A stretch of 64,000 nt of DNA from Halolamina sp. CBA1230. Lineage in GTDB: Archaea > Halobacteriota > Halobacteria > Halobacteriales > Haloferacaceae. The DNA is taken from positions 124,001 through 188,000 of the forward strand of contig NZ_CP054589.1 in assembly GCF_002025255.2 (NCBI RefSeq), written 5' to 3'. The translations under genes and the position numbers were made by a program. Shown here one piece after another: positions 1 through 64,000 of this stretch. The notes below the pieces were generated by a model. That model searched no databases, was not told the origin of the DNA, and was given only the letters and a program-made list of their open reading frames with translations. How positions within the stretch are numbered: the stretch's first letter is position 1; each line of letters begins with the position of its first letter.

Positions 1-175
1 CGACGACAGCGAGGCCGTCGTCATAGCGGACATAGCCTGCGTCTTCCAGCCGATTGACGGCCTGTCGCACCGTCTCGTACGGCGTGTGGAGGTGTTGGGC
101 GACACGGCGGATAGAGTCACCACTCTCGACGGCGAGGACGATCTGCGCCGCCGTGTCGTCGAGCACTTCGTACAT
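1..175 (-). CDS. HTH protein, N-terminal part (runs off the left edge)
   Basis: Reading leftwards from ATG at 175, the first 58 residues form a compact winged-helix DNA-binding domain (SIRRVAQHLHTPYETVRQAV, then a VRYDD wing). The rest lies outside the window, so its effector domain is unknown. A TATA-like box (203-210) sits about 28 bases upstream, which fits a leaderless haloarchaeal transcript. An inverted repeat lies between box and start, so autoregulation is likely. The fold call is firm; the biological role is not known. Confidence 0.7.
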   Translation of the reverse strand, partial: MYEVLDDTAAQIVLAVESGDSIRRVAQHLHTPYETVRQAVNRLEDAGYVRYDDGLAVV

Positions 176-181
176 CTGGTG

Positions 182-210
182 GTTACCAATAATCCGGTAA
201 CAGTTAAAAG
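182..210 (-). promoter_or_regulatory. Promoter with inverted-repeat operator
   Basis: GTTACC (182-187) and GGTAAC (196-201) form a perfect 6-bp dyad with an 8-base spacer. It lies between the ATG at 175 and the reverse-strand TATA-like CTTTTAAC (203-210). A protein bound there would cover the transcription start of the leftward HTH gene. The dyad is seen directly; its use as an operator is inferred. Confidence 0.5.
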
Positions 211-297
211 TCTTACTCGAATGGCCATGAAGCCACTATCTCTTCATTCGTCTCGGAGGTAGCCTTGGCCCCTGTCGAAAACACGCGGAACGACTAT

Positions 298-602
298 AAC
301 GAATTAAACGAACAAAACGAACAGAACGAGCAACACGAGGGTAATGAACGAATTCTGAGGAACGAACTGGTTGAGGATGTCCTGGTCGACCTGCCCTCGA
401 TGATCAAACCGAGAGAAACGAACGTAACGAATAGAACGAATAGATTGATGGCAACGAGTGTGTTTGCTTCAACGAGTGAAACGAACAGTTGGTTTTAACA
501 TCGTAGTATTCCTCTCACCGAGTGAAACACCCTCACCGAACCAAACGAACAGAACAAGCATAACGAGCAAAACGAACGAAACGAACACAACGAGGTAAAC
601 GA
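298..602. repeat. AACGAA/AACGAG hexamer array upstream of parA
   Basis: Clusters of AACGAA, AACGAG and close variants occur at about 298-340, 361-366, 409-441, 474-485 and 541-602, ending just before the parA start at 608. They are often exactly in tandem. Frames across them give low-complexity NEQ/NET peptides without a convincing start, so I read the array as non-coding. The position next to parA and the iteron-like form suggest a partition site (centromere) or an autoregulatory operator. The same hexamers recur inside the gene at 1423 and near the end of the gene at 19750. Confidence 0.65.
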
Positions 603-607
603 CGGAA

Positions 608-1426
608 ATGACTGACACCAACACTGCACGAATCACCGTGGCGAATCAAAAGGGAGGCGCTGGGAAGACGACTGACGTCATTCACACAGGCGGGGCGCTA
701 GCTGCCCGGGGCCATGACGTTCTCCTGGTCGATATCGACTATCACGGTGGGCTCACCTGCTCACTCGGCTACAACGATCTGTACTACGACACCGACCGCA
801 CAACGCTGTTCGACGTCCTCGACTTCGACCAGATGGAGTCGGTGAACGACATTATCGTCGAGCACGAGGAATTCGACATCCTCCCTGCCAGCGAGAAGCT
901 CGCGAACAACAAGAACATCCAGACGCTGCTTGAGGCGCCGAAGAGTCGCGAGCGTTTGGAGATGACTCTTGACGAACTCGAGAAGGACTACGACTACATC
1001 ATCGTCGACACGCCGCCATCCCTGAACGTCCTCACCGACAACGCCCTCGTCGCGACCGGCAACGTCGTCATCCCCGTCATTCCCGAGAAGCTCAACGCCA
1101 ACAGCCTCCAGATTTTCGCCAAGCAGCTGAGCTCTCTCGAACAGGCGTACGGAGACATCAACCGGCTCGCCATCGTCTGTAACCGTGTCGAGCAGAACGC
1201 TGAGCACCGCGATACCATCGAGGAGATCAAGTCGGCGTACTCCCTCCCAGTGTTCGAGATCCCGAAGCGGACCGACCTCTCTCAATCGATTGGCGAGGGT
1301 GTGTCCGTCTTCGGCTTCGGCAAGGAGAACCAGCGCGTCGAGGATGCACGCGACCTGTTCAACCAGATCGCCGACCTGTTCGACGAGACGTTTGAGAAGA
1401 CCGCACCTGAGGAGGTGGAAGCATGA
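608..1426 (+). CDS. parA: ParA/Soj-type partition ATPase
   Basis: A 272-residue P-loop ATPase of the ParA/MinD group, which uses ATP-driven DNA binding to separate plasmid copies. The deviant Walker A motif KGGAGKTT is at residues 15-22 with the signature lysine at 15. The Walker A' region reads DIDYHGGLT instead of the common DxDPQGN form. The Walker B-like strand YIIVDTPPS has its Asp at about residue 134. There is no N-terminal HTH, so it resembles short ParA proteins whose operon is regulated by the partner. It follows the hexamer array directly and overlaps the next gene by four bases (ATGA). Family call is firm. Confidence 0.93.
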   Translation: MTDTNTARITVANQKGGAGKTTDVIHTGGALAARGHDVLLVDIDYHGGLTCSLGYNDLYYDTDRTTLFDVLDFDQMESVNDIIVEHEEFDILPASEKLANNKNIQTLLEAPKSRERLEMTLDELEKDYDYIIVDTPPSLNVLTDNALVATGNVVIPVIPEKLNANSLQIFAKQLSSLEQAYGDINRLAIVCNRVEQNAEHRDTIEEIKSAYSLPVFEIPKRTDLSQSIGEGVSVFGFGKENQRVEDARDLFNQIADLFDETFEKTAPEEVEA

Positions 1427-1830
1427 CCGACGGCTGGGGCGATGCTTCCGGCATCGAGGGCAACTACGAAGAGGAGGACGAGGAGGCTGATTCCAGCGAA
1501 ACGAGTGAGGTGAGTGAAACGGAGGAAACCAGTTCATCGACCGAAACGACCGAATCGACTTCAACGAGTGAAACGAACGAAACGAGCAGAACGAAGACGA
1601 ACATCAAGGACGAGTGGAATGGGCGGACGATCTACATTCCGGACGATGTCCTCGACGAGATGGAGGACACCTACCTCGAGTCCCAGCTGAAGCTCCGCAA
1701 GGCGGGGCAGGACGAGTTCAAGAAGAACCGCCACTTCTACCCGCTACTCGTCCAGTTCGGTGTTGAGGCGCTCTCTGAGGCGGATGCCGAGGAAATCCAG
1801 TCTCGGCTTTCGGAACTCGGAGACGAATGA
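1423..1830 (+). CDS. ParB-like partner (centromere-binding candidate)
   Basis: A 135-residue acidic protein translationally coupled to parA by an ATGA overlap. Residues about 20-62 are a low-complexity Ser/Glu/Thr linker encoded by the same AACGAR-type repeats found upstream of parA. Residues about 64-130 form a compact helical domain beginning IYIPDDVLDEME, which resembles the start of a ribbon-helix-helix domain. Small RHH-type partners are common beside short ParA proteins, so it is the likely centromere binder and autorepressor. No canonical ParB motif is visible, so the role rests on position. Confidence 0.6.
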   Translation: MTDGWGDASGIEGNYEEEDEEADSSETSEVSETEETSSSTETTESTSTSETNETSRTKTNIKDEWNGRTIYIPDDVLDEMEDTYLESQLKLRKAGQDEFKKNRHFYPLLVQFGVEALSEADAEEIQSRLSELGDE

Positions 1831-1858
1831 CCTCGCGCAGAACGAGGACCAAGAGAAG

Positions 1859-1877
1859 TTGAGACTGGTCGTCTCAA
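1859..1877. terminator. Perfect inverted repeat after the par genes
   Basis: TTGAGAC (1859-1865), a 5-base loop and GTCTCAA (1871-1877) form a perfect hairpin 29 bases after the stop at 1830. It could stop par transcription or act as an operator for the antitoxin gene at 1938. A TATA-like CATAAATAG lies at about 1902. Confidence 0.4.
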
Positions 1878-1937
1878 TGCATATGGCATTCTGGCGCAGT
1901 TCATAAATAGTATGAAGACGTAGCCTGAGATAGAACG

Positions 1938-2306
1938 ATGGCCCGCATCACCGGTTCCTATCCAGACGATCTCGACCTCCTCATTGAGGGAGCTGTCGAG
2001 GCTGGCGTGTTTGGTGGCAAGAGCGATGCATTGCGAGAGTTCGTTCGTGAATACTTCGAAGACCACGAGAACGAGCGTATTGCGGCCGCGGTTGCGCTCT
2101 ACGAACGCGAACGAATCACACTCGGTGATGCTGCGAGACTCGCTGATGTCGATCGATGGACGATGCGGGATATCCTCCGTGAGCACGGTGTTGAACTCCG
2201 CCTCGGACTCGTTGACGAAGACGACGCAGCCTACGAGGGAGAAGCAGCGAGCGAACTCGAATTCGGTGATGAGGACTCGGACGACGCGGAGTCGCGTGCG
2301 AAATGA
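1938..2306 (+). CDS. Antitoxin, RHH plus UPF0175-type HTH
   Basis: A 122-residue protein. Its first about 40 residues look like a ribbon-helix-helix start (ITGSYPDDLDLLIEGAV). Residues about 48-90 match the UPF0175 pattern of short antitoxins (AVALYERERITLGDAARLAD). Proteins of this group bind and neutralise PIN-domain toxins of the DUF3368 type and repress their own operon. The toxin gene follows at once (overlap at 2303-2306) but is broken, so this is an antitoxin left without its partner. The tail is a run of acidic residues. Confidence 0.75.
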   Translation: MARITGSYPDDLDLLIEGAVEAGVFGGKSDALREFVREYFEDHENERIAAAVALYERERITLGDAARLADVDRWTMRDILREHGVELRLGLVDEDDAAYEGEAASELEFGDEDSDDAESRAK

Positions 2307-2808
2307 CAGGTTAAGAGATTCCAACGAACCCGAGCGTCCTGAACACGACTGTCCTCTCGAACTTTGCATATATCGACCAGCTGTGGGTGGTTGCAGGACT
2401 CTCTGGAATCTGCGCGGTTCCAGTCGTTCGTGAGGAACTCAAAACGGTGTTGATGATCATCCGTATCTTCAGTCAGCACTCGATACCCTCGGCGATGAGA
2501 TTCCAGTCGCGACGATTTCGGACACTGTCGCAAACAGAGAGGCAGTCGTCAGTAGCCATCTCGATCCCGGTGAAGCACAGGCGTTCGCTTTGACGGACGC
2601 ACACGACGGCCGACTGCTAACCGACGACGGGGATGCCCGATCGTTTGCGAAAGAACAGGGGGTGACCGTTGTCGGGTCGGTTGGCGTCCTGTTGGCTGCG
2701 ATTGATGCTGGAAAGATCGATGAGCCAACCGCTGACGAGTGGCTGTCGACGTGGATCGATGACATCGGATACTATGTTCCGTATCGAACAATCTCGGAAT
2801 ACCGGTGA
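2303..2808 (+). pseudogene. Broken PIN-domain toxin (DUF3368 type)
   Basis: The ATG at 2303 overlaps the antitoxin stop, but the frame meets TAA at 2312. The same frame then continues with a typical PIN start (SVLNTTVLSNFAYIDQL) up to about 2445. There one base is missing in an A run; adding one A restores the family-like ELKNGVDDHP and joins the frame that ends at 2808. The last part keeps DAHDGRLLTDDGDAR, which carries the conserved acidic residues of PIN ribonucleases. Two independent lesions (nonsense and frameshift) make this a pseudogene unless the start lies elsewhere. Confidence 0.75.
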
Positions 2809-3027
2809 CAACTAGTGGAGCTTCATCCCTGAAGATGCAAGTTGTTATCTCCGTCATTATGTAGCCGATTCGGAGAAGATCTCTGACGCCGTGCGAGCTA
2901 CAGGGCGCTCATCTTGTAGATGTTTTTTGATGGATCTGGTCGGGTTGGGTGATCGCACGGTGTGTTCAAAATAGTCCTCCCGATAACCTGCCCCACTGTT
3001 ATCCGCCTGGATACCCAACCGTGGTAT

Positions 3028-3360
3028 ATGGCAGATGATAAACAGGGACGAGATGAGCAAGCGGATCGTGAAGAGGAGCGCCAGCGCGAGCGGGAGGTAG
3101 AGGAGGCCCGGACCCGCGGTGATGAGAAGGAACCGATGGGCAATGATCCAAGCGAGCGGCTTGGTGATCTTGATGAAGCGCTCAAATCGCACGACTATCC
3201 AGCCACGACAAATGAGTTGGTTGAGGCCTATGGCGAGTATGAACTCGAGACTCAGGGGGGCAAGCAATCCCTAGCGGACGTACTCGCTTCAACTGAGGAC
3301 CAAACATATGATTCAGCCGATGACGTTCGCAGACGGGTATTGGGACTCATTGGCCGATAG
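3028..3360 (+). CDS. DUF5789-type haloarchaeal protein
   Basis: A 110-residue protein read from ATG 3028; an upstream in-frame extension has no family-like sequence. Residues 1-40 are highly charged (Glu/Arg/Asp), probably helical. The conserved part runs from about residue 45: DLDEALKSHDYPATTNELVEAYG, then ETQGGKQSLADVLA, and ends with DSADDVRRRVLGLIGR. This matches my memory of the DUF5789 family, which is frequent in haloarchaeal chromosomes and plasmids and has no known function. It stands alone. Confidence 0.7.
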   Translation: MADDKQGRDEQADREEERQREREVEEARTRGDEKEPMGNDPSERLGDLDEALKSHDYPATTNELVEAYGEYELETQGGKQSLADVLASTEDQTYDSADDVRRRVLGLIGR

Positions 3361-3444
3361 CAAACGATCCAACATATTCATCTCGCAAATTGACCGCCTG
3401 TGCTGAGATAAACTTCGTCTGTAGTTACCTCTCTGCTTGAGAAT

Positions 3445-3617
3445 ATGACTGAATTTAGTGAAACTATTCAGAGCTGTATCGGTTATGAGCTATTGGCCTC
3501 ACTGAGAGCGAAGACCGTGGCATGGTTGCGGTCGTGTATGACGGCCAGAGTCGGTTCACGGGAGAGTGGCGAATGGACGGCCGGCTATCCACTAATCATA
3601 TCAGTAAGAATGTATAG
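3445..3617 (+). pseudogene. Possible frameshifted small gene
   Basis: From ATG 3445 the frame reads MTEFSETIQSCIGYELLAS. After about 3501 a better protein continues in another frame: SEDRGMVAVVYDGQSRFTG, ending with TAG at 3615-3617. Joining the two halves needs a shift near 3500. I do not recognise the family. It may be a decayed gene or chance. The rest of 3361-3672 holds only the palindrome at 3611 and the promoter of the next gene. Confidence 0.25.
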
Positions 3618-3625
3618 CCTATACA
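3611..3625. promoter_or_regulatory. Palindrome in the transporter promoter
   Basis: TGTATAG-C-CTATACA is a perfect 15-base palindrome, 48 bases before the ATG at 3673 and overlapping the TATA-like region. It is a good candidate operator for the SLC13-type gene. No regulator gene is adjacent, so the bound protein is unknown. Confidence 0.5.
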
Positions 3626-3672
3626 TATGACCTCGATAGCTACCGTATGAGTGGATCTCTGAAACCCGAACT

Positions 3673-5562
3673 ATGAGTCTCACCTTGCTTCAAGCGCAGG
3701 CCGGGACGGTCCCGCCGGTCACGACGGACATGCTCGTCGTGTTCGGGATCGTCCTCCTGGCGCTGTTCCTCTTCGTCACGGAACTCCTCCCGATCGACAT
3801 CACGGCGATATTCATCATCGTCGTGCTCACCCTCCTCTCGCCGTGGACGAACATTTCCGTCACGGAGGGGATCTCCGGCTTCTCCAGCACGGCGACCATC
3901 GCCGTCCTCGCGATGCTCATCCTCAGCACCGGCATCAGTAAGACCGGTCTCGTCCAGATCATCGGCCGGAAGATGGCGGCGTTCGCCGGTAACAGCCAGC
4001 GCAAGCAACTCGGTGCAACGATCGCTGTCGCCGGCCCGGTCTCGGGGTTCATCAACAACACACCGGTCGTCGCGATCCTCGTCCCCGTCATCTCCGATCT
4101 CGCCCACAAGGGGAATACCTCCCCCTCCAAGCTGCTGATCCCGCTATCGTTCGCCTCTATGTTCGGCGGGATGCTCACGCTCATCGGAACGTCCACGAAT
4201 CTTCTCGCATCCAGCGTCTCCGAACGGCTCATCGGTCGGTCGTTCTCGATGTTCACCTTCACCGCCCTCGGCGTCATCGTGCTCGTCACCGGGTCCGTCT
4301 ACCTCATGACGGTCGGCCATCGACTTCTCCCCGAACGCGTCCCCGCCCGGGGAGACTACATCGAAGAATACGAACTCCAGAACTACGTGACGGAAGTCGT
4401 CGTCCGCGAGGACGCCACCATCGTCGGAAAAGCGGTCGGAGACGCGATCGACGAATCCCAATTCGACGCGGACATCATGCAGATCCTTCGTGACGGGGAG
4501 ACGTACTTCGAAGGAATCGGAAGCAAGCGCATTCGTACCGGCGACGTCCTCACGATCCGAACTGACCGCGAGACGCTCGGGTCCCTCCGCGAACTCAAGG
4601 GACTCGACCTCGTCGGCACCCCACCCACCGACTCGGAACTCGAACCCGAGGGGGACGCACAGGCACTCGTCGAGATTGTCATCCAGTCCGGCTCTTCTCT
4701 CCTCGGCGAGACGCTCACGACCTCCTCGTTCCGTGAACGATACGACGCGAGCGTCCTCGCGTTCCGCTCCGGCGGGGAGACGATACGGAGTCGGCTCGAT
4801 AACGTCGAACTCCGCGTCGGCGACACGCTTCTCGTCCAGGCCCCGTCGGACAGCATCGACCGTCTCTCATCGAATCCGGACTTCATCGTTGCTCACGAAT
4901 CGGAGACGGCGGACTACCGCACCGAGAAGATCCCGTGGGCTATCGGTATCATCGTCGCCGTCGTCGGCCTTGTCGGTATCCCTTGGGGCACAGTCGCTTC
5001 CATCACTGGTGTCGGTGCGTTCGCGGCGATCGATCTGACCATCGTACAGACCGCGCTCGCCGGCGTCGTTACCATGGTCGTCACCGGCGTTATCAAACCC
5101 GGGGAGATATACGACGGTGTCGACTGGAGCGTTATCCTCCTTCTTGCGGGAGTTATCCCGCTCGGCATCGCGCTTGAACAGTCAGGTGCAGCGACGTACA
5201 TCGGGTCGATCATCGCCCTCACCGGGACGTTCCTGCCCGTCATGGGTGTTCTCTGGGTGTTCTACATCGCCACCGGCCTCATCACGAGCGTCATCTCGAA
5301 CAACGCCAGCGTCGTCCTCATGATCCCCGTCGCTGTCACGACCGCACAGGAAGTCGGCGGGAATCCCTTCGCGTTCATCCTCGCGGTCGCCTTCGCCGCG
5401 TCCACCGCGTTCATCACGCCGGTGGGCTATCAGACGAACCTGTTCGTCTACGGACCCGGTGGCTACAAGTTCACTGATTACGCCCGCATCGGTGCCCCGC
5501 TCCAACTCCTCCTTTCGATCGTCACAGTCCTTGGGATCGCGTTTTTCTGGGGGCTCACCTGA
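3673..5562 (+). CDS. SLC13/DASS-type transporter with two RCK_C domains
   Basis: A 629-residue membrane protein. About five membrane helices (residues 15-210) precede a soluble middle part (about 230-400) with two TrkA-C/RCK_C-like repeats, and more helices follow to the end. The family (SLC13, sodium/anion symport, ArsB/NhaD superfamily) moves sulfate, dicarboxylates or similar anions. The hairpin signatures NNTPVVA and SNNASVV, one in each half, are the expected substrate-loop motifs. The RCK_C pair probably senses a small ligand. It is a single gene with a palindrome in its promoter. Substrate cannot be told from sequence alone. Confidence 0.88.
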   Translation: MSLTLLQAQAGTVPPVTTDMLVVFGIVLLALFLFVTELLPIDITAIFIIVVLTLLSPWTNISVTEGISGFSSTATIAVLAMLILSTGISKTGLVQIIGRKMAAFAGNSQRKQLGATIAVAGPVSGFINNTPVVAILVPVISDLAHKGNTSPSKLLIPLSFASMFGGMLTLIGTSTNLLASSVSERLIGRSFSMFTFTALGVIVLVTGSVYLMTVGHRLLPERVPARGDYIEEYELQNYVTEVVVREDATIVGKAVGDAIDESQFDADIMQILRDGETYFEGIGSKRIRTGDVLTIRTDRETLGSLRELKGLDLVGTPPTDSELEPEGDAQALVEIVIQSGSSLLGETLTTSSFRERYDASVLAFRSGGETIRSRLDNVELRVGDTLLVQAPSDSIDRLSSNPDFIVAHESETADYRTEKIPWAIGIIVAVVGLVGIPWGTVASITGVGAFAAIDLTIVQTALAGVVTMVVTGVIKPGEIYDGVDWSVILLLAGVIPLGIALEQSGAATYIGSIIALTGTFLPVMGVLWVFYIATGLITSVISNNASVVLMIPVAVTTAQEVGGNPFAFILAVAFAASTAFITPVGYQTNLFVYGPGGYKFTDYARIGAPLQLLLSIVTVLGIAFFWGLT

Positions 5563-5761
5563 CGGAGCCGAGCGAGTTCCGAGGGACCGATCGGTGACAG
5601 CTCTCTCATCGGTTCGGGCACGGATTTCAACTCAGATGTGCACGTTGAACGAGGAGCGTGACGTAGGGGTAGCAAGGACGAATGATGCCGATTATGGGGA
5701 CGAGCACCGCGTCGTACACGTGGTGCTGTACGCGACACTCCCATGTAAGTCTCGGACCGCG

Positions 5762-6853
5762 CTACTCGGTCTGGGTGCCGACGTCCGCACTCTCCCCGCT
5801 CTTCGCTTTGGTTTCTCCCCAGTCGAGGTCACGGGACCGGTCGGTCTCCCGGAGAATGAACGGCCCGATGGAGAGTGTGCGCTTCGTCACGGTGACGATA
5901 CGAAGAATGTAGGACAATAGGAACGCGAACGGCAGCAGGGAAATGGCCACGCCCGCGCTCACCACCACGACGAGCGTGCGCACGCCGAATACGGTCCCTG
6001 GGAACAGCGCCGGTTCGAGGTAGACGACGCCCGCGACCGCCGTGAGGAGCGCCGGGATGGACGCGTACAGCATCGTCCGGGAGAGGTCGATGAGCGCCCA
6101 CTGGAAGTACAGCGTCTTGAAGTGCTCGCGCGCCGGCCCGAACAGTTCGAGCGCGTTGATGAGTTCGTCGAACGCGTGGTGCGCTTCCTCGGTGAGCACG
6201 TCCTCGTTCTCTGCGCGGATGCGGCGCGCCGCGTACAACTTCCACGAGTAGTTGAAGTTCAGCGCGGAGAACACCACGTCGAACTCGCCGAACTGGGAGC
6301 CTTCGAGATTGCTCTGGACGGCGTCCGCGTTCCGCTTCACGTTCTCTGTGAACGCAGCCACCTGGTCGTTCAGGTTGTCGTCATTGATGTCTGCGATGGC
6401 GTCCTGGAGGGCGTCCGTGTGCCGCTTCGTGAGTTTCACGAGCGACCGGAGGAACGCCGAGGGTTGGGCGGGACTCACAGGCTCCTCGATGACGTCCTCG
6501 ACGTCCTTCCGGAACGCCATCGCGCCCTCCATGCGTTCGCGCTGGTCCCCGACCGGCCCCTGTTCCTGGGAGAGTACGAGTTGGCTGAGTGTGAGCACGA
6601 GCGTGACGCCCGTGATGATGGACGTGAGCAGTCCCTGGAACAGCGTCTCGATAGGGTCCGCCTGGCTGAACAGCGCCAGCGGCCTGGTCGGGTGGAGGTG
6701 CCCGATGATGGCGAGCGCGAGGAACACGCCGCCCGCGATGCCGGCGGCGACTAGCCACCGGTTCGCATTCAACAGTAGCCAGAACTTCCGACTGCTCTCC
6801 GGCACGCGCTCCCGCATCGTGTCGCTCGGACGACTTCCATCACTGTCACTCAT
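5762..6853 (-). CDS. Haloarchaeal membrane protein, unknown function
   Basis: 363 residues. Two hydrophobic helices lie near the N-terminus (WLVAAGIAGGVFLALAIIG and LLTSIITGVTLVLTLSQLVL). A long charged helical region of about 150 residues follows (about 105-255). Two more helices come near the C-terminus (LLTAVAGVVYLEPALF and LVVVVSAGVAISLLPFAF), and the tail is charged. The layout suggests a large cytoplasmic helical domain held between membrane hairpins. I do not recognise a functional family. It faces the transporter tail to tail. Confidence 0.75.
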   Translation of the reverse strand: MSDSDGSRPSDTMRERVPESSRKFWLLLNANRWLVAAGIAGGVFLALAIIGHLHPTRPLALFSQADPIETLFQGLLTSIITGVTLVLTLSQLVLSQEQGPVGDQRERMEGAMAFRKDVEDVIEEPVSPAQPSAFLRSLVKLTKRHTDALQDAIADINDDNLNDQVAAFTENVKRNADAVQSNLEGSQFGEFDVVFSALNFNYSWKLYAARRIRAENEDVLTEEAHHAFDELINALELFGPAREHFKTLYFQWALIDLSRTMLYASIPALLTAVAGVVYLEPALFPGTVFGVRTLVVVVSAGVAISLLPFAFLLSYILRIVTVTKRTLSIGPFILRETDRSRDLDWGETKAKSGESADVGTQTE

Positions 6854-7180
6854 ACCGGCCGTACTCCGCTCACAATTGAAAAGCTGGCTGCCGAACTCGG
6901 GTCAGGTCAGGTCGACGAGCAGGACTCGGTCGCGGTCCGCCATCGGTCCGACACGCGTCCACGTCCTGATACAGATAACCCGTCGGGCGTCGAACCTCCT
7001 AGTATACAACAGGAGACCGTACTGGTTCCCGAGGGCCACGACCTGGAAACGCCCCTTGACACGCGCCACCGTCTCGCCCGCGCAAATAGACAATCACCGG
7101 AGAAAACAGCTGTTCGGAGGATCTTACAGTAATGCAAGGCGAAAGCCCACGGCTTGAGTCCTGTCTCTTACCCATAAGTC
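6854..7180. other. Gap with gene and IS debris
   Basis: A leftward open stretch at 6902-7093 encodes a plausible protein end (GRFQVVALGNQYGLLLYT ... ADRDRVLLVDLT), probably a truncated gene. At about 7140-7160 the text GAAAGCCCACGGCTTGAG resembles the right end of IS200/IS605-type elements. Neither is strong enough to name. Confidence 0.25.
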
Positions 7181-7350
7181 TCAGGAGTTCAGTTCGTATC
7201 CCTCTGCCCAGGTCTGAAGTTTCTTGAGGCCTTTCCACATCGTCTTCCAGCCGGGCGGTGGATCGGAACTTCAGTCAAGGTAACCGCCGATCTTCGCAAC
7301 CGCAATTGCGTACGCTTGAGCCTCGTTGTCGGTCAATTCTGGAAATTTGG
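7181..7350 (-). pseudogene. C-terminal remnant of an IS4-type transposase
   Basis: Read leftwards, about 55 codons give QSKFPELTDNEAQAYAIAV, then KIGGYLD, an in-frame TGA, then DPPPGWKTMWKGLKKLQTWA and the end EGYELNS. This resembles the conserved tail of IS4-family (Tn5-like) transposases. It has no N-terminal part and carries an internal stop, so it is a dead fragment. Confidence 0.45.
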
Positions 7351-7495
7351 ATTGGACTCTGTCTCCTTGGATTCGGCATCCTCTATGTGTGCCAATAAAA
7401 TGTTCCGAAAGGGTGCTGGATAGGTACTCGCCGTGTTCACGCAGTTATTCTCCGTCGCTACTTCCGAAGAGAATCACTGAGGATAACGAATCGAG

Positions 7496-7621
7496 CTACG
7501 ATCCACGCCACCGGGCAAGCACTCCCACAGGGAACACCACTATTCCAGCAATAAACGTTCCAGGAACTGGGAGCAAGAATAGGATCGCACCGACCACAAA
7601 GATAAGTGTCGAGAGTTTTAT
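7496..7621 (-). CDS. Possible 41-residue membrane peptide
   Basis: The frame ending with TAG at 7496-7498 encodes KLSTLIFVVGAILFLLPVPG, then FIAGIVVFPVGVLARWRGS: two hydrophobic stretches split by a VPG turn. This resembles short haloarchaeal membrane proteins. The only codon at the expected start is ATA (7619-7621), so the start may have mutated and this may be a relic. Nothing else is recognisable between 7622 and 7871. Confidence 0.35.
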   Translation of the reverse strand: MKLSTLIFVVGAILFLLPVPGTFIAGIVVFPVGVLARWRGS

Positions 7622-7871
7622 CTGGCAGTACTTTGAGATTCAAGTGGTTACGTGTTACGCCCATTCATGTTCGGTTCTGCAGGAAAGAGGGAAACCAACC
7701 GGCGTCGTATGAGCGTTGGAGAGAATCCAGGTAGCACAACCTCTCTCTCTACGCGGTTTTTGAGATAAGCTCATCAAGACGTCGGCGTCTGTCGGATTCG
7801 CTCTTTAACCGAACACGGATGCTGCTGCAACCTAACGGCTATCGCATCATCAGCTAAGCCGTCAACTGGGA

Positions 7872-8015
7872 TTAGTCGTGAGCGACAGTTGTGTTTCGCA
7901 ATGGTCCACCACAGTCGGGACACTCATCTTCATGTTCCGGGTTTTCGACACCAGCTCCACACTCTTGACACACATACAAAGTAGACTCGGCGGGGTCAGG
8001 ATCAGTTTCTACCAT
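7872..8015 (-). CDS. 47-residue zinc-ribbon protein, rubrerythrin-like
   Basis: ATG at 8015 to TAA at 7872. The protein has two CxxC-type knuckles, YVCQECGAG and DECPDCGGPLRN, about 16 residues apart, which form one zinc ribbon. Many haloarchaeal genomes carry such short proteins, usually labelled rubrerythrin-like. A TATA-like TTTATC lies about 30 bases upstream, which fits a leaderless mRNA. The role is unknown; possibly a small metal-binding or adaptor protein. Confidence 0.7.
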   Translation of the reverse strand: MVETDPDPAESTLYVCQECGAGVENPEHEDECPDCGGPLRNTTVAHD

Positions 8016-8246
8016 TATCAATAGTTATTCTTTCGGGCAGATAAAGTATGGGGTCTAATCATCGCGATACATTAGCGGCGAGCATCAATCCATACAACGT
8101 TGGGATAAGTTGGTGACTGCTCACACTACATCTAACGATTAGCTACACCAGACCTGTTCGCGACTGAGGAATCCAACAGAGCTACCGAAACCGCTATGCA
8201 GGTAAGTTAGACGGACTCTTGAGTATGTCCGGGATATCCATCCGTA

Positions 8247-9923
8247 GTGGTCGCGACTCGCGAGTCTCGATGCAGTGTCTTTCGACGAATCGCACACAAA
8301 CAGCACGTCGAGTGGCCCGCATATGATTCGACGCCGCTGTACGATCGAACCTCGCTCGCTGGGTTGGAATCGGACGTTCAAGTCGTCTCGAGTGTCTGGT
8401 TTACGCACCCTGATCATGACTCACTCGAACAGTTCGTCTGCTCGATTCCTCTAGCCTACTTCCGCTTCGAGGTCCATGACCGCTACAGAAGGTCGACACG
8501 CTACGAGATGAATTCTCTCTTTCGCGTGTTCTTGCTGAAAGAACTCTACGGATGGAAGCACGAAACATCTCTCCTCGAATATCTCGGTAGCCACCCCGAA
8601 CTCTGCGAACGCCTAGAGTTGGGGACGGTCCCCGATCAATCGACACTATGGCGCACTTGGAACGAGCGCTTCACGCGAGATCTCCGCGAGACGGTCCAGA
8701 AAGCGGCTCGAACGATCCTCATCAAAGCGCAGAATGCGGATGTCGCCGTCCCGCGGGAACCAGTGCAAATCCTCCCATCTCGAGGCGACGACGGAGATAA
8801 ATCCGACCCAGACAGTCGGGCTATTCTCGACAAAGCTGAGACGATTACCGAGCACGTCAGTCGAGTCGTCTTTCCCGCGTTCTCGCTGAATCGTGGTGAG
8901 GGCTGTGAGATTCACGAAAACGCCTACTGGAGCTTACAGACCTATCTCGGGCTCCGGGAGAACTTGGCCGCCAACGAAGGCGCTCGCAGCTTCATACACG
9001 AGTCAACGCGGGAGCGAACACCACTCGGACATGTTCATCGTGATCACCTACGCGAGCTCTCGGTACCGAAGGTTCGCGAGATGTATCAACAGGCTCTCCG
9101 GCAACTCATTGACGAGCTCGCAGAGACGGAGACGTTCTTCCGCGCAGGAATCGTCGCGATCGACATCACCGAAGCCGATCCCTTCACGGGCGATAGAACG
9201 GGCCACGAGGACGAAATCATTGGGACGAAAGAGCAGACCGACGAGTACGCCTATCAGTGGGCCACAGTTCAGTTGGTCGGTAACGCTGTTCCAATGGTAC
9301 TGGATGCGCGACCAGTTCGGAAGGGCGAGAGTCGGAAAGAACTCGTCAAGGATCTACTCGACTCCGCGGAGAGCCTCGTTCATGTCGATAACGTGCTGAT
9401 GGACCGGGAGTTCGATAGCCAGCACGTCCTAGAGATGATCAGCCAGCGTGGGCTTTCCTACGTTGTTCCAAAGCGGATGCAGACGAGTGAGAAAGCGCAG
9501 GCCAAGCGGTTGCTCCGCCGTGATCAAGATCGGTATGAGACTGACCGGAAGCTCCACCTCGGGAAAAACGAGTGGCACGAGACGACGCTAATCTACCGTC
9601 GGAAGGAGAATTCCGAACACGACGATCATCGGCAGTACTCCGTTTTCATGGCAAATCGGGGCAGTGGCCACCTTACCGAGTACGGATATCGATGGGAAAT
9701 CGAGAGCGGCTACAAATCGATCAAGCGATTCATGGCCGCAACGACGTCCAAAGACTTCGGACTCCGTTTCTTCTACTTTGCGTTCGCCTGTCTGCTGTAC
9801 TCGATCTGGCGGGCGGTGGACCTGCTTGTACAGATCGAATTGACTGGTGAATACGAGCATTCGCCAATCGTGACAGCCGACAATACGCTGACGCTGCTAA
9901 AGAAGAAGACAGGAGTCGGGTAG
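8247..9923 (+). CDS. IS4-type DDE transposase
   Basis: 558 residues from a GTG start; an internal ATG further in is possible. The catalytic set is visible: Asp in GIVAIDITEADPF, Asp in NVLMDREFDS, and the IS4 signature Y-x2-R-x3-E-x6-K in YGYRWEIESGYKSIK, with the hydrophobic block FFYFAFACLLYSIW after it. It moves its own element by cut and paste. I could not find convincing terminal inverted repeats or a target duplication in the flanks (8016-8246, 9924-10080), so element ends are not given. The frame is intact, so it may be active. Confidence 0.85.
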   Translation: MVATRESRCSVFRRIAHKQHVEWPAYDSTPLYDRTSLAGLESDVQVVSSVWFTHPDHDSLEQFVCSIPLAYFRFEVHDRYRRSTRYEMNSLFRVFLLKELYGWKHETSLLEYLGSHPELCERLELGTVPDQSTLWRTWNERFTRDLRETVQKAARTILIKAQNADVAVPREPVQILPSRGDDGDKSDPDSRAILDKAETITEHVSRVVFPAFSLNRGEGCEIHENAYWSLQTYLGLRENLAANEGARSFIHESTRERTPLGHVHRDHLRELSVPKVREMYQQALRQLIDELAETETFFRAGIVAIDITEADPFTGDRTGHEDEIIGTKEQTDEYAYQWATVQLVGNAVPMVLDARPVRKGESRKELVKDLLDSAESLVHVDNVLMDREFDSQHVLEMISQRGLSYVVPKRMQTSEKAQAKRLLRRDQDRYETDRKLHLGKNEWHETTLIYRRKENSEHDDHRQYSVFMANRGSGHLTEYGYRWEIESGYKSIKRFMAATTSKDFGLRFFYFAFACLLYSIWRAVDLLVQIELTGEYEHSPIVTADNTLTLLKKKTGVG

Positions 9924-10460
9924 TAAGGTGCTCTGTTCGGGTTAGCGCACTATCTGAGTGGCTACACTGCTGGAAGTCTCGAAAATTCGCCCATACGGTT
10001 GGAAGTATGATAAGAATGGCCGCTTGGAAAGATATCTGAGGTAGTTTGCGCTGACCGTATCGGACAAATTCACGCATCACAGATCCGCTATACCCGGCGT
10101 AGTCTCAACTTCCAAGGACCAAGATTTTGTATAGCGATATACGGTATACGATTTCCTGTAGTGCGGAATTCCGGCGCTAAGAGACTTCAGTTCCTCGAAT
10201 TCTCCCGATGGCTCGAAAACAACAAGTGGTCCTGATTATGCCAATAATCACGACCAGTTTGAAGTACCCCGACGCCGTCGGTGAAGCACGAATGCTGCAA
10301 CCCCCTCACAACGGCGCTTCCCCCGGGTAGAGCCGACAAGACCGGGCTCCGAGTTTGCTCTGACTCTCCTCAGCCGGGGTCGAGGCGATGGCGAAGAAAC
10401 GCACTCGATATAGAACTAATGACCTCAACCTATATTAAGACAAAGCGCGAACGGTGTTGT
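9924..10460. promoter_or_regulatory. Gap with paired palindromes and a promoter
   Basis: No gene is seen. GTATA-GCGA-TATAC (10129-10142) is directly followed by a second small palindrome, GTATAC (10144-10149), a possible operator. A TATA-like TATATTAA (10431-10438) lies about 27 bases before the ATG at 10461, giving a leaderless promoter for the operon that follows. Confidence 0.45.
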
Positions 10461-11000
10461 ATGTCCGAAGACGAACCGAACTCCGAGGGCCTAATGGAAC
10501 GCCAAACCACGGGCGAAGACCGCGTGAGGATGACCGCCCGGCAGCTTTCGGAGCCTCAGACGGCCAACTGGATCGCCTCGGAAGCGGGCTGGTCACACGA
10601 GCCGACCAAACGCGTCCTCGATCGGCTCGTCGACGATGGCATCCTCCACCGTGACGAAAGCGGTACTCACACCACGTATTACCCAGATTATCGCCGCCAA
10701 GCGATGCAGGAGGCGATGCGGCTTCGAGACAGCGGGCACACTGTCGAGGAGCTTACGGACCGTCTCGCCGATATGAAGACGCAGATTCGCGACTGGGAGG
10801 GCGAATTCGGCGTCGAGTCACCGAATCAGCTTCGCGGAACGCTCGCTGACGAGTCCCTTGACGGTGACGAGGAAGACCGTCGCCGTGAGATTGCCCGCGA
10901 GTGGGAGCACCTTCAGCGTCGTATCCAGATCGTTGGCTTTGCCATCCGCGAATGGGACTTCCTCGCTCCGACGACAGAGTCTGCCGAGGCCAGCAGCTAA
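10461..11000 (+). CDS. Winged-helix regulator (DUF7342-like)
   Basis: 179 residues from ATG 10461, chosen because the TATA-like box is 27 bases upstream. Residues about 25-75 form a winged helix (TANWIASEAGWSHEPTKRVL, then a wing DGILHRDESGTHTTYY). Residues about 85-170 are charged and probably helical, for dimerisation. The layout matches the gene at 44210, and both resemble the haloarchaeal family I know as DUF7342. It heads a three-gene operon with the integrase, so it may control excision or integration. Confidence 0.7.
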   Translation: MSEDEPNSEGLMERQTTGEDRVRMTARQLSEPQTANWIASEAGWSHEPTKRVLDRLVDDGILHRDESGTHTTYYPDYRRQAMQEAMRLRDSGHTVEELTDRLADMKTQIRDWEGEFGVESPNQLRGTLADESLDGDEEDRRREIAREWEHLQRRIQIVGFAIREWDFLAPTTESAEASS

Positions 11001-11003
11001 CGG

Positions 11004-11462
11004 ATGTCGGTCCCGCATCCAGGTGGTGACCCGAACGCGAACCTCTACGCCCAATTGAAGCGGGACGTCCTCGACCGTGTCCCCCAGATCACGGCCGTCG
11101 AGTACGTTCCTGACGATATCGAGGCCAAGCAGCTGCGGGCGGTTTTTGATCCAGCCCGCCTTAATCCCCCAACGGGCCCTGATTCGCCGGAACTGACCGT
11201 CAAGTGGTATCGACAGGACCCTCACGACTGGTTCCGTATCAACTACACCGATCCGAACACGGGCTTTCACGCCGGCTGGCACCAGGACGAGGACCATCCC
11301 GATCTCGGACGGGCGCATTTCCAGTACTCTGCCGCCAATACGGAGGACCGCTGGGGGATCACATTTGAATACGAGACTCCTTCCCTGATCCTCTGGGAAA
11401 TCGTCGAAACGCTCTTCGAGGACGTCCGTCCGACTTACCAGTACGCGAACGAGGAACGATGA
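11004..11462 (+). CDS. Unknown protein in the integrase operon
   Basis: 152 residues with a mixed alpha/beta pattern. It starts 3 bases after the HTH gene and overlaps the integrase start by four bases (ATGA). Notable segments are LRAVFDPARLNPP, VKWYRQDPHDWFRINY and FHAGWHQDEDHPDLGRAHFQ, rich in Trp, Tyr and His. No catalytic motif is obvious. I know similar proteins only as haloarchaeal hypotheticals downstream of DUF7342-like genes. It might be an antitoxin- or toxin-like partner, or an accessory factor for recombination. Confidence 0.6.
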   Translation: MSVPHPGGDPNANLYAQLKRDVLDRVPQITAVEYVPDDIEAKQLRAVFDPARLNPPTGPDSPELTVKWYRQDPHDWFRINYTDPNTGFHAGWHQDEDHPDLGRAHFQYSAANTEDRWGITFEYETPSLILWEIVETLFEDVRPTYQYANEER

Positions 11463-12685
11463 CACCTCGAGAACGCACTAATCAGTCACTCGCGAGTTCC
11501 TTCGAGCGCTACCTCCAGGACAAGGGGAAAGGCCGCGGCGGCGACGGTGGGAACTATCGACGTAACGCTGCACGCGAGCTTGAACGGTTCGCCGAGTGGG
11601 CCGCCGGCGACCGCGGCGCCGACGACTGGACCGGGATCGTCTCCGACGACGTCGACCGCAAACCGACCTTCGACGATCTCGACGAACGCGTGTTCCGGGA
11701 GTACGCCCGACATCTCGGTGGAGATCGGGGACTCAAGCAGAACACGGTACAAACCTATTACCGCTATATCTCTGCCTGGTGTGGGTGGTGTGTCAACGAA
11801 GGGTATCTCGAGGCGCATTACGCGCAGCGGGCGAGTGCGATGGCGCCGTTACCGGAGGACGACGGCCGCAAGCCCGGCGACCAGCAGGCCTGGACGTCCG
11901 AACAGCGCCACGCCCTCACCCGCCACGTCGACGAACGGGCCCGCGACGCCGTCGAGACGTACACGACACTCCCGGAGGGTACTGACCCCCTCGACAAGCA
12001 GCGAGCACGCTACGCGGCGCTGAAGGCGGCTCGTGACCGGGCGCTGGTGTTCGTCTTGGCGTACACAGCTGTCCGCGTTGGAGAACTCCTCCGCGATCCG
12101 AACGACCCGCGCCGGCGCGGCGTCCGCTGGGAGGACCTCTCCCTTGACGACGGCAGTATGGACGTCTACCGGAAGAAACAGCAGTGGGACGCCGCGAGTC
12201 TCCCCGATCCAGTGATTTCTCCGCTGCGAAGCTATCGCCAGCTGATGGACCCGCCGACGGAGCAGTGGCCGGTGTTTCCGACGTTCGACCAACGGACGCT
12301 CGCAGAGCTCGTCCAGGATGACCTCGCCGATCGAGGGGAACGCCCAGAAGCAATCACTGAACGCCGTGCGGAGTACGCTCGCGACCTGCTGCTGGCGCTC
12401 GATGAGGACATTCGGCCTCCATCGATCACGACGGACGGCGCACGGTCGATTCTCCAACGGCTCTCAGAGGCTGCAGAGATCGACATCGACCATCCGAAAC
12501 ACGACTATCTCGCGCCCCACGGTGGTCGACGTGGAATGGGCGAGGTGCTAGTCCGCGCGTTCGGGTACACTGTTGCGGCTCGCTATCTCGATAACTCGGA
12601 GGAGATGGTTCGTGAACGGTATTCGCATATTGAAGCCGGTGAATTGGGTGATGTCGCAACTGAAGCACTCGAACAGATCGATTGA
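11459..12685 (+). CDS. Tyrosine recombinase (XerC/D-like integrase)
   Basis: 408 residues. The N-terminal core-binding domain (about 8-130) contains YYRYISAWCGWCVNEGYL. The catalytic domain follows (about 150-400): first Arg in YTAVRVGELL, box II HGGRRGMGEVL (H-x-x-R), and the nucleophile Tyr in MVRERYSHIEAG. All expected active-site residues are present, so it should be active in site-specific integration, excision or dimer resolution. It is translated from the same operon as the HTH gene. I could not identify an att site or tRNA target nearby. Confidence 0.9.
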   Translation: MTPRERTNQSLASSFERYLQDKGKGRGGDGGNYRRNAARELERFAEWAAGDRGADDWTGIVSDDVDRKPTFDDLDERVFREYARHLGGDRGLKQNTVQTYYRYISAWCGWCVNEGYLEAHYAQRASAMAPLPEDDGRKPGDQQAWTSEQRHALTRHVDERARDAVETYTTLPEGTDPLDKQRARYAALKAARDRALVFVLAYTAVRVGELLRDPNDPRRRGVRWEDLSLDDGSMDVYRKKQQWDAASLPDPVISPLRSYRQLMDPPTEQWPVFPTFDQRTLAELVQDDLADRGERPEAITERRAEYARDLLLALDEDIRPPSITTDGARSILQRLSEAAEIDIDHPKHDYLAPHGGRRGMGEVLVRAFGYTVAARYLDNSEEMVRERYSHIEAGELGDVATEALEQID

Positions 12686-12728
12686 CGCAAGCGTTTATAC
12701 GGGAGGAGAACCTAGATTAGGTTAACCA

Positions 12729-12833
12729 ATGAGCCTTGACCAAGCGGTTGACGAAGCGCTCGCGACGTACAATATGTCGCGCAGCGAAGAGGCCGAGGAA
12801 ACGGGCCGAACAGTCGCCACGCTTCAAGACTAG
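12729..12833 (+). CDS. 34-residue small protein, antitoxin-like
   Basis: ATG at 12729 to TAG at 12833 encodes a short acidic helical peptide (MSLDQAVDEALATYNMSRSE ...). Upstream are TTTATA (about 12692), GGGAGGAG and the palindrome GGTTAACC. It faces the Fic/Doc-like gene tail to tail, so it could be an antitoxin or its remnant. Its shortness keeps confidence low. Confidence 0.4.
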   Translation: MSLDQAVDEALATYNMSRSEEAEETGRTVATLQD

Positions 12834-12842
12834 TAGAACCGC

Positions 12843-13718
12843 TTAGTTGAGGTCTCGGATTTTTTCGGCGAATTCTGCTTTCGAGAGGCCAGACGTCTCT
12901 TTTAGCTCCGGATAGCCGGCACGTTCGACAGCCTCCTCAACAAACGTTACCCAGAGATCTTCGTGCTTCTCCGCGTAGGCGATTTTCGCCTCACTTGGGT
13001 ACATATCCAACTCGTATTCAGTCAGATCGATCTCGACTGCGTGTTTTCGCTCAAGCGTCCGCGCACCGAAGCTATACAGGTGCTTGAAGAGGACGTTCTT
13101 CCGTCGAACGGTCAACAGTCGCTTCGATTCGTTGATGTACTCGTTCACCCACTCTCGCCAGTCGTAGGATTCTGGATCGGTCTCTACAGAGGTTTCCGGC
13201 ATAGCGAAATCCGGATTCAGTCGCCGGAGGTAGAACTGAATCAGCGCAACAGCGGTTCGATGGTTGGCATTTGGAAGCGCGTGCTTGAGGATCAGGTTCG
13301 AGGCGAGTCGGCCCGCTACGTCTGTTGCTGATCCTTCCCACGACGTCCGGTCGAGAACGTCCGGCAGTGCATCGACGTCGATATTCTTGTACGCCTCAAC
13401 GGGAGTTCCCTCTTCTTCTTCGTTCTGAGCGATAAGTGCGCGGTAAATCTCGAGAAGACGAACGATGATGGTACTGTTGTCGGCACTCATCTCTGAGAGC
13501 GACTCGTTCAGGTTAAAATCAATCTCTTGAACAGGCCCACCGCCGACGCGGGATGTGTAGATGACGTAGAACGGTTCGTCGATATCGTATTTCTGGACCT
13601 TCACAGCGACGTCGTCGCCGTAGTCGACGATCTTCGAGACGATTTTGGCAGGAGCTGGATGGACGAAGTCAAGGGAGAACTGCTTGTCGCCGGGGTGGTG
13701 GTAGTAGACGTGGCCCAT
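12843..13718 (-). CDS. Fic/Doc-like protein with a variant motif
   Basis: 291 residues. Residues 146-156 read HALPNANHRTA, close to the Doc/Fic core HxFxNAN(K)RTA: His, the NAN turn and the Arg-Thr-Ala are kept, while Phe is replaced by Leu and Lys by His. Fic/Doc proteins attach AMP or phosphate to target proteins; Doc stops translation by modifying EF-Tu. The N-terminal about 90 residues and the C-terminal about 110 residues are unlike minimal Doc. It stands alone with no clear antitoxin except the small peptide at 12729. Activity with the altered motif is uncertain. Confidence 0.6.
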   Translation of the reverse strand: MGHVYYHHPGDKQFSLDFVHPAPAKIVSKIVDYGDDVAVKVQKYDIDEPFYVIYTSRVGGGPVQEIDFNLNESLSEMSADNSTIIVRLLEIYRALIAQNEEEEGTPVEAYKNIDVDALPDVLDRTSWEGSATDVAGRLASNLILKHALPNANHRTAVALIQFYLRRLNPDFAMPETSVETDPESYDWREWVNEYINESKRLLTVRRKNVLFKHLYSFGARTLERKHAVEIDLTEYELDMYPSEAKIAYAEKHEDLWVTFVEEAVERAGYPELKETSGLSKAEFAEKIRDLN

Positions 13719-13870
13719 CTGCGTGCGTATTACTACTCATCTGTGCTTCTTAATCAAGTTCACGAGCGAGATTCTCTTCGAAAAGTCGGTGGACTGCTTT
13801 TTTATACTGCTAAGCATGCCGAATACCTATTTCTCCAGTTATGGCCGTCCGTGGTCTGAATTCAGGTGTC

Positions 13871-13990
13871 TCATTCGTGCGTCTCTCGACGTTGTTCATG
13901 TTCATCGTGAGTCAGTTCTCCGCGGGCGTAGGCGAGAAGGGGCTCCTCGACGACGGAAACGGCGAGGTTGTAGAGCTCGAGTAAGCGAGC
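13871..13990 (-). pseudogene. C-terminal remnant of an unknown gene
   Basis: Leftward frame: ESARLLELYNLAVSVVEEPL, then LAYARGELTHDEHEQRRETH and E, then stop (TGA, 13871-13873). The composition is clearly coding, but a stop lies just upstream and no start exists. The upstream part is lost about 12 bases before the dyad at 14002, which suggests the dyad marks a junction. Confidence 0.4.
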
Positions 13991-14001
13991 TGATTCTCAT
14001 T

Positions 14002-14045
14002 CTTAACCAACAGATGCCCAACTTTCTCAGTGGATGTTGGTTAAG
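14002..14045. repeat. Long-spaced dyad, copy 1 (TTAACCAACA-N22-TGTTGGTTAA)
   Basis: Arms at 14003-14012 and 14035-14044 are perfect 10-mers, 11 with the flanking C/G pair, and the spacer is 22 bases. The same arms with the same or nearly the same spacing occur at 31911, 53814 and 62303. It lies between a truncated gene and the start of the secretion operon. Confidence 0.75.
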
Positions 14046-14192
14046 ACTTTTTCTACTAGGTCAACAAGTGATTTGGTTATAATTTATCGGATAAATTTGC
14101 ACCACTTGGCAGCCAGAAAGCATTTATTCCTCATCCAGCTACCGTGCCAATATGTACCGGGACTCAGCCGGTGCATACCCATACCCGCATGT

Positions 14193-14471
14193 ATGATTAC
14201 GAGGTCAGTCACCATCGAGGACATCGATGACCTGTACCTGATGTGGAACGACCACATCAACGCCTCCGCCCTCTATCGCCGCGCCCTCCGCGAGGAAATG
14301 GAAGTCCGCGGTGTTGACCCCGATGAGCTCCGCGACCTCCTCGAACGGGCCCGCGAGCAGGGCTACACCCTCGAAGAGATCGCAGAGGACACCAACCGAT
14401 TCGACGACCTCCAGTCGCTCGTCGAAGAGCAGCAGAACCAGCCAACGGCTGGAGACGCCACCGATGATTGA
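14193..14471 (+). CDS. Small helical protein at the head of the secretion operon
   Basis: 92 residues from ATG 14193, very acidic and helical (EEMEVRGVDPDELRDLLERA, then YTLEEIAEDTNRFDDLQSLV). No transmembrane segment is present. It lies seven bases before the VirB2-like gene, so it is probably cotranscribed. It could be a regulator or assembly factor. I do not recognise the family. Confidence 0.55.
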   Translation: MITRSVTIEDIDDLYLMWNDHINASALYRRALREEMEVRGVDPDELRDLLERAREQGYTLEEIAEDTNRFDDLQSLVEEQQNQPTAGDATDD

Positions 14472-14477
14472 CCCGCT

Positions 14478-14897
14478 ATGTCACAGGACCAGACTCCCTC
14501 CGACCCTGAGCGTAGCACTGACACCGAGTCACCGCTGACTGGGAAAATCCCTCGGCAGGCAGCGCTCACCATCGTCCTCCTGAGCCTGTTTGCCGTTCAA
14601 CCGGTTGCAGCCCAGAGTAACGCGGTCTGTAGCGCAGACAACCTCCCGAGTATGATTGAGGGGTTCTTCCAGCTGACCACCGCGCTGGGGATCGTCGGCC
14701 TCGCAATCGTTTGGCAGGCTGACTCCCTTATCGAGATGTTCACCCTCAATCCCGAGCAGAAGAAGGGGCTCAAGCGCCACAAGCGTTCGGCGATGAAGTC
14801 CGCGGTCGTCCTCGTCGTCCTCGGCCCGCTCTACACCGTCGCCGGGTCAATGATGGGCCTCCCGCTGGCGCAGTGCGTCGACCTCGTCCCCTGGTAA
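14478..14897 (+). CDS. VirB2/TrbC-like small membrane protein (pilin candidate)
   Basis: 139 residues. A cytoplasmic N-terminus is followed by a signal-like helix ending VAAQS (about 28-50), then two further hydrophobic helices (about 65-85 and 110-130) joined by a basic loop LNPEQKKGLKRHKRSAMK. A cleaved leader, two membrane helices and a positive loop are the plan of VirB2/TrbC pilins, and position at the start of a VirB6-VirB4-VirD4 operon agrees. No sequence identity to known pilins can be judged here, so the call is structural. Confidence 0.55.
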   Translation: MSQDQTPSDPERSTDTESPLTGKIPRQAALTIVLLSLFAVQPVAAQSNAVCSADNLPSMIEGFFQLTTALGIVGLAIVWQADSLIEMFTLNPEQKKGLKRHKRSAMKSAVVLVVLGPLYTVAGSMMGLPLAQCVDLVPW

Positions 14898-14924
14898 GCA
14901 CTCCACAGCACCGTTGCGAGCCCT

Positions 14925-16658
14925 ATGAACCACCGAGAGCTCTCCGTGCTCATGGCCGGCTTGCTCGCGACGAGCCTAGTCACGGGTATCGTCGCCGCTG
15001 ACCCGCCACGACCAGGTACGGAGGGGAATGGGCTCACGGAAAACGAGTCGGCAACGCTGTGGTCACGTGATGCGGACAACTACATCAGCCAAGAAGAGTA
15101 CCGCCAGCGCTACGGCGAGAACCGCTCCGCCGTCCATCAGGTCGCCAACGGGACGGACGTTACGTTCAAACGACCGCCGGCGACTGCGGCGACGTGGACG
15201 CGGAACGACTTTGAGGACCTCGACGCCGGCGGCCCAGATACGTCCGTGCATCCGCCGCACGCGGACCTTGAGGACGGCGTCTTCATCGAAGATGCTCACG
15301 CAACGATCTTCGCGGTCCAGCCCTCCACTCGTGGACACCTCGAGTCCGGTGAAACCCCACTCTATATCGCACCGAATGGGACGATGCGCGGGTTCGTTGA
15401 TTACCGCGTTCGCGTCCCCAACGGGAGTTCCTCCGGCAACACAACTATCTCATGGTCGCTCACGGAGCACGAGATCGAAGAAGTCCGGTTGAAGAAGGAC
15501 GGCGAGACCATCGCCGAGCGTGACGGAGCCCATACGCCTGTCCTCGACTACCAGATCGAGGACGACTGGAGTGCGAATCTCACGCTGGAAGCGGAGATTA
15601 GCGTCCGGCTGAAGAAAACCGTCAGGACCGACCTGGGTGACCGGACGGACGTCGACGTCACCTATCGGACGGAATCACACAACGTCTCCGATTCGATCGC
15701 CGTCGAGATCTACGACCTCTCGGCGTACCCCTACTACGCCGAGTATCCGAACGGCGACGCCGGCGTGGCCATCTTCCAGTCGCGGCCGTGGCAGGGGTAC
15801 ACGCTCACGGAGGACGGTGAGGCACGGGTCCGTGGCATCTGGCGGTTCTACACCGCTCGGAACACCAACTGGGACACGCTCGTCCGGTCGAATCGCACGG
15901 ATAGCGCCACCGTCGAGTCGGACGCGATTCCGGTGTACGTCCACGCCTATCCCTCGCGGATCGGGCCGCGTGCCGAGCCGGTTCGAGACGGGCCGGAACT
16001 CATCGAGACCTGGGGGACTGACCGCCCGTCTCCGGTCGGCACCATCGGTGAGAACATCAATATCGACATCGTCAACCAATCGTACACGACGACGTACGGC
16101 GTCGCCGTTCGAGCTGAGAACGTCGATCGAGAGGCGCTCCATGTTGCGGGAATCGTCCGGGGCGTGAATGCGTCAATCGTCGAGTCGGATGCCGGCTCCG
16201 AGCGACAACTCCACCGCAGCAATCTTACTGTTAAGGTTATCCAGCAGAATCAGTCGCAAGCGACGCTCAGGGTCGAACTGCGGGACAATCAAACTGGTGC
16301 GCCGATTGCGCTTGACGATCGCCGTCAGTATCCAATCGGCGGCACCACCCGGAACGGGTACATCACGGTCGCAGATCAGCGCGTCGAGACCAACGCCTCG
16401 GGGGTGGCGATCGTGACCATCGACGAACCGGGCATCTACACGGCTCGGTACCACTCTGGCTCGTGGCTCGGTCACGACCCGGCGTACGTGAGTGATACCG
16501 CGACGGCCCGCTGGCACCCTCTAGGAACGATCGACGGCTGGTTTGCGCTGGTGTTCGAGGTCGGCTGGCAGCTCCTGCCGTTCTTCGTGATGTTCTACGC
16601 TGGCAAGCGCCTCCTGCGGATGCTCGGTCCAGCAGACATCTTCCAACGCAATTCATGA
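14925..16658 (+). CDS. Large exported, C-terminally anchored protein
   Basis: 577 residues. It has an N-terminal signal peptide (LMAGLLATSLVTGIVAADPP), then about 500 residues of beta-rich, Asn-Xaa-Ser/Thr-rich extracellular sequence. One membrane helix lies near the end (ALVFEVGWQLLPFFVMFYAG, about 547-566), with a short basic tail. The many N-glycosylation sequons suggest a surface glycoprotein. Within the operon it is the best candidate for the outer part of the transfer apparatus or an adhesin. I do not recognise a named family. Confidence 0.65.
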   Translation: MNHRELSVLMAGLLATSLVTGIVAADPPRPGTEGNGLTENESATLWSRDADNYISQEEYRQRYGENRSAVHQVANGTDVTFKRPPATAATWTRNDFEDLDAGGPDTSVHPPHADLEDGVFIEDAHATIFAVQPSTRGHLESGETPLYIAPNGTMRGFVDYRVRVPNGSSSGNTTISWSLTEHEIEEVRLKKDGETIAERDGAHTPVLDYQIEDDWSANLTLEAEISVRLKKTVRTDLGDRTDVDVTYRTESHNVSDSIAVEIYDLSAYPYYAEYPNGDAGVAIFQSRPWQGYTLTEDGEARVRGIWRFYTARNTNWDTLVRSNRTDSATVESDAIPVYVHAYPSRIGPRAEPVRDGPELIETWGTDRPSPVGTIGENINIDIVNQSYTTTYGVAVRAENVDREALHVAGIVRGVNASIVESDAGSERQLHRSNLTVKVIQQNQSQATLRVELRDNQTGAPIALDDRRQYPIGGTTRNGYITVADQRVETNASGVAIVTIDEPGIYTARYHSGSWLGHDPAYVSDTATARWHPLGTIDGWFALVFEVGWQLLPFFVMFYAGKRLLRMLGPADIFQRNS

Positions 16659-17515
16659 CACGAGATACCCCACCCATCAGTAGGCGAACCGCCCTCCGAA
16701 CAGTCGCCGGCGCCGCACTCACAACCCTTGCTGGGTGTATGAATACAAATGAGAGCTCCGGAACACCCAGTAATGGGTCTCCATCTCAAAATGACCAAGG
16801 TCCACTTCAGCGCGTTGCTGTTGATGGGACAACGGTCGTGGTGGAACTCTCGGAAGACACCGATGTCAGCCAAGTCAATCTCATCCAGCCGAATGGAGAA
16901 TTGTTCGGTCAACGTGACGTAGCGACAGGAGCACAGCAGGTTTCGTTTGAGATTGGAACGTCATACGCTCCAGGCGAGTATCGCGTTCTCGCACTAGAGG
17001 GCGAAGAAACTGTGCAAGAGTCCGCTCTGTCCGTTCAGCCGAATCTTAGCATCGTGGAGATGGGGATCGGGAAGAATCAGCCTGAAAAGATGTGGAATAG
17101 CTCGAGTGATAAAATCTCAAAAGAGGCCTTCGTATCTGTTGAAAACCAAGGGAATGGCCCGGATGCGATCACGCAGCTCCTCTTTATTGGAGATGTTCCA
17201 TATCCCTCGGATGAGGAAGGGACGAACTATGATGAAAACGATGATGTCAGTGGCATATACGATCCAGAAGAAGATACAGAGGTTGACGAGGTAGTCATAG
17301 AACCGGGAGAGCAGCTCACACTGTACAGTTACCGTTCACCGTTTGCGTTCGTTCGAGGTGAGGGGACTTCGTGTGAGAGCGAAGAACAAACCGGGAGCTT
17401 CGAAGTCATTATAGAAACACGAGTGGGGACAAACCGAGTTTCCAATACTTACAGTATCCACTACTCCGCGTCAGAGGAATTCGATAATTGCGAGATTACG
17501 ATTAGTGAGGACTAA
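16655..17515 (+). CDS. Tat-type lipoprotein in the secretion operon
   Basis: 286 residues, overlapping the preceding gene by four bases. The signal is haloarchaeal Tat-lipoprotein: SRRTALRTVAGAALTTLAGC, with the lipobox Cys at about residue 28. A Ser/Gly/Asn-rich linker follows, then two beta-rich parts of the CARDB/Ig-like kind (EYRVLALEGEETVQESAL; AFVSVENQGNGPDAITQLLF). Its composition is more AT-rich than the neighbouring genes, so it may be a later addition. It probably sits on the outer face of the membrane. Confidence 0.65.
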   Translation: MTRDTPPISRRTALRTVAGAALTTLAGCMNTNESSGTPSNGSPSQNDQGPLQRVAVDGTTVVVELSEDTDVSQVNLIQPNGELFGQRDVATGAQQVSFEIGTSYAPGEYRVLALEGEETVQESALSVQPNLSIVEMGIGKNQPEKMWNSSSDKISKEAFVSVENQGNGPDAITQLLFIGDVPYPSDEEGTNYDENDDVSGIYDPEEDTEVDEVVIEPGEQLTLYSYRSPFAFVRGEGTSCESEEQTGSFEVIIETRVGTNRVSNTYSIHYSASEEFDNCEITISED

Positions 17516-17517
17516 CT

Positions 17518-18633
17518 ATGGTGGACCTGATTGATGTCGTCCTAGAGGGGTTCAAAGACGTCGTCGATTGGGTGATCTCCCTCTTCATGGAGGGATTGAA
17601 CACTGGTTATGAAACCCTCACTGAGGAGATGTTCGGGACTCCAACGCCCGAAACCGACGGTGCATTTGTCTTTGGTGCGCCAACAAACGGACCCTGGCCT
17701 GCAATTCGGGATGCGTTGGTCGGAGGTGAGATTATGCTCATCTCATTACTCCTTCTGGTGATGTGTATTCAAGGGCGACACACAGTTCGGATATTCAATA
17801 TCGGAAGTGTATACGAAGCGAGACGGACAAAGAAGACTGCGTGGGTTGGCGCGTTTCTTATCATCAGCTGGTACTGGGTCAGTGTTCTTGGTCTCTACAT
17901 CGTCGACGGGTTCACCATCGCATTGATGCCGAGTCTCGAAACCCTGGGTGATGCGATGCTGAATTTTCTCAAAGAATCTCTGACCAATCCCGGGCTTGCA
18001 TTCGTGTTCGCAATTGTTGGTGGCCTCTCGATGTGGGCACTTGAGGCCCTCTACTATATTCGAGAGGTATTGCTTTACGTGTATGTCTACGGGATGCCGA
18101 TAGCGTTTGCTCTCGCCTATGGTAATGTCCCAGTCCTTTCGGACATCGCGATGGGATTCTCCAAGCGGTTTGTTCCTTTGGCGGTTCTACCCCTCCCAGC
18201 AGCAGTCGTGTTCAAAGGATACGATTTGCTGTATTCGGAAGGGGCCCTCACGCCAAATAGTGCGTTTCTGAAGTACCTGGTTGCCGCGTCACTGCCGCTT
18301 ATCGCGCTCTATATCACTTGGAAGACGTTCAAATACGCAACCCCGCTGACGGCGAAAGTTATCGGCGGCGCCACCAAGGGCGCAGCCCTCATCGGCGGCG
18401 TAGCTGCCGGTGCGTATGTTGGGGGTGCCGGCGTCGCGACAACCGCTGCTCGGTGGGGGCCGAAAGCCGCAGCCGGCCATGCCGTTGCACAGAAAGCTGC
18501 GGCCCAAGGCGGTCATGGTGAGGGTGGAGATAGTACGCCCTCATACCGACGGACCGAGAACGACCCTGGTGGTACTACGTCGGATACAGCGGGTGAGGAA
18601 CGCGGAATGGACTTTGATAGAGGTATCCACTAA
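17518..18633 (+). CDS. VirB6/TrbL-like polytopic membrane protein
   Basis: 371 residues with about six membrane helices (for example GEIMLISLLLLVMCIQG, GAFLIISWYWVSVLGLYIVD, LAVLPLPAAVVFKGYDLLY, AASLPLIALYITW). A Gly/Ala-rich stretch follows (about 285-330) and then a polar tail. The size, the number of helices and the position directly before the VirB3/VirB4-like genes fit the inner-membrane channel protein VirB6/TrbL of type IV secretion. The archaeal DNA-transfer systems have a comparable polytopic subunit. Assignment is by topology and context. Confidence 0.6.
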   Translation: MVDLIDVVLEGFKDVVDWVISLFMEGLNTGYETLTEEMFGTPTPETDGAFVFGAPTNGPWPAIRDALVGGEIMLISLLLLVMCIQGRHTVRIFNIGSVYEARRTKKTAWVGAFLIISWYWVSVLGLYIVDGFTIALMPSLETLGDAMLNFLKESLTNPGLAFVFAIVGGLSMWALEALYYIREVLLYVYVYGMPIAFALAYGNVPVLSDIAMGFSKRFVPLAVLPLPAAVVFKGYDLLYSEGALTPNSAFLKYLVAASLPLIALYITWKTFKYATPLTAKVIGGATKGAALIGGVAAGAYVGGAGVATTAARWGPKAAAGHAVAQKAAAQGGHGEGGDSTPSYRRTENDPGGTTSDTAGEERGMDFDRGIH

Positions 18634-18635
18634 CA

Positions 18636-19757
18636 ATGTCGATAGATCAAGACGCAGCCGCACGGCGCATCATGGACCAGTTCGGCGAGGAGAGTCGCAT
18701 CCCCTACCTCAACATTGAGGAGGGTGACGTCGGCGTCCTGATCGCCTTTCCGATCGTCGGCCTATTCATCGCCGGCCTCACGGGGATCGAATCGCTCGCA
18801 CTTCCGTTCGTCGCCGGCGGCTTCGGCTTTGGCGTTGCCATCGTCTACGTCTCTCCCGATCACCTGAACGCGTGGACGTGGACCAAGGACGTCTATCGGT
18901 ACGTCAAACGGCCGCAGATTACCTTCAGTGCTCCCGAAGACGCTGATGGGAGTACCAACGAGACAGAGCGGAATGAGGGCGGTCTGGCGAACTACACGCC
19001 CTTCAAGCCGGACGAACGTACGCAGGACCTCACGAACATCGAGCGAGCGTGGCCGGGCGCAAGAGCCATTCAGCGGGCCGACGGGACGATGGAGGCGTTC
19101 ATCGAGATCGACCCGGACAACATGGACTTCGCGATGTCCGACGACTGGGCACAGCTCCAAGACGCCGGCGAGGACTTCGCCAACAAAGAGCTGGATTCGA
19201 AGCTCAAACTCCACGCCACAACCCGCTCATTCCCGGTGGAGCAGATCACGGAGAACATCGAGGACCGCCTCAACGACGAGGACGTCACGGAGAATCCGAT
19301 CTTCAAGGAACTCCTCGAGGAGTACCGGGAGACCCGGCCGAAGGAGATGCGGGAGCGCGGCATCCAGCAGGTGCGATACTACATCGGCGTCCAGGTCAGC
19401 CCGTTGGAGGTCTACGACCGCTTCCGCGACGAGGGCACGCCCGCCGAGAAGCTGACGCAGTTTCCCGTCATCGGCTTCCTGTTCAACCCGTTCGTCACCC
19501 GTCGCGAGGACCTCACCGACGTCGAACGTCGCGCACAGATGTTCGAGAAGCTCGACAGTCGGGTGAACGACGTGCGATCCGAGTTCATCCAGCAGGCGTC
19601 CGGATGGTCCGCACGGCGGCTCAGCACGGTCGAACTGTTCGTCCTGAATATGGACTTCTGGAACGGTCGCGAACACGACTACGACGAGGCAGAGCGTGTC
19701 GTTCGCGAACAGCCGATCATCGGCCAGTCGCGCCGGGAGGATGCGTTCGATGCGTAG
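18636..19757 (+). CDS. VirB3-like helices joined to a VirB4 N-terminal-like domain
   Basis: 373 residues. A short hydrophobic hairpin (about 30-70, GVLIAFPIVGLFIAGLTGIE and LPFVAGGFGFGVAIVYVSP) resembles PrgI/VirB3. A soluble domain follows (about 115-370) in the style of the N-terminal domain of VirB4/TrbE ATPases. It overlaps the ATPase gene, so a VirB3-VirB4 unit appears to be split between two genes here. There is no P-loop. It probably anchors the ATPase to the membrane channel. Confidence 0.6.
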   Translation: MSIDQDAAARRIMDQFGEESRIPYLNIEEGDVGVLIAFPIVGLFIAGLTGIESLALPFVAGGFGFGVAIVYVSPDHLNAWTWTKDVYRYVKRPQITFSAPEDADGSTNETERNEGGLANYTPFKPDERTQDLTNIERAWPGARAIQRADGTMEAFIEIDPDNMDFAMSDDWAQLQDAGEDFANKELDSKLKLHATTRSFPVEQITENIEDRLNDEDVTENPIFKELLEEYRETRPKEMRERGIQQVRYYIGVQVSPLEVYDRFRDEGTPAEKLTQFPVIGFLFNPFVTRREDLTDVERRAQMFEKLDSRVNDVRSEFIQQASGWSARRLSTVELFVLNMDFWNGREHDYDEAERVVREQPIIGQSRREDAFDA

Positions 19758-21975
19758 CGCGATCCTTCAAGCGGGAGGCGGCGTGGGCAGTCAGCTCGTC
19801 AGGTGGCTCTCCAGTCCGACCTCTACGGAGGGCGCAGCGCTCTATCTCCTCATCGTTGGCCTGCTCGGTATCGGTGGGAAACTCCTCTGGGACTGGTACA
19901 CCGAAGACGACACGGAAGAAGTCGAGTTCTCCGACGTACTCGACGAGGAGACACTCGAACAGGGCGAGGCCGAACGCCAGCTCCTCGACGACATCGCCGA
20001 ATCACACAAGACGGTGACCGCGCCGGCTGCCGCCGAGTGGGAAACGCGAGCCGCACGGGTCGGCGAGCAGTGGACGACGACGCTGTACATCGCTGACTAC
20101 CCGGACTACCCCAACGACGGCTACCTCTCCGAGCTCTTCGAGATGACGGACGTGCAGTTCGATTTGACGGCCCACATCACGCCGAAGAACCAGGAGCGGG
20201 CGCGGAACGAACTGCAGGATATCGCTGACGACCTCCAGGTGGATGCTGACCTCGAACAGAGTATCCGGAGTGCCTACCTACAGGAACGCGCCAACGAGGC
20301 CGCAGCGACGTACAAGGCCGTCGAGAACGGCGCGAACGTCTTCGACCAGGGGATGTTCATCACGGTCAGAGCCGACGAGAAGGAGGACCTCCGCGACGCC
20401 GTCCAGGAGGTCAAGAGTGCGCTCCGTGACGACCCAGCCAACCTCACGCCGAAGACCGCGATCTGCCGGCAGGACCTCGCGCTCCAGTCCGCCGCGCCCA
20501 TCGGTGACAACGAGTTCGGCCGCGAGTCCATCGCGCTCGGCGGCGCCGTCGGGGCGTTGCTGTCCTCGCCGCACAACGCGACGATCCTCGAGGAGGGCGG
20601 CGTCGAGTTCGGGATTCACAAGGACAACCAGAGCCCCGTGGTCATCGACCCGTTCGCCCGGGACAACGGCTACGCGATGTTCACCGTCGGCGACACGGGC
20701 TCCGGGAAGTCGTTCAGCTCCAAGCAGAACTTCATCCGCTCCATCGAGCAAAGCAAGGACCGTATCGGCATCATCCTCGAACCGTTGAACAATTGGGCCG
20801 GCGTCGCGGAAGCGCTCGATGCCAAACGCATCACGGTTGGCGGGACGCTCGGACTGAACCCCCTGGAGATTCGGGAGACGCCCGAGCACGTCCAGCGGGC
20901 AATGGGCGAGGACGCCAGCCCGTTCAACGAGAAGCTCGACGACGCGATGAGCTTCCTCACCAACTTCTTCGCGCTCCGCGGGATCTCGCTGGGTGACCGC
21001 CGGACGACGCTGGAACTCGGCCTCAAGCGCGCGTATAAGCGCAACGGCATCACCGACGACATCTCCACGCACGACAACCCGAGTCCGACCATCCGGGACA
21101 TGATGGACGTCTTCGAGGACATGGTCGACGAGCCCGAGGAGTTCGTCGTCCGATCCGACGAGGAGGCGGGGAAGATCAAGGAGGACGCGACGTGGCTACT
21201 CGACCAGCTACGCCCCTTCGAGGACGACGGTCGCCACGCCAATCTCGGCCAAGAATCGGACTTCGACATCCGCGACGAGAAGGTCATTTACCTCGATCTC
21301 GCCCAGCAGGAAGGGAGTGTCGACAGCAGCACGGCGCTGACGATGCAGCTGCTCATCTCGCTGGTCTACGAGCGTGCGAAAGTCTCAGAGAAGGAGGTCG
21401 TGTTCTACATCGACGAGGCGCGCTACATTATGCAGGACGCCGCGAGCTTGGCGTTCCTCGAAACGGTGTTCCGCCACCACCGTCACCACGACCTCTCGAT
21501 CCGGCTGGTCACCCAGACCGTCGACGAGTTCTTCGAGCACGCCGAGTCCGAGGCCATCCTTGACCAGTGTGCCGTTAAGCAGTTCCACCGCCTCGACGGG
21601 ATGGATGAAGAGTGGGCTGACGAGTTCGGCCTGAACTACGCGCAGATGCGGTTCGTCCAGGACGCCGTCCCCGGCAACGAGGACGCCGGCTTCTCCGAGG
21701 CACTCGTCGGCGTCGACGGCGAGTGGCGCGGCATCAAGGTCAAAGCGATGCCCAAGGAGAAGCAGGTCATCGACTTCGACCCGACCTCACAAGTTCGGTC
21801 CTCGCTGCCCGGCGCCGGCGACGACGCCGTCGATACCGAGATGCAGGAGTTCCAGGAAGCGCTCGAGCATCGAGCAACGAACGGAACGAACGAAACGAGC
21901 GAAGCGAACGAGGAATCAGACGCCGTCGAAGCTGAGCCAGACGGCGGGTCTACGGAGGAGACCAACGATGGCTGA
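19750..21975 (+). CDS. VirB4/TraC-like conjugation ATPase
   Basis: 741 residues from ATG 19750 (an ATG at 19741 is also possible), overlapping the previous stop by 8 bases. One membrane helix lies near the start (about 24-45). The ATPase domain contains Walker A GDTGSGKSF (Lys320), Walker B VVFYIDEARYIM (Asp555, Glu556) and a downstream RLVTQTVDEFF box of the HerA/VirB4 kind. It would energise assembly of the transfer apparatus. Its C-terminal tail contains NGTNETSEANEE, encoded by the AACGAR-type hexamers found at the par locus. Confidence 0.88.
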   Translation: MRSAILQAGGGVGSQLVRWLSSPTSTEGAALYLLIVGLLGIGGKLLWDWYTEDDTEEVEFSDVLDEETLEQGEAERQLLDDIAESHKTVTAPAAAEWETRAARVGEQWTTTLYIADYPDYPNDGYLSELFEMTDVQFDLTAHITPKNQERARNELQDIADDLQVDADLEQSIRSAYLQERANEAAATYKAVENGANVFDQGMFITVRADEKEDLRDAVQEVKSALRDDPANLTPKTAICRQDLALQSAAPIGDNEFGRESIALGGAVGALLSSPHNATILEEGGVEFGIHKDNQSPVVIDPFARDNGYAMFTVGDTGSGKSFSSKQNFIRSIEQSKDRIGIILEPLNNWAGVAEALDAKRITVGGTLGLNPLEIRETPEHVQRAMGEDASPFNEKLDDAMSFLTNFFALRGISLGDRRTTLELGLKRAYKRNGITDDISTHDNPSPTIRDMMDVFEDMVDEPEEFVVRSDEEAGKIKEDATWLLDQLRPFEDDGRHANLGQESDFDIRDEKVIYLDLAQQEGSVDSSTALTMQLLISLVYERAKVSEKEVVFYIDEARYIMQDAASLAFLETVFRHHRHHDLSIRLVTQTVDEFFEHAESEAILDQCAVKQFHRLDGMDEEWADEFGLNYAQMRFVQDAVPGNEDAGFSEALVGVDGEWRGIKVKAMPKEKQVIDFDPTSQVRSSLPGAGDDAVDTEMQEFQEALEHRATNGTNETSEANEESDAVEAEPDGGSTEETNDG

Positions 21976-24900
21976 CTACCTGCGTGTCACACCGACGTCC
22001 GAGCGACTCGATCCGGAGAGTATCTCCCGGGTCCTCGACAGCCTCCACAAACTGACCACGCCCGGCTCGTCGGGCCTCGGGGCGAAGCTGAACCCACTCC
22101 ACAGTGAGACACCACCCCGATTCGAGTTCCTCGCAATCAGTGATGGCCCGGACGACCCGGTGGAGTTTTTCTACGGGGCCGATGCAAACCTCGATACGCT
22201 TGAGAAGCGCCTCCGCTCCATCTATCCAGCCACGTTCGACATCGAACGCGTCGACGTCGACGTCGCCTCTCGGCTCATTCAGCCAGTCGAGTTCACACCG
22301 CAGGAATTCGTCGACCACTACGAGGCCGGGCGGCTGCAGTACGAGTTTGGCCCGGCAGAACAGTACGACATTGTCGACGAGGAATCAGGGGACTCCGAGC
22401 CAGCCGAAGCGGACCCCGTTGTCGACGGCGGTACAGCATCCACGAGCGTCCCCGATCATCACGTTACTGTCGGGGACTCAGCCCTCGAACTAGCGCCGCC
22501 CGATGCACTTCCAGACGACGAGGAAGAGCGACGGGCCATCGAGAAGCCGACGATGACACCGGCGGGAACGATTCTGGCTCGCCCGGCACAAGACGCTGTC
22601 TCGCCGCTCGGGGTTCGGTGGTGTGGCGCCGCGTCGCGGAAGCAGGACTGGATGACCTCACTGACGCCGTTCACGGCAGAGGAAACGAACGGCGATCTCC
22701 CCTCCGTCGACGAGCCCGGCGCGGCGCTGGCGTCGCTAATCGACCATCTGATGGAGGCGACAGCGCCGACAGCGTTCCAAGTCGTCTTCCAACGGCGTGC
22801 CAGCTGGCAGTCCGACGCGGAGGTGCGGAAAGAGGACCTCGTCGACGGCCGGGATACGTTCTTCCAGGAAGTCGTCGGTTCGTTGCTCGAGGTCGAGGAG
22901 CAGCGGAGCGACCAGGACGACCGGCAGCTCAGCGAGGCCGTCGAGAAGCGGATCGAGTACATCGACGCGAAGAACGCCAAACGGTCGTTCACGGTCAATA
23001 TCCGGGCCGTCGGCGTCCCCACCGACGACACCCGCGACGACCTCGATGGCCGGATGGACTCGCTCCTCCCCGTGTTCGACCCGCTTGATGGGCCGTTCTA
23101 CGAGGTTGAAGGACAACGCCTCCGGGACAGTGGCTTCCGCGAGAAAACGAAGGAGAAGAAGGCACGAGCTGCTCTCCAGCGCCTTCTCAACCGCGATCTG
23201 ACGACGGAGCGTGGGAAGACCCGTCCCGAGCTGGTCCTCTGTGGGACGGAGCTCGCGAACTTCGTGCTCGTCCCCTCCTCCGAACAGTTGACAGTTGAAG
23301 GGACGCGGGGGACCAGGGCTGAACAGCAGAGCCGGAATCCGCTTCCATGGCCGAATCCAGATCTGATCCAGCAGTTCCAAGACGGGATGGCCATCGGCTA
23401 CGCGCTCGACGAGAACGGTGAGCCACGGCCGGATCCGATCCGGATCCCGCCGGACCTGTTGCCGACGCATTACGGGCGGTTCGCGTCGACTGGTGGCGGG
23501 AAGTCGAAGGCCATCATCAACGACGCGCTCTCGCTCCGCGAGACGACGGGTGGCCCCGTCGTCCTCGTCGACCCGAAGGGTGACGGGATGTGTGAGAACT
23601 ACCTGCGCTGCCACTACGAGCGGTTCGGTGGCCTCGACGACGTCTACCACTTCCGCGTCCCGGAGACCATTCCCGCGTTCTCCTTCTTCGACATCCGGCC
23701 CGCGCTCGAAGCCGGTCGCAACCGAGAGGACGCGATTCAGGACAAGGTCGACCACTGCCACGACATCCTCCGGATGATTATGGGCCGCGAGCAGTACGGC
23801 CAGGCGTTCGTCGCGAACGAGATCCTCAGCTACCTGATCAAGGCGCTATTCGACAAGGAGTACGGGAGCGACGTGTTCGGACTGGACGACCTCTTCGCCG
23901 CCGCGCTCCGGATGCAGCGCGACCAGACGATTCCCCCGGTCTCGGCGGACAACCAGAATATCGAGGAGTCGCTGACGCGCCACTTCGCGAAGGACAACCA
24001 CCAGTTCCAGGTGTCGATGGACGCCGTCGGGAACCGCCTCGACAAGCTCAAAGAGGACGCGCATCTCCGGCGGATCTTCAGCCACGTCCCCGAACAGAAC
24101 GACGCCGGCGAGTACGTCGACAACCGCTTCGACTTCCGCGAGTTCCTCGATGAAGACGCCACCATCATCTTCGACCTCGGCGACCTGCGGCCGGAGGCTC
24201 AGCGTGCGATCACGCTCCTGCTGTTGAGCAACCTTTGGGACGCCGTGCAGGTGCGCCGGCGCGATGGCCAGACCGACTATGAGAAGCTCACGAACCTCAT
24301 CATCGAAGAGGCGGCGCCGGTTGCGTCGACGAAGCTCGTCTCCGAGCAGCTACTGCCGCAGGGCCGATCGTTCGGGCTGAGTATGGGGCTCGTGATGCAG
24401 TTCCCTGAACAGGTACGAAATCGGAACGAGCGGGCCTACGACGAGGTGCTGAACAACATCAAGACGAAGCTCATTGGCAACATCTCGATCGAACGCGATC
24501 TCGCGGAGTCGCTTGCCCACGAGGACCTCAGCCCGACCGAACTCCGCAACCGGATCAACACGCTTCCGAGCGGCGAGTGGATTGCGCAGCTCCCGAGCCC
24601 ATCCTTCGGGGAGACTGGTCCGCCGCCGTTTTCGCTGAAGCCGCTCCCGATTGCGCCGGGGCATCCAGAAAGCGACCAGCCGCTCACAGAGCCCCAGGAA
24701 GATCATTTCGAGTCCGTGTCCCGGCCACGGATGGTTGAGCGGACACAGGCCCAGTACGGGCTGACAGAGCCGACTGAGTCGGGCACTGCTCCGGAAGAGA
24801 CTGGCTGGGGTAGTACGGGGACCGAGACAACGGGCTCGGCTGCCGACGGCGACACAGGAACGGACCCGACGCAATCCGCGTTCATCAGCAAATCGACGAC

Positions 24901-25792
24901 CGAAGATGCGTCGACGTCGACCACCCAGCCCGAGGCGGACAGCGACCCAGATGCAGACGAGTCGGAGATGAGCCCCCTGTTCGGGCAGGCCGCCGAGACG
25001 GACGAGGAATCAGCTGGTGACCAAACAGCGGAGCCGGAGAACGGGGCAACACCCGTTCAGGAAAGTAGCGTGCCCGTCCCCGATGACGAACTCCAACAAC
25101 GCGGGCTCAGTCGAGACGACGTTCGGTTCCTGAATCGGGTCCTCGACGTGATGAATCGAGAGGACGACGAGTGCACGCTACTGGACAGGATGAGCCAGCT
25201 TCGGGACGAATACGACGACCTCCATGTGGAGCGGCTGACGGAGCAGGACCTCCTGGAAGCGGACTCCGCGGCGGGGCGCAAGTACTACACCGTCCTCCCG
25301 GACGGTCGAGACCTCCTCGGGAGAGAATTGAAGGCGGGACCAGGAGCGGGCGATCTCGGCGAGAAAACGCCACACAAGGTTGGCGTCCGGCTCCTCGAGC
25401 TCTGGCTCCACCTGCAGGACGACGTTGTCCGCGTGGACCCGTACTACGAAACCGACGACGGCACCGTACTGGACGTGGCCGGCTTCGACGCGGACGGCGA
25501 TCTCGTCTGGGCCGGCGAAGCAGAGCTCGCGAGTAACAACCGGCACGCCCCAGTCGAGGATTACGACAAACTCAGCGCGGTGGACGCCGACGCGATCTGG
25601 GCCTTCAACAACCGAGAGACGGCGCTCGACGTCCTGGAAAGCCTTGCCGACGCGGATCGGATCGACGAGCGGGTCAGCGGGCGGGCGGCACGGTCGTTCG
25701 CGACCATCAGAGACGCTGTCGACGACTTCGATGCTGCGGGCCTGACCACCGTTCGGGGCTTCAAAAATCTCGATCAAGAACTCAACCCATGA
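21968..25792 (+). CDS. VirD4/TraG-like coupling ATPase with a C-terminal nuclease-like domain
   Basis: 1274 residues, overlapping the VirB4 gene by 8 bases. Residues 1-480 are a soluble extension. The ATPase domain has Walker A STGGGKSK (Lys512) and the strand ATIIFDLGDLRPEA, in the manner of TraD/TraG/TraM_rec DNA pumps. Residues about 910-1040 are a disordered Ser/Thr/Glu linker. From about 1055 there is a helical domain, then a possible restriction-endonuclease-like core: DVAGFDADGDLVWAGEAEL with Asp1169, Glu1184 and Glu1186. It has no N-terminal membrane helices, unlike bacterial VirD4. The ATPase call is firm; the nuclease call is a hypothesis. Confidence 0.82.
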   Translation: MADYLRVTPTSERLDPESISRVLDSLHKLTTPGSSGLGAKLNPLHSETPPRFEFLAISDGPDDPVEFFYGADANLDTLEKRLRSIYPATFDIERVDVDVASRLIQPVEFTPQEFVDHYEAGRLQYEFGPAEQYDIVDEESGDSEPAEADPVVDGGTASTSVPDHHVTVGDSALELAPPDALPDDEEERRAIEKPTMTPAGTILARPAQDAVSPLGVRWCGAASRKQDWMTSLTPFTAEETNGDLPSVDEPGAALASLIDHLMEATAPTAFQVVFQRRASWQSDAEVRKEDLVDGRDTFFQEVVGSLLEVEEQRSDQDDRQLSEAVEKRIEYIDAKNAKRSFTVNIRAVGVPTDDTRDDLDGRMDSLLPVFDPLDGPFYEVEGQRLRDSGFREKTKEKKARAALQRLLNRDLTTERGKTRPELVLCGTELANFVLVPSSEQLTVEGTRGTRAEQQSRNPLPWPNPDLIQQFQDGMAIGYALDENGEPRPDPIRIPPDLLPTHYGRFASTGGGKSKAIINDALSLRETTGGPVVLVDPKGDGMCENYLRCHYERFGGLDDVYHFRVPETIPAFSFFDIRPALEAGRNREDAIQDKVDHCHDILRMIMGREQYGQAFVANEILSYLIKALFDKEYGSDVFGLDDLFAAALRMQRDQTIPPVSADNQNIEESLTRHFAKDNHQFQVSMDAVGNRLDKLKEDAHLRRIFSHVPEQNDAGEYVDNRFDFREFLDEDATIIFDLGDLRPEAQRAITLLLLSNLWDAVQVRRRDGQTDYEKLTNLIIEEAAPVASTKLVSEQLLPQGRSFGLSMGLVMQFPEQVRNRNERAYDEVLNNIKTKLIGNISIERDLAESLAHEDLSPTELRNRINTLPSGEWIAQLPSPSFGETGPPPFSLKPLPIAPGHPESDQPLTEPQEDHFESVSRPRMVERTQAQYGLTEPTESGTAPEETGWGSTGTETTGSAADGDTGTDPTQSAFISKSTTEDASTSTTQPEADSDPDADESEMSPLFGQAAETDEESAGDQTAEPENGATPVQESSVPVPDDELQQRGLSRDDVRFLNRVLDVMNREDDECTLLDRMSQLRDEYDDLHVERLTEQDLLEADSAAGRKYYTVLPDGRDLLGRELKAGPGAGDLGEKTPHKVGVRLLELWLHLQDDVVRVDPYYETDDGTVLDVAGFDADGDLVWAGEAELASNNRHAPVEDYDKLSAVDADAIWAFNNRETALDVLESLADADRIDERVSGRAARSFATIRDAVDDFDAAGLTTVRGFKNLDQELNP

Positions 25793-26673
25793 CCTGGCGA
25801 CAGGCGACCCGCGAGGAGATCTACGCCTACTACGCCGAGGAGTTCCCCCGCTATCTGGACGACCTGCCGGAATTCATCACGGCGACCGGCCCGAAACAGT
25901 ACGCCGTCGCCTTCCGCGAGTCCCACCCGGTTCGCAAAGACGAGGTGCCGGCCAAGGACTTCATCCGGCGGGATACGTGGCAAACAGATGCTTCGGGGGA
26001 CCGAACGACGCCAGAATTCGACGACTTCGAGGACGTCGTCGAGTTCATTCGGCACCCCGCTCGCAACGACCCGCTCGGCCGAAGCCAATTCGCGCTTGCT
26101 GATCCGGTGGTACTGGAGCAACCGGATCTACGGCCCGACGCCGTCTACTACGCGCTGGATCACTGGGAACGACCCTGGATCCTCCTCGTCGACATCGACG
26201 CCAAAGAGATCGCCCGAGACCGAGCGGACGAGATGGTGTCGGCGGACGTCGACGACCGGGACGACGATGCGCTTCTCGACGCTACGGGTATCTTCGACGC
26301 CGCTCCCGAGGGGTATCCGTACGCCTTCGAAGACGTCGACCGCGCCATCGAGTACGGGTTCGAAGTGCGCGACATCTTCGAGGACGATTTCGACGCCGAG
26401 GAGACGATGGTCGTCTACAGCGGGCAGGGTGTCCACGTCTACCTGCTGGATACCGACCCGGCGCACCGATACGACGAGCAGAGTCGCGAGGTGTTGAACG
26501 ACCTCCTTCTCGAGACGTACGACATCCCCATCGACCCCGTCGTGACGGCCGACCGCCGGCGTGTCGCTCGCCTGCCCTACTCGCTGCACGCCGACGTCTG
26601 TAGCATCGTCCAACCTATCGAGAGTCCGGCGTTCGACGTTCGGTCAGCGACGCCCGAAGTGATCGACGAGTAA
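25789..26673 (+). CDS. PriS-like primase (archaeo-eukaryotic type)
   Basis: 294 residues, starting in a 4-base overlap with the coupling protein. The archaeo-eukaryotic primase motifs are in order. Motif I is LLVDIDAKE (Asp135, Asp137). Motif II is SGQGVHVYLLD (Ser211, His216). Motif III is DPVVTADRRRVARLPYSLH (Asp249 or Asp255, then Arg, and His267), which closely follows the PriS pattern VTxDxxRLIRLPGSLHG. It should synthesise primers on transferred or replicating plasmid DNA. The PriL-like partner gene at 28060 is separated only by an inserted tnpB. Confident at superfamily level. Confidence 0.85.
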   Translation: MTWRQATREEIYAYYAEEFPRYLDDLPEFITATGPKQYAVAFRESHPVRKDEVPAKDFIRRDTWQTDASGDRTTPEFDDFEDVVEFIRHPARNDPLGRSQFALADPVVLEQPDLRPDAVYYALDHWERPWILLVDIDAKEIARDRADEMVSADVDDRDDDALLDATGIFDAAPEGYPYAFEDVDRAIEYGFEVRDIFEDDFDAEETMVVYSGQGVHVYLLDTDPAHRYDEQSREVLNDLLLETYDIPIDPVVTADRRRVARLPYSLHADVCSIVQPIESPAFDVRSATPEVIDE

Positions 26674-26682
26674 GTTAGCTCA

Positions 26683-27915
26683 CTATTGGGGCTGTGAACT
26701 TTCAGCATGGACTCCCGCTCTAACCGAATCCGGTACGGGTTTGACCCCGTTCGCGTTCAGCATCCCGCTGTTCAAGCGCACACCTACGGGTGCGCCTCCC
26801 TCGCCCCCGGTTTGGTTGCGAAGGAGTCGATAGCCGATGTTTTTCGCTGCGTTATAGTCCGCGTGGTTCTCGTACCCACAGGACTGACAGCAGAACGTGT
26901 CCTGCGACGGGCGGTTTTCCGCATGGGTGAAGCCACACGACGAGCACCGCTTCGACGTGTTCTTTGGGTTCACCTGTTCGACGCGGATGCCACGTTCCTC
27001 GGCCTTGTACGAGACGTACTCGTACAGGCGGCGGAATGCCCACTCGTGGAACTTACGGGCGTCGGGCATCCGATCACGGATATCCGTCAGGTCCTCAAAG
27101 GCAATGACCGTGCAACCGCTCTCGCTGGCTTCAGCGACGAGATCGTTCGCGACACGGTGAAGATACTGCTCGAAGTGTCCCGTCTCCTTGCGCCCGACCG
27201 CTTGGACGTTCTCGTGGGCCCACCGCGACCCACACTCTTGGAGCGATGTCCGGCGCTCGACGTACTCCTGTCGCCAGTGGTTGAGTTCGTCGGCAGACCA
27301 GAACACGCCGGTCGAGGTGACGACGATGTTCTTGATCCCGAGATCCACGCCGAGAACCGTTCCGTTCTCGACTGGGACGGGGTCTTCCACGTCCGCCTTT
27401 GTTCGGACGTGAAGGTAAAACTCTCCACGGCGGTAGTGGAGTGTCGCGCCTGTCGTCTCCCACCCGTCAGACCGAAGATACTCCGAGTGGGGCGTATCAC
27501 GGGTCTTGTCGGGCAAGACGTACTCGACAGTGACGCGTCCATTGACGGTAGACAACGTGGCGTGGTCGTCGTGGAACGTGGCGTTGCGCTGGTTATAATC
27601 GCAGAATGGCGAGGAGAACGACGGGAGCGAGGCGTATTCGCCTTTCTTCCACTTTGCGACGACGCTCTTGAGCGCGTCAACAGCACGGTTGCGAGCCGAT
27701 TGGACGTGATTGCTGTGGAGTCGGGTCTGCTCGCGGACTTCGTCGTAGGTCAGCTCTTGCAGGACGGACGAACGGGTTTCAGCCCACTCGCCGTCCCACG
27801 CAGCGTCCACGACGTAATTGGCCGCCCACAGGAACTCGTCAATCGTCTCGTGAAGCAGGTCCGCCTGTTCGTCGGTCACGTCGAGTTTGACCGGGACGGT
27901 CCGACGGACCTCCAT
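26683..27915 (-). CDS. tnpB: TnpB, IS1341-type RNA-guided nuclease
   Basis: 410 residues from ATG 27915. The RuvC-type catalytic residues are Asp191 ([10 protein letters not shown]), Glu274 ([11 protein letters not shown]) and Asp353 ([10 protein letters not shown]). The zinc finger has the CxxC pairs C324/C327 and C343/C346. No tnpA is present, so the element cannot move alone. TnpB cuts DNA guided by an RNA made from the element's right end, expected to span the gene's 3' end and the few bases to about 26674, directly against the primase stop. It splits the PriS/PriL gene pair without breaking either frame. A TTGGTTAATAT promoter-like stretch lies upstream at about 27946. Confidence 0.93.
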
Positions 27916-28059
27916 ATGACTCACAATACAAGCCATGCTTAAATTGGTTAATATGATACGGTGGGGAAACCAGTCCGCCGCCAGTAATGAGAGTAGTATG
28001 GCCAAACGGATGCACTCTAGCTCACGCTTGAACAGGTTGTTTTCCGCCTAATCGTAACT

Positions 28060-29583
28060 ATGAGTCCGAGTACCCCCACCGACGACGAGGATATGGCGTA
28101 TCGAGTTGCGGCACTCCCGCTGGAGTACGGTGAGACCCGCATCAACCAACTGTTTACGCGTGGGTACAATCGATACGTCGTCGACGGCGAGGACCAACCA
28201 GAGGACCTCGTGAACGACGTCGAGCGGTTCGGGACGGCGGCGTTCAAAGAGCAGGTCCGTGTCGACGCCGCCGAGGAGCCGTTTGTCGACGAACCGGGGA
28301 CGCTGGCTGTGCTCGCGACGCTGAGTGCGATCTGTGTGAAAGCACACCCGAAGTTCGAGCACGCGTCACCACGGAACATCCAGGTGCTCTACGACATCCG
28401 GGAGCTGTACGTCAACAATCTCGCTTCCCTCATCCACGCCCACGGCGATGGGTCACTCCAGCAGGACATCGCCGACGTGCTGTACAGCAAGGAGCCCGGT
28501 GAGGATGGCCCGCATCCGGGTCGGGTCTGTACGGGCATCACGGAGATGCCGGAGTTCGGGGATGGCCTCTACCTCGAAATCCCGATGGCGGCGGCGTCAC
28601 GCAAATGCCTCGTTCGCGAGGGCGAGTCGTCGACGGGGAGTGACGATGGTGGGGAGATACTGACGCGAGTGAAAGACAACAAGCTGTACGTCCCGGTGGG
28701 TGATTTCGACAGCAAGTATCGCGACTATGCTGAGCGGGCATTCAAGAAGCTCCTGCGAGTTCAGGAGGACGGCCTTTCCGACGACCAGCTGTCGTGGTTG
28801 ACCACGAACGAGTCGGCGATTACGGAGCGAATCGACCGCTTCCTCGAGATCGGCCATCACGAGCGTATCTGGCGGAACTGGGACCGTGGGGAACGGACGA
28901 TCCGCGTCCTCCGACGGGCCCTGAGTGACGCCCCCGACGACGTCGCGCAAACGGGCGAGTTCCACACGGCGAAAGAGCTCTACCGAGCGGTCGCGGCGTA
29001 CGACGCTGAAGATGACTGGGAATTCTCCGTGACGGATTGGATTTCGAGTCCAAGCAGTCTCGCGAAGACACTGGCCGACCACGAGTCCCACTCGGCCGTC
29101 ACGATCGACCGCGACGGGCGCGTCAATACGTACCGAATCGGGCGAGCCGGAACCGGCGCCGAACAGATCGAGGTGCGAGAGATCGAGGACCTCTTCGAAC
29201 TTCCCTGTATGGCGAATATGGAGGAGCGACTGCACGAGAAGAAGCCGGTTCGGAAGGATCTCTACAACTTCGCGCGGATGGTGATGTGGCTCCCGCAGTA
29301 CCAAGACAGCAGCCTCGACGAGATAGTCGCGGACCTCAAGGATGTTTTCTCCCGGTGGCCATGGTACGACGAGCAGGAGACCGAATACCAGGTCCGCTAC
29401 GAGTTCTCGAACACAATCGACGGCGACACGCCGTTGCCGATGAACTGCGATAACGACGATCTGCAGCGCTACTGCATCGGCCAAGACCAGTGTCCTTACT
29501 CGATCTGGGGTAGTCTCCCCTTCCCGGATGAGATGTACGAGCAGGTCGAGGAGGAATCAGCTGGGCCCGCTGAGCAATTCTGA
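28060..29583 (+). CDS. PriL-like primase-associated iron-sulfur protein
   Basis: 507 residues. The C-terminal part resembles the primase large-subunit Fe-S domain: ELPCMANMEERLHEK (Cys383), NFARMVMWLPQY, ETEYQVRYEF, then NCDNDDLQRYCIG and DQCPYSIW (Cys463, Cys472, Cys478). These four cysteines could hold a 4Fe-4S cluster as in PriL. The N-terminal 350 residues are helical and not recognised. It would complete a plasmid primase with the PriS-like protein at 25789; they were probably adjacent before tnpB inserted. Confidence is high that it is primase-associated, lower on the cluster. Confidence 0.75.
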   Translation: MSPSTPTDDEDMAYRVAALPLEYGETRINQLFTRGYNRYVVDGEDQPEDLVNDVERFGTAAFKEQVRVDAAEEPFVDEPGTLAVLATLSAICVKAHPKFEHASPRNIQVLYDIRELYVNNLASLIHAHGDGSLQQDIADVLYSKEPGEDGPHPGRVCTGITEMPEFGDGLYLEIPMAAASRKCLVREGESSTGSDDGGEILTRVKDNKLYVPVGDFDSKYRDYAERAFKKLLRVQEDGLSDDQLSWLTTNESAITERIDRFLEIGHHERIWRNWDRGERTIRVLRRALSDAPDDVAQTGEFHTAKELYRAVAAYDAEDDWEFSVTDWISSPSSLAKTLADHESHSAVTIDRDGRVNTYRIGRAGTGAEQIEVREIEDLFELPCMANMEERLHEKKPVRKDLYNFARMVMWLPQYQDSSLDEIVADLKDVFSRWPWYDEQETEYQVRYEFSNTIDGDTPLPMNCDNDDLQRYCIGQDQCPYSIWGSLPFPDEMYEQVEEESAGPAEQF

Positions 29584-29862
29584 ATCATAGACAACCCCGA
29601 ATCTGTGGAATCCTTAGAAAGTGATTGGTTTGGCGACTCTGCTGATAAGAGAGAGCGGATCGACCGTCGCGTTGAATCGCTAGGTACAGAGGATATATTC
29701 AGCAGGCGGTCGCCGTTCGTTTCACGTGACCGAGGTGGAACGGTGGTTCGGTAGGTGTGCAGACTCGATGAGTAGGCCAGCGTGTTCGTTATCGAACTGC
29801 CGTCACAGAGTCGACGGTGGACACCATAGGATATATGAATCGGTGAGCGGAAAGTAAAACCA

Positions 29863-30771
29863 GTGAGGACCGAGTATCAGAACCTCCTCCTGTTCGGCAT
29901 ATACAGCGTCTGTGGTGCGCTCGTCTTCGTCGGCGCGAAGCTGGGCATGCCGGACGTGCCGCCATTACTGTTCGCGGCACTCCGCCTCGATATCGCCGGC
30001 GTGGCGTTACTCGCCGTCGCCGGCTGGCGTTCGACGTACTGGCTCCCCCGCACGCGCCGCGATGTGCTCGGCGTGGGGGTCGTCGGCGTGTTCACGCTCG
30101 GTGTCATGAACGCCGTCTTGTTCGCCGGCCAGCAGTACGTCACCAGCGCCGTCGGTGCGATCGCCTACAGTTTCATGCCAGTCCTGACGACGGGATTCGC
30201 CGTCCTCCTGTTGCCGACAGCCTCGCTCGACATCGTCGACGCATTCGGCATCCTTCTTGGATTCCTTGGAGTCGGTATCGTCGCCCAGCCGTCGGCAGCA
30301 GCCATTCATGCAGACCGTCTCATCGGATTCGGACTGATGATCGGGAGCGTTGCGATATTCGCACTCGGCACCGTGCTGACCCAACGGGTGCAGCCAGCGC
30401 TTCCCCGACTCGCGCTCACCGCGTGGGGTGTGCTCCTTGCTGCGGTCGTAAACCACGGTATCGCCGTCGTCTTCGGCTATTCGCTGACCGCGATTACGTG
30501 GACGTCCACCGCCATTACTGGCGTTGTCGTTGAGAGCCTCCTCGCGACAGCCGTCTTGTACGCCGTCCATTTCGAACTCATCGACAGAATCGGGCCTGCT
30601 CGGACGAGTCTCAATTTCTATCTGCAACCAATCGTCGCAGCACCGATCGGATTGGTCCTGTTCGACAACCGATTGGCGACCGTGAGTCTGGTTGGCTTCC
30701 TCATCATCTTCGTCGGGTTCGTACTCATCGAAAGAGAAGTGATACTCAATACCTGCTACTCCGCTACGTAA
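29863..30771 (+). CDS. EamA/DMT-family transporter
   Basis: 302 residues from a GTG start with ten predicted membrane helices in two similar halves. EamA-type motifs close each half (GVGIVAQPS and GFLIIFVGFVLIEREV). The drug/metabolite transporter family exports small metabolites or amino acids; the substrate is not predictable. It is a single gene. The 279 bases before it hold no gene. Confidence 0.88.
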   Translation: MRTEYQNLLLFGIYSVCGALVFVGAKLGMPDVPPLLFAALRLDIAGVALLAVAGWRSTYWLPRTRRDVLGVGVVGVFTLGVMNAVLFAGQQYVTSAVGAIAYSFMPVLTTGFAVLLLPTASLDIVDAFGILLGFLGVGIVAQPSAAAIHADRLIGFGLMIGSVAIFALGTVLTQRVQPALPRLALTAWGVLLAAVVNHGIAVVFGYSLTAITWTSTAITGVVVESLLATAVLYAVHFELIDRIGPARTSLNFYLQPIVAAPIGLVLFDNRLATVSLVGFLIIFVGFVLIEREVILNTCYSAT

Positions 30772-31460
30772 CAACAAACTCGACCCGGATTCCATGACCG
30801 GTACGCACACCTAATTAACGGTCAATTCTCTATCGAAGGTGCGAAACAAACATCGGCAGCATTCTGCATTTATCCCCTATATTCAGCAAACCGGTTGTAT
30901 GAGTTGGGAGGATTTCAGCAGACCCACTCTCCTCAGAATATCGAGAATTATACTGCGGACTAGAATTAGGTTCTTCTGAACCCCCGTCGAGCAATTTTCA
31001 GCGGCTAACACGGCCGGAATCGAGGGAATAGGGAGTATTCCACGATTCGAGGTACCGAGCCGAAGAACCTCGAGAGATATACAACAGGTGAAGCAGGGGT
31101 TTCCGGGTATCCAGATACGTCCAAAATCGCCTTCGTTACCCCGCCGTCGAGCAATTTTTGAGGTTAAAGTATCATCTCGGAACTCGTCGAGGTACTTTCT
31201 ACATCCTCAAATCGGCCCGACGAGGTTCTCCTGCGATTTGAGGGCGTTATGTCGCCTTGCATATCGCGGTTTTGGTCCAAAGAAAGAGGCGATATGCAGT
31301 GTGCGAAGGCCGCCGGCTCTCTCAGGCCGAGGGGCCATCACAGGGGTAGCGGAACTACAAAAGTATCAGATGTAGCGCATAGGGTGAACGGGTACGTTTT
31401 GGTGGGGTCTGTTGCCCCCGCGAGGGGGTGGTGGGGCGCATCACGTGCCCCCGATAGTCG
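30772..31460. other. 689-base gap with repeats and two long dyads
   Basis: No coding sequence is convincing. CCGTCGAGCAATTTT occurs twice (about 30985 and 31143). Two dyads follow: CCTCAAATCG (31205-31214) with CGATTTGAGG (31234-31243), and TGCATATCGC (31258-31267) with GCGATATGCA (31289-31298). All four arms are perfect 10-mers. The region could be a replication origin, a regulatory zone or a structured RNA. Confidence 0.5.
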
Positions 31461-31901
31461 ATGGCTTCGGAACGACGCAGCAAGTCACGAGCAGCGCATC
31501 AGGCAGGAACTACCCCCGACGATGAGGCGCCGTGGGCGGACCTCGAGATGGCGGTTCCGACCGACCGGAATCACGCGTCGGTCGTCGCCCTCGTGGAGTG
31601 TGCCCTCGTCGAACTCACGCACGAGACCGTGGGCGCCGTCTTCGTCGCCCACCAGGTCGGGCGGTCGACGCGGACGCAGTACGTCGCCGCCGACGACGTC
31701 GGCGAGCAGTTCCAGAAGCGGCACTTCGACGACCGACTGGGCTGGCACGAGACCACCATTTCCCGACGAACTGTTCGTGACGAGCTCATCACTCAGCTCA
31801 CGCAGTCGCCTTCGACGTCGGCGGAGCGGTCAGGTGAGAAAGCAACCAGCGAGCCAGACACCTTCGTCGTGAAGCCAGTTCGAGAGCTCCGAACGCCGTA
31901 G
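31461..31901 (+). CDS. Module-2 protein, unknown (146 residues)
   Basis: A hydrophilic 146-residue protein. The core (about 40-115) has an alternating pattern: ASVVALVECALVELTHETVG, AVFVAHQVGRSTRTQYVAAD, then a basic/acidic helix with KRHFDDRLGWHETT. No known motif is seen. The C-terminal half is repeated at 53589-53804, where the N-terminal half is missing. In both copies a TTAACCAACA dyad begins about ten bases after the stop, so gene and dyad were duplicated together. Confidence 0.55.
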   Translation: MASERRSKSRAAHQAGTTPDDEAPWADLEMAVPTDRNHASVVALVECALVELTHETVGAVFVAHQVGRSTRTQYVAADDVGEQFQKRHFDDRLGWHETTISRRTVRDELITQLTQSPSTSAERSGEKATSEPDTFVVKPVRELRTP

Positions 31902-31910
31902 CGGTTAGGC

Positions 31911-31952
31911 TTAACCAACATTCCGAACCGATACCGACACAGTGTTGGTTAA
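31911..31952. repeat. Long-spaced dyad, copy 2
   Basis: TTAACCAACA at 31911-31920 and TGTTGGTTAA at 31943-31952, with a 22-base spacer. The spacer differs in only one base from that at 53814 but is unrelated to those at 14002 and 62303. It lies between the 146-residue gene and the nuclease-like gene. Confidence 0.75.
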
Positions 31953-32082
31953 CGCAGGGACTGGATCCACTCCCTCGCCCCACCCACCGCCCTGTACCTC
32001 GAGTGAGTGTATCCTGGCGGCCGGTCCGCTCGAACGGCAGTCACGACGGGTTTTATCGAGCCACTGTTCGTCGAGTGCGAGT

Positions 32083-32628
32083 ATGGTCGTCGTCGAGGAG
32101 GTCACCAAACTGAGCGAGCGCCGCACCCAAACCTCGTCCGAGGCGTTTCCGGATGATTCGTTGGCTTCGATTCGGTCGGCCGTCGAGGCCGTCCCAGCAA
32201 GCGTCTTCGACGGCTCGACGAAACACACGGAGGTCGGCGGGTTCGATGCTGCAATCGCCGACGGCCTCTCGCAGTACGAGTACGAAGGGGACGCCGCCGG
32301 CGGCTACAACCCGAACTGCAAGCTCTGGTCGCATCAGGGGTTTAACTACAGCGTCGATCTCTACGACGCCGACGCCCGCATCGCCATCGAGGTCGAGAAG
32401 AGCGAGCGGAAGAACGTCAGCGATGACCTCCTCAAGTTCCAGAAGGGGTACCGCACCCAGAAGGACGGCCGGCCAAAGATCGAGTTCGGCTGTCTGGTTG
32501 TGCCAGTAAACTATCTGGGCCGGCATAACCTGTACCAGCACAGTCTGACCAAGCTCGACTTTATGAAGGGCGTCCTGTTCATCGACGATGTCGCCGTCAT
32601 CGGCTATCGCGATCCCCGCCCGGACTAG
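32083..32628 (+). CDS. Putative restriction-endonuclease-like nuclease
   Basis: 181 residues from ATG 32083, with TTTTATC about 31 bases upstream (leaderless). The segment YSVDLYDADARIAIEVEK (Asp92, Glu103, Glu105, Lys106) fits the PD-(D/E)xK pattern, and a strand FGCLVVPVNYL follows at the expected place. BglII-like and related nucleases have this plan. No methylase gene is adjacent, so it is not a classical restriction system. In the duplicated region at 53.9 kb this gene is absent while both flanks are kept, so it behaves as an insertable cassette. Function is a hypothesis. Confidence 0.55.
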   Translation: MVVVEEVTKLSERRTQTSSEAFPDDSLASIRSAVEAVPASVFDGSTKHTEVGGFDAAIADGLSQYEYEGDAAGGYNPNCKLWSHQGFNYSVDLYDADARIAIEVEKSERKNVSDDLLKFQKGYRTQKDGRPKIEFGCLVVPVNYLGRHNLYQHSLTKLDFMKGVLFIDDVAVIGYRDPRPD

Positions 32629-32702
32629 ACGCTGTCTCTCCTGACTGTTTGTCGGCGCCAGGAGGCGTGCAGCGCGCAACAGCGTGCGCTGCGTGACTCA
32701 CC

Positions 32703-32993
32703 ATGCCGGGTCCCGACCCTCACGACGACACGAGTCGCGACTACGAACGGTTCGAGAAAGAACAGCTCGCCCAGGGCCGCGACGCCGCCGGCGGCGACAC
32801 GACGGACGTCGACGACAGGACGGCCCAGAACCTGATCAACGACCTCGTCGACGCGGACGTCGTCACTCCGGTTCCTGAAGACCACGTTCTGGTTCACGAG
32901 CCGAGCGGCGCCACGTTCGACTCGACGACACAGCTGGCCGTCTTCCACCGTGGCTGGATGGCCAACTGCGACGCCGACGGGGAGGGCAAGTGA
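32703..32993 (+). CDS. Module-2 small protein (96 residues), copy 1
   Basis: An acidic protein. It starts MPGPDPHDDTSRDYERFEKE, and a small globular part follows (about 40-85: LINDLVDADVVTPVPEDHVL, then VHEPSGATFDSTTQLAVFHR). A nearly identical copy is at 54023. The TGATG junction couples it to the zinc protein that follows. The duplication and upkeep of the frame in both copies suggest selection. Function unknown. Confidence 0.6.
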   Translation: MPGPDPHDDTSRDYERFEKEQLAQGRDAAGGDTTDVDDRTAQNLINDLVDADVVTPVPEDHVLVHEPSGATFDSTTQLAVFHRGWMANCDADGEGK

Positions 32994-33328
32994 TGCAGCA
33001 GACCCTCGTCGGCTGTGCGTTCTGCGACGCGCCGCCCGGTACCGAGACTGGCGAGGCCCACACCTGGGGGCAAGACGAGCGGATCACTCACCCGATCTGC
33101 GTCGACTGCGCGATTCAGACGGAGCCGGATCCCGACGAGCGCGATCACGTCGCCTGTGACGGCTGTGGACTAGTCGTCGACACGCTCGCAGCGCTCACGC
33201 GATTCCGGGTCGAACTGGGGCATCTGGAAGGCCCGTTGCAGTTGTGCGCCCGCTGTAGTCCGGGCGGGCTCGCGACGTACTGGACGCGCGACCTTGAGGA
33301 GCATCTCGTCGCGACGCCGGCAGAGTGA
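32993..33328 (+). CDS. Eight-cysteine zinc protein, intact copy
   Basis: 111 residues with four CxxC knuckles: GCAFCDAPPG, HPICVDCAIQ, HVACDGCGLV and QLCARCSPGG. These can form two zinc sites. Such small zinc proteins often bind nucleic acid or act as adaptors in haloarchaea. This is the only intact copy; damaged copies lie at 49540 (nonsense codon) and 55894 (no start). It begins in a one-base overlap with the previous gene. Confidence 0.65.
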   Translation: MQQTLVGCAFCDAPPGTETGEAHTWGQDERITHPICVDCAIQTEPDPDERDHVACDGCGLVVDTLAALTRFRVELGHLEGPLQLCARCSPGGLATYWTRDLEEHLVATPAE

Positions 33329-33377
33329 CCCAAACACTCTTTACTGATTCGCTGTAAACTGTAACCAAGACCGAATC

Positions 33378-33959
33378 GTGTCACGCACCTCAAACCGCAC
33401 CGACGGCGACATCGTCTAGGATTTCCTCTCGGTCGCGGACCTCCTCGAAGAGCCACAGCTCGCCCAGCTGTACGCGTACCTCGCTCGGGAGGGCGAGGCG
33501 ACCGTCCAGGACGTGATGGACGACCTTGAGCTCGCTCAGGGAACCGCCTACAGCTACGTCAACCGGCTCGTCGACGCCGGCGTCGTCGACGTCACCAACG
33601 ACGAACAGCCACGCCGGTACGGTGCTCGGGAGATCGACCTAACCGTGACAACGACCGCGGGCGACCGCGAGTACACGATCACGCCGGCGCTGATCGACGC
33701 CGTCGGCCGCCGCGAGACGGACGCCGACATCGACACCTACATCGACCGCCACGGCGTCGCCGGCCTCGCGACCGCGCTCACCTACGCGGTTGCTCGGGAG
33801 CGTGGCGAGGTGACCCACCGCCTGATGGCCGAGGATCTGGACGTCTCGCCGCTGGCTGCGGAGATGATCCTCCAGGCGCTCCGCCCCGTCGTCCACGAAC
33901 ATTACGAAATCGAGGAGGCTGGAGCGGGACTCGACGAGCTGGACGTCGACGAGTCCTGA
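33378..33959 (+). pseudogene. HTH regulator with an in-frame amber codon
   Basis: From GTG 33378 the frame meets TAG at 33417, then continues without a break to 33959 as a winged-helix protein similar to the gene at 35134 (VADLLEEPQLAQLYAYLARE, then a C-terminal domain DREYTITPALIDAVGR). A start at 33513 would remove the first HTH helices. The paralogue at 35134 has no stop there and is followed by a PIN-domain gene; here that partner is missing. A nonsense mutation after loss of the toxin is the simplest reading. Confidence 0.6.
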
Positions 33960-34041
33960 AGCGAGCGGCAGATCACGACTTGGCAACCCTTCCACCGCGC
34001 CTCTGTTGAAGTTCTTAACCCGTCACAGATTTGCGGCCGAT

Positions 34042-34070
34042 CGGTAAGTGTAGGAGAACTATTGACTGAG
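34042..34070. promoter_or_regulatory. Shared upstream dyad, site 1
   Basis: CGGTAAGTGTAG ... ATTGACTGAGG, a degenerate member of the CRGTAAGTACAG family, 43-70 bases before the ATG at 34112. Better members are at 34384, 35057 and 51423. It may be an operator. Confidence 0.35.
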
Positions 34071-34111
34071 GCAGAAAATAGTTATCAACGGGCAGAACAT
34101 ATTAACAGACA

Positions 34112-34309
34112 ATGGACTCATATCTCAAATTCACTCTCATTGCTTTAGCGAGCATACTGATTGGGATTCCGTTATGGACAGCCATCTTTGCTCCCGAACA
34201 ACTGTCCGTCACAATATTCACGGAATTAGGATTCTGGATACCAGCAGTGATTGGAATGGCTCTTCTGCTGTTCGGATTTTGGGCTGGCCAGCGAATGGAC
34301 ATTACTTAG
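34112..34309 (+). CDS. 65-residue membrane protein
   Basis: Two membrane helices (FTLIALASILIGIPLWTAIF and LGFWIPAVIGMALLLFGFWA) joined by a short outside loop. It is short, AT-richer than its neighbours and has a CRGTAAG-type element upstream. I recognise no family. It could be a holin-like or immunity-type peptide, but nothing proves this. Confidence 0.5.
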   Translation: MDSYLKFTLIALASILIGIPLWTAIFAPEQLSVTIFTELGFWIPAVIGMALLLFGFWAGQRMDIT

Positions 34310-34383
34310 TTCGCATACCTTCTGAGCAGCTGTTTCACACTAACTCAGGTGGTGAGAACTCGCCTCGATGTAGTGAGTCGCAT

Positions 34384-34411
34384 CAGTAAGTACAGAGCAA
34401 CCGTTTACTGA
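34384..34411. promoter_or_regulatory. Shared upstream dyad, site 2
   Basis: CAGTAAGTACAG ... TTTACTGA contains the inverted pair CAGTAA/TTACTG. It lies about 65-92 bases before the ATG at 34476, above a TATA-like ATTTATAAA (about 34460). Confidence 0.45.
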
Positions 34412-34475
34412 ATCACAACGGGGTATAAGTCAGGAACACCCTTTCATTTATTCCGTTCTATTTATAAATTGGAAT

Positions 34476-34982
34476 ATGGATTCGATGGGCCGCCGGTCAG
34501 CCATTCAGAAGTTCCCTGCTCTCGTTGTAGTCTCAATAGGAGGTTGCCTTGGAGATACCCCACCTTCTTCGACAGGCCCTCCTACCGAATCAAATCCAGT
34601 AAGGACGATTGGCCCGACTCAAACAGAGGGTAGTCTAATTGAAGTCTCTATGGGAAACACTTCTCTGGACGATATAGAGCAGGAATTGAGAAGGACTGTT
34701 TCAAACCGAACAGACTGTATCGTTGAGAAAATCCCTATCCAACCGTACGATTCGGGGATATTAGTAACCACCCGGACAATTGTACCGTCGATTGACAATG
34801 CGGATATTGAATTTCCTTCTCCCTCATATGACCTTATGAAAAAGGTCGCACCGAGCTCAATTATCGTCACTTCTGCAAGCGATTCACCGGATACAGAGGA
34901 TGAGTATCCTGTCTATATCAAAGCCATTCTTCAGAAAGAAGAACGCGAAGAAATCATTCCTCGTATGAGTGATTCGTGTTAG
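34476..34982 (+). CDS. Small lipoprotein
   Basis: 168 residues. The start MDSMGRRSAIQKFPALVVVS leads to a lipobox IGGC with Cys at about 24. A Pro/Ser/Thr-rich linker follows, then a beta-rich domain of about 110 residues (ISLDD-type turns, DSGILVTTRTIVPS). The RR pair suggests Tat export. The gene is clearly AT-richer than the surroundings and is enclosed by direct repeats, so it was probably acquired separately. Function unknown. Confidence 0.55.
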   Translation: MDSMGRRSAIQKFPALVVVSIGGCLGDTPPSSTGPPTESNPVRTIGPTQTEGSLIEVSMGNTSLDDIEQELRRTVSNRTDCIVEKIPIQPYDSGILVTTRTIVPSIDNADIEFPSPSYDLMKKVAPSSIIVTSASDSPDTEDEYPVYIKAILQKEEREEIIPRMSDSC

Positions 34983-35056
34983 GTGCGCAATCCTCCTTAG
35001 CGGCTGTTTCACACCAACTCAGGTGGTGAGAACCAGCCTCGACGTGGCGCATCGTT

Positions 35057-35084
35057 CGGAAAGTACAGTACGGCTGCTTACCGA
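35057..35084. promoter_or_regulatory. Shared upstream dyad, site 3
   Basis: CGGAAAGTACAG ... GCTTACCGA, an imperfect dyad 50-77 bases before the ATG at 35134, which encodes an HTH protein. It is the likely operator of the regulator/PIN operon. Confidence 0.5.
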
Positions 35085-35133
35085 ACGACAGGCCCCACAA
35101 GCGTTATTACACAATACACAAATTATAGATTGT

Positions 35134-35715
35134 ATGTCGAAGGCTGTGGGAGATCCTGAACGTGCGATGAACGGGTTCATGTCGGTGGCTCAGCTGCTGG
35201 AAGAGCCTCGGCTGGCTCGGCTCTACACGTTCATTCTACGGGAGGGTGAAGTGACAATTGACGACACCACCGACCAGCTGGAGATGCCTCGTTCGACTGC
35301 CTATTCCGATACGAGCACCTTGGTCGACCTCGGCGTTCTCACGCGTGACGACGACCGGAAAACCCACATCTACACCGCAGTTCCGATTACGCTCACTGCG
35401 AATCTCGACGGCGACGAGTACACGATTACACCGACGTTCATCGAGGCGTTCGGACGTGCTCCTCGTGATCAGGATCTTGACCTCCTCCTCGAACGATATG
35501 GTCTCGGAAAGCTCGCTGCAGCACTCACGTACGCAATACCCTACACGGAGGGAGAGATGTCGGAACGGGTAGCTGCTCGAGAACTCGAACTCCAGTCCGC
35601 GTTCGCGATTGCCGTCCTCCAGGCACTCCGGGAGGTCGTTCTCGATATGGAAGCCCACGATCCGTATTTCGAGGAGATACGCAACGCCCGCGAGACGCCG
35701 CCCGAGGACGCCTGA
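35134..35715 (+). CDS. Winged-helix regulator, antitoxin-like
   Basis: 193 residues from ATG 35134; TTATTA (35104) is about 30 bases upstream. Residues about 18-85 form a winged HTH (FILREGEVTIDDTTDQLEMP, RSTAYSDTSTLVDLGVLTRD). The C-terminal domain (about 95-180) begins DGDEYTITPTFIEAFGRAPR and is shared with the pseudogene at 33378 and the fragment at 50973. A PIN-domain gene follows after ten bases, so the pair looks like a toxin-antitoxin operon in which this protein is repressor and antitoxin. Confidence 0.72.
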   Translation: MSKAVGDPERAMNGFMSVAQLLEEPRLARLYTFILREGEVTIDDTTDQLEMPRSTAYSDTSTLVDLGVLTRDDDRKTHIYTAVPITLTANLDGDEYTITPTFIEAFGRAPRDQDLDLLLERYGLGKLAAALTYAIPYTEGEMSERVAARELELQSAFAIAVLQALREVVLDMEAHDPYFEEIRNARETPPEDA

Positions 35716-35725
35716 GGGCTAATAA

Positions 35726-36256
35726 ATGAGTGAGTTGTACGACCCGCCGCGAGAGCCGGCAGCGATCGTCGCAGACACCGGCCTCTTCGTGGCCTGTGGC
35801 CGACAGCAGAACAATAAGTACGCCGCGCTCGAACGCTTCGTCCGACGAAACGGCCTCACCCTTCTCATCCCGGAACGCATCTACGAAGAGCTTGGAGGCG
35901 CCCCAGATCGCAGTACACCGGGACAAACACCAATCGACAGCGCAATCGACAGCGGGTGGGTCACCGTTGCGGATCCTCTGGATTACAGTAATAGCACAGT
36001 TGCCACAGTGATGGACGACGTCCGGGGGCGTATTGCGAGCGGCTCGAACCGTCCTGAAGACACCATTGAGAAAGCCGACACTGCACTTGCAGCGGTGACT
36101 GTACAGTTGTTGGATAGCGGATCAGCAGCGTTTGCGTACCTCATTACGACGGACGTCGATGCAGGAGAGGCGACCGTTTCTGCCCTCGAAGCACACGGGT
36201 TTGGGGAACAGGTAGAATTCGTAGATGGCTTCGATCTGATTAACGAAATCACGTAA
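35726..36256 (+). CDS. PIN-domain protein (VapC-like toxin)
   Basis: 176 residues. The PIN signature is visible: AAIVADTGLFVACG (first Asp, about residue 17), a Glu in IYEELGG, IEKADTALAAVTVQLL (Glu and Asp), and LITTDVDAGEATV (Asp). PIN proteins of the VapC type are Mg-dependent RNases that cut tRNA or rRNA. The HTH gene before it is the expected partner. The frame is intact. Confidence 0.7.
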   Translation: MSELYDPPREPAAIVADTGLFVACGRQQNNKYAALERFVRRNGLTLLIPERIYEELGGAPDRSTPGQTPIDSAIDSGWVTVADPLDYSNSTVATVMDDVRGRIASGSNRPEDTIEKADTALAAVTVQLLDSGSAAFAYLITTDVDAGEATVSALEAHGFGEQVEFVDGFDLINEIT

Positions 36257-36344
36257 TACGCAACCCCACTTTCCGGTTGTTCCACTGCAGTTCATGCCGA
36301 CCTATTTTGATTTCAACAGGGGTCCAACCCTCCATTCACCATCG

Positions 36345-36403
36345 ATGTGCAGGCTCTGCACATTCGGCGAAACAGTTTTCCGCCTATGTGCAGAACGTGC
36401 ACA
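36345..36403. promoter_or_regulatory. Two palindromic operators before the RHH antitoxin, copy 1
   Basis: ATGTGCAG-GCT-CTGCACAT (36345-36363) is a perfect 8+3+8 palindrome. TGTGCA-GAACG-TGCACA (36387-36403) is a perfect 6+5+6 palindrome ending five bases before the start at 36408. Both contain TGTGCA. A pair of such boxes is typical for an RHH repressor that binds as a tetramer. Copy 2 keeps the second box at 57062-57084. Confidence 0.65.
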
Positions 36404-36407
36404 CAGG

Positions 36408-36776
36408 ATGAGCGCAAGCGACGACCCGCGACGGGTCCATTTCCAGTCACCCGAGTATCTCGTCGACCGCTTGGACGCGATCGCGGAGCTCTTCGACACG
36501 GACCGGACCGATCTCCTCGTCGAGGCGATCCGCGAGTACATCGAGGACACTGCCGATAGCGAGACGTTCCAGGAGCTGGTCGCGACGAAGTACTACGACG
36601 ATCAGCTCGAGTTCGAGACGGTCAAGCAGTTAGTCGGTGCCGAGACGGCCCAGCGGCTCCGCCTCCTCAAAGCGGACCTCGAGGACGAGCCACTCGATCT
36701 CGCGGCTCCCGACGACGTCGACGTCTACGATGGCGATGCAACGACGGGCGACACCACTACCGACGACGAGCGATGA
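36408..36776 (+). CDS. RHH antitoxin (VapB-like), copy 1
   Basis: 122 residues from ATG 36408. The first 50 residues have the RHH form: beta strand RRVHFQSPEYLVDRLDAIAE, then helix DRTDLLVEAIREYIED. The rest is acidic and ends in a Thr/Asp-rich tail. It overlaps the PIN toxin gene by four bases (ATGA). RHH antitoxins cover the toxin and repress the operon; the two palindromes before the start fit. The nearly identical copy is at 57086. Confidence 0.8.
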   Translation: MSASDDPRRVHFQSPEYLVDRLDAIAELFDTDRTDLLVEAIREYIEDTADSETFQELVATKYYDDQLEFETVKQLVGAETAQRLRLLKADLEDEPLDLAAPDDVDVYDGDATTGDTTTDDER

Positions 36777-37342
36777 GCGGTCGGCGACTGCGAACGGTCG
36801 TTGCCGACACCAGTGCACTGGTCAGTCTCGCCGTCCCTCGTGCAGACGCGGCCGTCGACGCGGACGTTCCGGATCCGTTCCAGTATCTTCTCACCTCGTG
36901 TGAGGTGTTCGTCCCGCCAGAAGTCGTTGCGGAGCTTCGCGACACCACACAGTATCAGGACATCCACGCGGCGGCGGCGAACAACGTTCTCGCAGCCCGC
37001 AACCACTACACGGTCAAGGATCCGTACGAATGTGAGGATACACCAGACTCAAGACCGACGTTCGGCCTCGACGAGGGTGAAACGGACGGCATCGTCCTCG
37101 CGAACGTGCTCGCCGTCGACGGGTTTCTCACCGACGAGTTCGGCGGCACGAACTTTCCGTTGATTCACGCCGTACTGGAGGGGCCACGAATCGTCCCGAC
37201 GCCGCGACTCATCGTCGACTATGCTCGAAACGGGTATCTGAGCCACGATGCAGCTCGAACACTGATCACGACCATCAGCCCGCATCGGAGCTGGGAGAAC
37301 AGCCCCTACGTCACGCAATTGCTCCAGCGCCTCGACGCGTAA
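36773..37342 (+). CDS. PIN-domain toxin (VapC-like), copy 1
   Basis: 189 residues. TVVADTSALVSLAVP carries the first catalytic Asp; EVVAELRD the Glu; FGLDEGETDGIVLANVLAVD and GFLTDEFGG carry the later acidic residues. It is expected to be an RNase that stops translation. Start and the antitoxin stop overlap (ATGA). The frame is intact in both copies, which argues that the pair is still selected. It precedes the serpin gene by 118 bases. Confidence 0.82.
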   Translation: MSGRRLRTVVADTSALVSLAVPRADAAVDADVPDPFQYLLTSCEVFVPPEVVAELRDTTQYQDIHAAAANNVLAARNHYTVKDPYECEDTPDSRPTFGLDEGETDGIVLANVLAVDGFLTDEFGGTNFPLIHAVLEGPRIVPTPRLIVDYARNGYLSHDAARTLITTISPHRSWENSPYVTQLLQRLDA

Positions 37343-37460
37343 CCGGTCGTCGAGTGGCGACGCCGAATATCCCGCCCCGCCGCCGACTCTTGAAAGGTCG
37401 CTCAAAAAGTGGTTTGTGCTTGCAGAAGATACTCGACGCTACCTGCTGAACCCGACGCGT

Positions 37461-38801
37461 ATGGATCGCCGTCGCTATCTCTCCGTCTCGAGCGCCCTCA
37501 TCGCCGGTGCCCTCGCTGGGTGTACAGCACCAGCGACGTCGCACGCCGACATCAGCGCGGATGCGCCGTCGACACCTGCCCTCCAGCCGGACGTCGACGA
37601 CGACACGCTCGATGACCTCGTTACTGGAACGAACACGTTTGCGCTGGACCTGTTCGACGAGCTCCGGACAGCTGATGCCGCCGAGAACCTGCTGGTCTCG
37701 CCGATCAGTGCGACAATTGCGCTGGCGATGACGTACGCTGGTGCCGGCGGGAGCACTCGCGAGCAGATGCGGGAGTCCCTCGGGTACACACTCGACGACG
37801 ACCAGCTCCATGCGGCGTTCAACGACCTCCAGCGAACGCTGTCTGATCGCGACGAGAACATCGACGAGGACGATCTCCCGTCAGACTACGACGACGGCGA
37901 CGAGCCCGTTCCCTTCCAGCTCTCACTCGTCAACGCTATCTGGGGGCAAGCGGGGGTTCCGTTCCGGGACGAGTACCTGACCACGCTCGAGAACCACTAC
38001 GGCGGCGGCCTCAACCAAGTCGACTTCGTTGAGAACCCCGACGGTGTCCGCAAGGCGATCAACGCGTGGATCGCCGACCAGACCGACGACCGAATCGAGG
38101 AGCTGCTTCCAGCGGGATCGGTTTCCTCCCAGACCGTACTCGTCCTGACGAACGCCATCTCCTTCATGGCGAACTGGCGCCACCCGTTCGACGAGGACCG
38201 AACGGAGCCCGCCGAGTTCACCGCACTCGATGGCTCGACGAGCACGGTCCAGATGATGTCACAGGACGTCCAAGTGCCGGCGGCGACCGTCGACGGCGCT
38301 CAGGCCGTCGAACTCCCCTACGTCGGTGGGAGGACGGGTATGCTCATCGTCGTGCCGCCCGCTGGCGAGTTCGAGGCCTACGAACGGGCGTTCGACGCCG
38401 AGCGACTCGGCCGAATCGTCGACGCGCTCGAACCGCAGCGTGGCTACGTCAACCTCCCGCGGTTCGAGTTCGACTCGGAATGCACGCTTGAGCAATCCCT
38501 AGAGGCGCTGGGCATGACCGATGCGTTCGACCCGAATGCGGCGGAGTTCTCGCGGATGGCCGATCTCTCAGAGACTGGCGGCAACCTCTTCGTCGACCAA
38601 GTGTACCACGACACGTACGTCGCCGTCGACGAGCAGGGCACCGAAGCCGCGGCGGCGACGGGATCGGTAGTGAATTTCGTGTCGCGTCCACCGACGGTAC
38701 TCGACGCCAATCGGCCGTTCCTCTTCGTGATCCGCGACCGGCCAACCGGGACGGTGCTTTTCACGGGGCATGTTGTCGACGCCAGCGCGGCACAGGAGTA
38801 G
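37461..38801 (+). CDS. Serpin, Tat-type lipoprotein, copy 1
   Basis: 446 residues from ATG 37461, chosen because it begins the signal MDRRRYLSVSSALIAGALAG with the lipobox Cys next. A linker follows, then a full serpin domain (about 60-440). The hinge before the reactive loop reads VDEQGTEAAAATG (about 389-401), with Gly/Thr/Glu and small residues as in inhibitory serpins. The late serpin signature is NRPFLFVIRDRPTGTVLFTG. It should trap serine or cysteine proteases at the cell surface. The P1 region lies within SVVNFVSRPP. Copy 2 is at 58140. Confidence 0.92.
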   Translation: MDRRRYLSVSSALIAGALAGCTAPATSHADISADAPSTPALQPDVDDDTLDDLVTGTNTFALDLFDELRTADAAENLLVSPISATIALAMTYAGAGGSTREQMRESLGYTLDDDQLHAAFNDLQRTLSDRDENIDEDDLPSDYDDGDEPVPFQLSLVNAIWGQAGVPFRDEYLTTLENHYGGGLNQVDFVENPDGVRKAINAWIADQTDDRIEELLPAGSVSSQTVLVLTNAISFMANWRHPFDEDRTEPAEFTALDGSTSTVQMMSQDVQVPAATVDGAQAVELPYVGGRTGMLIVVPPAGEFEAYERAFDAERLGRIVDALEPQRGYVNLPRFEFDSECTLEQSLEALGMTDAFDPNAAEFSRMADLSETGGNLFVDQVYHDTYVAVDEQGTEAAAATGSVVNFVSRPPTVLDANRPFLFVIRDRPTGTVLFTGHVVDASAAQE

Positions 38802-39854
38802 GAGATTCATTGACGGTACTGAGGCGTGCTGAAACGCGGGTGGAGACAGGACAGCAGCGACGGTTCGCCGCCATGTGACCGCGTGAGACGCCATCTCGCT
38901 ACCCTCGTTCGCTCCGCTCACGATACGCCGCTGCCGCCTGCCGCGTCGCTCGCGATCGGCGTGTGGGATCCGAATCGTGCGATTGTGCCGCGAAGACTTC
39001 CAGTCCATCCTGACGCAGCTGGATCGATTTCTCGGTGTGTGAGTCACGTCCGTTTGGGGGAGCCTCCTCGGGTTGCGCGCGCTCCGGCCGACAGGGACCG
39101 GTCCTGCCGGGCCCGGGCTTTCGCGCTGCCGTTGCGTCTGCGACGGACGGGGCACGGTCACGGGACCGGGTCGGGCCGGGTGCAGTCGCCCGATACCGGT
39201 CGCACCCGACAGCGGGCCTGCGAGCGCTCGGCCCGCGACCGGGATTGACCGGAACCGGACCGACTGCATCTGCACCGGCCGTTGCGTCGGCGCGCCCCCA
39301 CCACGGTCGCGCCGACGAACGGCGGTGCAGACGTGGCCGCCTGTGCGGTCCGGGACGGGCTGCTCGCCGCTCGGGCTGTCGCCCTCGTCCCGATTTACCG
39401 CCGGGCTGCCGCGGCTACCGGGGTTCGCCGTGCTCACCCCGGTATGCCCCGGGTCCGGGCGTTCCTCGGGCATGGCTGCGCTGCCGGCCGGGCATCCGCT
39501 CGAACTCGGTCGCGACGGGGTGGGCTGCCGCGGGCGTGCCGTCCGCGGCCGGCGTGCCGCGCGAGGCGTTTCCGTTGCGTCTGCGACGGACGGGACAGGC
39601 TCGCGCGGGACCGGCCCCGCACGGGGCCGGCGGGGCCCACCCCTCTGCGTCCCTCGCTGTGGCCGTATCCGGGGCCGTTCACCACCGTATACCCCCCGGC
39701 CGTGCCGCCTCGGCGCCGCGACCGCTGCCGTTGCGTCTCACGACGGACGGGTGTCGGCGCGGCGCCGACCCGCGGTGACCGGCTGGGTATACGGCGGTGA
39801 TCGCGCGCTCACCTCGAGCTGCTCCCCCGCACTTGGGTGGCAGGGGATGTCGTC
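38802..39854. other. GC-rich non-coding region with repeated stem-loops
   Basis: Open frames here are Arg/Pro/Gly-rich and not protein-like. Four hairpin units start CCGTTGCGTC: 39129-39150, 39279-39322, 39572-39593 and 39728-39750. The second has a perfect 10-bp stem (CGTCGGCGCG/CGCGCCGACG). The fourth lies inside a perfect stem CGGCGCCGCG (39711-39720)/CGCGGCGCCG (39758-39767), itself inside a 22-base imperfect pair at 39678-39699 and 39779-39800. It may be a structured RNA, a replication/transfer origin, or both. Confidence 0.5.
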
Positions 39855-40030
39855 GGCGCCGCGCCGCGCCGGACGGCGTCCGGCGTGAAGGCGCGGCGCG
39901 GGCGCCTCGGTGCCGGCAGCCGTCGACAGCGGGTCGATGGCGGCGTCGCTGGTGAGTGTCGGTCCGTGAGAAACCCGCGATATGGGTCGCGGGTGGCGGC
40001 GCGTCAGCGCCTTCGGAGTTAGTGAACTCC
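39855..40030 (+). ncRNA. Structured leader of the OB-fold gene, copy 1
   Basis: Four hairpins in order precede the ATG at 40031. H1: CGCGCCGCGCC (39860-39870)/GGCGCGGCGCG (39890-39900), extendable by five pairs past one bulged base. H2: ACCCGCGA (39973-39980)/TCGCGGGT (39987-39994). H3: GGCGC (39998-40002)/GCGCC (40007-40011). H4: GGAGTT (40015-40020)/AACTCC (40025-40030), touching the start codon. Copy 2 (60007-60156) keeps the same order with different stem sequences for H1, H2 and H4. This suggests a working RNA leader that could control translation. Confidence 0.55.
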
Positions 40031-40930
40031 ATGTCCAGTAACAACGCGAGCGGAAAGGTCGTTTCGGTGGATGAACAGGCATTCGAGAACGCGGACGAGC
40101 AGGCAGTCGATGCAGACGGCGTCCCGGTCGTCGACGAGACGACGACGTTCGAAGCGACGGTCGAGCAGGAGACGCAGGCGAAGGTGGATGCGAATCACCC
40201 GGAGGGGATCGCGGACACGAACACCGAGCGGATTCACGGTGTCACCCTCGAACAGGAGGAGCGCATTCGGGCCCGGGAAGCCGAACTGGAGCGCATCAGT
40301 GCCCAAGCCGAGCTGGGCACGCAGGACGGGCGGGCGCAGCGCACGCGGGCGGTCGCCGCTGAAGGGAGCACGGAACGCCGGCGGGAGTTCCAGCAGCGGG
40401 CGGCGAGCGTGAACCCGATGGCCGACCCCGAACGGGATGATCCCCGAGCGGCGCTCTCCCAGGATGAACTGGCGACGGTAAACACGGAGGCAGATCGACT
40501 CGCGACGCGGCTGGATGGCTGGTCGCGGGCGGCGATCAGTCGACGGCTGGCCGAAGCGATCGTCGACGGCCGAGACCTGACGAGTGCGGTCGTCCGGGTG
40601 TTCGAGGAGCTGCAGACGGCGCCCACGGGCTCGGTGCCCATCGACGCGCTCGAGGACGTCGATCGCGGCACGGTCACGATCGAGGGCCGTGTGAAAACCC
40701 TCTGGGACAGTGATTCGCCGGCCATCCAACAAGTCGGGCTAATCGCGGACGAGAGCGGGCAAACGAAGGTGACGATCTGGAAGGCATCGGACGCCCCGTG
40801 GATCGAGGAAGGCGAGCGGGTGCGCATTCACGAAGCGGCCACGAACTGGTACGAGGGCCGGATCTCGGTGGCCGTGACGGGGTGGAGCAGTATTCACTTC
40901 CCGGAGCGCGGCCGCTGGTGGGACGCATAG
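40031..40930 (+). CDS. OB-fold single-stranded-DNA-binding-like protein, copy 1
   Basis: 299 residues. The N-terminal half is charged and helical, with a long coiled-coil-like run (EERIRAREAELERISAQAEL). The C-terminal about 95 residues form an OB fold of the RPA/SSB kind: VTIEGRVKTLWDSDSPAIQQ, VGLIADESGQTKVTIWKASD, RVRIHEAATNWYEGRISVAV, ending HFPERGRWWDA. It probably binds single-stranded DNA or RNA. The structured leader before the gene raises the possibility that it binds its own mRNA. Copy 2 is at 60158. Confidence 0.75.
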   Translation: MSSNNASGKVVSVDEQAFENADEQAVDADGVPVVDETTTFEATVEQETQAKVDANHPEGIADTNTERIHGVTLEQEERIRAREAELERISAQAELGTQDGRAQRTRAVAAEGSTERRREFQQRAASVNPMADPERDDPRAALSQDELATVNTEADRLATRLDGWSRAAISRRLAEAIVDGRDLTSAVVRVFEELQTAPTGSVPIDALEDVDRGTVTIEGRVKTLWDSDSPAIQQVGLIADESGQTKVTIWKASDAPWIEEGERVRIHEAATNWYEGRISVAVTGWSSIHFPERGRWWDA

Positions 40931-41249
40931 CCAGTCGGCGTACCCCTCTTTTTTGCTGTGTGCCGAACCGACCCAAGCCCCGCCGCCCCACCCTCCGCTC
41001 CGTGCTCGCTCCGTGAGACTCGCTGTTGCTCGTCTCACGTGCCCTCGTTCGCAGTGCTCACGAGGACTTCGCTGCGCGCGCAGCCACGACCTCGAGATTC
41101 GGTCTGATATTTATCCCAGAAACCGGGGGAAGGGTACCCGACCGGGCGTGTTTGTCCCACCGCACGAGCGGTGCGGGCGTGCCCACGCTCAGAGCTACGC
41201 ATGAAAGTAGAAGGGGAGTGACGGCTATCAGTCAGGCATCATTCGTAAA
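40931..41249. other. Non-coding stretch after the OB-fold gene, copy 1, with hairpins
   Basis: It starts with CTCTTTTTTTGCTG, then a GC-rich tract. Hairpin 1: CGTGAGAC (41012-41019)/GTCTCACG (41032-41039), perfect. Hairpin 2: GCCCTCGT (41041-41048)/ACGAGGAC (41060-41067), one mismatch. The same series returns at 61060-61330, and its first part again at the right edge (from about 63955). In copy 2 it leads into a TFB gene; here the similarity stops at about 41165 and the QatC-like operon follows. Confidence 0.5.
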
Positions 41250-42716
41250 CTAACATAAGTTGGAGAGCTCTTCGTCCTCTAACGAAAGAAACTCTGTGAC
41301 GTAGTTTTCTAGTGTTGGGTTTTCAGCTGCGAAGAATTCCACGGTTTGGAAAATCTCTCTACTAAATCGTTCATAGAGCCGTAATATATCGGGGTCGAGA
41401 AGCTCGGGGGTAGATGACACCAGCTCCCTTTGGGTCAAAGTCTGAATACGGTACGCGAACGAGAGATGAGCATTCAAGCCTAACAAAAACACTGACAAAC
41501 TAGACTGTCGACTCTGGTTGGGTTGAGCAATATTCTCAGCACTCACTTTCGAGAAGTCGAAGTCCAAGAAATGGTTCTTGTCTAACACCAATTCGTCTGG
41601 CTGTATTTTGTGTTCGCTGTTTACAAGACCAATAATACGGATAAGACAAGGAATACACTCACCACAGTTGTAAGGGTGGCCGGCAGCGTCCTTTCCTTGT
41701 GACAATTCACGCGGATGCGGACATGTTCGAGTGAAGAAGATATCCGCCTTGTTTGGGATACAGTCGACAACCTCCTTCTTCGTATAATCAAGGAACGGAT
41801 TACTGATTTCCAGCTTACGGTCCGGGAATAGATCGTCAAAAATGCGATTCAAGCTCTTTACGAATAGCGGGTGAACTGTGCGAGTCGTCGTCCAGCCAGA
41901 TTCCAGCGATGAGAACCGCGATAGAACGCCATTCTCAGGAACGTAGATATCATCAACATCGAGGGCCACCGCGACAGCGGCGGCGAAAGCGAAGTACATG
42001 AACGAACGAGTGAACTGTGTATCCTCATATGCATAGAATTCTTCGTCGACACCTATTGCGGTCAGATCACCATCAAAGAGATGGTCAAAATTTCGCACTA
42101 GATGACCGACGTTTCGACCATGATCCACACTGACAAAGTGTGGATTGTACCCGTCCTCAGCGAGGTGAAATCGGCCACCCAAACTATCTAACCCACCAGA
42201 AAAAAGGGCGACAGAATCAGCCTCAGGCACTTGATCACGATATCCATCAGTACCATCGTCAATAGACTGGTTTTCGTCAATCGCATCGATGAACCGATAC
42301 TGGAAATTATCACGCGAGATGAAGCTAATAGCGTGATTCAATTCAGACTCTATTGGTCGCCATTTCTCCACGTTAGCAACAGGGTGCAAAATCTGTATCT
42401 GCCGTGATTTCAGCATTTCCTCTCCATCATCCTTCGCGCCAGTAGGCCCCCGCTTCACCAAACGATCTGCAGCATATGTACCGAGTGCGAGCTCCACCAA
42501 TGCCGTGACTGTTGGAGGGGGGCTCTGTCCGAACAGGTCGTTTAGAACCTCCTTCGTGTACTTGGTTAGACGACCGTCCTCCGTTTCAGTCTCGGTGCGA
42601 TAATCGTCAACGACGATTGTATAATCTGAGTCAGCTTCGCTAAGATTTGATCCAGTCCCGGACTTGATCAAGAATCGCTTAGTTCCCTTCAAAGTCCTCG
42701 TCCTCCCATGCTTCAA
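41250..42716 (-). CDS. QueC-like protein of the QatC kind
   Basis: 488 residues. Residues about 70-165 match the N-terminal region I associate with QatC (VELALGTYAADRLVKRG, then a HPVAN ... W block). The PP-loop ATPase core has VALFSGGLDSLGG (SGGLDS at 173-178), VPENGVLSRF, and four zinc cysteines: C332, then CGECIPC (351, 354, 357). QueC makes the deazaguanine preQ0; QueC-like proteins in defence operons (Qat, type IV CBASS) act on other substrates. It ends a three-gene operon with 38-base and 32-base overlaps. No other queuosine genes are nearby. Confidence 0.8.
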   Translation of the reverse strand: MKHGRTRTLKGTKRFLIKSGTGSNLSEADSDYTIVVDDYRTETETEDGRLTKYTKEVLNDLFGQSPPPTVTALVELALGTYAADRLVKRGPTGAKDDGEEMLKSRQIQILHPVANVEKWRPIESELNHAISFISRDNFQYRFIDAIDENQSIDDGTDGYRDQVPEADSVALFSGGLDSLGGRFHLAEDGYNPHFVSVDHGRNVGHLVRNFDHLFDGDLTAIGVDEEFYAYEDTQFTRSFMYFAFAAAVAVALDVDDIYVPENGVLSRFSSLESGWTTTRTVHPLFVKSLNRIFDDLFPDRKLEISNPFLDYTKKEVVDCIPNKADIFFTRTCPHPRELSQGKDAAGHPYNCGECIPCLIRIIGLVNSEHKIQPDELVLDKNHFLDFDFSKVSAENIAQPNQSRQSSLSVFLLGLNAHLSFAYRIQTLTQRELVSSTPELLDPDILRLYERFSREIFQTVEFFAAENPTLENYVTEFLSLEDEELSNLC

Positions 42717-43089
42717 TCATCTCGTGCATAGTATCTCGGATCATTTCCTCTACATCCTCATGCTCTAGTAGCTCTACGTCGGCATCTTCGAAAATTGGAG
42801 CGAGTTCGGGCTGGTCTTGGATCTTTTCGACCAGTTCATCTGCTCGACTGGCACACTGGTCTCGCAGCTGCTCTTCAAATTCTTCTAACTCTTGATCTGT
42901 ATTGACGTTCTGGCTGAAGTGAAGCTGAAGGGCAGAGTCTGACTCAGGATCATTTGTAGCTGCCTCGATCTCCTCGTTAAGCAACTGAAACAGGTACTCC
43001 CGAAAGTATACCCGGAAGAATCCTTCAACGCCATGGGCCTCTACGAACTCGTCTATATTATTTTGAATTTTGGTGTCGTTCAAGAGCAT
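42679..43089 (-). CDS. Acidic helical protein in the QatC-like operon
   Basis: 136 residues, strongly acidic and helical (FFRVYFREYLFQLLNEEIEA; EEQLRDQCASRADELVEKIQ). No known motif. It overlaps the QatC-like gene by 38 bases and the upstream gene by 32 bases, so the three are translationally coupled. It has no match in the classical four-gene Qat layout that I recall (ATPase, QatB, QatC, TatD nuclease). It may be a scaffold or an inhibitor. Confidence 0.6.
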   Translation of the reverse strand: MLLNDTKIQNNIDEFVEAHGVEGFFRVYFREYLFQLLNEEIEAATNDPESDSALQLHFSQNVNTDQELEEFEEQLRDQCASRADELVEKIQDQPELAPIFEDADVELLEHEDVEEMIRDTMHEMIEAWEDEDFEGN

Positions 43090-43519
43090 CAGCTCCTTCG
43101 GTCATGATGTCACCCATCGCACTTTCCATTGCTCGTTCTGCAGACTCTGAAAAGGCTCGGTCTGTGCCTTGAGACCCCTCTGCGAGGCCACGAGTAGCTG
43201 CCTCTTTCGAAGCCTGCTCAACGACGGCTTCAGAGGCACCAGCTGCAACGACCTCTTTTGTCACAGAGGTACCGACATCTTTGGTAGCGGACTCAACTCC
43301 GTTCTGGTGGCTTTTTATGATGAATTCCGAACCATATCGGACCGCTAGGTATGCTGGAACTTTGGCTGCCCCGTTCGGTTGAGCAGCCAGAATCATCTTA
43401 AAATAGATTTCACTTGTCCTAGCAGCATCCTTATCGCCCACAGCATCAGCCAATTCGCGTTTCGCATCCTCATAACCAGCGTTGGATGCCCCAGATTGTC
43501 CCCGGGTTGCCGTTCCCAT
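43058..43519 (-). CDS. Small first gene of the QatC-like operon (QatB-like candidate)
   Basis: 153 residues starting MGTATRGQSGASNAGYEDAK: a flexible Gly/Ser/Ala-rich start with Gly at position 2. Ala-rich helices follow (TSVTKEVVAAGASEAVVEQA). QatB proteins also begin MGT with a Gly/Ser-rich start, as I remember them. Since QueC-like defence proteins have been reported to modify partner proteins, this may be the substrate of the enzyme at 41250; that is a hypothesis. The promoter is AT-rich, with TTATAA about 28 bases upstream (about 43548). Confidence 0.55.
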   Translation of the reverse strand: MGTATRGQSGASNAGYEDAKRELADAVGDKDAARTSEIYFKMILAAQPNGAAKVPAYLAVRYGSEFIIKSHQNGVESATKDVGTSVTKEVVAAGASEAVVEQASKEAATRGLAEGSQGTDRAFSESAERAMESAMGDIMTEGADALERHQNSK

Positions 43520-43765
43520 ACCACATTATTGCTATTGTGTATTATAATTCTAATTATTGGATGATCTCGTCGTTATCAGAACGGTATGAAATGTCCAGAG
43601 AAGACCCAGACTCGAACATCAGCAATATATTCTCGATTCGTTAATTGCTGTGGCAATAGCTCAACCTTGGATTTCGTACTCTGCGTGTAGGGCGAGGAGT
43701 CTTTTGGCCCCTCAATGGGTGAGGGGCTCGCTGTACTGGCGGGTTCCCGAAACACGGTGAGAACG

Positions 43766-44149
43766 ATGGCAACTAGAGACATCTACGAGAGCGGCTTCGA
43801 CGAAGACGTCCGAACGGAATCGAGTGCGAACCAGTGTCCCGAGTGCGACGGCCGGGTCACCACGAACGCGGTCGAAACGGTCTGCGAGGACTGTGGTCTG
43901 GTCATCGACGAACAGCGCATCGATCACGGGCCAGAGTGGCGGGCGTACGACGACGAGGAGTGCGAACGAACGGGCGCCCCACTCACGGCGGCTCGCCACG
44001 ATCGCGGCCTGTCGACGGAGATCGGTCGCGGCACCGACGCGAACGGGAACGAGATCTCTGGGCAGAAGCGACGGCGCCTCGCCTCGGACCTCGAGTGTCC
44101 GGGCGCATCAGGAGACGTTAGAGGAACAAGTGGTCCGATCGAGGTGTGA
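43766..44149 (+). pseudogene. TFB truncated after the zinc ribbon and linker
   Basis: From ATG 43766 the protein has the TFIIB zinc ribbon ([11 protein letters not shown] ... [10 protein letters not shown]) and the B-finger/linker region ([29 protein letters not shown]). It is then cut at about 44088, where the full-length TFB at 61342 continues with its cyclin folds. The 20 remaining codons are unrelated. It resembles the gene at 61342 closely, also upstream of the start. It is either a dead gene or a zinc-ribbon-only protein that could compete for RNA polymerase. Confidence 0.75.
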
Positions 44150-44209
44150 GTAGAAGAAAGAATGGTTTTCTGAGGAAGCTATTTGTTTCTCCGATGCGTA
44201 ACCTCCCCT

Positions 44210-44722
44210 ATGACCGAGACGTGGGACGACGTCAACGAGCAGGTCAAAGCGGACTGGAAAGACGACGCCACGCCGTTCGAGCGGGTGTACGAAATCGTCG
44301 AACAGACCCACGACGGGCAGTCAGCGGCCGAAATCGCCGACCGCGCTCTCGTGAGCGAGCCGACGGCACGTCGACACAGCAAGACACTCGTGAACACTGG
44401 ATTCGCCGAGACGGAACAGGACGGCCAAACAACGCTGTACAAGCGAAACAGCGACCGGGTCTTGATGTCCCGGATCCGCGAGCTTCGTGAGGAAGTCGAT
44501 CGGCCGGAGTTGCTTGACAGCATCAAGGAGATGAAGGCCGAGATCCGGCGCCACGAGGACCGCTACGACGTGGTGTCACCGGAGGAACTTGCCCAGCAAC
44601 TCGACGCCGACGAGACGGAGGGCTGGGACGACCTGACGGCGTGGCGAACGACGCGGCAGAATCTCGCCGTCGCGCAAGCCGCACTCGCCTACGATGAGGC
44701 CAGCCACCAGCTCGCCGTATGA
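44210..44722 (+). CDS. Winged-helix regulator (DUF7342-like)
   Basis: 170 residues from ATG 44210. A winged HTH lies at about 30-85 (GQSAAEIADRALVSEPTARR, then a wing ETEQDGQTTLYKRN). A helical region follows (LREEVDRPELLDSIKEMKAE), with the end DDLTAWRTTRQNLAVAQAAL. It is similar in plan to the gene at 10461. The next gene begins in its stop (ATGA at 44719) but is truncated, so this regulator has lost its operon partner. Confidence 0.7.
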   Translation: MTETWDDVNEQVKADWKDDATPFERVYEIVEQTHDGQSAAEIADRALVSEPTARRHSKTLVNTGFAETEQDGQTTLYKRNSDRVLMSRIRELREEVDRPELLDSIKEMKAEIRRHEDRYDVVSPEELAQQLDADETEGWDDLTAWRTTRQNLAVAQAALAYDEASHQLAV

Positions 44723-44832
44723 ACGACGACGACCGCGCCGGCGAGTACGGACCGATCTATACCGGAAGCAGCGGAGCCCCGGTACGTTGTCGACCGGGGT
44801 CAGAACAGGCCGGGAACCAGAACGTACGTCAG
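44719..44832 (+). pseudogene. Start of a truncated partner gene
   Basis: ATG 44719 overlaps the HTH stop and encodes MNDDDRAGEYGPIYTGSSGA and 17 further residues before TAG at 44832, running into the convergent lactate permease gene. The natural start with a lost body suggests the gene was cut when the lactate locus arrived. Confidence 0.45.
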
Positions 44833-46512
44833 TAGCATCCCGAACAGGCCGGCGAAGACGGCGAACAGCGCCATTGGGATGATCGCTTTCCGCAGGAGGT
44901 CGCCTTCACGCCCAGTGATTCCAACGACACCACAGATAGCGGCCACATTCAACACCGAGACCATGTTTCCGAGGCCGCCGCCGACGTTCTGCAGGCTGAC
45001 GGCGATCACACGGGAAACGCCGACCGTCTCGGCGGCGTTGTACTGGAGTACGCTGAAGAGGATGTTCGAGGACGTGTTGCTCCCCGTCATGAACGAGCCG
45101 ATAGCGCCGATCCACGGCGAGATGAGCGGGAGTAGGCCGCCGGCGCCCATCGCGAGCGCGCGGCTGAGGGCCTCCATCATGCCGAGGAGATCGGCGGTGT
45201 TCGTCTGCGACTGAATCATTATCTGCGTCATCGAGACGGCGATAATGAGCGTGAGGGCGGCCGGAGCGATCTGCTGGATCGACCGTCGCCACGCTTCCCC
45301 CATCTGTGTGGTGTCCATCTTGTGAAGGAAGCCAGTGAGAATCGCAATGGGGATGAACGGCATCGTTCCGGGGAGATAGAGGTACTGAAGGGTGTATCCA
45401 AGTTCAGTACCGAGGATCGAATCGAGACCGACGGAGAAACTCTGGATCCAGTCAAGGACAGCGACGCCGGCGACGGTGAGGTCCGGCCACCGCGTGACGA
45501 GCAGTGCGAGCGCAACGAGCAGATACGGTGTCCACGCCAACAGCACGGACATCTCCTGTTTGGGTTGATCACGGGACACCTCGTCAAGATCGAGGCCGCC
45601 GAGCCACGTGTCGCTCCATGTCGATTCCTCGGGGAAATCCCACTGGTCATCAGGGATGAGGATATCGTTGTTTGCGAGCAGGAGACCGATGCCGAGTACT
45701 ACGAACCCCGCGGCGATATCGGGGAGTGCAGGCCCGACGAACCACGCGATTACCAGCTGTGTGCCACCAGTGACGACGCCGAGTACGAGCGCGAACGGCG
45801 CGATGGGGAGAGTACTACGCATGGCGGCTCCAATGCTGCGTTCACCGTCACCGCTCCCGAACCAGTACGTCAGGAAGAACACGCCGAGCAGTCCCCAGAA
45901 CACGTACGTCAGTCCCGTGATGACGCCAGTCCACGCAGAGACCATCGAGAGGAACTCGGATACACTCACCGACCCGGACAGCGCTGGGTCAATGACGGCA
46001 CCGGTGCCGCCGATGACAGGCGTGCCGGCGGCACCGAACGGCGGGTTCGGGGCGTTGAAGTAGAGCCCGAACACCGCAGCGGCCAATGGGGGGAATCCGA
46101 GGCCGATGAACAGTGGTGCGGCGAGTGCTCCCGGTGTCCCGAACCCGGCTGCACCTTCGATGATGGTCATGAATCCGAGACCGATGAGCAGCACCTGGAT
46201 GCGCCGGTCTCCTTCGATCTGCCCGAAGTACCACCTGATCGTAGCAATAGCGCCACTGCCCTCCAAGTAGTTCATCAGGAGGATCGCACCGAAGACGATG
46301 AGGATGATGTCGACGGCTTGCAGCGCGCCGTAGACGGCCGACGCTACCAACCAGGTGGGCTCCATGCTCCAGTACGTGAGTCCGATTCCGGCCGCGAGCA
46401 GCCACCCGACACCCATTGCGCGAGCGGCGGACCACCGGAACCCAGCGAGCAGTACGAACGCGATGCCGATCGGGACGACGCCGACGAGAGCTAGTGTGAG
46501 AACATCAGGCAT
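44800..46512 (-). CDS. lctP: L-lactate permease
   Basis: 570 residues with 13-14 membrane helices. Family signatures are seen: LLIGLGFMTIIEGAAGFGTP, FGLYFNAPNPPFGAAGTPV, and the C-terminal block SPWIGAIGSFMTGSNTSSNI. LctP/GlcA proteins take up lactate or glycolate with protons. It is divergent from the LutC-like and LutB-like genes, which oxidise lactate; the shared 166-base promoter region (46513-46678) has AT-rich TATA-like stretches (TATATGATATATG, about 46571). Confidence 0.93.
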   Translation of the reverse strand: MPDVLTLALVGVVPIGIAFVLLAGFRWSAARAMGVGWLLAAGIGLTYWSMEPTWLVASAVYGALQAVDIILIVFGAILLMNYLEGSGAIATIRWYFGQIEGDRRIQVLLIGLGFMTIIEGAAGFGTPGALAAPLFIGLGFPPLAAAVFGLYFNAPNPPFGAAGTPVIGGTGAVIDPALSGSVSVSEFLSMVSAWTGVITGLTYVFWGLLGVFFLTYWFGSGDGERSIGAAMRSTLPIAPFALVLGVVTGGTQLVIAWFVGPALPDIAAGFVVLGIGLLLANNDILIPDDQWDFPEESTWSDTWLGGLDLDEVSRDQPKQEMSVLLAWTPYLLVALALLVTRWPDLTVAGVAVLDWIQSFSVGLDSILGTELGYTLQYLYLPGTMPFIPIAILTGFLHKMDTTQMGEAWRRSIQQIAPAALTLIIAVSMTQIMIQSQTNTADLLGMMEALSRALAMGAGGLLPLISPWIGAIGSFMTGSNTSSNILFSVLQYNAAETVGVSRVIAVSLQNVGGGLGNMVSVLNVAAICGVVGITGREGDLLRKAIIPMALFAVFAGLFGMLLTYVLVPGLF

Positions 46513-46678
46513 GGTTGGATCTCTCCACTATTGGTCCATCGAACAACCAGCCATATGTAATTTACTTTCTATATGATATATGCCTGTAGATACGGCCGGC
46601 GGATATTCATAACGAAAGAAAGGAGATGTTTAGGCCGGAGAGGAAACACCCATTAACTGTTGGTTCAATTTTGAGAAC

Positions 46679-47185
46679 ATGTCAGCCGAGGCAATTGCGA
46701 CCTTCGAGTCGTCGCTCGACGAGATCGGCGTCGAACTCGTGCGAACCACGGCCGACGAGTTCGCGTCGACGCTTTCACCCCTGCTCGACGCACCCACGGT
46801 CGGCACCTCACTCCCCTTCGAGACCGTCTCGCTGCCCGACAGGGTCGATACCGATCCGTCGATCGCGGACCTCGAGGCCGCGGCGACCGGCGTCACTGCT
46901 GCCGGCTACGGTATCGCCGACTACGGCTCGGTGATCATCCAGGGCGGTACCGACGGCGAGGAGCCGGTGAGTCTCTATGCGGACGAACACGTCGCCGTCG
47001 TCGCCGCCAGCGACGTGCTGCCGGACATGGACGCGACGTTCGACCAGCTCGCCGAGGATATCCGGAACGGCGTCGGACAGTCCATCATCGCGACGGGGCC
47101 GAGCGCAACCGCGGACATGGGCTCGCTCGTGACGGGCGCTCACGGCCCGATGGATGTGACGGTCGTACTCCTGGAGGACAAGTAG
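46679..47185 (+). CDS. lutC: LUD-domain protein (LutC-like)
   Basis: 168 residues of the LutC/YkgG fold: VELVRTTADEFASTL, GVTAAGYGIADYGSVIIQGG, then ADEHVAVVAASDVLPDMD and the end GAHGPMDVTVVLLEDK. LutC is part of the LutABC complex that oxidises lactate to pyruvate. Its gene runs directly into the LutB-like gene (no gap). The sequence TTAACTGTTGGTTCAA lies upstream (about 46652) and may be a regulatory site. Confidence 0.85.
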   Translation: MSAEAIATFESSLDEIGVELVRTTADEFASTLSPLLDAPTVGTSLPFETVSLPDRVDTDPSIADLEAAATGVTAAGYGIADYGSVIIQGGTDGEEPVSLYADEHVAVVAASDVLPDMDATFDQLAEDIRNGVGQSIIATGPSATADMGSLVTGAHGPMDVTVVLLEDK

Positions 47186-49369
47186 ATGAGCGCCGACACC
47201 CGCCGGCAGAAGGCCGAGCGCATCCGCCATCTCCTCGACACCGAGGGCGACGCCGTTCACGAGAACACCCAGGTCTTCAACGAGGGCCGGTACGAGTCCA
47301 CCGCGAATCTCGATGACTACGACGAGTTGAAAAACGAGGCTCGTGCCATCAAGGAAGACGCTATCGAACGCCTCCCTGAACTGGTCGACCAAGTCACCGA
47401 GGCCGTCGAAGCCAACGGCGGCAGCGTCTACGTCGCCGACGACGCCGCCGACGCGAACCGATACATCGAGGAGGTCGTCGACGGCCGCGACGTGGTGAAG
47501 TCGAAGTCGATGACGAGCGAGGAGATCGAGGTCAACGAGTCGCTTGAGGCACGCGGCGGGGACGTCTGGGAGACCGACCTCGCAGAGTTCGTCCTCCAGG
47601 TCGCCGACGAGGCCCCCTCACACATCGTCGCCCCGGCGATCCACAAGTCCCGCGAGGAGATCGCAACCCTGTTCAACGAGGTGTTCGACCCCGAGGAACC
47701 CTTGGAGACTGCCGAGGAGCTGACGCGATTCGCTCGTGAGTACCTCGGCGAGAAGATCCTGGACGCCGAGGTCGGGATGACGGGCGCGAACTTCGTTACC
47801 GCGGACACCGGCACGCTCGCGCTCGTCACGAGTGAGGGGAACGCCCGCAAGTGCGTGCAAGCGACGGACACCCACGTCGCAGTCGCGGGTGTCGAGAAAC
47901 TCGTCCCGAGTGTCGAGGATCTCCAGCCGTTCGTCGAACTGATCGGGCGGTCCGGGACCGGCCAGGACATCACCTCCTACGTCTCGCTGTTCACCCCGCC
48001 GAGTGACTCCCCCACGTTCGGCGGGAACGAACTCGAATCCGGCGACGACCGCGAGTTCCACCTCGTGCTCATCGACAACGGGCGGATGGAGATGCGCGAG
48101 GACGATCAGCTCCGTGAGACGCTGTACTGCATCCGGTGTTCGGCGTGTGCGAACTCCTGTGCGAACTTCCAGCACGTCGGCGGCCACGCCTTCGGTGGCG
48201 AGACGTACTCCGGCGGCATCGCCACCGGCTGGGAGGCCGGCGTCCACGGCGAGGACAGCGCCGCCGAGTTCAACGACCTCTGTACGGGTTGTAGTCGGTG
48301 TGTGAACCAGTGTCCGGTGAACATCGACATCCCGTGGATCAACACGGTCGTCCGAGACCGCATCAATCGCGGGAAGGACGGCGACCTCGACTTCCTCGTG
48401 GAGGGGCTCACCCCGGACGAGGAGCCTGGTGGGGTCGACCTCCAGAAACGGCTGTTCGGGAACTTCGACACGCTGGCGAAACTCGGGTCGGCGTTCGCAC
48501 CGCTCTCGAACTGGGCCGCACGGACCGGTCCCGCGCGCTCGCTGCTGGAGCGAACTCTCGGCGTCGACAGCCGCCGCGAACTCCCGGAGTTCGAACGTGA
48601 ATCACTCGTGGAGTGGTTCGAGAAGCGGGGGCCACGCGTCGGTCGCGACGAGGCACGCCGACAGGTCGCGCTCTACCCCGACGCGTACACGAACTACGTG
48701 CGCACGGAGCGCGGGAAGGCTGCCGTCCGCGTCCTCGAGGCGCTCGACATCCGCGTCGACGTTCCGCCCGCAGGCGAGAGCGGGCGCGCCCCGCTCTCAC
48801 AGGGGATGGTGTCGACGGCCCAGTCCAACGCCAACGCCGTCTACGACGCGATCGCGCCCGCCATCGCGGCAGGTCACGACGTCGTCGTCATCGAGCCGTC
48901 AGATCTCGCGATGTTCCACCGCGAGTACGAACGGCTCCTTCCGGAAGACGACTACGCCGCGCTGCAGGAGCACAGCTACGAACTCATGGAGTACGTCTAC
49001 GGCCTGCTAGAGAACGGGGCGGACATCGATGTACTCCCTGGCGGCGACGACGAGCGGATCGCCTACCACAGCCACTGTCAGCAGCGGACGCTCGATCTCG
49101 AACCGTACACGGTGGCGGTGCTCGAAGACTGCGGGTTCGACGTGACGACCTCGGACGTGGAGTGTTGTGGAATGGCTGGAAGCTTCGGCTACAAGTCCGA
49201 GTACTACGAGCTCAGCGTGGACGTTGGCGAGACACTCGTCGATCAATTCACCACGGAAGACACCGCGGACCGTACTGTCGTCGCCAGCGGGACGTCGTGT
49301 CTCGAGCAACTCGACGCACTCCTCACGCGCCGGCCCGCACATCCGGTACGGCTACTCGATACACAGTAG
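47186..49369 (+). CDS. LutB/LutA-like fusion, iron-sulfur lactate oxidation protein
   Basis: 727 residues. The N-terminal about 420 residues are LutB-like: a LUD domain (EVGMTGANFVTADTGTLALV) and two 4Fe-4S motifs, CIRCSACANSC and CTGCSRCVNQCP. The C-terminal about 200 residues carry LutA/GlpC-type CCG features (HSHCQQRTLDLEPY; DVECCGMAGSFGYKSEYY). The two normally separate subunits are therefore fused, as in several haloarchaea. With LutC and LctP it forms a complete lactate uptake and oxidation locus. Confidence 0.88.
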   Translation: MSADTRRQKAERIRHLLDTEGDAVHENTQVFNEGRYESTANLDDYDELKNEARAIKEDAIERLPELVDQVTEAVEANGGSVYVADDAADANRYIEEVVDGRDVVKSKSMTSEEIEVNESLEARGGDVWETDLAEFVLQVADEAPSHIVAPAIHKSREEIATLFNEVFDPEEPLETAEELTRFAREYLGEKILDAEVGMTGANFVTADTGTLALVTSEGNARKCVQATDTHVAVAGVEKLVPSVEDLQPFVELIGRSGTGQDITSYVSLFTPPSDSPTFGGNELESGDDREFHLVLIDNGRMEMREDDQLRETLYCIRCSACANSCANFQHVGGHAFGGETYSGGIATGWEAGVHGEDSAAEFNDLCTGCSRCVNQCPVNIDIPWINTVVRDRINRGKDGDLDFLVEGLTPDEEPGGVDLQKRLFGNFDTLAKLGSAFAPLSNWAARTGPARSLLERTLGVDSRRELPEFERESLVEWFEKRGPRVGRDEARRQVALYPDAYTNYVRTERGKAAVRVLEALDIRVDVPPAGESGRAPLSQGMVSTAQSNANAVYDAIAPAIAAGHDVVVIEPSDLAMFHREYERLLPEDDYAALQEHSYELMEYVYGLLENGADIDVLPGGDDERIAYHSHCQQRTLDLEPYTVAVLEDCGFDVTTSDVECCGMAGSFGYKSEYYELSVDVGETLVDQFTTEDTADRTVVASGTSCLEQLDALLTRRPAHPVRLLDTQ

Positions 49370-49456
49370 TCCGGCCCGGATGAGAGGTCGCTATAGGGTG
49401 TTCCGGCGGCAGTAGTCTTCCCTTCCAGAGCTGTTCGGTCGGGGAGAGCGGGATGA

Positions 49457-49476
49457 TTAGTGTGCTGTCACACTAA
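49457..49476. terminator. Hairpin after the lactate operon
   Basis: TTAGTGTG (49457-49464), loop CTGT, CACACTAA (49469-49476): a perfect 8-bp stem 87 bases after the stop. It is likely a terminator, or the edge of the next inserted piece. Confidence 0.4.
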
Positions 49477-49539
49477 CCGTTTCGCGCGGTAGCCTTCGTT
49501 TCTGGCAGGAGTAGGAACCGGAGCGACGCTGAAAGCAAG

Positions 49540-49908
49540 ATGTCGGGGAAGCAAGCGAACATTCCTGCATGGACCTGCCAAGAACTCAACGGATGTGCTT
49601 TCTTCGACGCCCCGCCCGGTACCGAGACTGGCGAGGCCCATACCTAGGGACAGGACGAACGGGTCAGCCATCCGATCTGTGTCGACTGTGCGATCCAGAC
49701 GGAGCCGGATCCCGACGAGTGCGATCACGTCGCCTGTGACGGCTGTGGGCTGGTTGTCGACACGCTCGCAGCGCTCACGCGATTCCGGGTGGAACTCGGG
49801 CACCTAGAAGGCCCGTTGCAGTTGTGCGCCCACTGTAGCCCAGGCGGGCTTGGGACATACTGGACGCGCGATCTCGAAGACCCCCTGGTCAAGATGCCGG
49901 TGGAGTGA
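49540..49908 (+). pseudogene. Zinc protein copy with a nonsense codon
   Basis: From ATG 49540 the frame gives an unrelated start (MSGKQANIPAWTCQELN), then the zinc-protein body. The first knuckle is damaged (CAFF instead of CAFC). The Trp codon of the HTWGQ motif has become TAG at 49645. The remaining frame is open to 49908 and keeps the other three knuckles. It is a dead copy of the gene at 32993. Confidence 0.7.
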
Positions 49909-49989
49909 GCCCATTCCCCACCTCTCGGTATGGAAACCCTCCGCCCCAAGTAACAAATGTGCCAAACAGCTATGTTCCAACAACAGCCT

Positions 49990-50349
49990 ATGTCGAGCGG
50001 CACTATCGATATCGACGAGTTCGAGGACACCGACGCCGACGACTTCGAGGAGCGGAACGACACCGAGCGGATCGTACTGTTCCTCGACGAGCATGACGAC
50101 CGGGCGTGGAAGGCAGCGACGATCGCCGAGCGACTCGGGTTGGAAACGGACGCTGTCAGCGCGATTCTCTCGCGCCTGAAGGAACGAGGGCTCGTCCGGC
50201 ACAAGCGCCCGTACTGGGCAATCACGGACGACAAGGAACGGCTCCAGTCGGCCTACCGGCTCCACCGACAACACAAGACTGCAGACGAACAGTACGGTGA
50301 TGAGCGTCTTGCGGAACTCCAAACCGACGAGATGGAGGACGTGCAGTGA
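49990..50349 (+). CDS. MarR-like HTH antitoxin of a PemK pair
   Basis: 119 residues from ATG 49990. An acidic start is followed by a winged HTH (about 30-90: RAWKAATIAERLGLETDAVS, AILSRLKERGLVRHKRPYWA) and a short helical tail. It overlaps the PemK/MazF-like gene by four bases (GTGA). In haloarchaea such small HTH proteins stand before PemK-type toxins and act as repressor and antitoxin. Confidence 0.72.
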   Translation: MSSGTIDIDEFEDTDADDFEERNDTERIVLFLDEHDDRAWKAATIAERLGLETDAVSAILSRLKERGLVRHKRPYWAITDDKERLQSAYRLHRQHKTADEQYGDERLAELQTDEMEDVQ

Positions 50350-50690
50350 CGGCGTTCGGGGATCTGGAACGCGGCGACATCGTCTGGGCGAGTGATCCGC
50401 TCTCAGAGAAGGGTCGTCCGATGCTCATGCTTGGAACCCCGCAACTCCCGAACCACGGGACCCAGCTCATCACAATCCTCCTCTCAACGAAGACCTATCA
50501 CGAGGAATCACTCACACTCCGGGACGATGATTACGAGGGCGAGCCACTCGGTGAACGAAGTCATGCCCTCCCGTGGTCGCTTGTGACCCTCAACAGTGCG
50601 GCTGACGTCGAGCACTACCCGACCTCTCTCGTCGACGACCGCACCGAGGATGTGGCGAGCCAGCTGGTCGACTACATCTCTTCTTCCTGA
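50346..50690 (+). CDS. PemK/MazF-type endoribonuclease toxin
   Basis: 114 residues from GTG 50346. The fold begins LERGDIVWASDPLSEKGRPM, the typical MazF/PemK start (RGDIvw...G...RP). The later strands include LITILLSTKTYHEESLTLRD and SHALPWSLVTLNSA. Such toxins cut mRNA in stressed cells or after plasmid loss. The coupled HTH gene upstream is the antitoxin. Confidence 0.78.
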   Translation: MTAFGDLERGDIVWASDPLSEKGRPMLMLGTPQLPNHGTQLITILLSTKTYHEESLTLRDDDYEGEPLGERSHALPWSLVTLNSAADVEHYPTSLVDDRTEDVASQLVDYISSS

Positions 50691-50792
50691 CCGGATTAGG
50701 TACTGCCAATAGCGATACCGGGAGCAGTGTGATCCTCGACTCTCGAATTGTTGCCAGGGAATTCGTCCTTCTCGAGGCATTCCCCGACCCGC

Positions 50793-50972
50793 CTATTCGT
50801 TCCCGAGTGCGTACACGTCGCCGGCGTTCGTCGCCACGAGGACGGCGCCGTTCGCAACCGTCGGCGCGGCATTAATCCCGCCCAAAACGACATCAGTGAA
50901 GTTCCAGTCTCGCGTTTCGAAGGACCACCGCTCCGTCCCATCTGTTGCTGCCACCGCTCGAACGGTCCTCCC
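50793..50972 (-). pseudogene. C-terminal piece of a PQQ-repeat protein
   Basis: Leftward frame ending with TAG at 50793: GRTVRAVAATDGTERWSFET, then INAAPTVANGAVLVATNAGD and VYALGNE. These are beta-propeller blades of the PQQ-binding-like kind (A..A.DG...W; N..VYAL). The gene is cut at about 50972, where the HTH fragment on the other strand begins. Confidence 0.55.
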
Positions 50973-51341
50973 GTCACCGACGACGAGCAGCCTCGGCAGT
51001 ATGCTGCCCGGGAGATCGACCTGACCGTGACGACCGCCGCGGGCGACCGTGAGTACACGATCACGCCGGCTCTCATCGACGCCGTCGGCCGCCGCGAGAC
51101 GGACCCCGACATCGACATCTACATCGACCGCCACGGCGTCGCCGGCCTCGCGACGGCGCTTACCTACGCGGTTGCTCGGGAGCGTGGTGAGGTGACCCAC
51201 CGGCTGATGGCCGAAGACCTCGACATCTCGCCGCTGGCTGCAGAGATGGTCCTCCAAGCGCGCCGGCCCGTCGTCCACGAGCACTACGAGATCGAGGAAG
51301 CCGGGGCGGGACTCGACACACTCGACGTCGACGAGTCCTGA
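50973..51341 (+). pseudogene. C-terminal piece of the module-2 HTH regulator
   Basis: From 50973 the sequence follows the pseudogene at 33378 closely (VTDDEQPRQYAAREIDLTVT onwards to the end VDES). The winged-helix half is missing and replaced by the PQQ-repeat remnant. The region after the stop is also shared with 33960-34070. It is a recombination fragment. Confidence 0.65.
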
Positions 51342-51422
51342 AGCAAGCAGCATGTAGCGACTCGGCAATCCTGCCATCGCTGCTCTGTTGAAACCCTTAC
51401 TCCTGACAGATTTAGAGATAGT

Positions 51423-51450
51423 CGGTAAGTACAGTTTCGCTACTTACTGA
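51423..51450. promoter_or_regulatory. Shared upstream dyad, site 4
   Basis: CGGTAAGTACAGTTTCGC followed by TACTTACTGA: GTAAGT and ACTTAC form a perfect inverted pair within it. No rightward gene follows, so this site was probably carried along with the HTH fragment. Confidence 0.45.
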
Positions 51451-51538
51451 CCTACGCCAAATCTATTACCGATTGGAGGTGCAACAGAGGTCTTGCTTCG
51501 TAACAGGAGGGTATCGTCCCGGCCGTCGCGTCCCGTTC

Positions 51539-51820
51539 CTACCGCTGAACATATAGTGAGTAGAGGATCACCGCCAGCCCCGTCGCGACGAGCAAGCTAT
51601 TGATCACGATCCCCTGCTTGAGTGTAAGCCCGACGAACTGGTGAGCGACACCGGCGAGGAACGCCCCGAGCGTGATGGTTCCGAACCCGACCGCGAGCGC
51701 TCGGAGCGCCGGCTCACCAGTCCGGCGGAAGGCTCGGAGCGCGATCAGGGTCACACCGCTGCCCAGCAGCAGGATGATCGTCTTCAGCACGATAATCGCC
51801 GTGTCGACCATCATGCTCAT
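51539..51820 (-). CDS. Small membrane protein paired with an HTH regulator
   Basis: 93 residues with three membrane helices (TAIIVLKTIILLLGSGVTLI; FGTITLGAFLAGVAHQFVG; VINSLLVATGLAVILYSLYV). It overlaps the HTH gene at 51817 by four bases. Such HTH/membrane pairs are frequent in haloarchaea (I know the membrane family as DUF7521). Function unknown; the pair may respond to membrane or redox state. Confidence 0.68.
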   Translation of the reverse strand: MSMMVDTAIIVLKTIILLLGSGVTLIALRAFRRTGEPALRALAVGFGTITLGAFLAGVAHQFVGLTLKQGIVINSLLVATGLAVILYSLYVQR

Positions 51821-52197
51821 AGCTCGTCACCCATGTCCGACCAGAGATCGGCCAGTCGTTCGTCGGCGCTCTGTGACTCCCGGTCCATCGACACTGCGAA
51901 CGTGTCGTCGTCCTCGATCGAGATCGTGACCGCGGAGATGTCCCGCTCGTAGCGTGTTCGCCGGCCGCCGTCAGCACCGATCTGACTCCGCTCGTGGACG
52001 AGCGCCGCCTGACTCAACAGGTCCAGCTTCCGGTACAGGGTCGATTTGGGGATGTCACAACTGTCACTCAGGTCGTTTGCTGTCATTGGTTCGGAGAGTT
52101 CGGCCAGTATCGTCCGGCACGCCTCGTCGTCCAGCGCCCTGAGAACGTCCTGTACCGCAGGGCCGGCGTCGTCGCGTGCTGGATTCCTATCCGTCAT
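51817..52197 (-). CDS. ArsR-like winged-helix regulator
   Basis: 126 residues. The HTH (about 12-80) reads VQDVLRALDDEACRTILAEL, LSDSCDIPKSTLYRKLDLLS and a wing GADGGRRTRYERD. The C-terminal part is acidic. It precedes and overlaps the membrane protein gene. It could sense the state of that protein or repress the operon. Confidence 0.75.
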   Translation of the reverse strand: MTDRNPARDDAGPAVQDVLRALDDEACRTILAELSEPMTANDLSDSCDIPKSTLYRKLDLLSQAALVHERSQIGADGGRRTRYERDISAVTISIEDDDTFAVSMDRESQSADERLADLWSDMGDEL

Positions 52198-52280
52198 CAG
52201 TCACGTCGTCGTCGGGTTGATTGCCGCGTTCTCGGCGTCCACGCCCGCAGCGAAGGGGCAGTCGGACTGGCCGGCAGTTC

Positions 52281-52514
52281 TCAGCGCCGGTCCGCGAGTC
52301 GCCGTCGGCCTGCATCGGTCAGCGTGTAGAGACCCTGTGGGGCCGGACGGATATACCCGTCTTCGTCGAGTTGCGTGCAGGCGCGCTCGACCGCGATCGG
52401 ATCCTCGTCGACGGCGTCGGCGAGGTCGATCAGGTGGACCGGCGGGCGGTCATCGATAGCCTGGAGGATCGCCGCTTCGAGTTCGTGGTGGGACTCGTCA
52501 CGCACGGTGCTCAC
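52281..52514 (-). CDS. Small winged-helix protein behind the TFB
   Basis: 77 residues: a single winged helix (ELEAAILQAIDDRPPVHLID, VERACTQLDEDGYIRPAPQG, LYTLTDAGRRRLADRR). It overlaps the TFB gene by 17 bases and is probably cotranscribed. It may modulate the same promoters as the TFB. Confidence 0.65.
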   Translation of the reverse strand: MSTVRDESHHELEAAILQAIDDRPPVHLIDLADAVDEDPIAVERACTQLDEDGYIRPAPQGLYTLTDAGRRRLADRR

Positions 52515-53466
52515 CGTACACCTCCAGTAGCTCTTGGTAGCGATTGCGGATCGTGACCTCGCTCACGCCGGCCGCCTGGCTGACGATCGCCTGTGTGATC
52601 TGTTCATTGGCCAATTGTGCCGCGGCGTAGATGGCTGCGCCCGCCAGTCCGGGCGGGCTCTTCCCACTGTGGACGCCCTGTTCCTTCCCGGTTTCGAGTA
52701 GATCCCGTGCGAGCCGTTCGACCTCGCTGCTCACGTCGGCGTCCGAGACGTACTGCCGGAGGTATTGAACCGGGTCGGCCGGCTCGATCGACAGTCCCAA
52801 CTCCTGCGAGAGATATCGGTAGGCCCGCTGGATCTCGAGTTTCTCGACCCGGCTGACCGAGTCGAACGCCGCAAGCGCCCGCGGCATGTCGTGCTGTCGG
52901 GCCGCCGCGTAGAGGCTGGCTGTCGCCATCGACTCGATCGACCGGCCGGGGAGGAGACCCTCCTCGACGGCGCGGCGGTAGAGCACCGCCGCCGTCTCAC
53001 GGGGTGGATCGGCGAGCCCGAGGGCCGAAGCCATCCGCTCAATCTCCGCGAGCGCCTGCTTGAGATTGCGCTCCTGTGAGGATTTCGTGCGGAACCGTTC
53101 GTCCCACGTCCGGAGTCGGTGGATACGCTCACGCTTCTTCGAGGAGAGCGTATTCCCGTAGGCGTCCTTGTCCCGCCACCCGATGGTCGTGCTCAACCCC
53201 TTGTCGTGGAGCAGTTCCGTCACGGGTGCGCCGATGCGGCGCCGGTCGGTCTCATCGTTGGAAAACGATCGCCAGTCGGGGCCGTGGTCGATCGAGTCTT
53301 CCTTGAGGACGAGTCCACAGTCTTCACAGAGGCGTTCACCGCGATCCTCTTGCGTGGTGATCCGGCCGTCGCACTCCGGGCAGTCAGTGGCTTCCTCACT
53401 CGGGGCCGCGGTGGGCTCGCGGTCGCGCTCCTGCTCGTCATCCGTGACGGTGAGTGGTGGGGTCAT
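52498..53466 (-). CDS. tfb: Transcription initiation factor TFB (complete)
   Basis: 322 residues. The zinc ribbon (DCPECDGRITT ... LCEDCGLVLK) is followed by the B-reader/linker (IGAPVTELLHDKGLSTTIGW) and two cyclin repeats (about 125-215 and 220-315), with SIESMATASLYAAARQ and SPPGLAGAAIYAAAQL. It recruits RNA polymerase to TBP-bound promoters; extra TFBs give haloarchaea alternative promoter programmes. It is complete and differs clearly from the TFB at 61342. Confidence 0.93.
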   Translation of the reverse strand: MTPPLTVTDDEQERDREPTAAPSEEATDCPECDGRITTQEDRGERLCEDCGLVLKEDSIDHGPDWRSFSNDETDRRRIGAPVTELLHDKGLSTTIGWRDKDAYGNTLSSKKRERIHRLRTWDERFRTKSSQERNLKQALAEIERMASALGLADPPRETAAVLYRRAVEEGLLPGRSIESMATASLYAAARQHDMPRALAAFDSVSRVEKLEIQRAYRYLSQELGLSIEPADPVQYLRQYVSDADVSSEVERLARDLLETGKEQGVHSGKSPPGLAGAAIYAAAQLANEQITQAIVSQAAGVSEVTIRNRYQELLEVYGEHRA

Positions 53467-53540
53467 TGATGCGGCGGGGCGCTGTGGTGTCAGTTGCGCC
53501 CTTCCACCAAGGTAGGCCGTGTCACATCTATGAGTTCGTG

Positions 53541-53567
53541 GCGGATTCCCACATATCGGGAATCCGC
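53541..53567. repeat. Perfect 10-bp hairpin at a duplication edge
   Basis: GCGGATTCCC (53541-53550), loop ACATATC, GGGAATCCGC (53558-53567). It lies 22 bases before the point where similarity to 31461-31901 begins. It may be the end of a lost mobile element or a terminator. Confidence 0.45.
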
Positions 53568-53588
53568 TTCATCCGTCGATTATCTAGA

Positions 53589-53804
53589 GTCGTCGACGGC
53601 GTCGGCGAGCAGTTCCAGAAGCGGCACTTCGACGACCGGCTGGGCTGGCACGAGACCACCGTCCCTCGACGAACCGTTCGCGACGAGCTCCTCACCCAGC
53701 TCACGCAGTCGCCCGCGACACGGGCGGAGCGGGCAGGTGAAGAAGCAGCCAGCGAGCCAGATACCTTCGTCGTAACGCCAGTTCGAGAGCTCCGAACGCC
53801 GTAG
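53589..53804 (+). pseudogene. C-terminal half of the module-2 146-residue gene
   Basis: Similar from DGVGEQFQKRHFDDRLGWHE to the end VRELRTP with the gene at 31461, but the first about 75 residues are replaced by unrelated sequence. It is followed, as in copy 1, by the TTAACCAACA dyad. It probably has no function of its own. Confidence 0.65.
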
Positions 53805-53813
53805 TGGCTAGAC

Positions 53814-53855
53814 TTAACCAACATTCCGAACCGATACCGACACCGTGTTGGTTAA
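53814..53855. repeat. Long-spaced dyad, copy 3
   Basis: TTAACCAACA (53814-53823), 22-base spacer, TGTTGGTTAA (53846-53855). It is nearly identical to copy 2 including the spacer. Here the nuclease-like gene that follows copy 2 is missing and about 100 bases later the 96-residue gene follows. Confidence 0.75.
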
Positions 53856-54022
53856 CTCTGGGGCTGGATCCACTCCCTCGCCCCCACCCACCGCCCGACT
53901 CCTCGAGTGAGTGTATCCTGGCGGCCGGGCGATCCGAGGAGGTGCCGAATCTGTACGCCATGAACTGTTTGTCGGCGCCAGGAGGCGTACAGCGCGCAAC
54001 AGCGTGCGCTGCGTGACGCACC

Positions 54023-54313
54023 ATGCCGGGTCCCGATCCTCACGACGACACGAGTCGCGACTACGAACGGTTCGAGAAGGAACAGCTCGCCCAGGACCGC
54101 GACGCCACCAGCGTCGACACGGCGGACGTCGACGACACGACGGCCCAACGCCTGGTCAGCAACCTCATCGACGCGGCCGTCGTCACTCCGGTTCCCGAGG
54201 ACCACGTTCTGGTTCACGAACCGAGCGGCACGGCGTTCGACTCGACGACACAGCTGGCCGTCTTCCATCGCGGCTGGACGGCCGGTCGCGACGCCGATGG
54301 AGAGGACGAGTGA
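54023..54313 (+). CDS. Module-2 small protein (96 residues), copy 2
   Basis: Nearly identical to the protein at 32703 (differences lie mainly in DATSVDTADVDDTTAQRLVS and the last 12 residues). The frame is intact. The zinc-protein gene that should follow is replaced by other DNA, with only a start-like ATGCAGCAACC at 54313. This copy therefore stands alone. Confidence 0.55.
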   Translation: MPGPDPHDDTSRDYERFEKEQLAQDRDATSVDTADVDDTTAQRLVSNLIDAAVVTPVPEDHVLVHEPSGTAFDSTTQLAVFHRGWTAGRDADGEDE

Positions 54314-54402
54314 TGCAGCAACCGTTCACTGTCGTCCGCTCGCTTTGTCTGATTCAGCTATTCTGGAGTGGCATCGCATAGCGAGCGTGTCTCGCCGTCC
54401 TC

Positions 54403-55410
54403 CTACAATCCACGAACACTCTGTGTGATACCGGCAGTTTCCAACCCCATCCAGACCAGAAACACCGCATACAGCGCAAGGAAGCCGTACGCTTCCGGGT
54501 TCGAGATCTCAAGGCCCGTTCTGGCGAAGATCATAAACACGAGCGTCGCGATTCCGAGAAACGCCATCAGCGGGACCGCGATGAGAAAATTGACGGTCGT
54601 CGTGCCAGCGATGAGCACGCCGACGGGGATCGCAACGAGGAGATTGAACGTATTGCTCCCGAGTACGTTCGTGAGGCTGGTAACACTCGAGTCCCGTCTC
54701 GCCGCCCGAACGCTGACAAACGTATCAGGGAGGCTGGTCGCAACGGCGATGACCGTCAGCCCCCAGAAGAACGAGGGCGTATCGAAGATGGCACCGAAAT
54801 CGAGCGCGCCGCGTACGATCCCCTCGACGCCGATTCCGATAAGTGCCAGTGATACGAAGAGTCGGCCCCACTCACGGCCAGGCTTGACGTCGATCTCATC
54901 TTCGTGTGTGTGTTCTTGGATGTCTTGATAGTGCAAGAACACATATACGCCGTAGGTGAGTAAGGGAAAAATGGCAAGCGCCGGTGTCAGCACAGCCGCT
55001 TGATTCGTCCCCGCTGGGACGTAGGTTGCGCCAAGCGCGAACGTAATGAACAGGACGAGTACGCTGATGATGTAGAACTGTGCGTCCTTATGCACGAGAT
55101 CGCGCGTCGATTCGAGACCATCGCTGAAGAGTGTCGAAAGCGCCGGAATGACGAGGAGATTGAACACAGCACTCCCGACGATGGCGCCGACGCCGAGGGA
55201 AAACTCTCCATGGAGTAGCGTGCTGATTACGACCGACGTTAATTCCGGAAAACTCGATCCGACAGCGACGACAACCGCCCCGTGGACGGCGACCGGAAGC
55301 CCGTAGTGCTTACTGAGGCGTTCGGCAGCGGTCTCCAGCACTTCACTCCCTTTCCAGATAACGCCCGTCGAGACGACAACTAAAGCGGTCGCAACGAGAA
55401 GTGGGTTCAT
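54403..55410 (-). CDS. Sodium/calcium exchanger-type antiporter
   Basis: 335 residues from ATG 55410; an upstream in-frame extension is unlike the family. There are ten membrane helices in two inverted halves, with the alpha-repeat signatures VVAVGSSFPELTSVVISTLL with GAIVGSAVFNLLVIPALS, and VIAVATSLPDTFVSVRAARR with NVLGSNTFNLLVAIPVG. The central loop has a His/Glu-rich part (HEDEIDVKPGREW). It exchanges Na+ or K+ for Ca2+. It splits what was once a module-2 copy. Confidence 0.9.
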   Translation of the reverse strand: MNPLLVATALVVVSTGVIWKGSEVLETAAERLSKHYGLPVAVHGAVVVAVGSSFPELTSVVISTLLHGEFSLGVGAIVGSAVFNLLVIPALSTLFSDGLESTRDLVHKDAQFYIISVLVLFITFALGATYVPAGTNQAAVLTPALAIFPLLTYGVYVFLHYQDIQEHTHEDEIDVKPGREWGRLFVSLALIGIGVEGIVRGALDFGAIFDTPSFFWGLTVIAVATSLPDTFVSVRAARRDSSVTSLTNVLGSNTFNLLVAIPVGVLIAGTTTVNFLIAVPLMAFLGIATLVFMIFARTGLEISNPEAYGFLALYAVFLVWMGLETAGITQSVRGL

Positions 55411-55653
55411 GACACTACCCCGTGCAACGTGTGTTCCGCGGGAACGAGAGATAGTCCGCTGATCATCTTCTACTCGACAGTTCGGCGAAGAACAGATAAA
55501 ACGCGCACTGTCCTTGAGACGGATGTATTCGGACGATAGAAGACCGCTCTCGTTGATTTCTTCTAAACTGAGCGATAGTGGAGATTTAGACGATAGAAGC
55601 CCAATACAGGCCATTATCATCGATATTGGGTGTAAGCGAGCCTCGAGAGAACG

Positions 55654-55842
55654 TCAGGATCGGTCCTGTACCTCCGCCTTCGGAACTGCCTGCCTGACGC
55701 TCTCAATCCCACGTTTGGCTCCCTGTTTCGACACGTACCCTTCGCCGCTGGTGGCGATTATCTCTTCGTTGGTCGCGACAAGCCGCCATCGCCACTCACC
55801 AGCACCGTCAGTATAGAGTTCGAAACGAGGTTTGCTTGGCAT
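55654..55842 (-). CDS. YegP/DUF1508-type small protein
   Basis: 62 residues: FELYTDGAGEWRWRLVATNE, then IIATSGEGYVSKQGAKRGIE and SVRQAVPKAEVQDRS. This is a single YegP repeat (F..Y.D...WRWRL.A.NG..I..S.EGY.....). The family is widespread, often stress-related, with no defined reaction. It stands alone. Confidence 0.82.
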   Translation of the reverse strand: MPSKPRFELYTDGAGEWRWRLVATNEEIIATSGEGYVSKQGAKRGIESVRQAVPKAEVQDRS

Positions 55843-55893
55843 ACTCTCCTCTATGCAGAGAAGCTATACGGATATTCTGGTCTCCCCTGCTGA

Positions 55894-56214
55894 TCAGCAT
55901 TCACTGGCTGCGCGTTCTGCGACGCGCCGCCCGGTACCGAGACTGGCGAGGCCCACACCTGGGGGCAGGATGAACGGGTCACCCACTCAATCTGCGTCGA
56001 GTGCGCGATCCAGACGGAGCCGAATCCCGATGAGCGCGATCACGTCGCCTGTGACGGCTGTGGGCTGGTCGTCGACATGCTCGCGGCACTCACCCGGTTC
56101 CGGGTCGAACTGGGGCATCTGGAAGGCCCGATACAGCTGTGCGCCCACTGTAGTCCGGGCGGACTCGCGACGTACTGGACGCACGATCTCGAGGAGCATC
56201 TCGTCACGGACTGA
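55894..56214 (+). pseudogene. Zinc protein copy without a start
   Basis: An open frame from 55894 (after TGA at 55891) to 56214 keeps all four knuckles (CAFC, CVEC, CDGC, CAHC) of the gene at 32993, but no ATG or GTG precedes the body. It lies downstream of a module-2 copy that was broken up by the exchanger gene. It is probably silent. Confidence 0.6.
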
Positions 56215-56302
56215 CGCACCGAGCAGTCGTCGACACGAGTGGCACGGCGACCACGGCGGTAGGTCCACTATATTCAACAGGTGAGGGCTCCTCAGTATAC
56301 CT

Positions 56303-56656
56303 ATGGACTGCCCCGCGTGCGGGTCCCCCGTCACTCTCGAGGTCGGACCGGACCGGCCGCTTTCGACATCGCTGTCCGACGCCGTCCTCGCAGCGGAAGA
56401 GGACGAGCATATCGAGGTGATCCGAGACTGTTGGGACTGCGGCTGGCACGAAACGCGGGCGCTTCGCGTCGCATCGATCGACACGACCGCCGGCGACGAG
56501 ACTGCCGTCGAGCGAGCCGCACTCATCGACGAGATCACCGATGAGCTCGCGGAGATCGATCAGGTCGCAACGCTCGAGGAGCTCCTTACAGAGGCCCGCC
56601 GGCAACGAAGAGCCGACCCAGTGACGACTGATACGGACGCCAATGCCACTGAGTGA
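56303..56656 (+). CDS. Small zinc-ribbon protein
   Basis: 117 residues. CPACGSPVTLEV and CWDCGWHETRAL form one zinc ribbon in the first 55 residues; the rest is an acidic helix. A TATA-like CTATATTC is about 30 bases upstream. It is probably cotranscribed with the gene at 56663 (6-base gap). Perhaps a nucleic-acid-binding adaptor. Confidence 0.6.
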   Translation: MDCPACGSPVTLEVGPDRPLSTSLSDAVLAAEEDEHIEVIRDCWDCGWHETRALRVASIDTTAGDETAVERAALIDEITDELAEIDQVATLEELLTEARRQRRADPVTTDTDANATE

Positions 56657-56662
56657 CTGGAT

Positions 56663-56992
56663 ATGTCTGATACAGAGCCCCGCTATGACGTTCGTGAGCA
56701 AACCGGGGATCCTGACCACGCATCGGTCGACGATGTGATCGACCTCGTAGTCCACCGGGCGCAGAACCCGCGAACGGAGCACGAGGATGCCCATTTCGAC
56801 AGGACGATGGCGACCGTTATCGATACCTACGGGACCGATCCCGTCCGCACAGTCATCCACCGTATCCTCGTCGACAACGAACCGTTCCGAACCGCCACGA
56901 ACGGTCTTGAGATGCGTAATGTCGACGGCGTTCGGATTGGGACGGTAGCCAGCTGGTTCCTCGAGGAGCTGAACGCACAGGACGACGGCTGA
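56663..56992 (+). CDS. Unknown 109-residue protein
   Basis: An alpha-helical acidic protein (SVDDVIDLVVHRAQNPRTEH; TMATVIDTYGTDPVRTVIHR; ASWFLEELNAQDDG). No motif recognised. It follows the zinc-ribbon gene closely and precedes the second VapBC-like pair by 93 bases. Confidence 0.5.
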   Translation: MSDTEPRYDVREQTGDPDHASVDDVIDLVVHRAQNPRTEHEDAHFDRTMATVIDTYGTDPVRTVIHRILVDNEPFRTATNGLEMRNVDGVRIGTVASWFLEELNAQDDG

Positions 56993-57021
56993 GACTGGCG
57001 GGACGGTCCCGTCAGGGCTCC

Positions 57022-57084
57022 GATGTGTAAGCTCTGTGCAAACGCCGAAACTGTTATCACTCTATGTGCAGAACGTGCACATAG
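57022..57084. promoter_or_regulatory. Operators before the RHH antitoxin, copy 2
   Basis: CTATGTGCA-GAACG-TGCACATAG (57062-57084) is a perfect 9+5+9 palindrome ending just before the start at 57086. Its centre TGTGCA-GAACG-TGCACA is identical to that of copy 1, and the arms are longer. The first box is degenerate here (GATGTGTAAGCTCTGTGCAA, 57022-57041). Confidence 0.65.
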
Positions 57085-57085
57085 A

Positions 57086-57454
57086 ATGAGCGCAAGTGAT
57101 GATCCGCGACGGGTCCATTTCCAGTCGCCAGAGTATCTCGTCGACCGGCTGGATGCGATCGCGGAGCTCTTCGACACGGACCGAACGGATCTGCTTGTCG
57201 AGGCCATCCGCGAGTACATCGAGGACACCACCGATAGTGAGACGTTCCAGGAGCTGGTCGCGACGAAGTACTACGACGACCAACTCGAGTTCGAGACGGT
57301 CAAGCAGTTAGTCGGCGCCGAATCGGCCCAGCGGCTCCGCCTCCTCAAAGCGGACCTCGAAGACGAGCCACTCGATCTCGCGGCCCCCGACGACGTCGAC
57401 GTCTACGATGGCGACGCGACGACGGTCGACACCGCAGCCGATGACGAGCGATGA
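57086..57454 (+). CDS. RHH antitoxin (VapB-like), copy 2
   Basis: 122 residues, nearly identical to the protein at 36408 (for example Thr for Ala after IED, Ser for Thr in GAESAQ). RHH strand and helix as in copy 1. The overlap with the PIN gene and the strong palindrome before the start are kept. Because the sequences are so close, the two copies probably cross-regulate. Confidence 0.8.
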   Translation: MSASDDPRRVHFQSPEYLVDRLDAIAELFDTDRTDLLVEAIREYIEDTTDSETFQELVATKYYDDQLEFETVKQLVGAESAQRLRLLKADLEDEPLDLAAPDDVDVYDGDATTVDTAADDER

Positions 57455-58020
57455 GCGGTCGGCGACTGCGAACGGTCGTTGCCGACACCAGTGCACTGGT
57501 CAGTCTCGCCGTCCCTCGTGCAGACGCGGCCGTCGACGCGGACGTTCCGGATCCGTTCCAGTATCTCCTCACCTCGTGTGAGGTGTTCGTGCCGCCAGAA
57601 GTGGTCGCGGAGCTCCGCGACATCACGCAGTATCAGGACATCCACGCGGCGGCTGCGAACAACGTCCTCGCGGCCCGTGGCCACTACACAGTCGAGGATC
57701 CCTACGAACGCGAGGAGACACCAGACTCGCGGCCGACGTTCGGCCTCGACAACGGTGAAACCGACGGCATCGTTCTCGCGAACGCGCTCGCCGTCGACGG
57801 GTTTCTCACCGACGAGTTCGGCGGGACGAACTTCCCCCTGATTCACGCTGTACTGGAGGGGCCACGGATCACCCCGACGCCGCGGCTCATCGTCGACTAC
57901 GCTCGAAACGGCCATCTGACTCACGAAGCGGCTCGAACGCTGATCACGACGATCAGCCCGCATCGGAGCTGGGAGCACAGCCCCTACGTCACGCAATTGC
58001 TCCAGCGCCTCGGCGCGTAA
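57451..58020 (+). CDS. PIN-domain toxin (VapC-like), copy 2
   Basis: 189 residues, nearly identical to the protein at 36773. The catalytic acidic residues are unchanged (VVADTSALV; LDNGETDGIV; GFLTDEFGG), with Asp-Asn replacing Asp-Glu before GETDG. The intact frame suggests it is functional. The serpin gene follows after 119 bases as in copy 1. Confidence 0.82.
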   Translation: MSGRRLRTVVADTSALVSLAVPRADAAVDADVPDPFQYLLTSCEVFVPPEVVAELRDITQYQDIHAAAANNVLAARGHYTVEDPYEREETPDSRPTFGLDNGETDGIVLANALAVDGFLTDEFGGTNFPLIHAVLEGPRITPTPRLIVDYARNGHLTHEAARTLITTISPHRSWEHSPYVTQLLQRLGA

Positions 58021-58139
58021 CCGATCGTCGGGTGGCGATGTCGAATATCCCGCCCCGCCGCCGGCGCTTGAAGAAGTCGCTCAAAGATTGGTTTGTGCTT
58101 CCAGAAGATACTCGACATCACCGTCTGAATCCGACGAGT

Positions 58140-59480
58140 ATGGATCGCCGTCAATATCTCTCCGTCTCAAGCGCCCTCATCGCCGGTGCCCTCGCGGGTT
58201 GTACAGCACCAGCGACGTCGCAAGCAGACCTCAGCGCGAGCACACCGTCGACGCCTGCCCTCCAGCCGGATGTCGAGGACGCCACCCTCGATGAGTTGGT
58301 TACTGGAACAAACGCGTTCGCGTTGAACCTGTTCGACGAACTTCGGACAGCTGATGACGCCGAGAACCTGATGGTCTCGCCGATCAGTGCCACAGTTGCG
58401 CTGGCGATGACGTACGCTGGTGCCGGCGGAACCACTCGCGAGCAGATGCGGGAGTCCCTCGGCTACACACTCGACGACGAACAGCTCCATGCGGCGTTCA
58501 ACGAACTCCAGCGAACGCTGTCTGATCGCGGTAAGAACCTCGAGGAGGACGATATCCCGTCAGACTACGACGAAGCCGACGATCCCGTTCCCTTCCAGCT
58601 CTCACTCGTCAACGCCATCTGGGGCCAAGAGGGATTTCCGTTCCGGGACGAATACCTGACCACGCTCGAGAACCACTACGGCGGCGGCCTCAACCAGGTC
58701 GACTTCGTTGAGAACCCGGACGGTGTCCGCGAGGCGATCAACGCGTGGATCGCCGATCAGACCGACAATCGGATCGAGGAGCTGCTTCCAGCGGGATCGA
58801 TCACGTCCCAGACCGTGCTCGTCCTGACGAACGCCATCTACTTCATGGCGAACTGGCGCCACCCGTTCGACGAGGACCAAACTGAGCCGGCTAACTTCAC
58901 CGCGCTCGATGGCTCGACGAGCACGGTCCAGATGATGTCCCAAGACGTCCAGGTCCCGGCGGCGACCATCGACGGCGCCCAGGCCGTCGAACTACCGTAC
59001 GTCGGCGGGACGACGGGAATGCTCATCGTCGTCCCACCCGCTGGGGAGTTCGAAGCCTACGAACGAACATTCGACATCGAGCGACTCGGTCGGATCGTCG
59101 ACGCGCTCGAACCGCAGCGTGGCTACGTCAACCTCCCGCGGTTCGAGTTCAATTCGGAGTGTAAGCTTGAGAGATCTCTGGAGGCGATGGGCATGCCCGA
59201 CGCGTTCGACCCGGATGCGGCGGACTTCTCGCGAATGGCCGATCTGTCGGAGACCGGTGGCAACCTCTTCGTCGACCAAGTGTACCACGACACTTCCGTC
59301 AGCGTTGACGAGCAGGGGACCGAAGCCGCAGCGGCGACGGGATCGGTGATAAATCTCGTGTCGCGTCCGCCGACGGTACTCGACGCAAACCGTCCGTTCC
59401 TCTTCGTGATTCGGGACCGATCAACCGGGACGGTGCTTTTCACGGGGCATGTTGTCGACGCCAGCGCTGCACAGGAGTAG
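58140..59480 (+). CDS. Serpin, Tat-type lipoprotein, copy 2
   Basis: 446 residues from ATG 58140 (signal MDRRQYLSVSSALIAGALAG, then Cys). A longer frame begins upstream at 58032, but the Tat signal marks the true start. The hinge VDEQGTEAAAATG is kept, while the loop after it differs slightly (SVINLVSRPP against SVVNFVSRPP in copy 1). Changes in the reactive loop alter which protease is trapped, so the two serpins may have different targets. Confidence 0.92.
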   Translation: MDRRQYLSVSSALIAGALAGCTAPATSQADLSASTPSTPALQPDVEDATLDELVTGTNAFALNLFDELRTADDAENLMVSPISATVALAMTYAGAGGTTREQMRESLGYTLDDEQLHAAFNELQRTLSDRGKNLEEDDIPSDYDEADDPVPFQLSLVNAIWGQEGFPFRDEYLTTLENHYGGGLNQVDFVENPDGVREAINAWIADQTDNRIEELLPAGSITSQTVLVLTNAIYFMANWRHPFDEDQTEPANFTALDGSTSTVQMMSQDVQVPAATIDGAQAVELPYVGGTTGMLIVVPPAGEFEAYERTFDIERLGRIVDALEPQRGYVNLPRFEFNSECKLERSLEAMGMPDAFDPDAADFSRMADLSETGGNLFVDQVYHDTSVSVDEQGTEAAAATGSVINLVSRPPTVLDANRPFLFVIRDRSTGTVLFTGHVVDASAAQE

Positions 59481-60006
59481 GAAATTCTTGGGCGGTACCA
59501 AGACCAGCTGAAACGCAGGTCGGGAAGTAGAAAGCCCTCGGCCGCTCGACGTCCCGCGACCGCGCGAGACTACGTCTCGCTGGCTCTCGTTCGCTGCGCT
59601 CACGAGAACGCCGCTGTGCGCCTCGTGCCTGCGGTGCTTGCGGGGTCGGGGGGCGACCGAGGCGGCCGCGCCCTTTCTGAGTCCGCCAGGACGGTAGATG
59701 GCTCACCGAGCGACGTAGCCGGCTGGGCAGGTGTGTCCGTACCGGCCCGCCCCGCTCGCCGCTGCCGCCCTCCGCGTCGCTCGCGACCGACCATTCCGGG
59801 CGTGCGGGCGCTTTCCGCACCGCCCGCGCCCGTTCCGGGCTAAAATGGATGTGCCCTCGACGCCAGCGCTTCACCCGTTCGGGTCCTCCGGACCTCGGCA
59901 AAGCCGACCGCGACGGACGTGGTTGCGTCGCGGCGAACGGGGAATGCGCTGGCCGCTCGCTCCGGGCGGGTCGGCGCGCGGTGCTGGTTGGGGCCACCTC
60001 ATGCAG
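59481..60006. other. GC-rich non-coding region, copy 2
   Basis: The counterpart of 38802-39854, but shorter (526 bases). It has the common haloarchaeal GAGACTACGTCTC and CTCTCGTTCGCTGCGCTCAC type hairpins near 59570-59610. It lacks the four CCGTTGCGTC hairpins of copy 1. No coding frame is convincing. Confidence 0.4.
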
Positions 60007-60157
60007 GCGCGCTCTCGCTCGCGCCCGGGAGGGCGCTCGCGAAGGCGCGAGCGAGAGCGCGCAGATGGGTCTGTCGGTCGGTGTCGTCTGAAAACCGCGA
60101 TGTAGCAGCATCGCGGTGTCGGGCGCTGAGCGCCTTCAACGGTACAAGTGAGTACCA
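60007..60157 (+). ncRNA. Structured leader of the OB-fold gene, copy 2
   Basis: H1: a perfect 19-bp stem, 60007-60025 with 60044-60062. H2: ACCGCGATG (60094-60102)/CATCGCGGT (60109-60117). H3: GGCGC (60122-60126)/GCGCC (60130-60134). H4: GGTAC (60141-60145)/GTACC (60152-60156), one base before the ATG at 60158. The order and spacing match copy 1, but the bases of H1, H2 and H4 differ on both sides of each stem. Confidence 0.55.
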
Positions 60158-61057
60158 ATGTCTAGTAACAACTCGAGTCAGAAGGTCGTTACGGTCGATG
60201 AACAGGCATTCGAAAAAGCGGGCGGTCAGGCGGTCGATGAGGACGGCTTCCCGGTCGTCGACGAGACGCCGGAGTTCGAGGCCGCGGTCGAGCAGGAGAC
60301 GCAGGCGAAGGTGGATGCGAACCACCCGGACGGGATCGCGGACACGAGCGAAGATCGGATTCACGGTGTCACCCTCGAACAGGAGGAGCGCATTCGGGCG
60401 CGGGAAGCCGAACTGGAGCGTATCAGTGCCCAAGCCGAACTCGGGACGCAGGATGGTCGTGAGCAACGCACGCGTGAGGTCGCCGCTGAAGGGAGCAAGC
60501 AGCGCCGGCGGGAGTTCCAGAAGCGGGCCGCGAGCGTGGACCCGATGGCCGACCCCGAACGGAATGATCCCCGAGCGGCACTCTCCCAGGATGAACTGGC
60601 GACGGTGAACACGGAAGCGGACCGACTCGCGACGCGGGTGGATGGCTGGTCGCGTGCGGCGATCAGTCGACGCCTGGCCGAAGCGGTCGTCGACGGCACG
60701 GACATGACGAGTGCGGTCGTGCGGGTGTTCGAGGAGTTGCAGACGGCCCCAGGGGGCACCGTGCCCATCGACGCTCTCGAGGATGTCGATCGCGGTACCG
60801 TCACGATCGAAGGCCGTGTGAAGACCCTCTGGGACAGTGATTCACCGGCCATCCAGCAAGTCGGGCTGATCGCGGACGAGAGCGGGCAAACGAAGGTGAC
60901 GATCTGGAAGGCATCGGACGCGCCGTGGATCGAGGAAGGCGAGACGGTGCGCATCCACGAAGCGGCCACGAACTGGTACGAGGGCCGGATCTCGGTGGCC
61001 GTGACGGGGTGGAGCATCATCCACTTCCCGGAGCGCGGCCGGTGGTGGGAAGCATAG
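60158..61057 (+). CDS. OB-fold single-stranded-DNA-binding-like protein, copy 2
   Basis: 299 residues, nearly identical to the protein at 40031 in the OB-fold part (VTIEGRVKTLWDSDSPAIQQ to HFPERGRWWEA). It differs more in the first 70 residues. The coiled-coil-like middle is kept. This copy is followed by the conserved non-coding tract and an intact TFB gene. Confidence 0.75.
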   Translation: MSSNNSSQKVVTVDEQAFEKAGGQAVDEDGFPVVDETPEFEAAVEQETQAKVDANHPDGIADTSEDRIHGVTLEQEERIRAREAELERISAQAELGTQDGREQRTREVAAEGSKQRRREFQKRAASVDPMADPERNDPRAALSQDELATVNTEADRLATRVDGWSRAAISRRLAEAVVDGTDMTSAVVRVFEELQTAPGGTVPIDALEDVDRGTVTIEGRVKTLWDSDSPAIQQVGLIADESGQTKVTIWKASDAPWIEEGETVRIHEAATNWYEGRISVAVTGWSIIHFPERGRWWEA

Positions 61058-61341
61058 CCAGTCGGAGCTGTCTTCTTTTTTTTTGCTGTGTGCCGGACCG
61101 ACCCAGACCCCACCGCCCCACCCTCCGCTCCGTGCTCGCTCCGTGAGACTCGCTATTGCTCGTCTCACGTGCCCTCGTTCGCGGTGCTCACGAGGGCTCC
61201 GCTGCGCGCGCAGCCACGACCTCGAGATCGGGTCTGAGATTTATCCCTCAAACCGCGGGAAGGGGTGCGCGACCAGGTTTGTTTCCCCCACGAGGGGTGC
61301 GGGGCGCGCCGAACTGGCGTACCCTCAATCAGGTGAGACCG
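61058..61341. other. Non-coding stretch after the OB-fold gene, copy 2, with hairpins
   Basis: It starts with a long T run (61074-61083), perhaps a terminator. Hairpin 1: CGTGAGAC (61142-61149)/GTCTCACG (61162-61169). Hairpin 2: GCCCTCGT (61171-61178)/ACGAGGGC (61190-61197). Both are perfect. The tract leads into the TFB gene at 61342. Such hairpins are common in haloarchaeal spacers. Confidence 0.45.
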
Positions 61342-62262
61342 ATGACGACGAGTGAACCCTACGAGCGTACGTTCGACGAAGATGTCCAGCGTGGTACAAC
61401 TGAGCCGTGTCCCGAGTGTGGGGGCCCGGTACGAACGAATGCAGCCGAAACGGTGTGTGCAGATTGCGGACTCGTCATCGACGAGCAGTCGATCGACCGC
61501 GGACCGGAGTGGTACGGCGACGACGATTCGGCAAAGCGAACAGGGGCACCACTCACTCCAGCACGGCACGACCGCGGACTATCGACGGTAATCGGCACCG
61601 GACGAGGCGCGACGGATACTGACGCCTCGAGCCAGAAGCGGCGGCGCCTTGCGCGGATGCGTCGCGAGCAGTCCCGGGGACGCTGGCGATCAAAGCAGGA
61701 GCGCAACCTCGGGCACGGCCTCACGGAGATCCGGCGGATCGCAAGTGCACTCGGGCTCGCGGATTCAGTACGTGACCAGGCGTGCCAGCTGTTCCGGACG
61801 GCACAGAACGAACGACTCCTCAAAGGGCGGTCCATCGAGGCGATGGCCGCCGCGAGCGTCTTCGGCGCCTGTCGGTGCAACGGACAATCGTGGCTCATCG
61901 CTGACGTGGCGCCGATGGCACAAGTTCCGCAGGATCGTGTCGAGAACGCCTACACCGTGCTCAACGAGGAGCTGGGCCTCCCGACGCCGCCAGTACGACC
62001 GACACAGTTCGTCCCACGGCTCGCCTCCGACCTCGGCTGTACCGACGTCGTTCGACGTCGGGCGAAGACGCTTGCTGCGCAGGCCGTCGATGCCGGCGTC
62101 ACGACTGGCGTACATCCAGCGGGATTCGCTGCCGCCTGCCTGTACATGGCGGCGTGTGCCCACGACGCGCCGTTGACGCAAGCTGCCGCGGCGGCGGCGG
62201 CAGGGGTGACGGTCGAGACAGTACGGAATCATCGTGACACGTTGCTTTCCGTCGTGGAGTAG
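61342..62262 (+). CDS. tfb: Transcription initiation factor TFB (complete, divergent)
   Basis: 306 residues from ATG 61342. Zinc ribbon PCPECGGPVRT ... VCADCGLVID, linker [20 protein letters not shown] with SQKRRRLARMRREQSRGRW, then two cyclin repeats (SIEAMAAASVFGACRC and HPAGFAAACLYMAACA). It is the full-length relative of the truncated gene at 43766. As last gene of module 1 it could direct RNA polymerase to the module's own promoters. Confidence 0.92.
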   Translation: MTTSEPYERTFDEDVQRGTTEPCPECGGPVRTNAAETVCADCGLVIDEQSIDRGPEWYGDDDSAKRTGAPLTPARHDRGLSTVIGTGRGATDTDASSQKRRRLARMRREQSRGRWRSKQERNLGHGLTEIRRIASALGLADSVRDQACQLFRTAQNERLLKGRSIEAMAAASVFGACRCNGQSWLIADVAPMAQVPQDRVENAYTVLNEELGLPTPPVRPTQFVPRLASDLGCTDVVRRRAKTLAAQAVDAGVTTGVHPAGFAAACLYMAACAHDAPLTQAAAAAAAGVTVETVRNHRDTLLSVVE

Positions 62263-62302
62263 GGCGGTATTGGCCTTCGAACTCAGGATCACTGTCGTTG
62301 GT

Positions 62303-62345
62303 TTAACCAGCAGTACAAACGCAAAATCACGGGTTTGTTGGTTAA
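62303..62345. repeat. Long-spaced dyad, copy 4
   Basis: TTAACCAGCA (62303-62312), 23-base spacer, TGTTGGTTAA (62336-62345). One arm has a single change and the spacer is one base longer than in copies 1-3. It lies 40 bases after the TFB stop and 33 bases before the target duplication of the IS element. Confidence 0.6.
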
Positions 62346-62492
62346 CACTTCCCCAACGTCCACTTCTTCAGGAATAGGAGGATGTGGCTCTGTTGAAATC
62401 CTATTCATTAGGTATATTCTTGCCTGAAACAGTTGGCCGATGAGGACTGCGAACTATTCAATAGAGTATCTCGGCTTCTTGACGGTGACTTT

Positions 62493-62921
62493 ATGACGCT
62501 TTGGACGAGAGAGTTTAGCATGGGTAAGACGGTTTCCCGCTTCCCGCGTCCGTCGGCCAGTAGCGTCGAACGTTCCCTTGCGGTTCTCTTGGTGGGGTTG
62601 CTCGGAGTATACGCTCTTGGGACACTTATGAGAGACATTATACCAGCACTCAACATGGCAGGCGTGGTTGCAGTTCATTTCGCGGTCGTGGTCGCAGGCG
62701 TCTTCCCTATCGCTGTGCTTGGACACGCTCTGTATAGCCGATTCCGTACTGGGACTGCCAAGCCACGTCGTATCGAAATCTTCAGCTCACTCGTCGCGCT
62801 CAGTTGCTTGGGTACTGCGCTCTGGCTCACAATTGATTCGACCTCCAGTCTCAGCACCCCGCTGTTAGGGATTTCGTATAGTGCATTACTCGTTCTCGCG
62901 GGTCTCGTGACTGTCCGATAA
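62493..62921 (+). CDS. Passenger membrane protein inside the IS
   Basis: 142 residues from ATG 62493; the frame is open further upstream to about 62433 but only with a TTG start. Four hydrophobic helices are seen (LAVLLVGLLGVYALGTLM; AGVVAVHFAVVVAGVFPIAV; SLVALSCLGTALWLTIDS; LLGISYSALLVLAGLVTV). It is not a transposition protein by appearance. It lies between the left terminal repeat and the transposase gene, convergent with it. Confidence 0.6.
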   Translation: MTLWTREFSMGKTVSRFPRPSASSVERSLAVLLVGLLGVYALGTLMRDIIPALNMAGVVAVHFAVVVAGVFPIAVLGHALYSRFRTGTAKPRRIEIFSSLVALSCLGTALWLTIDSTSSLSTPLLGISYSALLVLAGLVTVR

Positions 62922-62961
62922 TAGTCTGGACTGAACAGTGTGTGGAAACTATCTTGACCGG

Positions 62962-63783
62962 TCAGAGTGATCGGTCAAGATTGTGAATGAGACAGGCGAT
63001 GGTGAGCTCACGGAATTGCTTCCACCATCGTCGTGAGCGGACGAACGCACCGTACTTCCGCTTGAGTGTTGAATTGACGGTTTCGGATTGACTTCGTTGG
63101 CCGTAGAGATTAGCCTCTAAGCGTGCGTTCCATGCCTTGTGGAGCGATGTAAACTCACGGTGCTTAATCAGTGGACGAACGTCGTGTTGACGGGCAAGTC
63201 GTCTGATTTTCTGGTCGTCGTACCCTTTGTCACCGAGCAGGACGTCAATATGCTCGAGATTGCGCTTGATCAACGACGGAGCAATCTGGCTATCGTGTTT
63301 TCGTGTCGTCGTCACGTGTAAATCGATAATTGCGTTCACCCTCGTATCGGCCAGTAGAGTCACTTTGAGTTGCTGAATCGTGAGTTCGGCTCGTTTCGTG
63401 TAGTGTTTCGAGGCGTGACTACGATCGAATCCTGACGCATCGACTCCAACGACGCCACTTGTCGGAAGTAGCGTCGCTGAGAGGGTCAATAAGACACGCC
63501 ATACGGCCATATCAAGCCGATTGAACGCTTTACAGAGCGTTGATGGCGTGGGAAGTTCGACTAAGCCAAGAACACGACGGATGCGTGGCATCTCGATCAA
63601 CTCGTCAAGCAGGCCACGATAGGTCGTATTCTTCCGAACTTTGAGGCACAGCAGAACAACGTGCTGTGGGAGTGTATAACGATGTTTGGAGAATTTTGAA
63701 GAGTATCGAGAAACCGCTCGGCGTGCCAGATTGATCGCCTTCTCTGTAAATCGGAGTAACTGTGACTTTGGGAGGGTGCTCAT
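62962..63783 (-). CDS. IS5-family transposase
   Basis: 273 residues. DDE residues: Asp in VVGVDASGFDRSH, Asp in VLLGDKGYDDQK, Glu in RSQSETVNSTLKRKYG. The N-terminal helical part (HRYTLPQHVVLLCLKVRKNT) is typical of haloarchaeal IS5-type proteins. The frame is complete. Its start is 36 bases from the right terminal repeat. Confidence 0.9.
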   Translation of the reverse strand: MSTLPKSQLLRFTEKAINLARRAVSRYSSKFSKHRYTLPQHVVLLCLKVRKNTTYRGLLDELIEMPRIRRVLGLVELPTPSTLCKAFNRLDMAVWRVLLTLSATLLPTSGVVGVDASGFDRSHASKHYTKRAELTIQQLKVTLLADTRVNAIIDLHVTTTRKHDSQIAPSLIKRNLEHIDVLLGDKGYDDQKIRRLARQHDVRPLIKHREFTSLHKAWNARLEANLYGQRSQSETVNSTLKRKYGAFVRSRRWWKQFRELTIACLIHNLDRSL

Positions 63784-63843
63784 CTCGTCGAATTACAGGA
63801 CGAACCTGTAACTCTCTGAGGATTTCAACAGAGCCGAGGATGT

Positions 63844-64000
63844 CAAAGGATTCTCAGAGCCTCCCTGCTCACCAATAGTTGCGTTTCTACCGGGTAATCA
63901 CGGTGTTCAAGACGGCATCCGTAGCAGGAGAATGTGTCGGGAAAACAGCGGCCCTCATTTTTTGCTGGATCCCGGGCCGGCCCAAGCCCCACCGCCCCGC
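63844..64000. other. Right edge with a third copy of the spacer tract
   Basis: No gene. From about 63955 the text CATTTTTTGCTGG ... GGCCCAAGCCCCACCGCCCC follows the start of the tracts at 40950 and 61075, which stand after the OB-fold genes. A third spacer copy, perhaps with another TFB, may continue outside the window. Confidence 0.4.

Follow-up and report, generated by a model that had tools for sequence, protein, structure and literature searches.

Salt-loving archaea keep, in hundreds of copies, a conserved and covarying structured element that ends at the start codon of genes for two unrelated kinds of DNA-binding protein. What is new here is a large structure, most likely an RNA, that is tied both to a start codon and to genes exchanged behind it. 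In the window, the whole 64,000-nucleotide stretch of Halolamina sp. CBA1230 that was analysed (contig NZ_CP054589.1, positions 124,001 to 188,000), two copies lie ahead of two OB-fold genes (Table 1). The initial annotation had described four stems in the same order before both genes; these stems, P_A to P_D, are present where they had been placed in copy 1, in which RNAfold forms all four, and have counterparts in copy 2. They represent only the 3' end of a larger folded element. Thus, the span first given for the leader, 39855-40030, does hold the stems of copy 1, but the leader measures 600-950 nt, runs into the coding sequence, and has a conserved 3' region as well. Likewise, the last stem touches the start codon in copy 1, but a single A lies between P_D and the ATG in copy 2.

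Table 1. Positions of the element, its stems, and the associated genes in the window, numbered from the first nucleotide of the window
Feature	Position	Strand	Remarks
Type II structured element, 5' of OB-fold gene copy 1	39048..40030	+	
P_A copy 1, long GC stem	39855-39870/39890-39906 (span 39855..39906)	+	Inner hairpin 39871-39881
GAAGGCGC strand within P_A copy 1	39887..39894	+	Complementary to GCGCCTTC at 40007-40014
P_B copy 1	ACCCGCGA 39973-39980 / TCGCGGGT 39987-39994	+	
P_C copy 1	GGCGC 39998-40002 / GCGCC 40007-40011	+	GCGCC common to the possible long-range pairing
P_D copy 1	GGAGTT 40015-40020 / AACTCC 40025-40030	+	ATG at 40031
OB-fold gene copy 1	40031..40930	+	Rfa5/Rfa6 family, 299 aa
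Conserved 3' region copy 1	40931..41092	+	T-run, C-rich linker, hairpin, end ...GCGCGCAGCCACGACCT
Type I structured element, 5' of OB-fold gene copy 2	59530..60157	+	
5' domain copy 2, GAAAG...CTTTC	59530..59677	+	Sharp 5' boundary
Conserved core copy 2, CGACCGACCATTCCGGGC-hairpin-GTTCCGGGCTAAAATGGATGTG	59784..59853	+	Consensus of 105 type I members
P3 closing stem copy 2, GCCAGCGCTTCACCCGTTCG / CGAACGGGGAATGCGCTGGC	59862..59953	+	With insert
P_A copy 2	60007-60025/60044-60062	+	GAAGGCGC at 60041-60048
P_B copy 2	CCGCGATG 60095-60102 / CATCGCGG 60109-60116	+	
P_C copy 2, GGCGC/GCGCC	within 60121-60134	+	GCGCCTTC at 60130-60137
P_D copy 2, GGTAC/GTACC	60141-60156	+	ATG at 60158
OB-fold gene copy 2	60158..61057	+	90% identical to copy 1
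Conserved 3' region copy 2	61058..61222	+	

The element exists in two types. Type I, found in most loci including copy 2, begins sharply at GAAAGCCC, measures about 500-650 nt, and consists, in this order, of the conserved core, P3 with exchangeable inserts, P_A, P_B, P_C, and P_D. Type II, comprising copy 1 and about eight relatives, has a different and longer 5' part (about 950 nt; ~950 nt are conserved in 6 loci) and the same 3' layout, with P_A alike in layout and unlike in sequence between the two types. The copy 1 element is also found on two Haloferax plasmids (98% coverage, 82% identity), and the type II consensus fold contains 26 compensatory pairs among 8 members. At the 5' boundary, which carries AAAGCCC, the DNA that precedes this motif is unrelated in 59 distinct loci. 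A shared promoter at this position was rejected, since no TATA-like box 25 nt before the boundary is common to the loci. At the other end, in the gene itself, non-preferred bases are conserved in roughly the first 15 codons. Third-position A/T amounts to 0.50 in the first 13 codons and to 0.26 in later ones, and the positions under constraint in these codons coincide between OB-fold and TFB genes; at the nucleotide level, the element therefore extends beyond the start codon. Past the stop codon and beyond a T-run lies a further conserved region, in three sequence versions, with a sharp 3' boundary at ...GCGCGCAGCCAC[AG]ACCT; it suggests a DNA-level or separate 3' function.

Changes on one side of a stem had been said to be matched on the other in the two window copies, and the same holds across many homologues. 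R1, a covariance model built on the 3' domain, has a match in each of the 100 loci searched; these matches end, with few exceptions, at the gene start (in copy 2, 60018-60160 at 149.7 bits). In the alignment of 100 leaders built from the R1 matches, 94.8% of the cells are paired, and both sides change at 21 of the 27 pairs of P_A, P_B, P_C, and P_D. The covariation score (0.249) lies above background, which is 0.088 ± 0.004 for shuffled alignments and at most 0.058 for slid partners. In alignment A4, 6 of the 8 P_B pairs show changes on both sides. Because the 100-leader alignment was fitted to the model and therefore leans towards the structure, alignment-free tests were added; they were applied to P_D and P3, MAFFT alignments having broken the P_D pairs.

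P_D is hypervariable (78 distinct sequences in the first set) yet self-complementary. At the third pair, A-T occurs 41 times and T-A 19 times; the fourth is A-T, G-C, C-G, or T-A. In 72% of cases the arms from one locus form a stem of 5 bp or more, versus 26% when arms are swapped between loci. P3, several hundred bases upstream, falls into 11 unrelated arm classes, each of them self-complementary; own arms reach a mean of -24.5 kcal/mol, compared with -12.5 ± 3.9 for swapped ones, and 0 swaps attain the median of the own arms. The folding z-score against shuffles averages near -4 to -5 over about 540 nt upstream of the gene. With more than 100 loci carrying the structure, a coincidence between two copies was ruled out. 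The claim that selection keeps an RNA structure thus stands as far as the structure goes, on the evidence of covariation, P_D, and P3; that it is kept as RNA rather than DNA is favored, not proven.

By its sequence, the gene behind both window copies is a member of the Rfa5/Rfa6 single-OB-fold SSB family, of which the Halolamina genome has four, two of them within the window. The protein matches PDB 2kbn (E 4e-10) and, below the curated cut-offs, NCBIfam PRK07217 (E 5e-16, residues 207-288) and the Pfam OB fold (E 3e-4). Genes of this type encode about 300 aa with a single C-terminal OB fold and are located mostly on minichromosomes or plasmids (151 plasmid records). In NRC-1, VNG_RS11940 on pNRC200 and VNG_RS12910 on pNRC100, both with the leader, share 241 of 298 residues (81%), and 81% is also the identity published for Halobacterium salinarum Rfa5 and Rfa6 in the passages of PMC5924565 covered here. 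The same passages place Haloferax volcanii HVO_A0019/A0374/A0409 in this family and describe rfa5/rfa6 transcription as low, with modest induction by mitomycin C; within them, a leader is not mentioned.

The element is not confined to OB-fold genes. A fifth RNA copy in the Halolamina genome (G000:C3:47684-47821) lies ahead of a TFB gene 359 codons long, the RNA copy and gene together forming L162:2685-3899 (G000:C3:47684-48898). This gene starts with MSSNNAS, the first seven residues of the OB-fold genes, and it too is followed by the conserved 3' end. Overall, 158 OB-fold and 11 TFB genes, the latter counted by their zinc-ribbon pattern, stand behind the element, ten of the TFB genes in related genomes. 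Among distinct Rfa5/6-type loci gathered across Halobacteria, 116 of 117 have the leader; the exception, L067, has lost the upstream part. In a survey of the family, 35 of 70 genomes contain the RNA, and the genuine matches inspected are all followed by an OB-fold or TFB gene, except for the degraded copy L196 (L215 and L217 being false model matches). In a sample of the phylum, matches were restricted to members of the same order. The leader also occurs on plasmids, in at least 161 records. A phage or virus origin was ruled out, as the OB-fold protein has no relatives in IMG/VR contigs or phage records.

The neighborhood of the element varies. In many loci the downstream genes are variable and partly defense-like (Avs2, SoFic, CARF, methyltransferase, HNH nuclease, DrmE), with TFB in 17 loci and zinc-finger genes in 10; the window itself has a QatC-like gene at 41250-42716 on the - strand (E 1.5e-38). 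Upstream, small genes of about 96 aa and 111 aa, in part HTH and HalOD1, recur in L147, L148, L150, L151, L152, and L153, which represent several plasmids. A serpin-like gene precedes both window copies (37416-38801 and around 58600-59480), indicating that the window holds a diverged segmental duplication. Type I and type II bodies, terminal hairpins, and genes are variously combined when L064, L068, and L095 are compared with L053, L003, and others. The terminal hairpin seemingly moves with the gene, a pattern suggestive of recombination at the element. At the chromosomal locus L127, the RNA body has mostly been replaced by other DNA, with P_B, P_C, P_D, and an intact gene being kept.

We model the element as a large structured RNA that would form the 5' leader and influence translation initiation in cis, a proposal to which we give slightly less than an even chance. 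Such a leader would serve plasmid-borne genes for general nucleic-acid-handling proteins, either an Rfa5/Rfa6 one-OB-fold SSB or TFB. In almost all loci the start codon marks the end of the 3' module. Shine-Dalgarno-like matches of at least 4 nt occur in 79% of distinct P_D segments versus 35% in shuffles, which supports a ribosome-binding region in the last stem; the initial annotation had suggested that this stem could hide or present the start codon. In the proposed mechanism, the loop or 5' arm of P_D would bear the Shine-Dalgarno-like sequence, the hairpin ending at the AUG, and GCGCCTTC may pair either locally, in P_C, or with the invariant and otherwise free GAAGGCGC of P_A. Being mutually exclusive, the two pairings could relay a signal from the RNA body to the start site. 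We infer that the whole would be transcribed as a single leader, in which these pairings would act as a switch that sets translation. GAAGGCGC is almost invariant even where it is unable to pair inside P_A, and RNAalifold picks GAAGGCG:CGCCTTC as the consensus helix, thus preferring the long-range pairing. In L042, L131, and L207, an inner stem occupies the alternative partners, so that GAAGGCGC stays free, and L213 and L216, where the sequence has changed to GTGCCTTC, retain the pairing by way of a G-U. Covariation cannot prove the GAAGGCGC/GCGCCTTC pairing, because both sequences hardly vary.

A cis-acting translation leader does not sit easily with every observation. At 600-950 nt the element is large for such a leader, its 5' boundary has no common TATA-like box, and the conserved region after the terminator-like T-run is not explained by a 5' leader. 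In P_D, A-C mismatches exceed G-U pairs (23 to 2), unlike in a typical RNA helix on the + strand, and L127 has an intact gene despite the loss of most of the RNA body. The size, together with the multi-branch layout and the conserved unpaired core, would suit an RNA of 600-950 nt that acts in trans, processed from or transcribed apart from the mRNA and forming an RNP, in the way that OLE RNA joins its partners, as one unit with the gene. That P3 exchanges whole helices at fixed junctions, that gene and RNA almost never separate, and that OB-fold and TFB genes both encode nucleic-acid-binding proteins also speak for a trans-acting RNA. Nevertheless, we consider it unlikely, given that the most conserved placement is the start codon, that the constraint enters the coding sequence, and that the presence of either an OB-fold or a TFB gene leaves no single protein partner.

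The tests of RNA versus DNA gave mixed results. In 4 of the 6 alignments, the consensus fold is energetically better on the + strand, with roughly double the number of G-U pairs; shuffle-corrected folding is equally strong on the - strand, and G-U and A-C cells are about equally frequent in several helices (25 and 18 in one count, 57 and 41 in P3). The inverted repeats might instead be DNA hairpins or recombination-prone palindromes, with RNA structure as a by-product, or, in variants of the same idea, the SSB-like protein might bind the element, or downstream cargo might be exchanged at it as at the boundary of a cassette. The mostly Watson-Crick stem changes, the similar G-U and A-C counts with A-C favored in P_D, and the - strand z-scores fit a function at the DNA level, as do the sharp boundaries in unrelated DNA at both ends, the conserved region after the T-run, the variable and partly defense-like cargo, and the differing combinations of RNA bodies, terminal hairpins, and genes. 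We nonetheless regard these DNA-level explanations, taken jointly, as rather improbable in view of the nested multi-branch layout with its conserved unpaired sequences, the Shine-Dalgarno-like matches in P_D, and the preference for the + strand in 4 of 6 consensus folds. Target-site duplications give no signal either (12 loci share at least a 5-mer, against about 10.5 in swapped flanks), which ruled out a classical transposon. An RNA is favored over a DNA element.

Feedback by the OB-fold protein, as envisaged in the initial annotation, would make the leader an operator for autogenous repression by the SSB-like product, as in T4 gene 32. In favor of this, the protein is an SSB homologue with a single OB fold, its coding sequence begins A-rich, and, like the T4 operator, the leader may form a pseudoknot 5' of the ribosome-binding site (PMC535899). 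Yet the same element precedes a TFB gene in 11 loci, so OB-fold-specific feedback is unlikely to be the general mechanism. Moreover, the ribosome-binding region has no structure in T4 but is part of a stable hairpin here, and the T4 pseudoknot measures about 28 nt against 600-950 nt here. Autogenous repression of this kind appears very unlikely to us.

The T4 gene 32 operator, in which a pseudoknot precedes an SSB gene's ribosome-binding site, is nevertheless the nearest working analogue of the proposed cis-acting leader (PMC535899). Both have a structured leader and, here as a possibility, a pseudoknot upstream of that site; the element differs in its length, in the placement of the ribosome-binding segment within P_D in most loci, and in serving TFB genes too, whereas the T4 operator belongs to one gene. 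It is thus not a member of that kind. In size and complexity it resembles OLE, ROOL, and GOLLD (PMC12286853), with hundreds of nucleotides, many helices, a conserved core, and variable outer helices, and, as for GOLLD and ROOL, it is tied to mobile replicons. Membership is a different matter: the element belongs to haloarchaea, and it reaches a start codon and places constraint on the first codons of the gene. Broadly, large ornate RNAs are at least 500 nt long, have many covarying helices, and are expressed as RNA; the element has the size and the helices and is a candidate for this group. The alternative pairings beside a sequestered ribosome-binding site in our working model recall ribosomal-protein leaders and riboswitches, from which the element differs by its much larger size and by matching no Rfam family. 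An omega RNA of IS200/IS605 was ruled out, as the adjacent gene encodes an OB-fold protein or TFB and not TnpB/IscB; TnpB is only an occasional neighbor. In the window, no Rfam family matched at the gathering threshold, and a search of 38950-40060 gave a best E of 0.43, which is at chance level; with no covariance-model match, OLE, ROOL, GOLLD, and other Rfam families were ruled out. Nor did the open-licence literature yield a description of the element, in agreement with the initial view that no such haloarchaeal leader has been described, although it may have been described elsewhere.

Most known large structured RNAs come from bacteria and phages. Tentatively, and with a probability well below even, the element may represent a new class of large ornate RNA, so far confined to haloarchaea, and be the conserved functional entity of a plasmid module: an RNP or regulatory platform with interchangeable SSB-like Rfa5/6 or TFB frames behind it, beside variable and partly anti-phage cargo. 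Many haloarchaea have it, among them the model organism Halobacterium salinarum, and it was apparently overlooked because it is located in intergenic DNA annotated as empty. Its function can be tested in organisms with working genetics, for which rfa5/rfa6 deletion strains exist according to the passages of PMC5924565 covered here. The element connects one RNA with genes of two unrelated kinds, for an SSB homologue and for an archaeal TFB, and marks plasmid loci with variable, partly defense-like cargo.
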